Shown piece after piece: positions 1 to 44,933 of a stretch of 44,933 bases of DNA (within the stretch, counting starts at the first letter, position 1; each line of letters begins with the position of its first letter). The notes beneath the pieces were generated by a model. That model worked only from the letters and a program-made list of their open reading frames with translations, made no database searches and had not been told where the DNA came from. Origin of the DNA: Bacteroidota bacterium (GTDB lineage Bacteria; Bacteroidota; Bacteroidia; Chitinophagales; Chitinophagaceae); NCBI GenBank assembly GCA_013289065.1, contig JABDAP010000009.1, positions 1 through 44,933 on the forward strand, in the 5' to 3' direction. The translations under genes were made by a program, and so were the position numbers.

Positions 1-1089
1 CAAGGCGACCTGTATGTAAAACTTGACCGCGCCGTTAACGGCAAAGGCGTTCTTCTTTTGCATAGCAGCAAAGGCGATGGCAAAGCTGATGTGATAACCG
101 GTTTCGGAAATTATGGAGGAACAGGTATCACCATTAAAAATGGTTATCTCTACGCTTCATCCAACACAGAAGTGTTCCGTTATAAACTGAATGATAAAAA
201 TGAAGTGGTTAACCCGGATGCGCCCGAAAAAATCGTTACAGGTTTGGGAACCGGGCAGCACCCGTCAAAATCAGTGGTGCTCGATAATGCGGGCCATATT
301 TATGTGAACCAGGGCGCATATTCAAATTCCTGCCAGGAAGTTGACAGAACATTTGAATCGCCGGGAAAAATGCCTTGCCCGGTATTGAATGATGCAGCAG
401 GGATCTGGCAATACAGTGCAGATAAGTTAAATCAAAAACAGTCTGACGGGATCCGTTATGCAACAGGGTTAAGAAATGTTGTTGGGCTCGACTGGAACCA
501 GCAAACCAATTCACTTTTTGTAATGCAACATGGAAGGGATCAACTGTTTCAAAACTGGCCAAAATATTTTGATTCTTTACAAAGCGCCGAGTTGCCATCT
601 GAGTGTATGTATGAGTTGAAACAGGGATCCAATGCAGGATGGCCTTATATTTTTTATGATCATATCCAGCATAAAAAAATATTAGCGCCTGAATATGGCG
701 GCGATGGCAAAAAAGAAGGTGGCAAAGATGCGATCGACCCGGTTGTTGCATTTCCCGGACATCTCGCGCCGGATGGTTTATTGTTTTATACCGGCAATAT
801 GTTCCCCGCCAAATATAAGGATGGTGCATTCGTTGCATTTCATGGATCATGGAATCGTGCGCCGCTTCCGCAGGAAGGGTATTATGTAGTGTTTGTTCCA
901 TTTAAGAACGGCAAACCTTCAGGCAAATGGGAAGTATTTGCCAATGGCTTTGCAGGTATCACAGAAATCGTAAATCCAACCGATGCCAAACACCGCCCAT
1001 GCGGATTGGCACAGGGCCCTGATGGATCATTGTATGTATCAGATGATACAAAGGGAACTATTTATAGAATAATTTATAACGGTAAATAA
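1..1089 (+). CDS. PQQ-dependent sugar dehydrogenase-like protein (5' truncated)
   Basis: The frame is open from base 1, so the N-terminus with any signal peptide lies outside the window; a TTG at 58 is inside the gene and is not a start. Residues such as GLRNVVGLDW, MQHGRDQL, GWPY, FHGSWNR and the C-terminal CGLAQGPDGSLYVSDD are typical of the soluble glucose/sorbosone dehydrogenase beta-propeller family, which oxidises sugars or aldoses with PQQ in the periplasm. A c-type cytochrome gene starts 7 bp downstream and is a plausible electron acceptor. The substrate cannot be told from sequence. Family assignment is firm; PQQ dependence is inferred from the family. Confidence 0.85.
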   Translation, partial: QGDLYVKLDRAVNGKGVLLLHSSKGDGKADVITGFGNYGGTGITIKNGYLYASSNTEVFRYKLNDKNEVVNPDAPEKIVTGLGTGQHPSKSVVLDNAGHIYVNQGAYSNSCQEVDRTFESPGKMPCPVLNDAAGIWQYSADKLNQKQSDGIRYATGLRNVVGLDWNQQTNSLFVMQHGRDQLFQNWPKYFDSLQSAELPSECMYELKQGSNAGWPYIFYDHIQHKKILAPEYGGDGKKEGGKDAIDPVVAFPGHLAPDGLLFYTGNMFPAKYKDGAFVAFHGSWNRAPLPQEGYYVVFVPFKNGKPSGKWEVFANGFAGITEIVNPTDAKHRPCGLAQGPDGSLYVSDDTKGTIYRIIYNGK

Positions 1090-1096
1090 AATATTG

Positions 1097-1546
1097 ATGA
1101 AACAAACGATAGGTTCTATTGTTTTGATAGTGGCTTTGATGAGTTTTCAAACAGCGCCCAAAAAACAAACGCCAACAACAAAACCGGCCGCTGCACCGGT
1201 TAACACGATGCAAATTATAATGGACAGAGGCAAAATGGTTTACATGCAGCAATGCCTCGCCTGTCACCAGGCAAATGGCGGCGGCGTACCCAGCATGAAT
1301 GCGCCATTGGCCGGAGCAAAAGCAGTTGTTGGAAAAGACAAAGCTAAACTGATCACTATTGTATTAAAAGGAATGAAAGGAGTTGATATCGAAGATGAAC
1401 CCTATAATAATACTATGGCGCCGCATCCCGAATTAACCGATCAGCAGATTTCAGATGTACTCACTTATGTAAGGAACAATTGGAACAACAAAGCATCCGC
1501 AGTTACTGTTGCAGAAGTAAAAGCAGTTCGCGTAAAAACCAAATAA
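1097..1546 (+). CDS. small periplasmic c-type cytochrome
   Basis: The ATG at 1097 is preferred to a TTG at 1094. A hydrophobic leader (residues 1-20, IGSIVLIVALMSF) is followed by a Pro/Thr/Lys-rich linker and one cytochrome c domain. Heme attachment motif CLACH is at residues 53-57, and Met107 in NNTMAPH is the likely axial ligand. At 149 residues it is a standard single-heme cytochrome. It follows the dehydrogenase gene by 7 bp and precedes hisB by 7 bp, so the three are probably co-transcribed. The likely job is to take electrons from the upstream dehydrogenase; this is inferred from context. Confidence 0.88.
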   Translation: MKQTIGSIVLIVALMSFQTAPKKQTPTTKPAAAPVNTMQIIMDRGKMVYMQQCLACHQANGGGVPSMNAPLAGAKAVVGKDKAKLITIVLKGMKGVDIEDEPYNNTMAPHPELTDQQISDVLTYVRNNWNNKASAVTVAEVKAVRVKTK

Positions 1547-1553
1547 ACAGCAT

Positions 1554-2759
1554 ATGAGCGATGCAACAGCAATGAGCGATGCTTATAACTCGCCCTTCGG
1601 AGCCAGTCCCGCCTTGGCGGGAGGGCAGGGGCGGCGGATATTGTTTATCGATAGGGACGGCGTAATACTGCAGGAACCGCCAACCGATTTTCAAATAGAT
1701 ACTATCGATAAAACATCTTTTGTACCCGGCGCCATTACTGCATTATCAAGGATCGCTGCTGAACTGGATTATTACAAAGTGATGGTAACTAACCAGGACG
1801 GATTGGGAACAGATGCGTATCCTGAATTTGATTTTCATCCGTATCACGGACTGATGTTACGAACATTAGAAGGCGAAGGATTTGTGTTTGATGAAATGAT
1901 CATCGATAGAACTTTTGCGAAAGACAACCAGCCAACACGCAAACCGGGAACTGCTTTGCTCAAACATTTTATCGGTAACCCCGATTACGATCTTACCAAT
2001 TCATTTGTGATCGGCGACAGGTGGAGCGATATTCAACTCGCAAAAAATCTTGGATGCAAAGCCATTTACCTGCGTTCACCATTACACAGTTTAACTGATG
2101 AACAGGATTCGGCATTACGCGAAACGATCGCATTGGAAACGGATAAATGGCAGGCGATCTATGAATTTTTAAAACTTGGCCTGCGTAAAGTGGTGCATGA
2201 TAGAAATACGAATGAAACAAAGATCCATATTGAACTGAATTTAGACGGCAGCGGTAAAACCAATATTTCAACAGGCATGGGATTCTTTGACCACATGCTC
2301 GACCAGATCGCGCGTCACGGAAAAATGGATCTTACTATCCTTGCCAAAGGCGACCTGCATATTGATGAACATCACACCATCGAAGACACCGGCATTGCAC
2401 TCGGCGAAGCATTTGCACAGGCGCTGGTTGATAAAAAAGGAATGGAGCGTTACGGTTTTGCCTTGCCGATGGATGAAGCGGAAGCAAAGGTGTTGATCGA
2501 TTTTGGGGGCCGCAACTGGATCGTATGGAATGCAGAATTTAAAAGGGAAAAAATAGGCGAGATGCCAACAGAAATGTTTTTCCATTTCTTCAAATCATTC
2601 AGCGATGCAGCAAAATGCAATCTCAATATCGAATGCAAAGGCGAAAACGAACACCATAAAATTGAAGCTATTTTTAAAGCATTTGCCAAAGCAATACGCA
2701 TGGCGGTGAAGAGGGATCCGTTGTCAAATTACTTACCTTCGACGAAAGGAATGCTTTAG
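1554..2759 (+). CDS. hisB: bifunctional histidinol-phosphatase / imidazoleglycerol-phosphate dehydratase
   Basis: The N-terminal HAD phosphatase domain (about residues 29-200) carries the DxD nucleophile pair D33/D35 in FIDRDGVILQEPP. The C-terminal IGP dehydratase domain (about 208-401) carries GFFDHMLDQIARHG, DEHHTIEDTGIALGEA and the usual YLPSTKGML end. It catalyses two histidine-pathway steps. The first ~28 residues are not HisB-like: they hold a direct repeat (MSDATA-MSDAY, from a duplicated 11-nt word at 1554 and 1572) and a GC-rich palindrome read in frame (1607-1622). The true start could be either ATG (1554 or 1572). hisB is separated from the other his genes here by 9.4 kb. Confidence 0.95.
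   Translation: MSDATAMSDAYNSPFGASPALAGGQGRRILFIDRDGVILQEPPTDFQIDTIDKTSFVPGAITALSRIAAELDYYKVMVTNQDGLGTDAYPEFDFHPYHGLMLRTLEGEGFVFDEMIIDRTFAKDNQPTRKPGTALLKHFIGNPDYDLTNSFVIGDRWSDIQLAKNLGCKAIYLRSPLHSLTDEQDSALRETIALETDKWQAIYEFLKLGLRKVVHDRNTNETKIHIELNLDGSGKTNISTGMGFFDHMLDQIARHGKMDLTILAKGDLHIDEHHTIEDTGIALGEAFAQALVDKKGMERYGFALPMDEAEAKVLIDFGGRNWIVWNAEFKREKIGEMPTEMFFHFFKSFSDAAKCNLNIECKGENEHHKIEAIFKAFAKAIRMAVKRDPLSNYLPSTKGML
1607..1622. repeat. GC-rich palindrome inside the hisB 5' end
   Basis: A perfect 7-bp inverted repeat (tcccgcc/ggcggga) with a two-base centre sits in a GC-rich tract from about 1590 to 1637 that is read in frame as NSPFGASPALAGGQGRR. It has no counterpart in HisB proteins and looks like an inserted repeat element. 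Confidence 0.6.
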
Positions 2760-2762
2760 TGT

Positions 2763-2830
2763 AGTCTGGAGTTAGAAGTCTGGAGTCTGAAGTATTTTTA
2801 ATCCAGACTCCAGACTTCTAACTCCAGACT
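2763..2830. repeat. intergenic palindrome, family A (copy 1)
   Basis: The arms 2763-2789 and 2804-2830 are perfectly complementary over 27 bp around a 14-base loop. They are built from tandem words of the form gtctggagttagaa. The element fills the space between convergent hisB (stop at 2759) and the DUF2147 gene (stop at 2832), leaving 1-3 bp on each side. It could act as a bidirectional 3'-end hairpin. Confidence 0.85.
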
Positions 2831-2831
2831 T

Positions 2832-3263
2832 TTATTTTATCCTCGTCCACACTTCCGTCCTTCCCAATAAAGAAAATCCGATATAACCCCGCAAACTCAA
2901 TGTATTTGGGTCCTTCAGCTTCATATAACCTTTGTATTCTTTGCCATTCTGCGGGTCGTATACGCGGCCGCTGTTCCATTCGCCATCATCATAAATAAAA
3001 TCGCGGAGGATAACCAAACCAAGTAAGGGCTGTGTTTTTAATTTATCATCGGGATTGTTTGCATCAACTTTCGGGTTGCCTTTCGGCCCGTTGGGTTCTT
3101 TGAGCGAGACGATCTTCCCAAAATATTTATTGCCTTCTTTATAGATCTGTATCTCGCTCTGCCCTTTTGCAGTGAGCCATACGCCAACAATATCATCAGT
3201 TCCGGCAGCCATGGCTACTGTTGACAGAAGGATACCAATAATAAAGACAAAACTTCTTTTCAT
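2832..3263 (-). CDS. secreted DUF2147 protein
   Basis: The start is set at MKRSF (3263), which gives a clean signal peptide (IIGILLSTVAMAA). A longer frame to 3311 reads through a repeat element and is unlikely. The mature part matches DUF2147: DDIVGVWLTAKGQSEIQIY near the N-terminus, YFGKIVSLKEPN, DFIYDDGEWNSGRVYDPQNGKEYKGYMKL and a terminal GRTEVWTRIK. Family members are periplasmic proteins of about 140 residues with a predicted beta-barrel or lipocalin-like fold and no established function. It lies downstream of the amidohydrolase on the same strand but is separated from it by a hairpin repeat. Confidence 0.85.
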   Translation of the reverse strand: MKRSFVFIIGILLSTVAMAAGTDDIVGVWLTAKGQSEIQIYKEGNKYFGKIVSLKEPNGPKGNPKVDANNPDDKLKTQPLLGLVILRDFIYDDGEWNSGRVYDPQNGKEYKGYMKLKDPNTLSLRGYIGFSLLGRTEVWTRIK

Positions 3264-3273
3264 ATATTTTATT

Positions 3274-3332
3274 TCTGCGCCTCCGCGCCTTTGCGTGCAC
3301 ATTTTTTTCACGCAAAGGCGCGGAGGCGCAGA
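3274..3332. repeat. intergenic palindrome, family B (copy 1)
   Basis: The arms 3274-3297 and 3309-3332 are perfectly complementary over 24 bp, built on the word gcgcctccgcgcctttgcg, with an 11-base loop. It lies between the DUF2147 start and the amidohydrolase stop (3338). Related copies are at 7108, 16709 and 30955. Confidence 0.85.
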
Positions 3333-3337
3333 GAGAT

Positions 3338-4621
3338 TTATTTTGGCGAGTTATTGAAATAGATCACACCATTCTTGATCACCAATGCAGTCTTGCGGAT
3401 ATCAGAAATATTTTCCGCAGGGTTACCGTCAACAGCGATCACATCTGCATACAAACCTTTTTTGATCCTGCCGATCCTGTCGCCGTAACCAAATACATCG
3501 GCGTTAACAGACGTAGCGCTTTTTAATGCATCAATGGGTTTCATTCCGTAAGAAACCATTGCTTCCAGTTCGCGTGCATTATCACCGTGCGCATATACAC
3601 CCACATCGCCGCCAAAACAAATAGTTACACCTTTCTGTAAAGCGATCGCAAAGCTTTTTCTTTTCACGGTTACTCTTTGCGGTTCGGGTAAGGAGCCTCT
3701 TTTCCAACCGGCATATTCCGATGTTGCTTCGGCTGCGCTCAATGTTGGGCAATAAGCAACTTTATTTTTCACCATCATATCAAATATTTCTTCAGTGCCG
3801 TTATCGCCATGTTCAATGGTAGAAATGCCGGCGAGTATTGCCCTGCGCATGCCTTCTTCTGTACTTGCATGTGCCACCACTTTACGGCCTGCGCTGGCTG
3901 CAACGGCCACCACTGTTTTTAATTCCTCCACTGTAAATGTGGGTGTGGATGTTTGGTTAACACCCCATCGGTAATCGGCATACACTTTTATCAGGTCGGC
4001 GCCATTGCCTATCTGTGTTCTTGTTTCTTTGATCAATGCATCCAATCCATCTGCTTCGGCAGCGCCTTTGACCAATTCATTGTCGATATTTTTTGTTTTC
4101 GGCCCATAACTTCCGGTTGCAACGATGGCGCGTGTGGCAACGATCATTCTCGGGCCGGGTATGATCCCTTTTTCGATGGCTGTTTTTAATCCCACATCAT
4201 CATAACCCGCGCCTTCGGTACCAAGATCACGCACAGTGGTAAATCCTGCCATCAATGTTTTTTTTGCATGAACAACAGCACGTGCAGTACGTTCTGCCCT
4301 TGATTCATTCATCACCTGGTCGTCCCATTTGGTTTCATTATAGGGATGCAGGAATAAATGCGAATGGCCTTCGATCAACCCGGGTAATACTGTTTTTCCT
4401 TTGAGTTCAATGGTTGTATAGATACCATCGGGTTTTATTCCGTCAGCATCGCCAACTGCCACTACCTGGTTTCTCTGGATAAGCACTACCCAGTTGGTAT
4501 GCATGGCTTCACCATCAAATACGCGGTCGGGCTTTAATAAAATAGCGGTGTCTGTTCTTTGTGCGGTTGCCGCAATGGACAGCAATAGCATAAAAGCTAC
4601 TGTCAGGGGATATTTTCTCAT
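3338..4621 (-). CDS. secreted amidohydrolase family protein (imidazolonepropionase/prolidase-like)
   Basis: A signal peptide (residues 1-20, ending AATAQ) precedes a metal-dependent TIM-barrel hydrolase of 427 residues. The metal ligands are visible in order: H86 and H88 (EGHSHLFLH), K211 for carboxylation (DLIKVYAD), H250 (VVAHAS), H270 (TIEHGD) and D338 (FGGDVG). The C-terminal GLYADVIAVDGNP strand is also typical. Such proteins cleave imides or Xaa-Pro/Xaa-Lys dipeptides in the periplasm, but the substrate is not readable here. It is transcribed divergently from the trp leader. Confidence 0.85.
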   Translation of the reverse strand: MRKYPLTVAFMLLLSIAATAQRTDTAILLKPDRVFDGEAMHTNWVVLIQRNQVVAVGDADGIKPDGIYTTIELKGKTVLPGLIEGHSHLFLHPYNETKWDDQVMNESRAERTARAVVHAKKTLMAGFTTVRDLGTEGAGYDDVGLKTAIEKGIIPGPRMIVATRAIVATGSYGPKTKNIDNELVKGAAEADGLDALIKETRTQIGNGADLIKVYADYRWGVNQTSTPTFTVEELKTVVAVAASAGRKVVAHASTEEGMRRAILAGISTIEHGDNGTEEIFDMMVKNKVAYCPTLSAAEATSEYAGWKRGSLPEPQRVTVKRKSFAIALQKGVTICFGGDVGVYAHGDNARELEAMVSYGMKPIDALKSATSVNADVFGYGDRIGRIKKGLYADVIAVDGNPAENISDIRKTALVIKNGVIYFNNSPK

Positions 4622-4673
4622 AGCAATATTGTTACTATGAAGGTAGGGGTAAGAAAGAGCCGCATAAAAAAAA

Positions 4674-4705
4674 TTTGTTTATAACCTTTTTCTCCTGCAC
4701 ATTTG
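4674..4705 (+). promoter_or_regulatory. candidate promoter for trpL-trpE
   Basis: TTTG at 4674-4677 and CACATTTG at 4698-4705 are 20 bp apart. This fits the Bacteroidota pattern TTTG-N19-21-TAnnTTTG with one mismatch in the -7 box. A start about 7 bp downstream would lie at or next to the trpL ATG, implying a nearly leaderless mRNA. It is the best match in the region but not proof. Confidence 0.4.
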
Positions 4706-4712
4706 TATTGAA

Positions 4713-4772
4713 ATGAAACAGGTAATAAATAAATATTGGTGGTGGCATACAAACTCCGTTCGGGGATTGTAA
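4713..4772 (+). CDS. trpL: trp operon leader peptide (attenuator peptide)
   Basis: ATG at 4713 opens a 19-codon frame ending in TAA at 4770-4772: MKQVINKYWWWHTNSVRGL. Three consecutive TGG codons occupy 4737-4745. It is followed by a factor-independent terminator at 4807-4834 and then by trpE. A bunch of Trp codons in a short frame ahead of a terminator is the signature of ribosome-mediated trp attenuation. The geometry fits. A ribosome stalled on the Trp codons would leave 4760-4765 free to pair with 4809-4814 (antiterminator); a ribosome at the stop codon would cover 4760-4765 and let the terminator form. The peptide need not have any function of its own. Confidence 0.85.
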   Translation: MKQVINKYWWWHTNSVRGL

Positions 4773-4806
4773 TGGCATAGCCAGTACTTTTTTGAATTAT
4801 ATTCAG

Positions 4807-4834
4807 AACCCCGACAGATATGTTGGGGTTTTTT
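4807..4834 (+). terminator. trp attenuator terminator
   Basis: The arms 4807-4816 and 4821-4830 form a 10-bp stem with one G-U pair and loop GATA, followed by a T tract through 4834. The 5' arm overlaps the candidate antiterminator partner (4809-4814 with 4760-4765, 6 bp UCGGGG/CCCCGA). A second small hairpin (TGGC/GCCA, 4773-4783) lies just past the trpL stop and may be the pause structure. Confidence 0.85.
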
Positions 4835-4841
4835 ATTTGAT

Positions 4842-5046
4842 TATCTATATTACCCCCGCTCCTAATGGGGGAGGAAGATACTTTAAAGTCCCTTCAGGGA
4901 TTTAGGGTAAAAAAAGAAAATTGATTTAGGGTGAAAAAGAAAAAGCACTTATCTACCCCCGCCCCTAAAAGGGAGATAGAGATACTTTAAAGTCCCTTCA
5001 GGGATTTAGGGTGAAAAAGAAAATTGATTTAGGGTGAAAAGAAAAA
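4842..5046. repeat. ~100-bp direct repeat, two copies, upstream of trpE
   Basis: Copy 1 (about 4842-4943) and copy 2 (about 4950-5046) share a C-run/G-run hairpin, the core tactttaaagtcccttcagg and a tail of gatttagggtgaaaa words. The core itself is a small palindrome (tccc-ttc-aggga). The copies fill all the space between the attenuator and the trpE start, so they lie in the trpE 5' untranslated region. Apart from trpL, the terminator and this repeat, nothing else is seen in 4622-5051. Confidence 0.85.
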
Positions 5047-5051
5047 ACAAT

Positions 5052-6467
5052 ATGAAAAAAATAGACTTACAAACCCAATGCAAAAAAATACTGGCCGATG
5101 TGTTTACGCCGGTAGGCATTTACCTGCGCGTGCGCGACAGGTTTCGCGATACGGTATTGCTGGAAAGTACCGACCATCATTCGGCGGAGAACAGTTATTC
5201 TTTTATCTGTATCAATGCAATTGCGGGTATTGAAATAACGTCTAACAAAAGCATTGAGTTCAAACTGCCTGCACAGAAACCGGAAAGAATAGCTATTAAT
5301 CATACTGCTGAAGTGCCTGACCAACTATGGAATTTTATGCAGCGTTTTGAGGTACATGCACCGGATGCCAAAGAAGGGAAATTTGCGCAGGGATTATTCG
5401 GATATACGGCATTTGATGCTGTACAGTTCTTTGATACCGTTTCTTTAAATAAAACCAACAGCGCAGAACCTGTTGTTCCGTTGATGCGTTACCGCTTGTA
5501 TCAATATGTGATCGCATTCAATCATTTTAAAGACGAACTGTATATCTGTGAAAATGTGATACCTGGCATTGAATCTGACCTCGCCATTGTTGAATCACTG
5601 ATCAGAAGCAAAGATGTGCCTGTATTTCCTTTTAAAATAAAAGGCAAAGAAACATCGAACATGACGGATAATGCCTATAAAGAAATGGTACAAAAAGGAA
5701 TTCAGCGTTGTATGCGCGGCGATGTGTTTCAGATAGTGCTGAGCAGGCGCTTTCAGCAGGAGTTTACGGGCGATGAATTCAATGTATACCGTTCCTTACG
5801 CAGTGTGAACCCTTCTCCTTATTTATTTTTCTTTGATTATGGCGATTATAAACTCATGGGTTCTTCACCAGAAGCGCAATTGATCATTCAAAACGGTAAA
5901 GCCATTGTTCACCCGATCGCAGGAACATTCAAAAGAAGCGGCGATGATACCATCGATCAGCAAATGGCTGAAAAACTTTTGCATGATGCAAAAGAAAATG
6001 CAGAACATGTGATGCTGGTCGACCTCGCGCGTAACGACCTCAGCCGCGCCTGTGATGATGTGGTAGTTAGCCATTACCGCCAGGTACAATATTATAGCCA
6101 CGTGATACATCTGGTGAGCGAAGTAACCGGCAAAGTGCGTAAGGATCAGAACCCGTTCGAGCTGCTTGCAAAAACATTTCCTGCGGGCACATTGAGCGGC
6201 GCGCCAAAATTCAAAGCCATGGAGATCATTGATGAATATGAACCCACCGCAAGAAGTTATTACGGCGGCGGTATCGGTTTCATCGGTTTCGACGGAAGCT
6301 GCAACCACGCCATCATGATCCGTACTTTTTTAAGCAGGAACAATACATTGGTTTACCAGGCAGGTGCAGGCGTAGTAGCAGCAAGCGTTCCTGAAAACGA
6401 ATTGCAGGAAGTGAATAACAAACTGAACGCATTGAAAAAAGCGATCGTGATAGGAGAAGAAATATAG
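5052..6467 (+). CDS. trpE: anthranilate synthase component I
   Basis: It converts chorismate to anthranilate with ammonia from TrpG. The start is ATG 5052 (MKKIDLQTQ); a GTG at 5034 lies in the repeat and is less likely. The N-terminal tryptophan feedback motif LLES is at residues 36-39. The catalytic half shows IVLSRRF, GSSPEAQL, HPIAGTFKRS, DLARNDLSR, FPAGTLSGAPKFKAMEIIDEYE and YYGGGIGFIGFDG. At 471 residues it is the usual length. It is the first structural gene of the trp-his cluster and should be regulated by the attenuator upstream. Confidence 0.97.
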   Translation: MKKIDLQTQCKKILADVFTPVGIYLRVRDRFRDTVLLESTDHHSAENSYSFICINAIAGIEITSNKSIEFKLPAQKPERIAINHTAEVPDQLWNFMQRFEVHAPDAKEGKFAQGLFGYTAFDAVQFFDTVSLNKTNSAEPVVPLMRYRLYQYVIAFNHFKDELYICENVIPGIESDLAIVESLIRSKDVPVFPFKIKGKETSNMTDNAYKEMVQKGIQRCMRGDVFQIVLSRRFQQEFTGDEFNVYRSLRSVNPSPYLFFFDYGDYKLMGSSPEAQLIIQNGKAIVHPIAGTFKRSGDDTIDQQMAEKLLHDAKENAEHVMLVDLARNDLSRACDDVVVSHYRQVQYYSHVIHLVSEVTGKVRKDQNPFELLAKTFPAGTLSGAPKFKAMEIIDEYEPTARSYYGGGIGFIGFDGSCNHAIMIRTFLSRNNTLVYQAGAGVVAASVPENELQEVNNKLNALKKAIVIGEEI

Positions 6468-6472
6468 GCCAT

Positions 6473-6510
6473 GTCCATAGTCCATAGACCATTGTCCATG
6501 GACTATGGAC
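6473..6510. repeat. palindrome between trpE and trpG
   Basis: The arms 6473-6489 and 6494-6510 pair over 16 of 17 positions and are tandem versions of gtccatagtccatag. No T tract follows and trpG must be read, so it is not an obvious terminator. Confidence 0.8.
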
Positions 6511-6526
6511 TGAAAAAAAACAGCAA

Positions 6527-7108
6527 ATGAAAATATTAGTATTTGATAATTACGATTCATTCACCTACAACCTCGTTCATCTCGTGGAAAAGATCACGCA
6601 TACTAAAGTGGATGTTTTTCGTAATGATGAATTGCCGATGGAAAAAGTGAAAGAATATGATAAGATTATCTTGTCTCCCGGCCCGGGCATCCCTTCCGAA
6701 GCGGGTATGTTATTGCCATTGATCAAAGAATACGCCGCGAGCAAATCCATACTGGGCGTGTGTTTGGGGCATCAGGCAATCGGCGAGGCTTTTGGCGGAA
6801 CGCTGACGAATCTGTCTACTGTGTATCATGGAGTGGCAACGCCTATTGAAGTCGGGAGTGAGAAGTCCGGAGTGAGAAGTGAATTATTTGAAGGGTTGCC
6901 GGATACTTTTGATGTGGGGCGTTATCATAGCTGGGTAGTGGATGAAAAGAATTTCCCTGCCGAACTGGAAATTACCGCACGTGATGTAAATGGATTTATT
7001 ATGGGTTTGCAGCATTTGCAGTTTGATGTGCAGGGTGTTCAGTTTCATCCGGAAAGCGTGTTGACCCCATCAGGCGAGATGATTTTAAAAAACTGGTTAA
7101 AAAAATAA
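6527..7108 (+). CDS. trpG: anthranilate synthase component II (glutamine amidotransferase)
   Basis: It is a class I glutamine amidotransferase that supplies ammonia to TrpE. The catalytic triad is C79 (GVCLGHQ), H174 and E176 (QFHPES). The oxyanion loop SPGPGIPSEAG is at residues 50-60. Length is 193 residues. Between the beta-strand VATPIEV and LFEGLP, residues 110-119 (GSEKSGVRSE) come from a tandem 14-15-nt duplication (6851-6881). Its sequence closely resembles the family A intergenic repeats, and most TrpG proteins are shorter at this surface loop. The active site is intact, so the enzyme is probably functional. Confidence 0.97.
   Translation: MKILVFDNYDSFTYNLVHLVEKITHTKVDVFRNDELPMEKVKEYDKIILSPGPGIPSEAGMLLPLIKEYAASKSILGVCLGHQAIGEAFGGTLTNLSTVYHGVATPIEVGSEKSGVRSELFEGLPDTFDVGRYHSWVVDEKNFPAELEITARDVNGFIMGLQHLQFDVQGVQFHPESVLTPSGEMILKNWLKK
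6850..6882 (+). repeat. family A-like repeat inside trpG
   Basis: The sequence is two tandem copies of tcgggagtgagaag/tccggagtgagaag. This matches the arm word gtctggagttagaag of the intergenic family A palindromes apart from a few substitutions. It is read in frame as about ten residues of trpG. Confidence 0.55.
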
Positions 7109-7155
7109 CCGCGGAGACGCAGAGGCGCTAAGATTTAACTCTGCGTCTCTACGGT
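7108..7155. repeat. intergenic palindrome, family B-like (copy 2)
   Basis: The arms 7108-7124 and 7139-7155 pair over 15 of 17 positions (word gcggagacgcagag). It directly follows the trpG stop and lies 12 bp before trpD. Confidence 0.75.
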
Positions 7156-7167
7156 AAAAAAAATGAC

Positions 7168-8160
7168 ATGAAAAAAATATTGCAACATTTATTTGAACAC
7201 AAAACGCTTTCGCGTGAAAAAGCAAAAGAAGTATTGCTGAATATGTCGCGCGGGCAATATAATGAAAGCGAGATGTCGGCATTCATTACCGTGTTCCTCA
7301 TGCGAAGTATTACCATTGAAGAACTCCAGGGCTTTCGCGATGCATTGCTGGAACTTTCTGTAAAGGTTGATCTCGGCGGCCACCAGCTGATGGATATTGT
7401 TGGTACCGGCGGTGATGGAAAGAATACATTCAATATTTCAACGCTTTCCTGTTTTGTGGTGGCGGGTGCGGGACAAAAAGTGGCCAAACACGGTAACTAC
7501 GGCGCTTCTTCCATCAGCGGTTCATCAAATGTTATGGAACAACTGGGGTACGTTTTTAAAAATGATACCGACAGGTTGCGTAAAGAAATTGAAATGGCAA
7601 ACATTTGTTTTTTGCATGCACCCTTATTTCATCCCGCATTAAAGATCGTTGGGCCGATCAGGAAAAATTTAGGTGTGAGAACTTTTTTCAATATGCTTGG
7701 GCCAATGGTAAATCCGGCATCGCCGGCATTTCAGCTGGTGGGTGTATATAATTTAGAAATGGCGCGTATTTATAATTACCTGTTGCAGCAAACGGGTAAA
7801 GCATTTACCATTATTCACAGCCTTGATGGATATGATGAGATCTCGCTTACCAACGATACCAAAGTGATCACTAATGAAGGCGAAAAAATAATGACACCCG
7901 AACAACTGGGCAAACGCATGGTTGCCGCCGAAGATATTTATGGCGGGAACAGTGTTGAAGAAGCCGCGAAAATATTTACAAAGATCATAAAAGGCGAAGG
8001 CAGCTGGGCACAGAATGCAGTGGTGATGGCCAATGCAGCTATGGCACTGCAATGCACCGGCCAGTATAAAAATTATGAGGAAGCATATAACGCCGCAGTG
8101 GAAAGCCTGGAAAGCGGTAAAACCTATCAAACATTGCAAACTTTAATCAGCCTGCAGTAA
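7168..8160 (+). CDS. trpD: anthranilate phosphoribosyltransferase
   Basis: It transfers phosphoribose from PRPP to anthranilate. The PRPP-binding loop GTGGDGKNTFNIST is at residues 79-92, followed by KHGNYGASSISGSSNVME (107-124), the anthranilate/PRPP site. FLHAPLFHPALK and VRTFFNMLGPMVNPA are also typical. At 330 residues it has the normal length. It ends 1 bp before trpC. Confidence 0.97.
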   Translation: MKKILQHLFEHKTLSREKAKEVLLNMSRGQYNESEMSAFITVFLMRSITIEELQGFRDALLELSVKVDLGGHQLMDIVGTGGDGKNTFNISTLSCFVVAGAGQKVAKHGNYGASSISGSSNVMEQLGYVFKNDTDRLRKEIEMANICFLHAPLFHPALKIVGPIRKNLGVRTFFNMLGPMVNPASPAFQLVGVYNLEMARIYNYLLQQTGKAFTIIHSLDGYDEISLTNDTKVITNEGEKIMTPEQLGKRMVAAEDIYGGNSVEEAAKIFTKIIKGEGSWAQNAVVMANAAMALQCTGQYKNYEEAYNAAVESLESGKTYQTLQTLISLQ

Positions 8161-8161
8161 G

Positions 8162-8947
8162 ATGAATATTTTAGACACGATAGTAGCGCATAAAAGAAAA
8201 GAAGTTGCCGAGCGCAAAAAAACAACTCCTGTTGCCGAACTGGAGAAAGGAAAATTCTTTGCAGATAAAACTTTGTCTCTGAAATCTTTTCTGCTCGACG
8301 AAAATAAAACAGGCATCATTGCCGAGTTCAAACGAAAGTCGCCGAGTAAAGGGGTCATCAATGATAAAGTAACAGTGGAAGAAGTTACTACGGCTTACGC
8401 AAAATATGGCGCATCAGGAATTTCTGTTCTGACTGACCGGGAATTTTTTGGCGGATCGCTGGATGATTTGCTGGCGGCCACTATCAATGCGGTTCCATTG
8501 TTACGGAAAGATTTTATGATCGATGAATACCAGCTGATCGAAGCCAAGGCTTTTGGTGCAGAAGTAATACTGCTGATCGCCGCATGTTTAACTACCGCCG
8601 AAGTAAAACAAATGGCAGCAACAGCAAAGAATCTGGGAATGGAAGTATTACTCGAAGTGCATAATGAAGAAGAGTTCGGCCATATCTGCGATGCGGTTGA
8701 CCTGGTTGGGGTTAACAACCGGAACCTGAAAACATTTGAAGTAAGCATTAATACATCGCTCGATCTTATTAACAAGATACCCAAAGAAAAACCTGCGGTG
8801 GCGGAAAGCGGTATCAGTGATGTAGATACTATTGTAACTTTGCGCAGCGCCGGATTCAAAGGATTTTTGATCGGAGAAAATTTTATGAAACAGGCCAGCC
8901 CTTCGGTTGCTTTTGCTGATTTTGTTAATCAACTAAAAGCAAAATAA
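8162..8947 (+). CDS. trpC: indole-3-glycerol-phosphate synthase
   Basis: It converts carboxyphenylaminodeoxyribulose phosphate to indole-3-glycerol phosphate. The (beta/alpha)8 barrel of 261 residues shows the catalytic strand IIAEFKRKSPSKG (E55, K57), LLRKDFMIDEYQL, LLIAA, VGVNNRNL and AESGI in the expected order. It is monofunctional: TrpF is a separate gene whose ATG overlaps the trpC TAA by one base, which suggests translational coupling. Confidence 0.97.
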   Translation: MNILDTIVAHKRKEVAERKKTTPVAELEKGKFFADKTLSLKSFLLDENKTGIIAEFKRKSPSKGVINDKVTVEEVTTAYAKYGASGISVLTDREFFGGSLDDLLAATINAVPLLRKDFMIDEYQLIEAKAFGAEVILLIAACLTTAEVKQMAATAKNLGMEVLLEVHNEEEFGHICDAVDLVGVNNRNLKTFEVSINTSLDLINKIPKEKPAVAESGISDVDTIVTLRSAGFKGFLIGENFMKQASPSVAFADFVNQLKAK

Positions 8948-9588
8948 TGCGTATAAAAGTTTGCGGCATGACAAGCGCTGAACAGGTTCTTCAACTCGAT
9001 GAAATGGGTGTTGAATTTGCGGGGTTTATCTTTTATCCCAAATCGCCGCGTTATGTATACAAATTCATGCCGAGGCCGGAGATCAAAAAAATAAAAGGCA
9101 AGGGCATCAATAAAGTGGGTGTGTTTGTAAATGCAACGGTGGAAGAAGTACTGGAAACGGTTGATGATTGCGGTTTATATATTGTGCAGCTGCACGGCGA
9201 TGAAACGCCAAAGTATTGCGAGAAGATCGCAAACTATGTAACGGTAGTAAAAGCTTTCCGTTTACGCGAAGAGGATAATATTTTATGGAAGATCAAAGAT
9301 TACAACGATATCGCCGATATGTACCTGTTTGATACCGAAGGCGCGGGTTATGGCGGAACGGGAAGAAAGTTTGACTGGAACGTTTTAAAAGGATTGAATA
9401 TCGGCAAGCCTTTTTTTCTCAGCGGTGGCATTGAACCGGATGATACGGATAAATTAAAGGATTTTGCCAAAGAACCCGTGGCGAAGGATCTTTTTTCAAT
9501 TGATGTGAACAGTAAGTTTGAAACATCGCCGGGTGTGAAGGATATGGAGAAGCTACAGAAATTTATTGAAACGGTAAAACAAATTTAA
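8947..9588 (+). CDS. trpF: phosphoribosylanthranilate isomerase
   Basis: It performs the Amadori rearrangement of phosphoribosylanthranilate. The start KVCGMTS has the catalytic Cys6. VQLHGDETP, YLFDTEGAGYGGTGRKFDW (catalytic Asp) and FLSGGI follow, with SIDVNSKFETSPGVKD near the C-terminus. Length is 213 residues. It overlaps trpC by one base. Confidence 0.96.
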   Translation: MRIKVCGMTSAEQVLQLDEMGVEFAGFIFYPKSPRYVYKFMPRPEIKKIKGKGINKVGVFVNATVEEVLETVDDCGLYIVQLHGDETPKYCEKIANYVTVVKAFRLREEDNILWKIKDYNDIADMYLFDTEGAGYGGTGRKFDWNVLKGLNIGKPFFLSGGIEPDDTDKLKDFAKEPVAKDLFSIDVNSKFETSPGVKDMEKLQKFIETVKQI

Positions 9589-9606
9589 GTTGAGCAGAGA
9601 GGTATT

Positions 9607-9628
9607 GCACAAGTGTGCGACGCAACAA
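9607..9628. repeat. 22-nt dispersed repeat, family C (copy 1)
   Basis: The 22 bases beginning gcacaagtgtgcgacgcaac are identical to 14873-14894. The first 12 bases form a small palindrome (gcaca/tgtgc). It lies between trpF and trpB, in an operon gap of 77 bp. Confidence 0.8.
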
Positions 9629-9665
9629 AGCTTAATGTTAATACAACAGCTAAGTAAAAAATAAA

Positions 9666-10868
9666 ATGACAACAACACAAACATACCAGCACCCCGATGT
9701 TCACGGATACTACGGAAAATTCGGCGGCGCATATATTCCTGAAATGTTGCACAGGAATGTAGAAGAATTGGCAACGCGGTATCTCGAGATCATGTATGAA
9801 ACTTCTTTTCAGAAAGAGTTTCAGCTTTTATTAAAAGATTATGTGGGCAGGCCAACACCTTTGTTCTTTGCGGAAAGATTAAGTAAAGAATTTAATGCTT
9901 CTATTTATTTGAAGAGGGAAGATCTTTGTCATACAGGCGCCCACAAGATCAACAATACGATCGGCCAGATCTTACTTGCGCGGAAACTGGGCAAGACCCG
10001 CATCATTGCTGAAACCGGCGCAGGCCAGCACGGCGTGGCAACTGCAACGGTTTGTGCATTGAAAGGAATGGAATGTATTGTATACATGGGTGAAAAAGAC
10101 ATAGAGCGGCAGGCGCCGAATGTTGCGCGGATGAAAATGCTGGGCGCAAAAGTAATTCCTGCAATGAGCGGAAGCAGGACATTGAAAGATGCCACGAATG
10201 AAGCGATACGCGACTGGATCAATAACCCGGTTGATACACATTATATTATTGGAAGCGTGGTGGGGCCGCATCCATATCCCGATATGGTTGCGCGTTTTCA
10301 AAGTGTGATCAGTGAAGAAATGAAATGGCAGCTGAAAGAAAAAACAGGAAATGAATTGCCAACGCATGTTCTTGCCTGTGTGGGCGGCGGCAGTAATGCA
10401 GCCGGTGCATTTTATCATTTTTTAGATGAGCTGAGTGTACAATTGGTTGCAGTTGAAGCTGCGGGCCATGGCGTGCATAGCGGTATGAGCGCAGCCACAA
10501 CACAATTAGGTAAACCGGGTATTTTACATGGAAGCAAAAGCCTGGTGATGCAAACAGCAGATGGCCAGGTGGTAGAGCCACACAGCATTTCAGCCGGGCT
10601 GGATTATCCGGGTGTTGGCCCTTTACATGCGCATCTTTTTGAAAGCGGCCGCGGAACTTTTTTAAGTGCAACCGATGATGAAGCATTGCAGGCGGCTTTT
10701 CATATCGCTAAAACAGAAGGTATTATTCCTGCATTGGAAAGCGCACATGCATTTTCTGTTTTAGGGAAACTGCATTTAAAAGATACGGACCGTGTATTGG
10801 TTTGTTTAAGCGGAAGAGGAGATAAGGATCTGGCAACCTACATGAATGCAATGGACAATATTAAATGA
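9666..10868 (+). CDS. trpB: tryptophan synthase beta chain
   Basis: It is a PLP enzyme that joins indole and serine. The PLP lysine is K94 in [14 protein letters not shown]. The phosphate-binding GGGSNAAG loop and the DYPGVGP stretch typical of TrpB1 are present. The start [14 protein letters not shown] is canonical. At 400 residues it has the usual length. It ends 1 bp before trpA, its complex partner. Confidence 0.98.
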
Positions 10869-10869
10869 T

Positions 10870-11643
10870 ATGAGCAGGATCAAAGAATTATTTGCAAAGA
10901 AAAAAAATAACGTTCTGAATGTTTACTGCACGGCAGGCTATCCGCATTTGAATGATACACTCAGTATCATGAAAGCATTGCAGGATAATGGGGTTGACCT
11001 GGTAGAACTCGGCATGCCTTACAGCGATCCACTCGCCGATGGCCCGGTAATACAAGCCAGCGGCAGCAAGGCTTTGGAGAACGGCATGACGATCGAAGTA
11101 TTATTTGAACAGCTGAAAAACTTCAGGAAAGAAATCAATCTTCCCGTGATATTAATGGGTTACATGAACCCTGTATTGCAATATGGTTTTGAAAAATTCT
11201 GTGCAACCGCGGCTGAATTAGGTATTGATGGTTTGATACTTCCCGACCTTCCTGAATTTGAATTTGAAACGGAATATGGCGCGATCATAAAAAAGCATGG
11301 GCTTGATTTTATTTTTTTGGTAACACCCGAAACATCTGAAGAACGCATAAAAAAACTCGATGCGTTAAGCAGCGGTTTTTTGTATGCTGTGAGCTCATCG
11401 GCAACAACCGGCAAAGACAAAGATTTTACGGCTGTTGAAAAATATCTGCAAAGATTACAATCAATGGAATTGGAGAACCCTGTATTGGTAGGCTTTGGCA
11501 TAAAGGATAAAGCTACATTCGGATCCGCCTGTAAGTTTTCAAACGGTGCAATTATCGGAACGGCATTTATCAAAGCGTTGGAAAACAGCGATGCGGGATC
11601 ATTGCAGACACGGGTAAAAACTTTTGTACAAACTGTATTATGA
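10870..11643 (+). CDS. trpA: tryptophan synthase alpha chain
   Basis: It cleaves indole-3-glycerol phosphate to indole for TrpB. The ATG at 10870 (MSRIKELF) is chosen over an upstream in-frame start inside trpB. The catalytic acids are E47 (VELGMP) and D57 (YSDPLADGP). LPDLPEFE and the YAVSSSATTG phosphate loop are present. Length is 257 residues. The last codons overlap the next gene by 4 bp (ATGA). Confidence 0.97.
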   Translation: MSRIKELFAKKKNNVLNVYCTAGYPHLNDTLSIMKALQDNGVDLVELGMPYSDPLADGPVIQASGSKALENGMTIEVLFEQLKNFRKEINLPVILMGYMNPVLQYGFEKFCATAAELGIDGLILPDLPEFEFETEYGAIIKKHGLDFIFLVTPETSEERIKKLDALSSGFLYAVSSSATTGKDKDFTAVEKYLQRLQSMELENPVLVGFGIKDKATFGSACKFSNGAIIGTAFIKALENSDAGSLQTRVKTFVQTVL

Positions 11644-12194
11644 GATTTGCATTGTGTTTCTTTTTTGCATTTGCCTATATGGTTATCGGATTGATGGGCA
11701 TGTTTCCACATGGCTTTGTTGTCAGTTATAGGATACAGGATTATGCTGATGCACATATCGGAATGATCCTTCTGCTGTTGCTGCTTGTTTCCGTTTTTTT
11801 TAGTTTTCTTGTATGGCAGGCACAGAAAGATTTTTATTGGCTCGCCCGGAAAGACATTACGCAATTCCGGTCGAAACGTATTTCTGAAACTGCTGGTTTT
11901 GGCGTGATGTTTTTTGTTTTCTCTTTTGTATACAGTCAGGGACAGCTTTCCTTTTATAACAGGTCGGGCACGCTTGCTCAAACGGTTGTGAGGGGAACCA
12001 TTACTTACGAAAGGATACAATATGGCAGAAGAGGCCAGCGCACCTACTTTATTACTGTGACCGATTCGGCCAATCATGATACGCAATTCACCGTTTCCGA
12101 TTATGTTTACAACCGTTACAAAAAAGGCGATACAATCAACAAGGTATTCTCAACCGGCAGGCTGGGTGTGCTGTATAGAAAAGAAGAAGAATAA
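11640..12194 (+). CDS. unknown membrane protein between trp and his genes
   Basis: I do not recognise a specific family. The protein has 184 residues. Three hydrophobic segments lie at about residues 3-28, 40-60 and 83-100, followed by a soluble C-terminal part (about 108-184). The soluble part has a beta-rich pattern, GTITYERIQYGRRGQRTYFI...FTVSDYVYNRYKKGDTI, reminiscent of DUF3592-type small domains. Its ATGA overlap with trpA and the 9-bp gap to hisH show that it is co-transcribed. No role in amino acid synthesis can be inferred. Confidence 0.75.
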   Translation: MRFALCFFFAFAYMVIGLMGMFPHGFVVSYRIQDYADAHIGMILLLLLLVSVFFSFLVWQAQKDFYWLARKDITQFRSKRISETAGFGVMFFVFSFVYSQGQLSFYNRSGTLAQTVVRGTITYERIQYGRRGQRTYFITVTDSANHDTQFTVSDYVYNRYKKGDTINKVFSTGRLGVLYRKEEE

Positions 12195-12203
12195 AATCAG
12201 ATC

Positions 12204-12785
12204 ATGAAACTGGTAATCGTAAAATACAATGCCGGAAATATTCAATCAGTGTTATATGCATTGGAGCGTATAGGCATGGAAGCAACCGTAACGGATGATC
12301 ATAGTGAAATACAGAAGGCCGATAAAGTAATTTTTCCCGGCGTAGGCGAAGCAAGTACCGCCATGCAGTATTTACAGGAAAGAGGATTGGATAAGGTTCT
12401 CAGAAATCTGCAACAGCCTGTTCTTGGTATTTGTCTTGGCATGCAGCTGATGTGCCGTCATAGTGAAGAAAATGATACAACCTGTTTAGGGATATTTGAT
12501 ACCATGGTAAAAAAATTTTCCGGTACATTAAAGATCCCGCAGGTTGGATGGAACACGGTAGAAAATATTTCCGAACCGCTTTTTGCCGGCATCACAACCG
12601 ATCCGTATTGTTATTTTGTGCATAGTTATTATGCAGAACTTTGTAAAGAAACTGCCGCTGTTACAGAATATGGCGTGCGTTTCAGCAGTGCATTACAAAA
12701 GAATAATTTTTATGGTGTACAGTTTCACCCGGAAAAAAGTTCGGATGCCGGTGAAAGAATTCTTATTAACTTCCTTCAATTATAA
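12204..12785 (+). CDS. hisH: imidazole glycerol phosphate synthase, glutaminase subunit
   Basis: It supplies ammonia to HisF. The class I amidotransferase triad is C77 (GICLGMQ), H175 and E177 (QFHPEKS). PGVGEASTAM and VGWNTVE are typical of HisH rather than TrpG. Length is 193 residues. It is the first his gene of the cluster. No separate his leader peptide or terminator was found in front of it, so expression probably comes from the trp side. Confidence 0.97.
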   Translation: MKLVIVKYNAGNIQSVLYALERIGMEATVTDDHSEIQKADKVIFPGVGEASTAMQYLQERGLDKVLRNLQQPVLGICLGMQLMCRHSEENDTTCLGIFDTMVKKFSGTLKIPQVGWNTVENISEPLFAGITTDPYCYFVHSYYAELCKETAAVTEYGVRFSSALQKNNFYGVQFHPEKSSDAGERILINFLQL

Positions 12786-12815
12786 CCCAACCCGATTATT
12801 AACTGTTAATTTTTA

Positions 12816-13547
12816 ATGTCTAATTATCCCATGCAGATCATTCCCGCAATTGATATCATTAATGGCAAATGTGTACGATTGACACAAGGCGACTATTCCC
12901 AGAAAACCGAATACAGCGAATCACCGCTCGAAGTGGCTAAACAGTTTGAGGCCGCGGGTTTACAGCGTTTGCACCTTGTTGATCTTGACGGCGCCAAAGC
13001 AGGCGTTGTTAAAAACTGGAAAGTACTGGAGACCATCGCATCGAATACTTCCCTGGTGATCGATTTTGGCGGCGGTATAAAAAAAGAAACGGATCTCACC
13101 ATTGTATTTCAATCAGGCGCGGCATTGGCAACCATTGGCAGCCTGGCGGTTAAGAATGCAGATACTTTTGTACAATGGATAGATAAGTACGGCGGCAATA
13201 AATTTTTATTAGGCGCCGATGTAAGAAAAGAAATGATCGCAGTAAATGGCTGGATGGAAACAACGGATATTGATGTGTATGATTTTATTCAGCAGTACGT
13301 TCACAAAGGCATTCAGCAGGTATTTTGTACGGATGTTCTGAAAGACGGAAAATTAGAAGGCCCTTCCATCGAGATGTACACGAACATCATTGAAAAATTT
13401 CCTTCGCTGTATTTTATTGCAAGCGGCGGAGTTAGTTCGATAACCGACCTGGAAGAACTGAAAAATATCGGTTGCAGCGGAGCTATTGTTGGCAAGGCGA
13501 TCTATGAAGGAAGGATCAGGCTTTCTGATTTGAAATTTCTGATTTGA
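12816..13547 (+). CDS. hisA: ProFAR isomerase (1-(5-phosphoribosyl)-5-[(5-phosphoribosylamino)methylideneamino]imidazole-4-carboxamide isomerase)
   Basis: The (beta/alpha)8 isomerase shows IIPAIDIINGKCVRL, HLVDLDGAKAG, DFGGGIK, FLLGADVRKE and ASGGVSS. An in-frame ATG at 12831 (MQIIPAID) is an equally plausible start. The last codons (KFLI, stop) are encoded by the left arm of the 21-bp inverted repeat that encloses the next ORF, so the natural C-terminus has probably been rewritten. The barrel itself is complete. Confidence 0.96.
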   Translation: MSNYPMQIIPAIDIINGKCVRLTQGDYSQKTEYSESPLEVAKQFEAAGLQRLHLVDLDGAKAGVVKNWKVLETIASNTSLVIDFGGGIKKETDLTIVFQSGAALATIGSLAVKNADTFVQWIDKYGGNKFLLGADVRKEMIAVNGWMETTDIDVYDFIQQYVHKGIQQVFCTDVLKDGKLEGPSIEMYTNIIEKFPSLYFIASGGVSSITDLEELKNIGCSGAIVGKAIYEGRIRLSDLKFLI

Positions 13548-13985
13548 GATTCGAAATTTGAAATTATGGCTACGATAAAACGATTTGAAGATCTTGAAAT
13601 ATGGATAGAAGCGAGGCGGCTTTCTTTATGCATCTTTGAAATAACACAAAAAGAAACATTCTCACGGGAATATAAATTCAAAGACCAGATAAAGGCTTCT
13701 GCCGGATCAGTGATGGATAATATTGCTGAAGGTTTTGAACGATCCGGCAGATTAGAGTTTGTAAATTTTTTAGGTTTTGCAAAAGGCTCGGCCGGAGAGG
13801 TACGTTCTCAATGTTACCGGGCTTTTGATCAGGGATATATAACACAGGATGAATTCGATGATCTTTATTCAGGCTACGAAAAACTGGCATCAAATATTGC
13901 AGGATTTATAAATTATCTAAACAGGTCAGCCATCAAAGGCCAAAAATTTAAAGACAGAATATAATCTCAAATCAGAAATTTCAAA
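13529..13985. mobile_element. 21-bp inverted-repeat cassette enclosing a four-helix-bundle ORF
   Basis: The arms 13529-13549 and 13965-13985 are perfectly complementary over 21 bp. They enclose one ORF with only 16 bp before its ATG and none after its stop. The left arm supplies the last codons and stop of hisA; the right arm ends 11 bp before hisF. A second stretch of the left flank (13553-13565) is also complementary to the right arm. ORFs of this family are known from 23S rRNA intervening sequences, which also have complementary ends. Calling it mobile is inference, since no transposase is present. Confidence 0.6.
13566..13964 (+). CDS. four-helix-bundle protein (23S rRNA intervening-sequence protein family)
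   Basis: It has 132 residues and is almost entirely helical. The family marks are clear: [13 protein letters not shown] near the start, [44 protein letters not shown] in the middle, and a C-terminal helix ending in YLNRS. These are the S23/IVS-ORF four-helix-bundle proteins, which pentamerise in known structures and include the Avd accessory protein of diversity-generating retroelements. Their stand-alone function is unknown. It interrupts the his genes between hisA and hisF and is framed by the inverted repeat. Confidence 0.9.
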
Positions 13986-13996
13986 TTTCAAATTCA

Positions 13997-14755
13997 ATGC
14001 TCACAAAAAGGATCATACCCTGTTTAGATATCAAAGACGGCAGAACGGTCAAGGGTGTGAACTTTGAAAACATCCGCGATGCAGGCGACCCGGTTGAACT
14101 GGGCGCTTTATACGCACAACAGGGCGCCGATGAATTGGTTTTCTTAGACATTACTGCTACTGTTGAAAAAAGAAAAACATTAAGCGAACTCGTAAATAAA
14201 ATATCGCACCATATCAATATTCCATTTACGGTGGGTGGCGGGATCAGTAGTGTGGATGATGTGAGTGTGTTGTTACAAAACGGCGCCGATAAAATATCTG
14301 TGAACACCGCCGCATTTAAAAACCCGCAACTGATCGCCGATCTCTCGAAACAGTTTGGCAGCCAGTGTGTGGTTCTTGCGATCGACACAAAAAAAGAAGC
14401 GGACGGCGAATGGTATGTTTACCTGAACGGCGGCAGGGTAAAAACAGAAATGCGTTGTATTGATTGGGCTAAGCAGGCCGTGGATATGGGCGCCGGTGAA
14501 ATATTACTCACTTCTATGAACCACGATGGTACCAAACAGGGTTTTGCATTGGATATTACCGCAACTTTGGCTACGGAACTTACCGTACCAGTGATCGCAT
14601 CAGGCGGTGGCGGAACGATGGAACATTTTGTGGATGTGTTTACCAATGGAAAAGCTGACGCTGCATTGGCGGCGAGCATTTTTCATTTTAAAGAGATCGG
14701 GATAAGGGAGTTGAAAACATATTTGAATGCGAATGGGATTGTTGTGAGGGTGTGA
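13997..14755 (+). CDS. hisF: imidazole glycerol phosphate synthase, cyclase subunit
   Basis: It makes IGP and AICAR using ammonia from HisH. The catalytic aspartates fall at the canonical positions D11 ([14 protein letters not shown]) and D130 (LAIDTK). [35 protein letters not shown] and [11 protein letters not shown] follow. Length is 252 residues. The palindromic repeat after the gene begins right at its TGA. Confidence 0.98.
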
Positions 14756-14765
14756 ATCGTGAGTC

Positions 14766-14850
14766 GCCAGTCGTGAATCGTCAGTCGTGAATCGTGAGTA
14801 GAATGTTCATTACCCCACTCACGATTCACGACTGACGACTCACGGCTGGC
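14766..14850. repeat. palindrome between hisF and hisIE
   Basis: The arms 14766-14798 and 14818-14850 pair over 31 of 33 positions. They consist of tandem words of the form cgtgaatcgtcagt. Additional words extend the left side to the hisF stop (14753). No T tract follows. Confidence 0.85.
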
Positions 14851-14872
14851 AAAGCCGAACAACGAACCGAAC

Positions 14873-14894
14873 GCACAAGTGTGCGACGCAACAA
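14873..14894. repeat. 22-nt dispersed repeat, family C (copy 2)
   Basis: It is identical to 9607-9628 over 22 bases. It again lies in an operon gap, 30 bp before the hisIE start. Confidence 0.8.
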
Positions 14895-14923
14895 TGCCCA
14901 ATTAATAATCACAAGCCGGAAAC

Positions 14924-15520
14924 ATGAAAATAGATTTTGCAAAATATTCAGATGGATTGGTTCCCGCAATCGTGCAGGACTTTACCACGCATAAAGTATT
15001 GATGCTTGGTTTTATGAATGAAGCTGCATTGCAACAAACCGAACAGAGCGGCAAAGTGACTTTTTACAGCCGCACAAAAAAAAGGTTATGGACAAAAGGC
15101 GAGGAGAGCGGTAATTTTTTAGAAGTAAAAAGCATGGCGGCAGATTGCGACCATGATACTTTGCTGATCAAAGCCCATCCACTGGGCCCTGTTTGTCATA
15201 CAGGCGCCGATACCTGCTGGAGCGAAAGGAATGCGGATGATAATTTTTTATTATATCTCGAAGAGATCATCCGCCTGCGCAAACAGAGCAGCCCTGAAGA
15301 GTCTTATGTGGCAAAGATGTTTGCCAAAGGCATTAATAAAATAGCCCAGAAAGTAGGCGAAGAAGCCGTAGAGCTTGTGATCGAGGCCAAAGACGATAAC
15401 GATGAACTGTTTTTGAATGAAGCCGCCGATCTATTGTTCCATTATTTACTTTTGCTTAACGCCAAAGGCCATAACTTGCAAAGCGTAATGAATGTGCTTC
15501 AAAAACGTCACCATAAATAA
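14924..15520 (+). CDS. hisI: bifunctional phosphoribosyl-AMP cyclohydrolase / phosphoribosyl-ATP pyrophosphatase
   Basis: It is a HisIE fusion. The N-terminal cyclohydrolase (about residues 1-108) shows MLGFMNEAAL, FYSRTKKRLWTKGEESGNFL, the metal-binding DCDHDT, and HTGADTCW. The C-terminal pyrophosphohydrolase helices (about 112-198) show KGINKIAQKVGEEAVELVIEA and NEAADLLFHYLLLL. It performs steps 2 and 3 of histidine synthesis. Length is 198 residues, normal for the fusion. Confidence 0.96.
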   Translation: MKIDFAKYSDGLVPAIVQDFTTHKVLMLGFMNEAALQQTEQSGKVTFYSRTKKRLWTKGEESGNFLEVKSMAADCDHDTLLIKAHPLGPVCHTGADTCWSERNADDNFLLYLEEIIRLRKQSSPEESYVAKMFAKGINKIAQKVGEEAVELVIEAKDDNDELFLNEAADLLFHYLLLLNAKGHNLQSVMNVLQKRHHK

Positions 15521-15521
15521 T

Positions 15522-16637
15522 ATGAAAAAATTAATACCATTACTGTTGATGCCATTATTCAGTATGGCGCAGGGCGGGCTGGGTTTTGGAATGAACCAGC
15601 CGCAGGCAAGCCCGGGTTTTGTGATCAAGGGAAATATTGCCGGTGTGAAAGACAGCACCGAAGTGTTGCTGGTAGGTGGTGATGACGGAAAGACTGTTGT
15701 TGCGAAAGGAAAAGTAGCAAAGTCTGCATTTACGTTAAAAGGGAAACTGCCTGCACCTGCTATTTTCAGGTTGAGTTTTGCAGGTTACCCGCAGGCGGTT
15801 GATATGTTTATTTTTAATGATGCCATTACCATAACCGGTGATATCGCCAATGCACAAAGTGTAAAGATCAAGGGTTCTTCAATCGAAGATGACTTCCAGG
15901 ATTTCAGTGCACAGTTTAACCCGGTATTTATGAACCTGCAAACTATCGGCAACCAGATCCAGATTGAAAGCAGTCTGCAAAAAAAAGATTCACTGATACG
16001 TTTGTACAATTCTACCAAGGACCCTTTGCTTGGTAATATTTTACGTTTTACAAAAGAGAAACCGGGTTCGGTAGTGAGTTCACTCGCATTATTTGCTGTG
16101 GTATCTTTGTTTGACGGCCCGCTTTCGCTTGAAGCGGCTTATAATACATTACAGCCGTCTGCAAAAAAAGGTGTGTATGCAAGAGCGATCGAACAAAAAA
16201 TTGAGGAAGGAAAAATAGGTATGGTTGGTTCGCAGGCGATGGACTTTACACAGAAGGATGTTGACGGCAAACCCATATCACTGGCATCTTTCAGGGGTAA
16301 ATATGTATTGGTAGATTTTTGGGCAAGCTGGTGCAAACCCTGCAGGGCTGAAAATCCTAATGTAGTGAGCGCCTACCAGAATTTTAAGAATAAGAATTTC
16401 ACAGTGCTTGGTGTTTCGCTCGACCAGGCCAAACCAAACTGGGTAGAAGCTATTAAAGCAGATAACCTTACCTGGACGCATGTAAGCGATCTTCAGTACT
16501 GGAGCAATGCTGTAGCGCAGTTGTATCATATCACCAGTATACCGGCTAATTTTCTGATCGATCCAAACGGCAAGATCATTGCACGCGATATCCGCGGCGA
16601 AGAATTAAACAGGAAATTGCAGGAAGTGCTGAAATAG
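15522..16637 (+). CDS. TlpA-like thioredoxin-fold protein with DUF4369-type N-terminal domain
   Basis: The start is ATG 15522, one base past the hisIE stop, which opens a signal peptide (MKKLIPLLLMPLFSMAQ). Residues about 32-125 match the DUF4369 pattern seen ahead of many Bacteroidota redoxins. The AhpC/TSA-type thioredoxin domain (about 235-371) has the active site WCKPC (C271, C274) and the cis-proline loop ITSIPANFLID. It is an exported thiol-disulfide oxidoreductase. It is last in the trp-his cluster, but a metabolic link is not evident. Confidence 0.88.
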   Translation: MKKLIPLLLMPLFSMAQGGLGFGMNQPQASPGFVIKGNIAGVKDSTEVLLVGGDDGKTVVAKGKVAKSAFTLKGKLPAPAIFRLSFAGYPQAVDMFIFNDAITITGDIANAQSVKIKGSSIEDDFQDFSAQFNPVFMNLQTIGNQIQIESSLQKKDSLIRLYNSTKDPLLGNILRFTKEKPGSVVSSLALFAVVSLFDGPLSLEAAYNTLQPSAKKGVYARAIEQKIEEGKIGMVGSQAMDFTQKDVDGKPISLASFRGKYVLVDFWASWCKPCRAENPNVVSAYQNFKNKNFTVLGVSLDQAKPNWVEAIKADNLTWTHVSDLQYWSNAVAQLYHITSIPANFLIDPNGKIIARDIRGEELNRKLQEVLK

Positions 16638-16663
16638 TTTTTTATAAACTTCTTCATATAAAA

Positions 16664-16703
16664 AAGCCGCTGAATTTGAATTTCTCAGCGGCTTATTTTT
16701 TTT
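16664..16703 (+). terminator. terminator of the trp-his cluster
   Basis: A 10-bp stem (16664-16673 with 16685-16694, word aagccgctga) is followed by an A and a run of eight Ts. It lies 26 bp after the thioredoxin stop and is the first strong intrinsic terminator after the attenuator. Confidence 0.85.
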
Positions 16704-16708
16704 GAATG

Positions 16709-16760
16709 CTCAGCGCCTCTGCGTCTCCGCGGTGAAAAAAATAACCGCGGAGGCGCTGAG
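16709..16760. repeat. intergenic palindrome, family B-like (copy 3)
   Basis: The arm 16744-16760 (accgcggaggcgctgag) pairs with the outer and inner parts of 16709-16733 (ctcagcgcctctgcgtctcc...), which holds one extra 8-base word. It lies between convergent genes. Confidence 0.75.
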
Positions 16761-16781
16761 TATGTTTAATAGCACAACATG

Positions 16782-17135
16782 TTACTTTTTAAATATTTTT
16801 TGATATGCCGCTTCATCAAATTCCAGCGCAACAATTTTATCGGCTTTCTCTATCACCGGCCTTTTGATCATGCTCGTTTGTTCAGCAAGCAAATGAATAG
16901 CGGCTTTTTCGTTGGTGATGGTTGATTGTGTTGCCGCATCTAATTCACGCCAGGTTGTGCCGCGTTTATTTAACAGGCTTTCCCATCCCAGCTGTTTGCA
17001 CCAGGATGCCAGTTTTTCTTCTGAAATGCCTTCTTTTTTATAATCATGAAATGTGTAAGCGACCTTATGATCCTTTAACCAGTTAAGTGTTTTCTTAGTA
17101 GTGTCGCAGTTAGGTATTCCATAAACGATATACAT
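16782..17135 (-). CDS. ArsC/Spx-family thioredoxin-fold protein
   Basis: The start is set at MYIVYGIPNCDT (17135); the frame upstream is noncoding in character. At 117 residues it has the ArsC/YffB/Spx fold: the PNCDTTKK motif with Cys10, HDYKKEGISEEKLASW, LLNKRGTTWREL, and the conserved IKRPVIE near the C-terminus. Family members are glutaredoxin-like reductases or RNA polymerase-binding regulators. True arsenate reduction is uncertain. Confidence 0.85.
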   Translation of the reverse strand: MYIVYGIPNCDTTKKTLNWLKDHKVAYTFHDYKKEGISEEKLASWCKQLGWESLLNKRGTTWRELDAATQSTITNEKAAIHLLAEQTSMIKRPVIEKADKIVALEFDEAAYQKIFKK

Positions 17136-17229
17136 ATTGACCGATTGTTTCCGCAAAATTAGCGATATGTGTATACTTATTTGAGTAAATAAACACAGAT
17201 GGCTTATTTTGCCACTAAGCAATCGTTAC

Positions 17230-19686
17230 ATGTTGAGATCCTTTTTTTTCATTTTTATTTTTTGTATTTATACTTCACTCAGTGCACAGGAGAATGGCAA
17301 CAGATCCAAAGCACAGGTTGGCAGTATCACCGGCAATGTGCTGGATAATGCATCAGGTAAGCCTTTGCCGCTTGCGGATATTATTTTAACCGGGCAGGAT
17401 AACCCGCACAAAGTTTCCATCCTGTCAGATAAGAACGGCGGTTTTGACCTGGAGAAAATTCCATTCGGTTATTACCGTTTAACGGTTAATGTGGTTGGCT
17501 TTGCGAAAATGAATATCGACAGCATTCATGTGTATGTTGAGCGGGTTGATATTAACCTTGGCGATATCAAATTAAATTCTGCCACAGCTTCTTTGAACGA
17601 AGTGGTCGTGTATGCAGAAAAACCGCTGATCGAAAACAGGGATGGCAAACTCATCTACAATGTAGCGGAGAGCCCGCTCAACAACGGCAGCAATGCAGCA
17701 GATATGCTGAAGAACCTTCCTTTGATGAATACCGATCCCGATGGAACATTATTGCTGCGCGGAAAAGAACCGATGATATTGATGGATGAAAAACCGGTGA
17801 ACCTGAGCGGCCAGCAGTTGTCAGACCTGCTCGAAAGCCTTCCTGCCAATGTGGTTGAGAAAGTAGAGATCATGGTTAACCCGCCGCCTGAATATGCTAC
17901 ATATCCCGGCGGTGTGATCAATATCATCACCAAAAAAGGGCGCGTAGGGCTTTATGAAAGATTAAGCATCAGCGATGGCACCAAAGGCGAAGAAGCCATC
18001 TCAAATAATTTAAATTACCGCAGCAGTAAATTGAACATCAGCACAAACATTGGTGTTGGCAGGGGAGAAGTAAAAGGTAATTCGTGGTCGCACAGGGAAA
18101 ACATCTATCCTGATTCTGTGAATTATTTTTATTCTCAGTCATCTTTTTTTAATAAAAGTATTCATCCGAATGCACGGTTCCAGACGGATTACGATTTTAC
18201 TAAAAAATCCAACTTCAGTTTTGTGTACCAGGGCAACGTAAATTATTTTGATAACAGCACGAACAAATTATATTCAAATCTTGACAGCCTTACAAATATA
18301 TACAAGGCCAGTTCAAGAAATAATGAATATGATGGAACCGGCTACAGTCAAGGCTTTTCCGCCTCTTACCAATGGAAAGGAAAGAACCCTGTTGAAAAAT
18401 TACAGGTATACAGCGGGTTGAGTTTTAGTAAGAATGATAATGATGCGGATTTTTACCAGCAGTTCCTGCAGGCTGATTTTTTGCCCACAGGATTGGATTC
18501 TACACAACTGCAGCTTACAGATAATTATATTACTTCTTTTTATCTGAACACGAATTACAATAAACCTTTGAACGATACGGGCACCACTTTTTTATCAGTT
18601 GGCAGTTCTTATTCATCAAACACCTATCATAATATTCTCAACACAAGTTTTTTGAGAAAACCTGACCAGATATTCATTGGCAATGATCTTTTAAGCAACA
18701 ATTTTTATTTTCATCAATCCATTTTCACTGCAAGAGCTGCTTTGATCCTTGGATTGCCGAACCGATGGAGGCTGATCACCGGCGCACAGGCAGAACAGAC
18801 CATTACTGATTTTCAGTTCATCAAAGGAAATGCACCGGCGGCAGGTAATCATTACTGGCGCATATTGCCTAACCTTACTTTGCGTAAAGAATTCAATGAT
18901 GCATTGAATATGGCGCTCGTTTTCAGGGAAACGATACGGCGGCCTGGTATTACAGAACTCAACCCCAGCGTGGATTACAGTGATCCGTATAATATACGTT
19001 TCGGGAACCCTTATATACAGCCATCACTTACCGATAATTTTGACCTGAATGTGAGTTACGTTAAAAAGGATTTCAGCATAAACGGATCCATGGGTTATAA
19101 CCGTGTGAAAAATGTTTTTAATTCGATACGCACTTTGATCGACAGCGGTAAAACACAGATCACTTATCAAAACATTTCCGACCAGGAAGAATACCAGGCA
19201 AGCATGTGGATGGGTATTACGCTTGCAAAAAAATTCAGGGTTAGTATCAGCGGCGGCTATTATTTTAATAAATACAGTACGCGGGAAAAACAATTGTATA
19301 ATTATATAGATGGAGGAAGTTTTTATACTGCATTCAATTACAGTTATGCGCCGGATAATTTTACTGTGATCGAAGCCAGTAACCGTTATAATCGTTTTGC
19401 GAGCCCGCAGGGTTATTCACGCGGCAACATTAATATGAGTATCAGTGCACAAAGAAAATTCTTTAATAAGCGGCTCATCATTGGCATCGCAGCGATCGAC
19501 CCGCTTGGGTTACAGAAGTACCATAGTTACAGCGCCGGAACCAATTTTATGGTGGAAAGTTATAGCGAAAGCAACACACGCAACTTTCGTTTATCCATCG
19601 CTTACCAGTTAAGCCGGGTGGTGATCAAAAGTAAACTGGATGATAAACAGAAAAAAGATGCATTGGATAAACTGAACAGTAAATAG
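17230..19686 (+). CDS. TonB-dependent receptor-like outer-membrane beta-barrel protein
   Basis: The start is ATG 17230 with signal peptide (MLRSFFFIFIFCIYTSLSAQ). A CarboxypepD regulatory-like domain follows (about 33-110: GSITGNVLDNASGKPLPLADI), then a plug domain (about 120-235: LNEVVVYAEKP, ADMLKNLPLM, VEKVEIMVNPPPEYATYPGGVINIITKKG). The barrel (about 250-790) has FRETIRRPGITELNPSVDYSDPYNIRFGNP, typical of the OMP_b-brl_3 group. It likely imports or handles an unknown ligand at the outer membrane. No SusD partner is adjacent. Confidence 0.88.
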   Translation: MLRSFFFIFIFCIYTSLSAQENGNRSKAQVGSITGNVLDNASGKPLPLADIILTGQDNPHKVSILSDKNGGFDLEKIPFGYYRLTVNVVGFAKMNIDSIHVYVERVDINLGDIKLNSATASLNEVVVYAEKPLIENRDGKLIYNVAESPLNNGSNAADMLKNLPLMNTDPDGTLLLRGKEPMILMDEKPVNLSGQQLSDLLESLPANVVEKVEIMVNPPPEYATYPGGVINIITKKGRVGLYERLSISDGTKGEEAISNNLNYRSSKLNISTNIGVGRGEVKGNSWSHRENIYPDSVNYFYSQSSFFNKSIHPNARFQTDYDFTKKSNFSFVYQGNVNYFDNSTNKLYSNLDSLTNIYKASSRNNEYDGTGYSQGFSASYQWKGKNPVEKLQVYSGLSFSKNDNDADFYQQFLQADFLPTGLDSTQLQLTDNYITSFYLNTNYNKPLNDTGTTFLSVGSSYSSNTYHNILNTSFLRKPDQIFIGNDLLSNNFYFHQSIFTARAALILGLPNRWRLITGAQAEQTITDFQFIKGNAPAAGNHYWRILPNLTLRKEFNDALNMALVFRETIRRPGITELNPSVDYSDPYNIRFGNPYIQPSLTDNFDLNVSYVKKDFSINGSMGYNRVKNVFNSIRTLIDSGKTQITYQNISDQEEYQASMWMGITLAKKFRVSISGGYYFNKYSTREKQLYNYIDGGSFYTAFNYSYAPDNFTVIEASNRYNRFASPQGYSRGNINMSISAQRKFFNKRLIIGIAAIDPLGLQKYHSYSAGTNFMVESYSESNTRNFRLSIAYQLSRVVIKSKLDDKQKKDALDKLNSK

Positions 19687-19687
19687 A

Positions 19688-20077
19688 TCAGTCACAGTCG
19701 TCTATTGTTTCTCCTTCTTCCAGTTCCCGGCCAAATTGCAGCAAGTATCCATTGTTATCATATATGCCGAATTCGCGCATGTTGTGTGCGAAGTTGGCTG
19801 GTTCATAACATACGGTTGCTTTTGTTTTTAATTCGTTCCATAATTCATCAACATCTTTTGTATAGATATAAAAACTGCCTGTGAATTTTAGCGACTCTCT
19901 ATTGGGCGCGTGCTCATTTGTTGTGAACATAACGCATACTTTGTCTTTATGCATATGGCACCAGCCCCAGCCTTCATTATAATTGTCTAATTCAAAACCG
20001 AGAAAGTTTTGGTAGAAATCGATGGAAGCCTTGATATCATTGGTCCATAGCATGGGAGTGAGGTAATCGAGTTTCAT
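19688..20077 (-). CDS. VOC (glyoxalase/bleomycin-resistance) family protein
   Basis: It has 129 residues and a single vicinal-oxygen-chelate domain: LTPMLWTNDIKASIDFYQNFLGFEL, GWCHMHKDKVCVMF, SFYIYTKDVDELWNEL and FGIYDNNGYLLQFG. The C-terminus is acidic (ELEEGETIDDCD). It ends 1 bp from the convergent receptor gene. The substrate is unknown. Confidence 0.88.
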   Translation of the reverse strand: MKLDYLTPMLWTNDIKASIDFYQNFLGFELDNYNEGWGWCHMHKDKVCVMFTTNEHAPNRESLKFTGSFYIYTKDVDELWNELKTKATVCYEPANFAHNMREFGIYDNNGYLLQFGRELEEGETIDDCD

Positions 20078-20173
20078 ACAATATCAATTTAAATTGCGGA
20101 CGTTATATAAATGATCATCAAAATAAAAACATCAGATCCCAAAGCGATCCGTTCATTTCCGTTTGTTGAAAAT

Positions 20174-20653
20174 CTAATGATATCCGGGCTCCCCCGCCAG
20201 TTTATATTCAGATTCATCGTTGCCATGTTTGACCACCGCAGTGCCTTCATAAGATATTTTCTCGAAAGGTATGCCCACACTGGTTATACGCATCTCATCT
20301 TTTTTTTCTCTATCGGTAAGGATCAATTCATATCCACTGCCTTTGTAGAAACGTTTGACCGCTCCATTATTTTTTTCCCATTTAATAAGATCGAGAAAGA
20401 TCTCCTTCTTATCAACCATGATCACTGCTAATATTTGCGGGGCAACTTCTGTAGTGGTATCAATTTTGCCTGTTACAATCAGGAACTCGTTTCTTTCTTC
20501 CAGCGATTTGAAACTCGAACCAAAATGCTGGCTCTCAGAAAAATAATCGGGCAGCCATTGCACTTTTTGCAAAACAATTTTTTGCTTATGGCAGGCAGAT
20601 GTGATTGCTGCAATAAACAGGATAAATAGTATGGAACCGATTCGTGTGGGCAT
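20174..20653 (-). CDS. putative small lipoprotein of unknown function
   Basis: It has 159 residues. A hydrophobic signal (IGSILFILFIAAITSAC) ends in a lipobox-like TSAC with Cys21. The remainder is a mixed alpha/beta domain with no recognised family (VQWLPDYFSES, ILAVIMVDKKEIFLDLIKW, YELILTDREKKDEMRITSVG). Neighbours on the same strand are a VOC protein and a conserved hypothetical gene. A shorter reading frame at 20089-20280 overlaps its 3' end and is not supported. Confidence 0.65.
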   Translation of the reverse strand: MPTRIGSILFILFIAAITSACHKQKIVLQKVQWLPDYFSESQHFGSSFKSLEERNEFLIVTGKIDTTTEVAPQILAVIMVDKKEIFLDLIKWEKNNGAVKRFYKGSGYELILTDREKKDEMRITSVGIPFEKISYEGTAVVKHGNDESEYKLAGEPGYH

Positions 20654-20713
20654 TGCATAAATTATATAGGAAGATGCGGCGCCGAAAATCTGTCATCTAA
20701 CAACTATCATCTA

Positions 20714-21229
20714 TCAACCATTCCCCACGAGTGCCAGCTTTCCGCTCAGCCAGCTTTCTTTTACAGGCACCATCCACTGCGAGAGGAAAGCCTTTTTATC
20801 AGCAACGAGATTATTAAAATACAAAGTGTCTGCATTGATAAAATTATTATCAAATGCATATTTTAATTGTGCCAGCGGAATAGTTTGTATTTTTTCTTTT
20901 ACCACGAATGCAAGGTTCTGCCGGTTGAACAGATCAATTTTAAAGGCTTCTTCTATTTGTTTGATCAAACGAACCGAGCTGTCGGTGCTGCACCCGCTTA
21001 CACCCGCTGCTGTTTCATCCGCCATCAATACAACGAACTGGCCGAACAAAATATTTGCATATCCTTTTACTTTTGCTCCGTGACTGTTCCAGCCCGCCAC
21101 AAAATCATTCAGCATGTCTTCTATCTGCAAGGCTTCGCTGATAAAGAACAGCCTGCTGCTTTGGTAGATCCACACACGGGAAGCATCATCAAAATCAGCA
21201 GGAACAAGGTGTTGGTATTCGAAATTCAT
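20714..21229 (-). CDS. conserved Bacteroidota hypothetical protein (often mislabelled ABC transporter ATPase)
   Basis: It has 171 residues. It shows the pattern of a conserved Bacteroidota family: SRVWIYQSSRLF near the start, DFVAGWNSHGAKVKGYANILFGQFVVLMAD, SGCSTDSSVRLIKQIEEAFKIDLFNR, then a less conserved C-terminus. Database entries commonly call it 'ABC transporter ATPase', but no Walker A, signature or Walker B motif is present. The SGCS motif suggests a conserved cysteine of functional importance. Function is unknown. Confidence 0.8.
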   Translation of the reverse strand: MNFEYQHLVPADFDDASRVWIYQSSRLFFISEALQIEDMLNDFVAGWNSHGAKVKGYANILFGQFVVLMADETAAGVSGCSTDSSVRLIKQIEEAFKIDLFNRQNLAFVVKEKIQTIPLAQLKYAFDNNFINADTLYFNNLVADKKAFLSQWMVPVKESWLSGKLALVGNG

Positions 21230-21237
21230 AATGCAAA

Positions 21238-21318
21238 TTTACGGATTAGCGGATTAGCGGATTGACGAATTTTTGATAAATAAATAATCTGCTAATCCAT
21301 AATCCGTCAATTCGCCAA
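21238..21318. repeat. imperfect palindrome of gattagcg/gattgacg words
   Basis: Tandem ggattagcggattagcggat-type words on the left face complementary aatctgctaatcc / aatccgtcaattcg words on the right. The element lies between two same-strand genes, immediately after the stop of the Fe-S protein gene (21319). Confidence 0.65.
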
Positions 21319-22098
21319 TTAAACCATTGATGCTGCAACCAGTTCCGCAACATCCATTACGGCTACTTCGCTTTCCTTTTCTTTGTTCTTCACGCCGTCG
21401 GTTAACATCGTATTACAAAACGGGCAGGCGGATGCAATAAATGATGCACCGGTAGCCAATGCTTCATCCGTGCGTTCAATATTGATACGTTTATCGCCGG
21501 GCTCATCTTCTTTGAACATCTGTGCACCACCGGCGCCGCAACACAAACCATTGCTGCGGCAGCGTTTCATTTCAACCAGTTCGGCATCGAGCGCTTCGAG
21601 TACTTTGCGCGGCGCTTCATAAATATGGTTGGCGCGGCCGAGATAGCAGCTGTCGTGGTAAGAAATTTTTTTGCCTTTGAAACTGCCGTCTTCTTTCATT
21701 TTTATCCTGCCTTCATCGATCAGCTGTTGCAATAAGCTGGTGTGATGGATCACTTCATAATTGCCACCGAGTTCGGGATATTCATTTTTTAAAATGTTGA
21801 AACAATGCGGGCAGGTAGCAACAATTTTTTTGATGCCGTAACCATTTAATACCTGGATATTTTGATACGCCATCATCTGGAATAAAAATTCATTGCCGGC
21901 ACGCCGTGCAGGATCGCCGGTGCAGGCTTCTTCTTTGCCGAGTATGGCATATTTTATTCCCACTTTATCTAAAATGGAGGCAAATGCTTTAGTGATCTTT
22001 TGTGCGCGCTGATCAAAACTGCCGGAACAGCCAACCCAGAATAAAATATCCGGTGTATCGCCGTTTGCAGCCATTTCAGCCATTGTATTCACTTTCAT
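21319..22098 (-). CDS. HdrB/GlpC-like (Fe-S)-binding protein with two CCG domains
   Basis: The start is set at MKVNTMAEM (22098); the longer frame reads a repeat. Two cysteine-rich CCG modules are seen: first FWVGCSGSFD...CTGDPARR...CPHCFN, second YHDSCYLGRAN...RCRSNGLCCGAGGAQ...ACPFCNTML. This is the catalytic-type subunit of heterodisulfide-reductase or glycolate/lactate oxidase-like systems, binding a [4Fe-4S] cluster through CCG cysteines. The membrane ferredoxin-type partner is probably the gene at 24518-25828, 2.4 kb away on the same strand. Substrate unknown. Confidence 0.88.
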   Translation of the reverse strand: MKVNTMAEMAANGDTPDILFWVGCSGSFDQRAQKITKAFASILDKVGIKYAILGKEEACTGDPARRAGNEFLFQMMAYQNIQVLNGYGIKKIVATCPHCFNILKNEYPELGGNYEVIHHTSLLQQLIDEGRIKMKEDGSFKGKKISYHDSCYLGRANHIYEAPRKVLEALDAELVEMKRCRSNGLCCGAGGAQMFKEDEPGDKRINIERTDEALATGASFIASACPFCNTMLTDGVKNKEKESEVAVMDVAELVAASMV

Positions 22099-22140
22099 CG
22101 GAAAGATTTTTACGAAAGTAGTTGAACTATTTTGAATTTT

Positions 22141-22178
22141 GAATGATGAATGTTGAATGAATAGTGCATCCATCATTC
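22141..22178. repeat. imperfect palindrome (gaatgatgaatg words)
   Basis: 22141-22152 pairs with 22167-22178 over 11 of 12 positions. It lies in the short divergent gap between the Fe-S protein gene and the LysE gene. Confidence 0.45.
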
Positions 22179-22214
22179 AGCATTTAAAATAAACATTCGT
22201 ATTTTCAATATTCC

Positions 22215-22847
22215 ATGATCTACATTCTCTTCCTCGGTTTCCTTGTCAGCTTTCTTGGCCAGTTGCCATTGGGTAATATGAGCTTTACTTCTACGCAGGT
22301 TTGCATACAGGAAGGCTTTACCAAAGCATGGGAGTTCGCGATCGGTGTGGCGATAGTTGAAATGATCTACCTGCGTTTTGCATTGACAGGTATGGACTGG
22401 ATCGTTCGCCACCGCACTTCATTTATTGTATTGGGATGGTTAACGGTAGTAATGTTTTTTGTTTTGGGCGTAATGGCATTCATCAGCGCCAGGAAACAAA
22501 AAAAAGAAGAAAAAAAAGCATTGATACTGAATAATAAACTGAACCGGTTTGTATTGGGTTTGATGATGAGCGCTCTCAATCCTGTACAGATCCCTTTCTG
22601 GTTTTTATGGACATCCACCTTTATTCAAACAAAAGTTTTACCGGTTAAAGCGGTTTCGTTCAATCTTTTTACAGCCGGTGCGGGTGCAGGAACTTTATCA
22701 GGCCTTGCCGTTTATATCTATGGAGGAAACTGGCTCGTATCAAAAATGAAAACCAGTAATCAGACACTTAATAAAGTAATGGGTGTGATCTTTATCATCA
22801 CCGCCCTGATACAGTTATACCGTATGTTGTATCAGCCATGGATCTGA
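22215..22847 (+). CDS. LysE/ArgO-family transporter
   Basis: It has 210 residues and about six hydrophobic segments. The N-terminal FLVSFLGQLPLGNMSFTSTQVCIQEGFTKAWEFAIGVAIVE and the central LMMSALNPVQIPFWFLW match the LysE amino-acid/small-molecule exporter fold. A charged loop (RKQKKEEKKA, about 94-103) separates the halves. The cargo is not readable. Confidence 0.85.
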   Translation: MIYILFLGFLVSFLGQLPLGNMSFTSTQVCIQEGFTKAWEFAIGVAIVEMIYLRFALTGMDWIVRHRTSFIVLGWLTVVMFFVLGVMAFISARKQKKEEKKALILNNKLNRFVLGLMMSALNPVQIPFWFLWTSTFIQTKVLPVKAVSFNLFTAGAGAGTLSGLAVYIYGGNWLVSKMKTSNQTLNKVMGVIFIITALIQLYRMLYQPWI

Positions 22848-22860
22848 ATATGCTTCTCAA

Positions 22861-24114
22861 TTATTTACTGATAGAAATGATACAACCTGCCTGAAGGCGG
22901 CTGGTTTTAAGTATCGAATAAACAGTATTCGTAATTTGCGTTGACAATATATACCTGGCAAAAAAGTTGAGCCGGTTTATTTTGATGCCGCTGCTTATAA
23001 AGGGAGCCGCAACAAAACCATTCACATCCGGCTGGCCATCCCGTTTCTGCGTATTTGCAATAATGGTATTCTTAACAAGAACGTAATTATTTTTCGAAAC
23101 CAATAGCGAACCGCTTACGCCGGCCCCTATATACCATTTTGCCTTGTCAAGCGGATTCATGACGTAGAACGCAGACGCAGACAGGCTTGCGTAATAATCA
23201 TTCAAATGCGTCTCATAACTCACTCCGCCATTATCAGGCGCTATGATCACTGAATTCACATTGTCAACAGTAAGGCCAACTGTTATCCCGAACCGGGAAA
23301 GGTTTCTTTGGGAAAGAAGTGTAAAATCCACACCTGCAGTTGGAAAAAAATTATTAGTTGCTGTTCCGTTGTGAAACTGTCCGTTGGGATCATCATTCGG
23401 TGTACTGCTGCAATAAGAAACACCCAGTAATATCCCCCAGCTTCCTTTAAAACTTTTTCGGTCTGCGATGCTGCTCTTATTATTATTCATTTTATCGAAA
23501 AAAGCACTGATATCTTCACGCGAATACGAAAGGTTCTTTGTTGAAAGTGCAGCGGAAGGATTTACTGTACTGAGCAGCCTGGTAAGCTGGTCTTTGTACA
23601 ATTCGTTTTTCCAGAAACCTGTTTTGTCGTAGTTGGGATCATTTTTGTGTTTATCGTCAACAAAAGATTTGATGCCCGTTCCATACACGAGTTCTTCCGG
23701 CTTTCCATCGCGGATCACATAAAAAAATGATCGGTCGGGCGTTGTATACTCTCCAAGCGAATAATTGCCCGGTGCAATTATCCGCAACCATACCGTAGCT
23801 TCCTTTGTCTGATTATCATCCTCAGGAATTGTTACCGACTCAATAACCGGAAGGAGGTAATGATATTGTATTGTAAACTTTTGATAATTATCTTCTCCGC
23901 TTACTGTAAATGCTTTGAGGTCATTAACAGTGTAGGTTACAGTTTTGTTAGCCTTGAATTCGATCTGTGTTGGATTTGCATTCCACTGGCGGTAATTTAT
24001 CTGTCCTTTCAGTGTATCACCGTTATTTAATACAACCCAGCCATTCTTGAAATTTTTTTGGGCACTTACAGAATAGAAAACAAGACAGGCAAGAACAGGA
24101 AGTATCTTTCTCAT
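22861..24114 (-). CDS. secreted protein of unknown function, probable outer-membrane beta-barrel C-terminus
   Basis: The start at 24114 (MRKILPVLACLVFYSVSAQ) gives a signal peptide. Residues 22-60 (GWVVLNNGDTLKGQINYRQW) resemble the N-terminal motif of many Bacteroidota proteins of unknown function. From about residue 225 the sequence alternates in beta-strand fashion (GSWGILLGVSYCSS, GVDFTLLSQRNLSRFGITVGLTV, WYIGAGVSGSLLVSKN, INRLNFFARYILSTQ), like a small OmpA/porin-type barrel. Length is 417 residues. No function assigned. Confidence 0.7.
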   Translation of the reverse strand: MRKILPVLACLVFYSVSAQKNFKNGWVVLNNGDTLKGQINYRQWNANPTQIEFKANKTVTYTVNDLKAFTVSGEDNYQKFTIQYHYLLPVIESVTIPEDDNQTKEATVWLRIIAPGNYSLGEYTTPDRSFFYVIRDGKPEELVYGTGIKSFVDDKHKNDPNYDKTGFWKNELYKDQLTRLLSTVNPSAALSTKNLSYSREDISAFFDKMNNNKSSIADRKSFKGSWGILLGVSYCSSTPNDDPNGQFHNGTATNNFFPTAGVDFTLLSQRNLSRFGITVGLTVDNVNSVIIAPDNGGVSYETHLNDYYASLSASAFYVMNPLDKAKWYIGAGVSGSLLVSKNNYVLVKNTIIANTQKRDGQPDVNGFVAAPFISSGIKINRLNFFARYILSTQITNTVYSILKTSRLQAGCIISISK

Positions 24115-24156
24115 GTTGCAGTTTTGGTTACTGAACATGGAATATATAAAAAATAA

Positions 24157-24486
24157 TTAATCCACAATAAAGATCATACATCCATCTTTTGAAAAACTCC
24201 GGTGTGCATCGCTGTTATCGCCAACCGTATAGATGTTTCCTTTGGTGAGTAAATGTTTACTGCCGTTTGCCAATTCAGTTTCCATCGACCCTTCCAGGCA
24301 AAAAATAATGTGCCCCTTACTGCACCAATGGTCAGCAAAATAACCAGGCGAATAGGTTACGAGCCGTATCCGTATTTCATCACGAAATAAAGTTCTCCAT
24401 TCTGCAAAACCCGTTTCGCCTTTTTTTATTTCAGGATCGATGGTTGAAAAATCAGTAATGGAAAATGGAAAAGGAGAGAAGCGCAT
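24157..24486 (-). CDS. DHCW-motif cupin fold protein
   Basis: It is a single-domain cupin of 109 residues. The diagnostic segment FADHWCSKGHIIFCLEGSMETEL is at about residues 50-72, followed by LTKGNIYTVGDNSDAHRSFS and an aromatic-poor C-terminal strand. Family members are small predicted metal-binding proteins of unknown role. Confidence 0.85.
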   Translation of the reverse strand: MRFSPFPFSITDFSTIDPEIKKGETGFAEWRTLFRDEIRIRLVTYSPGYFADHWCSKGHIIFCLEGSMETELANGSKHLLTKGNIYTVGDNSDAHRSFSKDGCMIFIVD

Positions 24487-24517
24487 GCTTAATTCTTCTG
24501 ATTATTAACTATTAATT

Positions 24518-25828
24518 TTAATTCTCTACTGCCCACTTATCCCTGTCATCCGGCGAAAATTTCCACGGTGCAAAATTATTTTCAATATTGCTGAATGTTC
24601 CGTTCCATTCCTGCGGCGCATTGCTTTCTTCCATGATCAGTGAACGGCGCAGTTCCAAAATGATATCGAGCGGTGAAATACTTACCGGGCATTCTTCCAC
24701 ACAGGCATTACAGGTTGTGCAGGCGCGCAATTCTTCCACACTGATATAATCATGCAGCAATGTTTTATTATCAGCAACAAACTGTTTGTGCTGATCAATA
24801 TTTTTCCCCACATCTTCCATTCTGTCGCGTGTGGCCATCATGATCTTTCTCGGGCTGAGTAATTTGCCGGTAATGTTTGCAGGACAGGCAGCAGTGCACC
24901 TGCCGCATTCCGTGCAACTGTATGCATCTAATAAATTTTTCCAGCTCAGTTCAAAAATATCCTTTGCGCCAAAATGTGCGGGAGGTGCAGCATCTGTTGG
25001 CGCCGTTTCCGGTTTCATTGCATACAATACTTCATTCTGAACAGCGGGCATGTTCTTCATTTTACCTGCGGGCTCCAGCCTTGCATAATATGCATTGGGA
25101 AATGCCAGTAAAATATGCAGGTGTTTGGAATACGGCAGGTAATTCAGGAAAATAAATATGCCTGTAATATGCATCCACCAACAGGTTCGCTCAATGGCGA
25201 TCAGGGTTGTGGTGTGCATGTTTTGAAACAAAGGAGATAATATCCCCGAAAAAAAGAAACTACCTGTCTGGTGATAATGTTCACTGCCGTTTGCCTGCAG
25301 CACCTGGTCGGTAGCATTCATGGTTAAAAACAGGCTCATTAAAATGATCTCGGAGATCAGGATATAATTTGCATCACTGCGCGGCCAGCCGTTAAGGTCT
25401 TTGCTGATAAAACGTTTGAGTTTGATGATGTTCCTTCTTACTAAGAAAATAATACATACTGTTATCACACCAACTGCTAAAAATTCAAAACCATTGATAA
25501 GCCAGTTATAAGAGATACCGAGTAACGGCAGAAATAAGCGATGCGTGCCAAGTAAACCATCCAGCACGATTTCGAGCACTTCGAGATTGATAATAATAAA
25601 ACCAACATAGATCACCAGGTGCATTACAGCAACCAATGGATTCCTGAACATCTTCTTTTGTCCGAGTGCCAGTAACAGCAGGTTCTTCCAGCGTTTTGCC
25701 GGCTGGTCATTGAGCTGTTCATCTTTGCCCAGCAGAATATTACGCCTGATCTCACCGGCCTTTTTGGCAAACAGCCAGCTGGCAGTTGCCAGAAGCGCCA
25801 CAAATGCTGCCTGTTGTACATAATGCAT
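24518..25828 (-). CDS. membrane (Fe-S)-binding protein, HdrC/HdrE-like
   Basis: It has 436 residues. About five membrane spans lie in the N-terminal 240 residues (around 5-20, 65-95, 115-132, 155-172 and 212-232), like the heme-binding NarI-type domain. A cytoplasmic ferredoxin domain follows with two [4Fe-4S] motifs: C305/C308/C311/C315 (CTECGRCTAACP) and C370/C373/C376/C380 (CTTCNACVEECP). It likely passes electrons between the quinone pool and the CCG protein at 21319-22098. In this strand order it would be transcribed before that gene, with the cupin and unknown gene between. Confidence 0.87.
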   Translation of the reverse strand: MHYVQQAAFVALLATASWLFAKKAGEIRRNILLGKDEQLNDQPAKRWKNLLLLALGQKKMFRNPLVAVMHLVIYVGFIIINLEVLEIVLDGLLGTHRLFLPLLGISYNWLINGFEFLAVGVITVCIIFLVRRNIIKLKRFISKDLNGWPRSDANYILISEIILMSLFLTMNATDQVLQANGSEHYHQTGSFFFSGILSPLFQNMHTTTLIAIERTCWWMHITGIFIFLNYLPYSKHLHILLAFPNAYYARLEPAGKMKNMPAVQNEVLYAMKPETAPTDAAPPAHFGAKDIFELSWKNLLDAYSCTECGRCTAACPANITGKLLSPRKIMMATRDRMEDVGKNIDQHKQFVADNKTLLHDYISVEELRACTTCNACVEECPVSISPLDIILELRRSLIMEESNAPQEWNGTFSNIENNFAPWKFSPDDRDKWAVEN

Positions 25829-25866
25829 AGTAATCTGTTATTTTGCTAAGGTAATAGTTTTGTGTA

Positions 25867-25900
25867 GTTGTAAAAGGGAGTTTTATTGTTGTTATTTTTG
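25867..25900 (+). promoter_or_regulatory. candidate promoter for the PyrR-like gene
   Basis: TATTTTTG at 25893-25900 is an exact TAnnTTTG -7 box. GTTG at 25867-25870 lies 22 bp upstream. The predicted start gives a 5' UTR of about 12 bases. Confidence 0.35.
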
Positions 25901-25918
25901 GTGATCAAATAATGTATT

Positions 25919-26419
25919 ATGGCAGATAGAAATTATATCCTGAATAAGGAAGGCGCTGAACAGAAATTACACCGTATGTCGCTCGAGCTGGCCGAACACC
26001 TGAACGGTGATGCGGCGCCTGTAATTATTATCGGCATCCGCAACAGCGGAACAGTGATCGCTGAAAAGACCGGCGCGTTATTAAAAAATTATATACCCAA
26101 TAATATAGAAGTGATCTCGCTCACAATGGATAAAGCGCATCCAACATCTGTTGAGCTGAGCAAAAAAATTGATTTCAATAACCTTCATATCATCATCGCC
26201 GATGATGTTACCAACAGCGGCCGTACTTTATTATATGCATTGAAACCGTTACTCGATTTTCATCCAAAAAGCATACAGACATTGGTGCTGGTTGAAAGAA
26301 TGCACAAGCTCTTTCCCGTAAACCCTGATTATGTAGGCTTATCCGTAGCCACTACTATGCAGGAACATATACAGGTGGAAGTGGTGGATGGGGAAGTGGT
26401 GGGAGCTTATATAATTTAG
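25919..26419 (+). CDS. PyrR-like phosphoribosyltransferase family protein
   Basis: It is a type I PRTase fold of 166 residues. The PRPP loop IIADDVTNSGRTL is at residues 92-104. The N-terminal IIIGIRNSGTVIAEK resembles PyrR/UPRT proteins. PyrR proteins bind pyr mRNA or make UMP from uracil. No pyrimidine genes or pyr leader occur here, so the substrate is uncertain and hypoxanthine/uracil-type PRTase activity is also possible. Confidence 0.8.
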   Translation: MADRNYILNKEGAEQKLHRMSLELAEHLNGDAAPVIIIGIRNSGTVIAEKTGALLKNYIPNNIEVISLTMDKAHPTSVELSKKIDFNNLHIIIADDVTNSGRTLLYALKPLLDFHPKSIQTLVLVERMHKLFPVNPDYVGLSVATTMQEHIQVEVVDGEVVGAYII

Positions 26420-26506
26420 AGTCTGGAGTTAGAAGTCTGGAGTTAGAAGTCTGAAGTGATTTTTTACCCAGACTCCAGACTTCTGACTCCAGATTCCTAA
26501 CTCCTA
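26419..26506. repeat. intergenic palindrome, family A (copy 2)
   Basis: Three tandem left-arm words (gtctggagttagaa) from 26419 face complementary words from 26467 to 26506. The element spans exactly from the TAG of the PyrR-like gene (26417-26419) to the TAG of the convergent DUF2279 gene (26504-26506). Both stop codons overlap the repeat. Confidence 0.8.
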
Positions 26507-27460
26507 AAAGTGTATCCAGTTCCACTCCACACCCTTCTTCGAAAAACCAATCGACGGCGTTGGAAATTTGATTGAATTGAAGAGATAAAAAGTTGTTCTC
26601 AGGAATTTGCTTTTTGTCCTGATCCGCGTCAGGTCTATATCCGGGGCAATATACCACTGGCGGTAACGGGAAATATCCTGTCTGCTGAATATGATGTTGC
26701 CATTATTATCTTTTGCTGTGTTCGATGATCCGCCAAACATTCCATCAGCGCCGTAACCCAAAGAAATATTTAACCAGGAGGGAAGATGTGACTGTTTAAA
26801 AAAACTTTTCAGGTTCACACTTACCCAATAGGTTTGGCCGTTATAATCTTTCAGCATTCTTTCAACAAGGCGGTTGCCAAAAAGCTGGTCGGCGCGTTGG
26901 TTCAGAGAAGCATCTCCATAATCAATACGGTGAAAAGAAAATTTTATCTGGATCCGTTGTTCATCCCATGCAAGTTGCTGTGAAATGAATGTGGCGCTGC
27001 CGGTAAGATTGGCGAGCATATCACCGGGACTGAATCCCCATTCTGCCGAAAAGCCATCCAGTATTTCTATTACAGTTAAAAAAGCGGTACCGCTTAAACC
27101 ACCGATCCATATACTTTGTTTGCGCGAAGCGCCGGCCCATTTCCACGCTTCCATACTAAACCTGCCGGCTGTATATGCGCTGAAAAAATGGCCGGCCTTA
27201 TCCATCTGCAACCAATCATTATTATCATTAAAAAAATGAAAAGATGATTGGGCGTATTTTTTATACCAAACATTCGATAAAGCAACCAGGCTTCCGCCAT
27301 AACCAACCACACTTGCGGCAGTTGCGAGATAGAGGCGCGTTTTGTTATTCGCGGAAATAGTTGGGGGCTGATGTGCAACCATAAGTGAATCCTGCGCAAA
27401 CACGCACAGGCAGCACAGCAGCGCCGGTATAAGCAGTAGTTTCTTCACTACTTCAAACAT
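26504..27460 (-). CDS. DUF2279 family secreted protein
   Basis: It has 318 residues. A signal peptide (MFEVVKKLLLIPALLCCLCVFAQ) is followed by a helical DUF2279/YfiM-like region (about 40-170: MDKAGHFFSAYTAGRFSMEAWKWAG, IEILDGFSAEWGFSPGDMLANLTGS). The second half is beta-rich (VNLKSFFKQSHLPSWLNISLGYGADGMFGG), suggesting membrane association. Function is unknown. Its stop codon lies within the family A palindrome. Confidence 0.8.
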   Translation of the reverse strand: MFEVVKKLLLIPALLCCLCVFAQDSLMVAHQPPTISANNKTRLYLATAASVVGYGGSLVALSNVWYKKYAQSSFHFFNDNNDWLQMDKAGHFFSAYTAGRFSMEAWKWAGASRKQSIWIGGLSGTAFLTVIEILDGFSAEWGFSPGDMLANLTGSATFISQQLAWDEQRIQIKFSFHRIDYGDASLNQRADQLFGNRLVERMLKDYNGQTYWVSVNLKSFFKQSHLPSWLNISLGYGADGMFGGSSNTAKDNNGNIIFSRQDISRYRQWYIAPDIDLTRIRTKSKFLRTTFYLFNSIKFPTPSIGFSKKGVEWNWIHF

Positions 27461-27559
27461 ACATCACTAAATCAACAGAGTTTAATTGATTAGGTTGAAA
27501 ATGCAAAAAATATTCATAAACTTGCCGTCTAATCGCATCATCAAATAAAAACCAGTATT

Positions 27560-29287
27560 ATGGACGCTGCCATTCAGGAAAAAGTAAATGTGTGGATCAA
27601 CGGAAACTACGACCAGGCCACAAAAGATACCATCAACAAATTGCAAAAAGAACATCCCGATGAATTGGCCGATGCCTTTTATCAAAGCCTCGAATTCGGT
27701 ACCGGTGGTTTGCGTGGCATCATGGGTGTTGGCACAAACCGCATTAATAAATACACGATCGGCATGGCCACACAAGGCTTTGCCAATTACCTGAAAAAAA
27801 CATATGGCAGCGAAGAAATAAAAGTGGCCATTGCACACGACAGCCGCAACAACAGCCGCTTCTTTGCGCAAACTACTGCCAGTGTTTTTGCAGCGAATGG
27901 GATCAAAGTTTTTTTATTTGAATCATTGCGCCCCACACCCGAATTAAGTTTTGCGATCAGGACGCTGGGATGCAAAGGCGGCGTGGTTTGCACGGCATCG
28001 CATAATCCCAAAGAATACAATGGTTATAAAGCCTACTGGAACGATGGCGGACAACTTGTGCCGCCGCATGATGGCAATGTGATCAAAGAAGTAGAAGCCA
28101 TCACCGATGTGAACGATGTAAAATGGGAGGGCAGCAACGCTAATATTACATTGATCGGTTCGGAGATGGATAATAAATACATGGATATGGTGCAGGCATT
28201 AAGTGTATATCCTGATGTGATCACCAAACAACACGACCTTAGAATTGTATACACGCCCATTCATGGAAGCGGTATCATGCTGGTTCCCGAAACATTAAAA
28301 CGTTTTGGTTTTACTAACGTGAACATTGTATCGGAACAGGTAACGCCAAATGGAAATTTTCCAACAGTAAATTATCCCAATCCCGAAGAAGCCGAAACGA
28401 TGAGCTTTGGTTTGAAGAAAGCCAAAGAAATGGATGCGGATATTTTACTCGGAACCGATCCGGATGCCGACCGCGTTGGCATCGGTGTAAAAAACCACAA
28501 AGGCGAATGGGTGCTGATGAACGGGAACCAGACAGCCGTACTCGCATTTACTTATATGATGGAAGCGCGCAAAGCCAAAGGTATTGCGCAGCCGAATGAT
28601 ATGGTGATCACCACCATCGTTACCACGGAAATGATCAACCAGGTTGCCAAACAAAATGATGTGGCATGTTATAATGTGCTCACAGGTTTTAAATGGATCG
28701 CAGAAAAAATAAAAGAACTCGACGGGCAAAAAAATTATGTGATCGGCGGAGAAGAAAGTTTTGGCCTGATGATCGGAAACCAGATCCGCGATAAAGATGC
28801 AGTAAGCGCCGTTGCATTGATGTGCGAAATGGCGGCATATGAAAAAGCACAGGGAAAAACATTGTTTGATAAAATGATCGAGCTGTATATCAAATACGGT
28901 TTTTATTATGAGAACCTGATCAGCATAACAAAGAAAGGAATGAACGGTTCAAAAGAAATTGCCGATATGATGGAAGGGTACCGCAAAGATCCGCCGGCAA
29001 CTATTTCAGGCGCCAAAGTAACTACGCTGCTCGATTACCAGTTACAGAAAGGAACCAACCTTACAACCGGCGAAACATGGAAGATCGAACTGCCTAAAAG
29101 CAATGTGCTGCAGTTTATCACCGATGACGGAACAAAAATATCCGCCAGGCCATCGGGAACAGAACCCAAGATCAAATTCTATTTCAGTGTAAATACCAAA
29201 CTGGAACGTGCCGAAGATTTTGATACCGTTTTTGCTTCGCTGGAAAACAGGATCAAAAGTATTATTTCAGATATGAAGTTGAAGTAA
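27560..29287 (+). CDS. phosphoglucomutase/phosphomannomutase family phospho-sugar mutase
   Basis: It has 575 residues, the size of PgcA-type phosphoglucomutases. It shows FGTGGLRGIMGVGTNRIN (46-63), the phosphoserine loop TASHNPKEYNGYK with S147, the Mg loop GTDPDADRVG with D300/D302/D304, the sugar-binding GGEESFG, and the phosphate-binding RPSGTEPKIKF near the C-terminus. It interconverts glucose-1-P and glucose-6-P or the mannose equivalents; specificity is not distinguishable here. Confidence 0.95.
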   Translation: MDAAIQEKVNVWINGNYDQATKDTINKLQKEHPDELADAFYQSLEFGTGGLRGIMGVGTNRINKYTIGMATQGFANYLKKTYGSEEIKVAIAHDSRNNSRFFAQTTASVFAANGIKVFLFESLRPTPELSFAIRTLGCKGGVVCTASHNPKEYNGYKAYWNDGGQLVPPHDGNVIKEVEAITDVNDVKWEGSNANITLIGSEMDNKYMDMVQALSVYPDVITKQHDLRIVYTPIHGSGIMLVPETLKRFGFTNVNIVSEQVTPNGNFPTVNYPNPEEAETMSFGLKKAKEMDADILLGTDPDADRVGIGVKNHKGEWVLMNGNQTAVLAFTYMMEARKAKGIAQPNDMVITTIVTTEMINQVAKQNDVACYNVLTGFKWIAEKIKELDGQKNYVIGGEESFGLMIGNQIRDKDAVSAVALMCEMAAYEKAQGKTLFDKMIELYIKYGFYYENLISITKKGMNGSKEIADMMEGYRKDPPATISGAKVTTLLDYQLQKGTNLTTGETWKIELPKSNVLQFITDDGTKISARPSGTEPKIKFYFSVNTKLERAEDFDTVFASLENRIKSIISDMKLK

Positions 29288-29297
29288 CTATTATTGA

Positions 29298-29350
29298 CAC
29301 AGAAGGCACAGACAGACACAGTTTTTCTGTGCACATCTGTGTATTCTGTG
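29298..29350. repeat. imperfect palindrome of cacaga words after the mutase gene
   Basis: 24-nt arms (29298-29321 and 29327-29350) made of cacag words pair imperfectly, with a five-T loop. It starts 10 bp after the stop. The rest of the gap to pcm (29351-29443) shows nothing else clear. Confidence 0.65.
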
Positions 29351-29443
29351 GCAATCTTTTATTTCAATGTGTAGAATTTTTCGATTTTATTTTTCTGTTC
29401 ACAATCATCTTCCCGCCAACGGTTACCGTATATTCGTTGTGCT

Positions 29444-30100
29444 ATGAGAAAGTACGAGGATACATACCAGCACAAGGGGCTAAGAAAAAAATTAGCAGGC
29501 CTGCTCCGCGAAAAAGGCATCACCGATGAAAATGTACTAGATGCCATCAACACCATCCCGCGCCATTATTTTCTCGATTCGGCTTTTGATAAGATCGCTT
29601 ATGAAGACAGGGCCTTTGAAATAGCTGCCGGCCAAACTATTTCACAACCTTACACCGTTGCTTACCAGACACAATTATTACAGGTAAAAAGATCAGATAA
29701 AATTTTAGAGATCGGAACCGGAAGTGTTTACCAGGCAACCATATTGGCTGAGATGGGAGCATGGGTGTACACGATCGAACGGCAGAAAAAATTATACGAT
29801 CTTCAGAAAGAATATTATTTCCGCAATAAATACCCCAACATCAAATTTTTTTTCGGAGATGGATTTGAAGGATTACAGACATATGCGCCTTTTGATAAAA
29901 TTATTATCACTGCAGCAGCGCCATTTATCCCGCCAAAACTGGTACAGCAATTAAAAGTAGGTGGTATGATGGTAATACCTGTTGACGAAGGGGAAACACA
30001 ACGCATGCTCCGCCTCACCAAACTCGAAGACGGCACTGTGAAAGAAGAAGCCTTTGAACAGTTTTCTTTTGTACCAATGTTAACCGGAAGGAACAGGTAG
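29444..30100 (+). CDS. pcm: protein-L-isoaspartate O-methyltransferase
   Basis: It repairs isoaspartyl residues using SAM. It shows RHYFLDSAFDKIAYEDRAFEI, GQTISQPYTVAYQT, the SAM motif I EIGTGSVYQA (89-98), FFFGDGFEGL, FDKIIITAAAPFIP and GGMMVIPV. Length is 218 residues. In motif I the usual glycine of GTGSGYQ is replaced by V95 (GTT; a single base from GGT). Otherwise the enzyme is complete. Confidence 0.94.
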   Translation: MRKYEDTYQHKGLRKKLAGLLREKGITDENVLDAINTIPRHYFLDSAFDKIAYEDRAFEIAAGQTISQPYTVAYQTQLLQVKRSDKILEIGTGSVYQATILAEMGAWVYTIERQKKLYDLQKEYYFRNKYPNIKFFFGDGFEGLQTYAPFDKIIITAAAPFIPPKLVQQLKVGGMMVIPVDEGETQRMLRLTKLEDGTVKEEAFEQFSFVPMLTGRNR

Positions 30101-30193
30101 AACCGGAATGGTTATATTGTATCGCTTTAATTAAAATGCAAAAATTGTCTATTCTGTGGCGAAGCAAAATTTGATAATTTAAAAAATTAACCA

Positions 30194-30937
30194 ATGAATA
30201 AACTGCTACAACCCGGCCGCATCATTTTTGCAACCGGAACCATCGCACTGGGTGTTCTTTGTATTTTGATGAAAGATTTTATTGTTGGCCGCCCGCCGGC
30301 ATGGCCCGCGGATTATGCGGCCATTAATCCTGTATTGGGTTATATAACCGGCATTGTTATGATCATTTCAGGTATGATCATTCTTGTAAGAAAACAGGCA
30401 GGCGTTGCCGCTTTGCAGGTTGCTATTTTAATTATATGCTTTTCATTAACCAGGTTATTGCCAAACTTCACGGCCAACTGGCTCGCGGCATTTAAATCGA
30501 TGGCATTATTCGGCGGCGCTTTAATAGTGGCCTGTTCCTATCCCGCCTATGCAACAAAAACAAACCTGAAAAATGGTATTGTATTTACCGGCTGTTTATT
30601 ACTCGCTGCTTTTTTTATAGCAGGCGGTTACGCGCATTTTGCATATGAAGCATTTCTAATAGATTTCATTCCTGCCTATATTCCTTTTCATGCTTTCTGG
30701 GCGTACTTCTGTGGTGTTTGTTTATTTGCAGGCGGCATTGGTATCATCATTCCGCAAACACGAAGATTAGCCGCATTGCTTTCAGGTATTATGTTACTTG
30801 GTTGGTTTGCATTATTGCATATTCCAAGGTTCCTGGCCGATACAAATAATCCCGGCGACAGAATGGGCCTCTGCGAATCATTTACATTCTGCGGTATCTT
30901 CTTTGTCTTGGCTGCCATGTCTCCAAAGAAGAATTAG
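30194..30937 (+). CDS. DoxX-like multispanning membrane protein
   Basis: It has 247 residues and about seven to eight hydrophobic segments throughout. The pattern GRIIFATGTIALGVLCI near the start, the small-residue-rich helices and IPAYIPFHAFWAYFCGVCLFAGGIGI resemble DoxX/DoxD family proteins. The substrate and partners are unknown. The 93 bp upstream shows no clear promoter. Confidence 0.7.
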   Translation: MNKLLQPGRIIFATGTIALGVLCILMKDFIVGRPPAWPADYAAINPVLGYITGIVMIISGMIILVRKQAGVAALQVAILIICFSLTRLLPNFTANWLAAFKSMALFGGALIVACSYPAYATKTNLKNGIVFTGCLLLAAFFIAGGYAHFAYEAFLIDFIPAYIPFHAFWAYFCGVCLFAGGIGIIIPQTRRLAALLSGIMLLGWFALLHIPRFLADTNNPGDRMGLCESFTFCGIFFVLAAMSPKKN

Positions 30938-30954
30938 CGGTAAGATAATCAAAT

Positions 30955-31006
30955 CGCGCCTCCGCGCCTTTGTGTGAATATTTGTACGCAAAGGCGCGGA
31001 GGCGCG
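30955..31006. repeat. intergenic palindrome, family B (copy 4)
   Basis: The arms 30955-30976 and 30987-31006 carry the same gcgcctccgcgcctttg word as 3274-3332 and pair over about 20 bp. It lies between the DoxX-like gene and the methyltransferase gene. Confidence 0.8.
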
Positions 31007-31079
31007 GTTAAATCGGCTGCCTATTGCATTTGCGCTTTTTAGTTTATAGATTTATAGATTAACCAAAACAACCCTGCAC

Positions 31080-31817
31080 ATGAAAAAATCATTGGCTCTC
31101 CTGTATGGTTTGGTATCATACATGGTATTCCTGGTTGCATTTCTCTACGCGATCGGGTTTGTTGGAAATTTTTTTGTACCAAAATCTATCGACTCCGGAA
31201 CAGAATCTTCTTTTGCACAGGCTGTACTCATCAATGCGGCTTTACTCAGCGTGTTCGCATTGCAGCACAGCATCATGGCAAGGCCGGCATTTAAAAAATG
31301 GTGGACTACCCTTATCAGCCCGGCAGTTGAACGCAGCACATATGTGTTGTTATCCAGCCTCGCATTGTTATTGATCTACTGGCAATGGGTTCCGATGAAA
31401 ACAATTATCTGGTCAACAGACAATGCATCAGCCGTAATGTTCTGGAACGTGATCTATTTTTTCGGATGGCTTGTTGTATTTCTCTCCACATTTATGATCA
31501 ACCACTTTGACCTGTTTGGATTGAAACAGGTTTTTGATAACCTGCGCGATAAACAAAGCGCTTCGGGTGAATTCAAAATAAATTATTTCTATGGTATCGT
31601 ACGCCACCCCATTATGCTCGGTTTTATCATTGCATTCTGGGCAACACCGGTTATGACATTAGGGCATCTTGTTTTTTCAATCACAACCACTTTGTACATC
31701 CTGATCGCAGTGAAATTTTTTGAAGAACGCGATCTATTAAAAGCGCATCCTGTTGAATATGCGGAATACAAAAAGAAAGTGCCGATGGTGATCCCGTTCA
31801 CGGGAAAAAGAAAATAA
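31080..31817 (+). CDS. mddA: methanethiol S-methyltransferase (MddA-like) membrane protein
   Basis: It belongs to the NnrU/isoprenylcysteine methyltransferase-like superfamily, 245 residues with about five membrane spans. The marks of the MddA branch are FALQHSIMARPAFKKWWTTLISPAVERSTYVLLSSLALLLIYWQW, followed by INHFDLFGLKQV and the SAM-binding C-terminal region IVRHPIMLGFIIAFWATP...FEERDLLKAHPVEYAEYKKKVPM. MddA methylates methanethiol to dimethyl sulfide with SAM. Substrate assignment is by family resemblance. Confidence 0.85.
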   Translation: MKKSLALLYGLVSYMVFLVAFLYAIGFVGNFFVPKSIDSGTESSFAQAVLINAALLSVFALQHSIMARPAFKKWWTTLISPAVERSTYVLLSSLALLLIYWQWVPMKTIIWSTDNASAVMFWNVIYFFGWLVVFLSTFMINHFDLFGLKQVFDNLRDKQSASGEFKINYFYGIVRHPIMLGFIIAFWATPVMTLGHLVFSITTTLYILIAVKFFEERDLLKAHPVEYAEYKKKVPMVIPFTGKRK

Positions 31818-31826
31818 ATATCTTTG

Positions 31827-31859
31827 ATGTGCCGGTAAATTTTTGCCGGCACATTTTTT
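31827..31859 (+). terminator. terminator after mddA
   Basis: A 9-bp perfect stem (31827-31835 with 31846-31854, atgtgccgg/ccggcacat) is followed by a run of Ts through 31859. Confidence 0.85.
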
Positions 31860-31873
31860 AACCGGCAGCGCAA

Positions 31874-33079
31874 ATGAATAACCAGAACAAAAAGTATATC
31901 CTGCCTGTTATCGTCATCGCTCAATTTGCCTGTACTTCTCTTTGGTTCGCGGGTAATGCTGTGATCACGGATATCATCAAACAATTTTCTCTGGCGCCGG
32001 ATGCACTGGGACATTTGGTTTCAGCTGTTCAATTAGGATTTATTTCAGGCACTTTATTATTTGCCGTTTTTACGATCTCAGATCGTTATTCTCCCTCCAA
32101 AATTTTTTTTATTTGTTCGATAGCAGCTTCGTTATCTAACCTGCTTATTTTTTTCGCAGATGGATTGCCGGTGATCATGCTGTCAAGATGTATGACCGGT
32201 TTATTTTTAGCCGGCATCTATCCGGTTGGCATGAAGATCGCTTCAGACTATAACAAAGAGGGATTAGGCAAAGCCCTCGGATGGCTGGTTGGCGCACTGG
32301 TATTGGGTACCGCATTCCCTCATCTCGTTCATTCATTCACACAAACACTTTCATGGAAGATCGTGATCTCGGTAAGCTCTTCACTTTCTGTTATTGGCGG
32401 ACTGATGATCTTTTTATTTGTACCCGATGGCCCGCATCGCGGCCGCAGTACAACATTTGACCTTACTGCATTTGCAAAAATTTTCCGTAACCGTAATTTT
32501 CGCCTCGCAGCATTCGGTTATTTCGGGCATATGTGGGAGTTGTATGCTTTATGGGCATTCATACCGGTATTACTCACCACGTACACTGCATTGCATGTTG
32601 ATACAAATATGCCCGTGTCGCTATTCTCATTTTTTGTGATTGCCAGCGGCAGTATCGGTTGCGTGCTGGGTGGTTATCTTTCTCAATATTTCAGGAACAG
32701 CAAAATTGCATTTGTTGCATTGGCCACTTCTTTTATCTGTTGTTTATTATCTCCGTTCCTGTTTCATTTTTCTTTTGTTTTTTTTCTGCTGTTGCTTTTT
32801 GTGTGGGGCATATCAGCAACAACCGATTCCCCGCAATTCTCCACCATCGTTGCCAACTCTGCTGCTGCAGAATCAAAAGGAACCGCTTTAACTATTACCA
32901 ACTCCATGGGTTTTCTTATTTCCATCATCAGCATAGAATCGGTCAATGCATTGAAAACAGTCATTGACCCGGAACATATCTATTTAATTCTTGCCATCGG
33001 GCCTTTGTTAGGGTTGATTGCTTTGTCTGGACTTGTTTTTAAAAAGCCTGGAGTTAGGAGACTGGAGACTGAAGTTTAA
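31874..33079 (+). CDS. MFS transporter
   Basis: It has 401 residues and 12 predicted spans. The loop 2-3 signature is weak, but the layout (QFACTSLWFAGNAVI, LSRCMTGLFLAGIYPVGMKIASDYNKEGLGKALGWLVGALVLG, a central loop near 190-205, then six more helices with DSPQFSTIVANSAAAESKGTALTITNSMGF) is typical of major facilitator proteins. The last about ten residues (PGVRRLETEV) are encoded by the left arm of a family A palindrome. Cargo unknown. Confidence 0.87.
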   Translation: MNNQNKKYILPVIVIAQFACTSLWFAGNAVITDIIKQFSLAPDALGHLVSAVQLGFISGTLLFAVFTISDRYSPSKIFFICSIAASLSNLLIFFADGLPVIMLSRCMTGLFLAGIYPVGMKIASDYNKEGLGKALGWLVGALVLGTAFPHLVHSFTQTLSWKIVISVSSSLSVIGGLMIFLFVPDGPHRGRSTTFDLTAFAKIFRNRNFRLAAFGYFGHMWELYALWAFIPVLLTTYTALHVDTNMPVSLFSFFVIASGSIGCVLGGYLSQYFRNSKIAFVALATSFICCLLSPFLFHFSFVFFLLLLFVWGISATTDSPQFSTIVANSAAAESKGTALTITNSMGFLISIISIESVNALKTVIDPEHIYLILAIGPLLGLIALSGLVFKKPGVRRLETEV

Positions 33080-33117
33080 GAATATCAATGTAAACTCCAG
33101 TCTCCTAACTCCAGACT
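33047..33117. repeat. intergenic palindrome, family A (copy 3), running into the MFS 3' end
   Basis: The left arm begins at 33047 inside the MFS coding sequence (tggagttaggagactggag) and faces a complementary arm at 33092-33117. It supplies the C-terminal codons of the transporter. Confidence 0.8.
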
Positions 33118-33125
33118 AAAAACAA

Positions 33126-33155
33126 AAAGCCGCTCAATAAAAACTGAGCGGCTTT
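33126..33155 (-). terminator. terminator of the receptor gene
   Basis: An 11-bp perfect stem (33126-33136 with 33145-33155, word aaagccgctca) lies 18 bp past the stop of the minus-strand receptor. The run of As on its left edge gives a U tract on the minus strand. Confidence 0.8.
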
Positions 33156-33173
33156 CAAACTATTATAAATTTC

Positions 33174-35864
33174 TTATTGCTGTCCTCCCATCATATCAGT
33201 AGCGCCACCCTGGTCGGCCTTGGTATTCTTGCGTTTGAATAACACTGCATCAAACTTACCAAAACGATAGTTGAAGTTAAGACGCAATACCTGCGGATCC
33301 CTTCTTCTCTCACTCGTTTGTGTGAAATAGATACTCTCAGAATATGATTTGAAAACCTGCGTACGGAAAATATCATTCATGCTCAACGTTAAAGACCCAC
33401 TCTGCCCGTTCTTCCATGTCCAGTCTTTACGGATGGCAAGATCAAATCCATAACGCGGCAGGTTATATCCCTGCGAAGTAGACTGCGGCCCGCCGCCGCC
33501 AAACATTCCGCCACCGCCACCACCGCGGCCACCCATTCCGCCGCCACCTGAATTTGGCGGGATAACACTCTTGGCCTGGTAATCGCCGCTGAACTGGATA
33601 GACAACCCTTTCGATACTTTAAAGGCATTGTTCATTTTTCCAAACCAACTGATCAATGAATTGCTCAGGCTTTGTCCGGGTACGGTTGCATTGATCTTTG
33701 AATTGAAGAGGTTCACGTTAACAGTGAAATCCCACCATTTGGTGATCGCTGATTTATTGGTCAGTTCCAATCCATATGAATAACTGTAATCGGCATTGAT
33801 ATAGGTATTGAAATAAGCGCTGTCGCCAGTACTTAAACCATTTTTATCCCTGTACACATAACGTGTGATCAGGTCGGTTGTGTGTTTGAAGAAAACAGTG
33901 GCTAAGAAATTCGAACCGCGTTTGTATGCATTGTTATACGATACTTCGAATGAATTGGTGAACTCAGGTTTCAATCCTGCATTACCGATATTGATATTCT
34001 GCGGATCAGAATAATCAGGGAAAGGCATCAGCTGAAAGAAGTTCGGGCGGTTCACTCGGCGTGAATAGTTCAGCTGGAAATCCTGTTTCTCATCTATCTT
34101 ATACGTAACGAATGCACTTGGGAAAAGGCTCAATGGATAGGCAACTTTAAAAGTGGCTGAATCAATTCCTTTTGCATTCAATAAAGTACCTGTATAGTTC
34201 GAACTCTCTGCACGCAAACCTAATTGATAGCTCCATTTGCGCACTTTAAAACTATACGTAGCATACGCAGCGCTTACCTCATCATGGAACTTGTATTTGT
34301 TACTGATCAATGGCACCAATACATATTTGCTGCTTGGATAATCGAAAGCATACTGATCGCTCAGGTTACTGAAATCGCGGATAGCGGATCTTGCACCGGC
34401 TTCAAATTTTGTATCGTCAGTGATCTGGTTCTCATAATCGATCTGCGCAGTATAATTTTTAGTGGTACCGTTCCCTATGGTATTTTGTAAAAGCGCCAGC
34501 CCTTTGTTGCTGCCATTAGGGTTATAGGTTTGTGTACCTATAAATGAATTGTTATCGTTCTTGCTCGAGTTATAATTGAAATCAGCCGTGATATCGTGGC
34601 CATTCTTTGCAAAATTGTGTTTGTAACTTACCTGTGAGCCTAAGTTTTCAAAATTCGAATGACTGGTTGTGCCGATAATATCATAGTCCGTATATACAGA
34701 TTGAATGGTTGAATCTACGTGCTGTGTCTGTGCGTTATCAAACTGCCCTTTGTTATAATTCGCTGCAATAGAGAATGTGTTCCTGTTATCTACAAAATAA
34801 TCAAGGCCGCCGCGGAAGAATCCAAAATATCCTGTGTTCTCGCCATGTGTGGTATTGTACACATTGCTTGGCGGTACAAGGATATTATCCCTGTTGGTGA
34901 TACCATCAGAGATCGATTTACGCTGGTTATAATTCGCACTCAGTGAAAAATTGATCTTGCTCTGGCGCATATTGATATCGCCGCCGAAATTTGTTTTGCC
35001 GCGCGAATCAACACCCGTTCTGATACTGCCGTTATAACCTGTTTTTTTATTCTTCTTTAAAACGATATTCAGAATACCTGCATTACCGCCCGATGCATCA
35101 TATTTAGCGCCGGGGTTGGTAATGAGTTCTACTTTGTCAATGATATCAGCCGGGATCTGGTCAAGCGTTAACGTGGTCGGGCGGTTATCAATAAAAATCG
35201 TTGGCGCTGCATTGCGCAGTGTAACGTTGCCATCAATATCCACATTCAGCGACGGGATGCTTTTCATGATCTCGGTAGCTGTTTGCCCTGTGCTTACGAG
35301 GTTCTTATCAACATTGAATATTTTCCTGTCGATACCCAGTTCAAACTGTGGCCTTGAAGAAGCCGTAACGGTTACGTTTCCAAGATTGGCAGCGTCTTCT
35401 TCCATTTTAATATTGCCAAGGTCTTTATCAGCCAAACTCAGCAATTGCTGTGCACCGCCGCCGGGCTGTCCGCCACCGGCTGCATTCGCACCGCCGCCCT
35501 GCGGAAGTTTGATGCCAAAGCTTACAGGTTTGTCAATTGATTTATAACCAAGGGAACTGAGCTTCAGTTTATAATTGCCAAAAACAGGAAGGTTATCAAA
35601 ACTAAAATCCCCGTTCGCCTTGGTGATTAAAGTACCCAGAACCGCATCCTTCATTTTCTTGGTGGCAGTATCAAATTTATTTCCGGTCAGAAGCACGGTT
35701 ACTGATTCCATGCCTTTGTTTGTTTTGCTGTCAACGATCTTTCCATAAAAATGGCCGATGTTCATATTTTGGCCACCGCCACCCTGGCGTCCGCCGGCCG
35801 GTGGCTGCGAAAAAGCGGCAAAGCACAAAAGATTCAAAACAGTAATAGATAAAATTTTTCTCAT
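33174..35864 (-). CDS. TonB-dependent receptor-like outer-membrane protein with glycine-rich loops
   Basis: The start is at 35864 (MRKILSITVLNLLCFAAFSQ); an ATG at 35870 adds two residues. The order is: signal peptide; a Gly/Gln-rich segment; a CarboxypepD_reg-like domain (GHFYGKIVDSKTNKGMESVTVLL); a second Gly-rich insert (PQGGGANAAGGGQPGGGAQQ); plug (ELGIDRKIFNVDKNL, ATEIMKSIPSLNVDIDGNVTLRN, DKVELITNPGAKYDASGGNAGILNIVLKK); and barrel with LNYSRRVNRPNFFQLMPFPDYSDPQNINIGN. A long Gly run near 33481-33560 lies in a late loop. It belongs to the same group as the receptor at 17230. Confidence 0.88.
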   Translation of the reverse strand: MRKILSITVLNLLCFAAFSQPPAGGRQGGGGQNMNIGHFYGKIVDSKTNKGMESVTVLLTGNKFDTATKKMKDAVLGTLITKANGDFSFDNLPVFGNYKLKLSSLGYKSIDKPVSFGIKLPQGGGANAAGGGQPGGGAQQLLSLADKDLGNIKMEEDAANLGNVTVTASSRPQFELGIDRKIFNVDKNLVSTGQTATEIMKSIPSLNVDIDGNVTLRNAAPTIFIDNRPTTLTLDQIPADIIDKVELITNPGAKYDASGGNAGILNIVLKKNKKTGYNGSIRTGVDSRGKTNFGGDINMRQSKINFSLSANYNQRKSISDGITNRDNILVPPSNVYNTTHGENTGYFGFFRGGLDYFVDNRNTFSIAANYNKGQFDNAQTQHVDSTIQSVYTDYDIIGTTSHSNFENLGSQVSYKHNFAKNGHDITADFNYNSSKNDNNSFIGTQTYNPNGSNKGLALLQNTIGNGTTKNYTAQIDYENQITDDTKFEAGARSAIRDFSNLSDQYAFDYPSSKYVLVPLISNKYKFHDEVSAAYATYSFKVRKWSYQLGLRAESSNYTGTLLNAKGIDSATFKVAYPLSLFPSAFVTYKIDEKQDFQLNYSRRVNRPNFFQLMPFPDYSDPQNINIGNAGLKPEFTNSFEVSYNNAYKRGSNFLATVFFKHTTDLITRYVYRDKNGLSTGDSAYFNTYINADYSYSYGLELTNKSAITKWWDFTVNVNLFNSKINATVPGQSLSNSLISWFGKMNNAFKVSKGLSIQFSGDYQAKSVIPPNSGGGGMGGRGGGGGGMFGGGGPQSTSQGYNLPRYGFDLAIRKDWTWKNGQSGSLTLSMNDIFRTQVFKSYSESIYFTQTSERRRDPQVLRLNFNYRFGKFDAVLFKRKNTKADQGGATDMMGGQQ

Positions 35865-36158
35865 GATCATTTAAGTGTATATTATATTATGCAAATTTGC
35901 GATGTCGTTTTTTCGACGCCCTTTTTCATTATACAAACGGTAATATGGCAAATCTGAATGGGCAAAGTTGCTCTGCCACAGCCATGATTTGTCTTTTTTG
36001 TCGGTGATCGCTGCAAAATGGTCGGCAATCACGCGAAATGCTCCTCAATAAGCGGCACTGTTCTGGATATTCCCGGGTTCCCGGTTCCCGGTTTGTGGCA
36101 AGATGCATTTGGTTTGGATCATCCAGCAAGACGGAATCGAATTCTTTGATAAATTAAA

Positions 36159-36185
36159 AACCTATAAGGGGCAACCTTATAGGTT
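36159..36185 (-). terminator. terminator downstream of tRNA-His
   Basis: An 11-bp perfect stem (36159-36169 with 36175-36185, word aacctataagg) with a five-base loop is followed on the minus strand by a U tract. It lies 8 bp past the tRNA. The remaining gap 35871-36158 shows only a three-fold ttcccgg tandem (36070-36093) and no credible gene. Confidence 0.75.
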
Positions 36186-36192
36186 TTATCAG

Positions 36193-36267
36193 GGAGGACG
36201 AGGGGTCTCGAACCCCCGGCCTTCAGTGCCACAAACTGACGCTCTAACCAACTGAGCTACGACCTCC
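36193..36267 (-). tRNA. tRNA-His (GTG)
   Basis: On the minus strand, T8-A9, the D arm GCTCAGTTGGTTAGAGC, the anticodon stem TCAGT/ACTGA with loop TTGTGGC (anticodon GTG) and the T arm CCGGGGGTTCGAGACCCC all fold. The encoded G-1 (36267) opposite C73 (36193) is the tRNA-His identity pair. CCA is not encoded. One acceptor pair (5:68) is a T-T mismatch. Confidence 0.93.
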
Positions 36268-36280
36268 GTTTTTCAGTCGG

Positions 36281-36288
36281 CAAAAATA
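36281..36288 (-). promoter_or_regulatory. candidate -7 box for tRNA-His
   Basis: On the minus strand the sequence is TATTTTTG, an exact TAnnTTTG match 13 bp before the tRNA. No good -33 TTTG is seen at the expected distance. Confidence 0.4.
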
Positions 36289-36423
36289 AGGCAAATCACG
36301 ATTACTTGGCATGTCTTTTTCTACAGTTCCTAAATTACCGGTCATCAAAACCTTTGTTAATTGGCGCAAATGGTTGATGGCTAAAAAGGTTTTTAGGTTA
36401 TTTTTACTATCTATCATGCTATC

Positions 36424-38592
36424 ATGCAAAAATTTACGCAATTTATGAAGAGTAGAAAAGGGTTATTACTTCTTGCCATCATATTGTTTGGCGGATTATT
36501 CTTTGCTTTCAGGAGTTCAGGTATTGGCGGGAAAGATATCCTGATGACGCAACGACAAAGGTTACTGACTGAGGTTGGGCGCATACTGGAACAACAGCAC
36601 TATAGCCCGAAAATAATCAACGACGGTTTTTCCAAAATGGTTTTCAAAAAATTCATTGATGAACTGGATGGGGATAAATCACATTTCCTTCAGTCGGATA
36701 TCAATGTGTTGAAAAAATACGAAACCACTATCGATGATGAAATTCACGGCACTGTGCCTATTGAATTTGCACCAGCCGTGAGCCTGATCTATGATCAGCG
36801 CATTAAAGAAGTGCAGGCGATATACAGGGATATTCTTTCCAGGCCTTTTGATTTCAGCAAAGATGAAACAACTGTACTCGATGGCGACAAGCTAAACTAT
36901 ACCGCAAACGAAGAAGAGCGCAAAGAAAGATGGAGAAAGAAATTAAAATTCCTTACGCTGGAAAGATATGCCGACCTGATAGACCAGCAGGAAAAAGATA
37001 AAGACAAGAAAGATTTTGTTGCCAAAACAAATGCCGAACTGGAAAAAGATGCGCGCGCGAAAGTGTTGAAAATGATGGACGATAATTATCAGCGCATCGA
37101 AAAAACGTATAAAGAAGAACAGCGTTTCGATACATTCATGAATGTGATCATTAACATGATGGATCCGCACAGCGATTATTTTCCGCCGCAGGAAAAAAGA
37201 GCTTTTGATGAAAGAATGAGCGGCAAGTTCTATGGCATCGGCGCAACACTGGGAAAAGACGATTACGGAATCAAGATCACCAGCGTTGTTGCAGGCGGCC
37301 CGGCCTGGAAATCAAAAGAGATCGTTGCAAATGATGTGATCACGAAAGTAGCACAGGGATCGGCCGAACCGGTTGATGTTAGCGGTTATGATACACAGGA
37401 TGCGGTATTGCTGATACGCGGTAACAAAGGAACGGAAGTAAGGCTGACCATAAAAAAACAGGATGGCTCGGTTAAAGTGGTGAGCATGATCCGCGAAGAA
37501 ATTGTGCAGGACGAACTGAATGCAAGAAGTGCCGTTATACAAAGCGGAAAAGATAAGATCGGTTATATATGGCTGCAGGATTTTTATGCAAATTTTGAAG
37601 ATCCCAAAGCACACCGTTGTTCTGAAGACGTTGCCAAGGAAGTGATCAAACTCAAGGCGGAAAATGTGGATGGCATCGTGATCGATATCCGCAACAATGG
37701 CGGCGGCTCTTTGTATGAAGTAGTAAAAATGGTTGGCCTGTTCATCAAAAGCGGGCCTGTGGTACAGGTGAAAGAAAAAGATGGCAAAGTTGATCAAAGC
37801 ACCTGGAGGGATAATGATGAATCTGTTTTATATGATGGCCCGCTGGCCGTTATGGTAAACGAATTCAGCGCATCGGCCAGTGAAATATTTGCGGGTGCGA
37901 TACAGGATTACAAACGCGGTGTGATCATAGGCAGCTCATCTACTTATGGAAAAGGAACCGTTCAGAGAACGATACCTTTCGGTAACCGCAATGACCTGTA
38001 CAGTACCAGAACGGATCTTGGCGCCATGACACTTACCTTCCAGAAATTCTACCGCATCAATGGTGCATCCACCCAGTTAAAAGGCGTGGTGCCTGATATC
38101 ATTCTTCCTGATGCATATGAGTATTATAAAGGGCGCGAGAAAGATAATGAACAGGCATTGCCATACGATGAGATCCCTAAAACTTCTTACCAGACCTGGT
38201 CGAACAATTATGGGGTTGACAATGTAATAAAGAAAGAAAACGAAAAAATAAAAAGCGATCCTTCACTCAACCTTTTATCCAGCAACCTGCAGTGGCTCTC
38301 ACAAAACGGAGAACTGCCATTGAGCCTGGATTACAATAAATACCGCGACCGCCAGAAACAAATTACTTCTACCGTGAACCAGGACAATAGCCTGTTAAAG
38401 ATCAAAGAAGATATGAATGTTTCTGAACTGGCGGTTGATCATGACCTGTTCTATAATAATCCGAATACACAAAAAGGAGAATATTATAAGTCATGGCTGA
38501 AAGCATTAAAGAATGACATGCATATTGATGAAACGGTTAATGTACTGAAAGAAATGGCGAAGACACAGGTACAGACTGCTCAAAATAAATGA
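36424..38592 (+). CDS. C-terminal processing protease (S41 family, Tsp/Prc-like)
   Basis: It has 722 residues. An N-terminal hydrophobic anchor (GLLLLAIILFGGLFFAF) is followed by the Tsp N-terminal domain (DELDGDKSHFLQSD, MDPHSDYFPP). A PDZ domain follows (about 255-345: GIGATLGKDDYGIKITSVVAGGPAWKS), then the S41 core with catalytic S484 (FSASASEIF) and K510 (YGKGTVQ). The C-terminal helical domain matches Tsp. It cleaves periplasmic or membrane proteins from their C-termini. An in-frame ATG at 36445 (MKSRKG) is an alternative start. Confidence 0.93.
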   Translation: MQKFTQFMKSRKGLLLLAIILFGGLFFAFRSSGIGGKDILMTQRQRLLTEVGRILEQQHYSPKIINDGFSKMVFKKFIDELDGDKSHFLQSDINVLKKYETTIDDEIHGTVPIEFAPAVSLIYDQRIKEVQAIYRDILSRPFDFSKDETTVLDGDKLNYTANEEERKERWRKKLKFLTLERYADLIDQQEKDKDKKDFVAKTNAELEKDARAKVLKMMDDNYQRIEKTYKEEQRFDTFMNVIINMMDPHSDYFPPQEKRAFDERMSGKFYGIGATLGKDDYGIKITSVVAGGPAWKSKEIVANDVITKVAQGSAEPVDVSGYDTQDAVLLIRGNKGTEVRLTIKKQDGSVKVVSMIREEIVQDELNARSAVIQSGKDKIGYIWLQDFYANFEDPKAHRCSEDVAKEVIKLKAENVDGIVIDIRNNGGGSLYEVVKMVGLFIKSGPVVQVKEKDGKVDQSTWRDNDESVLYDGPLAVMVNEFSASASEIFAGAIQDYKRGVIIGSSSTYGKGTVQRTIPFGNRNDLYSTRTDLGAMTLTFQKFYRINGASTQLKGVVPDIILPDAYEYYKGREKDNEQALPYDEIPKTSYQTWSNNYGVDNVIKKENEKIKSDPSLNLLSSNLQWLSQNGELPLSLDYNKYRDRQKQITSTVNQDNSLLKIKEDMNVSELAVDHDLFYNNPNTQKGEYYKSWLKALKNDMHIDETVNVLKEMAKTQVQTAQNK

Positions 38593-38623
38593 ATATTGTA
38601 GCAATTTGAAATTGATTAAAATT

Positions 38624-38674
38624 TTAGCCGCAGATTCGCAGATTTTTACTGGTAATCTGCGAATCTGCGGCTAA
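38624..38674. repeat. 21-bp palindrome after the protease gene
   Basis: The arms 38624-38644 and 38654-38674 are perfectly complementary over 21 bp (tandem gcagattc words). A run of Ts follows a few bases later (38680s), so it may also terminate transcription. Confidence 0.8.
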
Positions 38675-38771
38675 CGATTTTTTACTCTAATATAAAGTGA
38701 TACGATATCAAATAATGCTGCACACGCAAATACGGATTGGAAGATTTAATTGTTGACGAAACCTTGATTGA

Positions 38772-39275
38772 ATGCAACTTGAGAAAAAGTGGTACGCATT
38801 GTATACAAAGCCCCGTTGGGAAAAAAAGATCGACAGTGTGTTGATCAGAAAAGGGCTCGAAAGCTGGTGCCCGTTGCAAAAGATAGAAAGGCAATGGAGC
38901 GACAGGAAAAAGATCATTGAAGACCCTTTGTTCAAATCATACGTGTTTGTGCGGATCGACGATACCGAACGCGCCAAAGTTTTAATGACAGATGGTGTGT
39001 TGAATTTTGTACATTATCTCGGTAAGCCGGCTGTTATTAAAAATGAAGAGATAGACCTGATCAAGAAATACCTTGCTGAGAAAGATGCAAGTATTTTTAT
39101 CATTTCGCAGGAAGGGTTCAGGGAAGACACGAAAATAAAAGTGAACCACGGCGTATTCATGGGCAACGAAGGAACCGTACTGCGCGGCGGAAAGAAAAAA
39201 GTTTACGTAAAACTGGAAAGCCTGGGGCAGGTGATGGTGGTTGAGTTTCCCGCGGAATATCTATCACCGATATAA
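38772..39275 (+). CDS. UpxY-family transcription antiterminator (NusG paralogue)
   Basis: It has 167 residues. The NGN domain (KKWYALYTKPRWEKKIDSVL, SWCPLQKIERQWSDRKK, PLFKSYVFVRI) is followed by a KOW domain (VFMGNEGTVLRGGKKKVYVKLESL). This is the UpxY/RfaH-like group that in Bacteroidota heads surface polysaccharide operons and prevents early termination. Here no polysaccharide gene follows: the next gene is convergent. Its target is unknown. Confidence 0.9.
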   Translation: MQLEKKWYALYTKPRWEKKIDSVLIRKGLESWCPLQKIERQWSDRKKIIEDPLFKSYVFVRIDDTERAKVLMTDGVLNFVHYLGKPAVIKNEEIDLIKKYLAEKDASIFIISQEGFREDTKIKVNHGVFMGNEGTVLRGGKKKVYVKLESLGQVMVVEFPAEYLSPI

Positions 39276-39389
39276 TTTGAAAATGCGGAGTAACTGAACC
39301 GTAAAAATTTTATGAAATTCCTCAAACTATATTGGCAATCATATCGAATGTGACAATAACAATTTTCAAATTTGCACATTTTCAAATTA
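39273..39389. repeat. 13-bp inverted repeat spanning a convergent gap
   Basis: 39273-39285 and 39377-39389 are perfectly complementary (taatttgaaaatg). The first arm begins with the TAA of the UpxY gene and the second ends one base before the mtaB stop (39390). Nothing else is clear in the gap. Confidence 0.65.
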
Positions 39390-40661
39390 CTACATCTTCC
39401 ACTCCACGATCTGATTCGCCCATTCTTTTCTATAAGGTGTACTGACACGGATATAATTATCCGAATACCCTTCCATCATCCCGTTCTTCTCAAAAATTTC
39501 AAATAATACTTTTCGTGTTTGTCCCGCATGCAGATTGGTAAAGTATTGCATCTTCATGTAAGAAAGATTGCGGAGGGTTTTATTTCTTTCATTGCGCACG
39601 GAGATGGGTATTATGGGTTTGATCTCGAGCGCTTTGGTATTATCGCGTTCGGAGTAAGTAAAAACGTGGAGATAAGAAATATCCAATGAATGTAAAAAAT
39701 CGAAGGTCTCTGTAAAGTGCGCATCCGTTTCACCGGGAAAGCCAACGATCACATCCACACCGATCGCGCAATGCGGCATGAGCGTTTTGATCAGCTTCAC
39801 ACGGTCGGCATACAATTCTCTTTTATACCGCCTTCTCATCAAACCCAATACCTCATTACTTCCGCTTTGCAGCGGGATATGAAAATGCGGCATGAACTTA
39901 TCACTGTTTGCAACAAATTCTATGATCTCATTCGTTAATAAATTCGGCTCGATGGATGAGATGCGGTAACGCTCAATGCCGTTTACTTTATCCAAAGCTT
40001 TTACGAGGCCAAAGAAATTTTCTTTTGTATCGGTACCATCATTGCCTTTACCAAAATCGCCGAGGTTTACACCGGTAAGAACGATTTCTTTTACATCATC
40101 TGCCGCTAACTGTTTTGCATGCGCCACAACATTCGCTACATTATCACTACGGCTCTTTCCTCTTGCCATCGGTATGGTACAGAACGAACAATTGTAATCA
40201 CATCCATCCTGCACTTTTAAAAAAGTACGCGTCCGGTCGTTTTGCGAAAACGAAGCGGTGAAACCGCTTACTTCTTCAATATCGCAACTGCAGATCTTTG
40301 CAGCATCGCCCTTGGCCAATTCGCTGATGTGCTGAACGATATTGAATTTTTCTGCGGCGCCCAATACCAGGTCAACACCGGGAATGGAAGCGATCTCTTT
40401 TGGTTTCAGCTGTGCATAACAACCGGTGATCACCACAAAACTTTCAGGCGCTTTCCGCTGTATGCGGCGCACCAGGTGACGGCATTCCTTATCTGCATTA
40501 TCCGTAACCGAACAGGTATTGATCACGTACACATCGGCCAGGTCGTCAAAACCTTTTTTTTCAAACCCCTCATTTTCCAATAAACGGGAAAGGGTAGAGG
40601 TTTCTGAAAAGTTCAGTTTACAACCAAGTGTGTGAAAGGCTACTGTACGCTTCTTTTCCAT
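39390..40661 (-). CDS. mtaB: tRNA (t6A37)-C2 methylthiotransferase MtaB
   Basis: The start is MEKKRTVAFHTLGC (40661). The N-terminal UPF0004 domain has the cluster cysteines C14, C50 and C81. The radical-SAM motif is C154/C158/C161 (GCDYNCSFC). IPMARGKSRSD, LTGVNLGDFG, RISSIEPNLL and VIVGFPGETD follow, with a TRAM-like C-terminal region. It adds a methylthio group to t6A37 of tRNAs read by ANN codons. Length is 423 residues. MtaB is preferred over MiaB from the HTLGCKLN start and TGVNLG. Confidence 0.92.
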   Translation of the reverse strand: MEKKRTVAFHTLGCKLNFSETSTLSRLLENEGFEKKGFDDLADVYVINTCSVTDNADKECRHLVRRIQRKAPESFVVITGCYAQLKPKEIASIPGVDLVLGAAEKFNIVQHISELAKGDAAKICSCDIEEVSGFTASFSQNDRTRTFLKVQDGCDYNCSFCTIPMARGKSRSDNVANVVAHAKQLAADDVKEIVLTGVNLGDFGKGNDGTDTKENFFGLVKALDKVNGIERYRISSIEPNLLTNEIIEFVANSDKFMPHFHIPLQSGSNEVLGLMRRRYKRELYADRVKLIKTLMPHCAIGVDVIVGFPGETDAHFTETFDFLHSLDISYLHVFTYSERDNTKALEIKPIIPISVRNERNKTLRNLSYMKMQYFTNLHAGQTRKVLFEIFEKNGMMEGYSDNYIRVSTPYRKEWANQIVEWKM

Positions 40662-40690
40662 ATTCGGGCGCAAAGATAAGGGAGTTGAAA

Positions 40691-40754
40691 GTCTGGAGTT
40701 AGAAGACTGGAGACTGGAGTTTCTATTCCAGACTCCAGACTCCAGTCTCCAGAC
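40691..40754. repeat. intergenic palindrome, family A (copy 4)
   Basis: The left arm 40691-40720 and right arm 40727-40754 consist of gtctggagttagaagactgg-type words and pair along most of their length. It lies between the divergent mtaB and GT117 genes, so here it cannot be a shared 3' terminator. Confidence 0.8.
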
Positions 40755-40821
40755 TGATTATAACGTTTTCTTAAAATAGTTAAATCCCTTATCCTCATTT
40801 TCCATTTTACAATATAAAAGT

Positions 40822-40829
40822 TATGTTTG
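40822..40829 (+). promoter_or_regulatory. candidate -7 box for the GT117 gene
   Basis: TATGTTTG is an exact TAnnTTTG match 22 bp before the ATG. A TTTT at 40798-40801 lies at the -33 distance. Confidence 0.4.
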
Positions 40830-40851
40830 CCAGTCTTAAAAACCAAAACAA

Positions 40852-43800
40852 ATGCAGTTTAAGAAGATCAATAACATAAGCGGATGGGTTGTTTGCCTGA
40901 TCGCCTGTACCGTATACATTTTAACCGCAGAAGCCGGGGGTAGTTTCTGGGATTGCGGCGAATTTGTGAGCAGCTGTTTTAAACTGCAGATCCCGCATCC
41001 GCCGGGGGCGCCCCTGTTTGTAATGCTGGGCCGTATTTTTATCGTTCTTTTTGGTAACGATCCGCTTACTGCCGCCAAAGCCGTAAACATCATGAATGCT
41101 TTGTGCAGCGGCCTCACGATCTTATTTCTTTTCTGGACGATCACACACTTTGCAAGGCGCATCGTTAACGTAAAGATCACCGATACGCTTACCAATTCGC
41201 AGATCTGGTCCATTATGGGAGCCGGCGCTGTTGGCGCTTTGGCATATACGTTCAGTGATTCATTCTGGTACAGCGCTGTGGAAGGTGAGGTATATGCGAT
41301 GTCTTCATTCTTTACTGCCATTGTATTCTGGGCGATACTGAAATGGGAAGCGCATGCCGATGAACCGGGTGCAGACAGATGGATCGTTTGTATCTTTTTC
41401 CTGATGGGCCTTTCGATCGGCGTACACTTACTTAACCTCCTCACCATACCTGCGATCGTGATGGTGTATTACTTTAAAAGAAGGGATACATTCAATTACG
41501 ATAAAATGCGCAAATGGTTTATCCGTTTGGTCGGGATCGGTGGCATACTCGCATTCATCGGCGCACTGATAAGTGCTGCGGGCGAGTCTACCGACAATCT
41601 TCCGCTTGATGGAACCATGGCCGGCCTGATGGTGATCGGAACGATTATAGCCATTGCCTTGCTGTTCCTTATTGAACGGATGGCTAAAGACAAGAAAGCA
41701 TATTATGGCGGGATCTATATCTTTTTTGGTATCGGTTGTGTGTTGGTTGGCGTAGTGCAGGTAGGTGTGATACAGTATTCAGTAAAACTGGCGGGTATGT
41801 TCGACCGTTGGTTTGTAAATGGGTTTGGCCTTCCATTCTTCACCGGCTTCGCTTTCTTCTTTATACTGGTTGCCGCAGTATTGTGGTACGGTTTAAAATT
41901 CGCTGCAAAAAGATCATGGGCCTACCTCCGTTTGGGAATCTGGTGCCTGGCATTTATGCTGATCGGTTACAGTACTTATGTGACCACTATGATCCGCAGT
42001 AATGCGAATCCATCGGTTGATATGTATAATGTGGACAATCCATTGAGCCTGGTAGGTTATTTAGGCCGCGACCAGTATGGTGATTTCCCGATCTTATACG
42101 GGCAGAAATTCAACGCCGATCCTGCCGATATCAAAAACACCGGCATGCGTTACCAGAAATCGAACGATAAATATATTTCATTAGGCGAGGATAGAAAATA
42201 CGTGTATGCATCTGATGATAAAATGGTTTTCCCGAGAGTGTGGGATCCAAGCAACGAACAGAACCATGCAGACTATTATGCATATTATCTCGGCATCAAT
42301 AAAACACGCGATGGAAAATATGAACGCCCTCCGACACAGCTGGATAACATCAACTTTTTTATCGGCTACCAGACCTACTGGATGTACCTGCGTTATTTCT
42401 TCTGGAACTTTGTAGGAAAACAAAATGATAACCAGGGCCTTTTTATAGCCAATCCGCGTGATGGTAATTTTATTACCGGCATACCACCTGTAGATAATCT
42501 TTTCTTCGGCGACCAGAGCGCCATGCCCGACAGCCTTAAAAATAATAAAGCAAATAATAAGCTCTTTGCATTGCCATTCATATTGGGATTGATCGGTTTA
42601 TTCTATCAATACAAAAGAAGGGGCGATGACGGAACGGTAAATATGTTATTGTTCTTCTTCACCGGTTTTGCGATCATCATATACCTCAACCAGGCCGGCT
42701 ATCAGCCACGTGAACGTGACTATGCTTATGTAGGAAGTTTTTATGCATTTGCTATATGGATAGGTTTGGGTGTATTGAAAGTGCGGGACTGGCTAAGTAA
42801 AAAAACAAATGCAGTAACTGCTGCTTCAGTGGCAACACTTATCTGTTTGCTCGCAGTTCCTGTTTTAATGGCGCAACAGGAATGGGATGACCATGACCGC
42901 AGTAAAAAACAATTACCAAGAGACCTTGCAAAAGATTACTTAGAAAGCTGCGCGCCCAATGCCATCCTGTTTACGTATGGCGATAATGATACCTATCCGC
43001 TTTGGTATGCACAGGAAGTAGAAGGCATACGGCCTGATATACGCGTGATCAATTTTAGTTTGCTGGGTATCGACTGGTACATCAATGAACTGCGTTACAA
43101 AGTAAACCAGAGCGACCCGATCGATGTGATCTGGACACCGGAGCAGATCGAAGGAAGCAAACGTGATTATGTAATGTACCGCCCCAAAGAAAATATTCCT
43201 GAGAACAGGTATTATGACCTGTACGATATGATGAAAAATTATATTGGCAGCGACGACCCTGCGAAGATGGAAGACAGGGGCGGTAATGGAGATGGGTTGA
43301 ATACATTCCCTGTAAAAAAAGTGTCTGTGCCGGTTGATAAAGCATTTGTGCTGAAGAACGGAACAGTGAATGCAACCGACAGTGTTGTATCTGAAATGAA
43401 GTTTGATATTCCAAAAGGCGCATTGGTTAAAAACGACCTTGCCCTGCTGAATGTGATCGCCGCAAACAAATGGAACCGGCCTATTTACTTTACGGGCCCG
43501 TCGGCAGAATTAGGATTTGATCAATACCTGCGCAGGGATGGATTGAGTTTCCGCCTGGTGCCGGTGATGAACAGCCGTGTGAACACAGACTGGATGTTTG
43601 ATAAAGCGATGAATAAATTCGGTTTCGGCAATGCACAGATCAAAGGAGTGTATTATGATGAAGAGAACCGCCGCCACTTAAATACTATCCGTACTGCTTA
43701 TGCAGAACTTGCGATGGATCTTGCAGATAAAAAAGATACCGTAAGAGCAAGGCAAGTACTTGAGAAAGCCGATAAAATGATGGATCCGTCGAACTTTGAT

Positions 43801-44124
43801 TATGGCATGACGAGCCGCGGCAACCAGCATAACAGGAATTCATTATTGTTCCTCCAGGCCTGCTATATGGCAGGAGATAGTGTGTTGGCAAAGAAAGTAG
43901 CAGCATCTGTTAAACTGGATCTTCAGCAGCAGATGAGGTATTATAATTCACTCAGCCAAAGCAGGCAGGATGCATTGTCGGAAGAAAAACGCATGGCAGA
44001 CAATTACCTGAAAGGAATGGAAGAAATGCAAACCATGTACAATCCGCGTATTACCATTCCAGGCAAATTGATGGCGCCTGCGGATTCGGGGAAAGCCGTG
44101 AGTGATGGTGCGAAGAAAAAATAA
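40852..44124 (+). CDS. DUF2723 / glycosyltransferase family 117 membrane protein
   Basis: It has 1090 residues. The DUF2723 start ([38 protein letters not shown]) is followed by about 12-14 spans in the first 690 residues. [24 protein letters not shown] and [42 protein letters not shown] follow, then a soluble C-terminal part (about 700-1090). Family members are lipid-sugar-dependent GT-C glycosyltransferases related to TMEM260, and in Bacteroidota probably O-glycosylate exported proteins. Exact sugar unknown. Confidence 0.9.
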   Translation: [1090 protein letters not shown]

Positions 44125-44146
44125 ACAGTTATTAATAGATTTAAAA

Positions 44147-44176
44147 AAAGCCCGGTGATAAAGCCGGGCTTTTTTT
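44147..44176. terminator. bidirectional terminator
   Basis: A 9-bp stem (44147-44155 with 44164-44172, aaagcccgg/ccgggcttt) has A runs before and T runs after it. It serves the GT117 gene on + and the convergent PKD gene on -. Confidence 0.88.
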
Positions 44177-44212
44177 ATAGCAATATTTTATAGATGATCC
44201 GGGTGTATGTTC

Positions 44213-44845
44213 TTATTTTTTACTGGCAAGTGAATAGCTCGTATAAACAGAACCGGGTACGCCGGTAAGATTTATAAAAATATAAACGCTGTCATTAGCC
44301 GGATAAAATCTCAGGTACTCATAAACAGATGTAGCGACAGGTGATGTTTGATACTGAACTTCGGTACCGTTGTCATGGTTCCATATCATACCATTTAAAC
44401 TGAATGGGCTATACCAGGTAAATGTAATAATGGTGTCAGCAAGATTCCTTGTAACAGAATTGGGGGTCTGAAAATTATTTATGTAAGTAGACGTGCCGGA
44501 AAAATGCCGAGGCGCCACCAACCTTGGATCGCCTTTTACCAGAACCTTGCCTGTTGCGGTATGCGCAACACCCAATCTGTATACAATGCAGGAAATATTG
44601 TAAGTACCCATATCCTGGTAAGTATGCGAAGGCGATGTTTCGGTAGAAGTTGTGCCGTCACCAAAATTCCATAAATACGATTCAACATCGGGATAAACCG
44701 TTGCCGAAAATTTGATGGGCAGTTTCATTAAAGAATCGGTGATAGGATTGATAGTAATGGTAACTGGTGTGCCGGGGCTGGGCTTAGAACAGGCAATGCA
44801 CATACAAACACACATGGCCGATAAGATCCCGTAACAAGCTTTCAT
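44213..44845 (-). CDS. PKD-domain putative lipoprotein
   Basis: It has 210 residues. A short cysteine-rich signal (ILSAMCVCMCIACSK) with a possible lipidated Cys19 precedes a PKD domain (about 45-105: SYLWNFGDGTTSTETSPSHTYQDMGTYNISCIVY). A C-terminal beta-rich region of unknown family follows. Such proteins are exported, surface-exposed adhesion or scaffold proteins. The upstream 88 bp to the end of the window holds no recognisable feature. Confidence 0.8.
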   Translation of the reverse strand: MKACYGILSAMCVCMCIACSKPSPGTPVTITINPITDSLMKLPIKFSATVYPDVESYLWNFGDGTTSTETSPSHTYQDMGTYNISCIVYRLGVAHTATGKVLVKGDPRLVAPRHFSGTSTYINNFQTPNSVTRNLADTIITFTWYSPFSLNGMIWNHDNGTEVQYQTSPVATSVYEYLRFYPANDSVYIFINLTGVPGSVYTSYSLASKK

Positions 44846-44933
44846 TTGATTGGATTTAGAGGCTTACTGTTTATGAAATTAGAAAAAATAATTTCAGAAT
44901 GGTGATTTCCGGCCGGGAAATCGGTAAATCATA

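Follow-up and report, generated by a model that had tools for sequence, protein, structure and literature searches.

Organization of the trp Locus

In this study, a window of 44,933 nucleotides from a Chitinophagaceae genome (assembly GCA_013289065.1, contig JABDAP010000009.1) was analyzed. The window contained a putative attenuator followed by trpEGDCFBA (Table 1). The gene upstream of it (3338–4621) was located on the opposite strand. The trp operon was flanked by his genes on both sides (1554–2759 and 12204–15520). The upstream his gene was a hisB phosphatase-dehydratase fusion, and 12204–15520 contained frames resembling hisH, A, F, and IE, which were named from their translations only.

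Table 1. Features of the trp leader region and operon, with positions in the window.
Feature	Position	Strand	Basis and remarks
Predicted −33 element TTTG of a Bacteroidota sigma-A promoter	4674..4677	+	20 nt before the −7 box
Predicted −7 element CACATTTG (consensus TAHHTTTG)	4698..4705	+	7 nt between its end and the leader ATG
Predicted transcription start G	4710	+	From the position of the box; 3-nt 5′ UTR
Leader peptide gene (trpL-like), MKQVINKYWWWHTNSVRGL, stop TAA	4713..4772	+	Read from the sequence; conserved in relatives
Three tandem Trp codons TGG (putative sensor)	4737..4745	+	WWW in 74/83 same-family leaders
Predicted 1:2 hairpin: inner stem 4754–4757/4762–4765, outer arms 4734–4752/4767–4786 including the Trp codons	4734..4786	+	MFE folds
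Candidate antiterminator strand 2 (UCGGGG)	4760..4765	+	Pairs with CCCCGA at 4809–4814, 6 bp exact; sequence and folds
Predicted intrinsic terminator: arms 4807–4816/4821–4830, loop 4817–4820, T run 4829–4834	4807..4834	+	Sequence, fold, covariation
Two copies of a 98-nt repeat, outside the switch	4846..5047	+	Between terminator and trpE
trpE, first gene predicted to be regulated	5052..6467	+	NCBIfam TIGR00564 trpE_most best match, E 2.4e-124; 415.8 bits, below the cut-off of 517.7
trpG-trpD-trpC-trpF-trpB-trpA	6527..11643	+	Over an NCBIfam cut-off: trpG_papA, trpD, TrpC, trpB, trpA; below it: trpF

The initial annotation had proposed a 19-codon leader frame with WWW, a 10-bp terminator with a U tract downstream of its stop, and a 6-bp antiterminator excluding the terminator. 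All three were borne out. Direct reading of the window gave a frame starting at 4713 (ATG AAA CAG GTA ATA AAT AAA TAT TGG TGG TGG CAT ACA AAC TCC GTT CGG GGA TTG TAA, stop at 4770–4772), which encoded exactly the 19-residue peptide claimed. The terminator stem had 10 bp including one G-U pair, and 34 nt separated it from the leader stop codon. The complementarity of the two antiterminator strands was exact. The minimum free energy of 4700–4845 was −47.6, compared with −27.6 ± 3.3 in 200 shuffles (z −6.07).

Strand 2 also had a second partner, CUCC at 4754–4757, which could pair with its GGGG (4762–4765). Since both this inner stem and the outer arms pair, a 1:2 hairpin would sequester strand 2 in the absence of a ribosome. 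The initial annotation mentioned neither the 1:2 hairpin nor the promoter nor the Rfam family that already exists.

With two repeat copies in between, the distance from leader to trpE (339 nt) ranked in the top three of 83. The copies were 72% alike at a spacing of 104. Two further copies of the 26-nt core of the repeat, with 3 mismatches each, were present in the assembly on contig C107.

Leaders Upstream of trpE in Relatives

A total of 117 same-family (Chitinophagaceae) genomes were searched, including the source genome, and a trpE/pabB relative was found in at least 114. Among the matches listed, 86 loci were accepted as trpE by score. An ATG-started WW or WWW leader was found in 83 of these 86 loci, 121–476 nt before trpE. 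One locus (L036) carried a WWW leader that begins with GTG, one (L067) had a single Trp codon and kept the terminator, and in one (L082) no Trp leader was found. The peptide tails varied, with RGx in 45/83 and xGVx in 14/83; GGGG and its partner CCCC were kept in most leaders.

A named collection was represented by the best 80 of at least 584 relatives, 79 of which had at least 120 nt upstream. These 79 loci carried 66 WWW, 6 WW, 1 WRW, and 6 single-Trp leaders. Some contigs were common to both sets, so the same-family and named-collection counts are not independent. The nearest named relative among the best 80 was Sediminibacterium soli (81% in TrpE). By their titles, the named-collection relatives appear to be Chitinophagaceae.

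Single-Trp leaders (GWH) were present in L067, L285, L286, L289, and L291–L293, of which L067 and L289 probably represent a single contig. The GGGG strand and the CCCC terminator arm were retained in them. By their sequences, these leaders may be natural reduced versions of the sensor. Natural leaders with one, two, and three Trp codons permit a comparison of sensor sensitivity.

WWW occurred in a short ATG frame on the sense strand of 145 of 183 trpE upstream regions and on the antisense strand of none. The antisense count for PPP, 67, corresponded to TGG runs read in reverse, and the next sense run was LLL with 19. The 183 regions comprised the 86 loci of the family set and 101 further loci (3 of them same-family), less 4 that were too short; about half were therefore same-family. 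With ATG or GTG starts, WWW was found in 78/89 same-family and 69/98 other-family loci. The phylum sample consisted of genomes with a TrpE relative above the score limit (56/149 in one set and 113/198 in another). Its loci were 38 of 40 order matches outside the family (2 partial ones were dropped), 34 of 34 elsewhere in the class, and 26 of 68 outside the class. The Trp run persisted outside the family with other flanking residues; some of the leaders picked there by rule are probably wrong frames (L120, L192).

A covariance model (R1) was tried for mapping beyond the family and was rejected. It gave 12 strong matches (≥79.5 bits) in 149 order genomes, all in the same family, and several of these leaders had served to train R1. 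Matches below 50 bits, including 26 in the source genome at E ≤ 10, were set aside; by coordinates, some were located just before trpE (G245, G146, G132).

TnaC is a peptide that stalls its ribosome in response to free tryptophan. A WWW peptide of that kind would respond to tryptophan excess and not to starvation, and an effect in the exit tunnel is conceivable for the conserved peptide NxWWWHTNSxRGL. However, the residues that follow WWW vary along with the RNA (RGL, SGV, and TLKGL tails), the Trp run is kept outside the family in other surroundings, and the downstream genes are biosynthetic. Arrest by free tryptophan is very improbable, and stalling at Trp codons for lack of charged tRNA is the reading followed below.

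Conservation and Covariation of the RNA Structures

The MAFFT alignment of 63 leaders was not used for pair counts, since the leaders with SGV tails were shifted by one column. For this reason, pair counts were restricted to 44 same-family leaders with RGx tails (20 of the 63 aligned leaders were excluded and L054 was added). In this set, the terminator had 96.6% standard pairs, with 7 of 10 pairs changed on both sides, and its covariation score was reached by 0/500 shuffles.

The four G-C pairs of the antiterminator core were standard in 44/44 leaders, including two double changes from G-C to A-U (L038, L064). Only 4 double-change cells were found in the antiterminator, 2 of them in the core. 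Its covariation was not above shuffles in the 44 leaders (62/500 for pairing and 362/500 for score), because the core hardly varies. The four pairs of the inner 1:2 stem were 96.0% standard, and their covariation in the 44 leaders was not above shuffles either (82/500). The initial annotation had suggested looking for conserved tandem Trp codons and covarying stems upstream of trpE. The Trp codons were conserved and the terminator stem covaried.

By itself, the rule for a hairpin with a T run is satisfied by half to two thirds of shuffles. Therefore, the score and not the presence of a hairpin was counted as evidence. The hairpin and T run scored above all 20 shuffles of their own stretch in 82/86 same-family and 83/86 other leaders. 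The terminator stem was located 22–58 nt past the leader stop in 85 of the 86 same-family leaders.

The pairing of strand 2 with the terminator was compared across leaders. The mean energy of cognate duplexes between strand 2 and the terminator arm was −15.12, against −14.28 ± 0.24 for re-dealt arms (p 0.0004), a difference that includes the relatedness of the sequences. This comparison covered 65 of 83 leaders, with 18 left out because they were atypical or had a badly placed terminator, and it spoke for the antiterminator. Against mononucleotide shuffles of the leader, complementarity of strand 2 to the 5′ arm had p ≤ 0.05 in 67/86 same-family leaders; no strong match to the 5′ arm was seen in some, such as L047, L069, and L076–L079. 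Outside the family, p ≤ 0.05 was reached for the 5′ arm in 18/84 leaders and for the loop plus 3′ arm in 19/84, with about 4 expected at 5%. In the family f25, strand 2 was complementary to the loop plus 3′ arm in 11/18 leaders and to the 5′ arm in 0/18.

In four same-family leaders (L059, L073–L075), the last codons (e.g., CGCTGTG) were complementary to the 3′ arm of the terminator and not to the 5′ arm, which resembles f25. L085 and L087 were distant trpE copies (48–50% identity) with another leader, YWWLSRWQ, and the leader of L086 was similar. Read from the sequence of L085 and L087, UUCACG could pair with CGUGAA, and GAACAGC with GCUGUUC of the terminator.

Ribosome-Masking Folds

The effect of ribosome position on folding was investigated with the partial and the full-length transcript. 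In the partial transcript, which ended before the terminator 3′ arm, 5 or 6 of the 6 antiterminator pairs formed when the A site of the ribosome held the first or the last Trp codon. No antiterminator pair formed when the ribosome was absent or at the stop codon. In the full-length fold, the terminator formed wherever the ribosome was placed, and with a stalled ribosome the antiterminator could be imposed only at a cost of 6.6 to 9.5 kcal/mol. In the E. coli trp leader used as control, the terminator was likewise kept in the full transcript, and the antiterminator formed only in the partial one, at the second Trp codon. Because the E. coli control behaved in the same way, full-length folding under ribosome masks was discarded as a test.

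Since the terminator wins the full-length fold both here and in E. coli, the switch has to operate kinetically. Masking thus reveals an order of folding and not a stable switch, and by this measure the E. coli leader does not outperform the window. Folding with and without masking had been proposed in the initial annotation; the partial transcript behaved as expected from it, and in the full-length transcript masking alone showed no switching. The claim that the geometry works as in enteric trp attenuation was supported by the partial-transcript folds and the E. coli control: a stall at the Trp codons would free strand 2, and a ribosome at the stop position would cover it. In these models, antiterminator pairing that excludes the terminator, together with the ribosome geometry it requires, would be a possibility of the sequence.

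Predicted Promoter and Transcription Start

A box matching NAHHTT[TC]G ended 2–12 nt before the leader ATG in 80/86 same-family leaders, and exactly 7 nt before it in 47. The box was also found in 66 of 72 loci of the named collection, from the best 80 of at least 584 relatives. As a control, the pattern was sought 13–40 nt upstream, where it occurred in 47/86 leaders, mostly at 31–38 nt, which is the place of the −33 TTTG. The best −33 match at spacings of 17–26 was the full TTTG in 71/83 same-family leaders, with a spacing of 19 or 20 nt in 57 of these.

Terminator formation in every full-length fold is also what would be expected of a plain intrinsic terminator behind an unrelated small gene, without regulation. 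The kept spacing between leader and terminator, the promoter box directly before the leader, and the upstream gene on the other strand all argue against such an arrangement, which is extremely unlikely.

The −7 consensus TAHHTTTG and the spacing have been reported for F. johnsoniae, where the box places its G at −5 (PMC6847099), and a box at −12 to −5 has been given likewise (PMC9723704). The start at the window was therefore predicted at G4710, with a 5′ UTR of 3 nt. Among the 80 box-bearing same-family leaders, the predicted +1 was a purine in 64 and the predicted −1 a pyrimidine in 62, and the predicted 5′ UTR was 0–5 nt long in 77. Thus, the source branch seems to begin its message almost at the first codon of the leader, and a nearly leaderless leader gene is predicted.

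Short leaders are a minority in the published Bacteroidota maps (PMC6847099, PMC9723704, PMC7366714). For F. johnsoniae, 87% of predicted transcripts were reported to have a leader of more than 10 nt (PMC6847099). Leaderless mRNAs accounted for 5.5% in F. psychrophilum (PMC9723704), and about 3.7% of the 5′ UTRs in B. thetaiotaomicron were under 10 nt (PMC7366714). In f25 (18 leaders), 12 boxes were located 16–20 nt before the ATG and 5 at 5–7 nt.

Proposed Mechanism

Ribosome-mediated transcription attenuation of the trp operon is, on the sequence evidence, very probably the best explanation. Transcription would start about 3 nt before the leader AUG, and a ribosome would begin on the leader at once. 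With sufficient charged tRNA-Trp, the ribosome would pass the three Trp codons, reach the stop at 4770, and cover strand 2. The terminator would then form, and RNA polymerase would leave before trpE. When charged tRNA-Trp is short, the ribosome would stall once a Trp codon occupies the A site, so that strand 1 is masked and strand 2 is free. Free strand 2 could pair with 4809–4814 before the 3′ arm of the terminator is made, and the polymerase would continue into trpEGDCFBA.

Classical attenuation requires a ribosome close behind the polymerase, and Bacteroidota lack Shine-Dalgarno sequences. With a start 0–5 nt before the AUG, as predicted in the family, the first ribosome would therefore load on the 5′ end of the RNA without a Shine-Dalgarno sequence or upstream context, and the leader RNA would be a sensor of transcription-translation coupling. 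This near-leaderless family design, together with the WWW leaders at 69 of the 98 other-family trpE loci, would point to trp attenuation as ancestral in Bacteroidota. What would then have changed between families is the mode of initiation and the part of the terminator targeted by the antiterminator (the 5′ arm or the loop with the 3′ arm). We lean slightly towards this combined picture. A conserved attenuator without a Shine-Dalgarno sequence could serve as a simple reporter for coupling and near-leaderless initiation in Bacteroidota.

Comparison with Known Systems

Computational surveys of attenuators have reportedly been published; one by Lopatovskaya and others is among the references of PMC4833913. 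No paper on Chitinophagaceae trp leaders was found in the literature searched, which was covered by title and start of abstract and lay largely outside subscription journals. Clues for leader-peptide attenuation before amino-acid operons have been described in a flavobacterium (PMC9723704). These Flavobacterium psychrophilum candidates belong to another family, and the word “tryptophan” occurs 0 times in the main text of that paper.

A Bacteroidota trp leader, RF01692 Bacteroid-trp, is named in Table 1 of PMC2864571. Rfam describes it as “Bacteroidete tryptophan peptide leader RNA”. RF01692 resembles the source element in having a WWW leader peptide and a terminator before trpE in Bacteroidota. 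RF01692 exceeded its cut-off (49 bits) in 4/20 loci (L132, L133, L139, L185) and in 8/118 phylum genomes, all of f25, as well as in the control genome Bacteroides ihuae. We infer the identity of f25 from its RF01692 and Flavo-1 matches. This family differs from the source family in its boxes, mostly 16–20 nt before the ATG, and in strand 2, which targets the loop plus 3′ arm.

RF01692 was over its cut-off in 0/117 same-family genomes and did not match at the window, nor was it among 21 Rfam matches at E ≤ 10 in 4600–5060. None of these 21 was a T-box, and no T-box match in the window reached its gathering score; control of the leader by a T-box, TRAP, or a repressor can be regarded as highly unlikely beside ribosome-mediated attenuation. 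The single RF01692 match in the source genome had 21.4 bits and was located on another contig. Among the 15 best places below the cut-off in the family, 11 were directly before trpE, the best with 41.7 bits. We read the same-family leaders as distant members of the RF01692 kind. At its cut-off, the Rfam trp-leader model misses a whole family. The kind of trp attenuator is already known for Bacteroidota through RF01692.

The E. coli trp attenuator (trpL; RF00513 Trp_leader) has the same order of Trp codons, 1:2 hairpin, 2:3 antiterminator, and 3:4 terminator, and behaves similarly in the masking folds. It differs in having WW and 14 codons, compared with WWW and 19 codons at the window, where the promoter is of another type and almost no 5′ UTR is predicted. 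RF00513 (cut-off 41 bits) gave no match at the window, and weak matches of 29.2 and 27.9 bits were found in L175 and L186. In Sinorhizobium meliloti trpL, the leader frame is likewise reported at the 5′ extremity of the attenuator RNA (PMC7298713). That RNA begins with the ATG itself, whereas about 3 nt precede it in the prediction for the window, and the organism belongs to another phylum. The present analysis adds the −7 box before the leader ATG, the predicted 3-nt 5′ UTR, the 1:2 hairpin, and the relatives with one Trp codon, and the near-leaderless start is a possible variant of the known trp attenuators.
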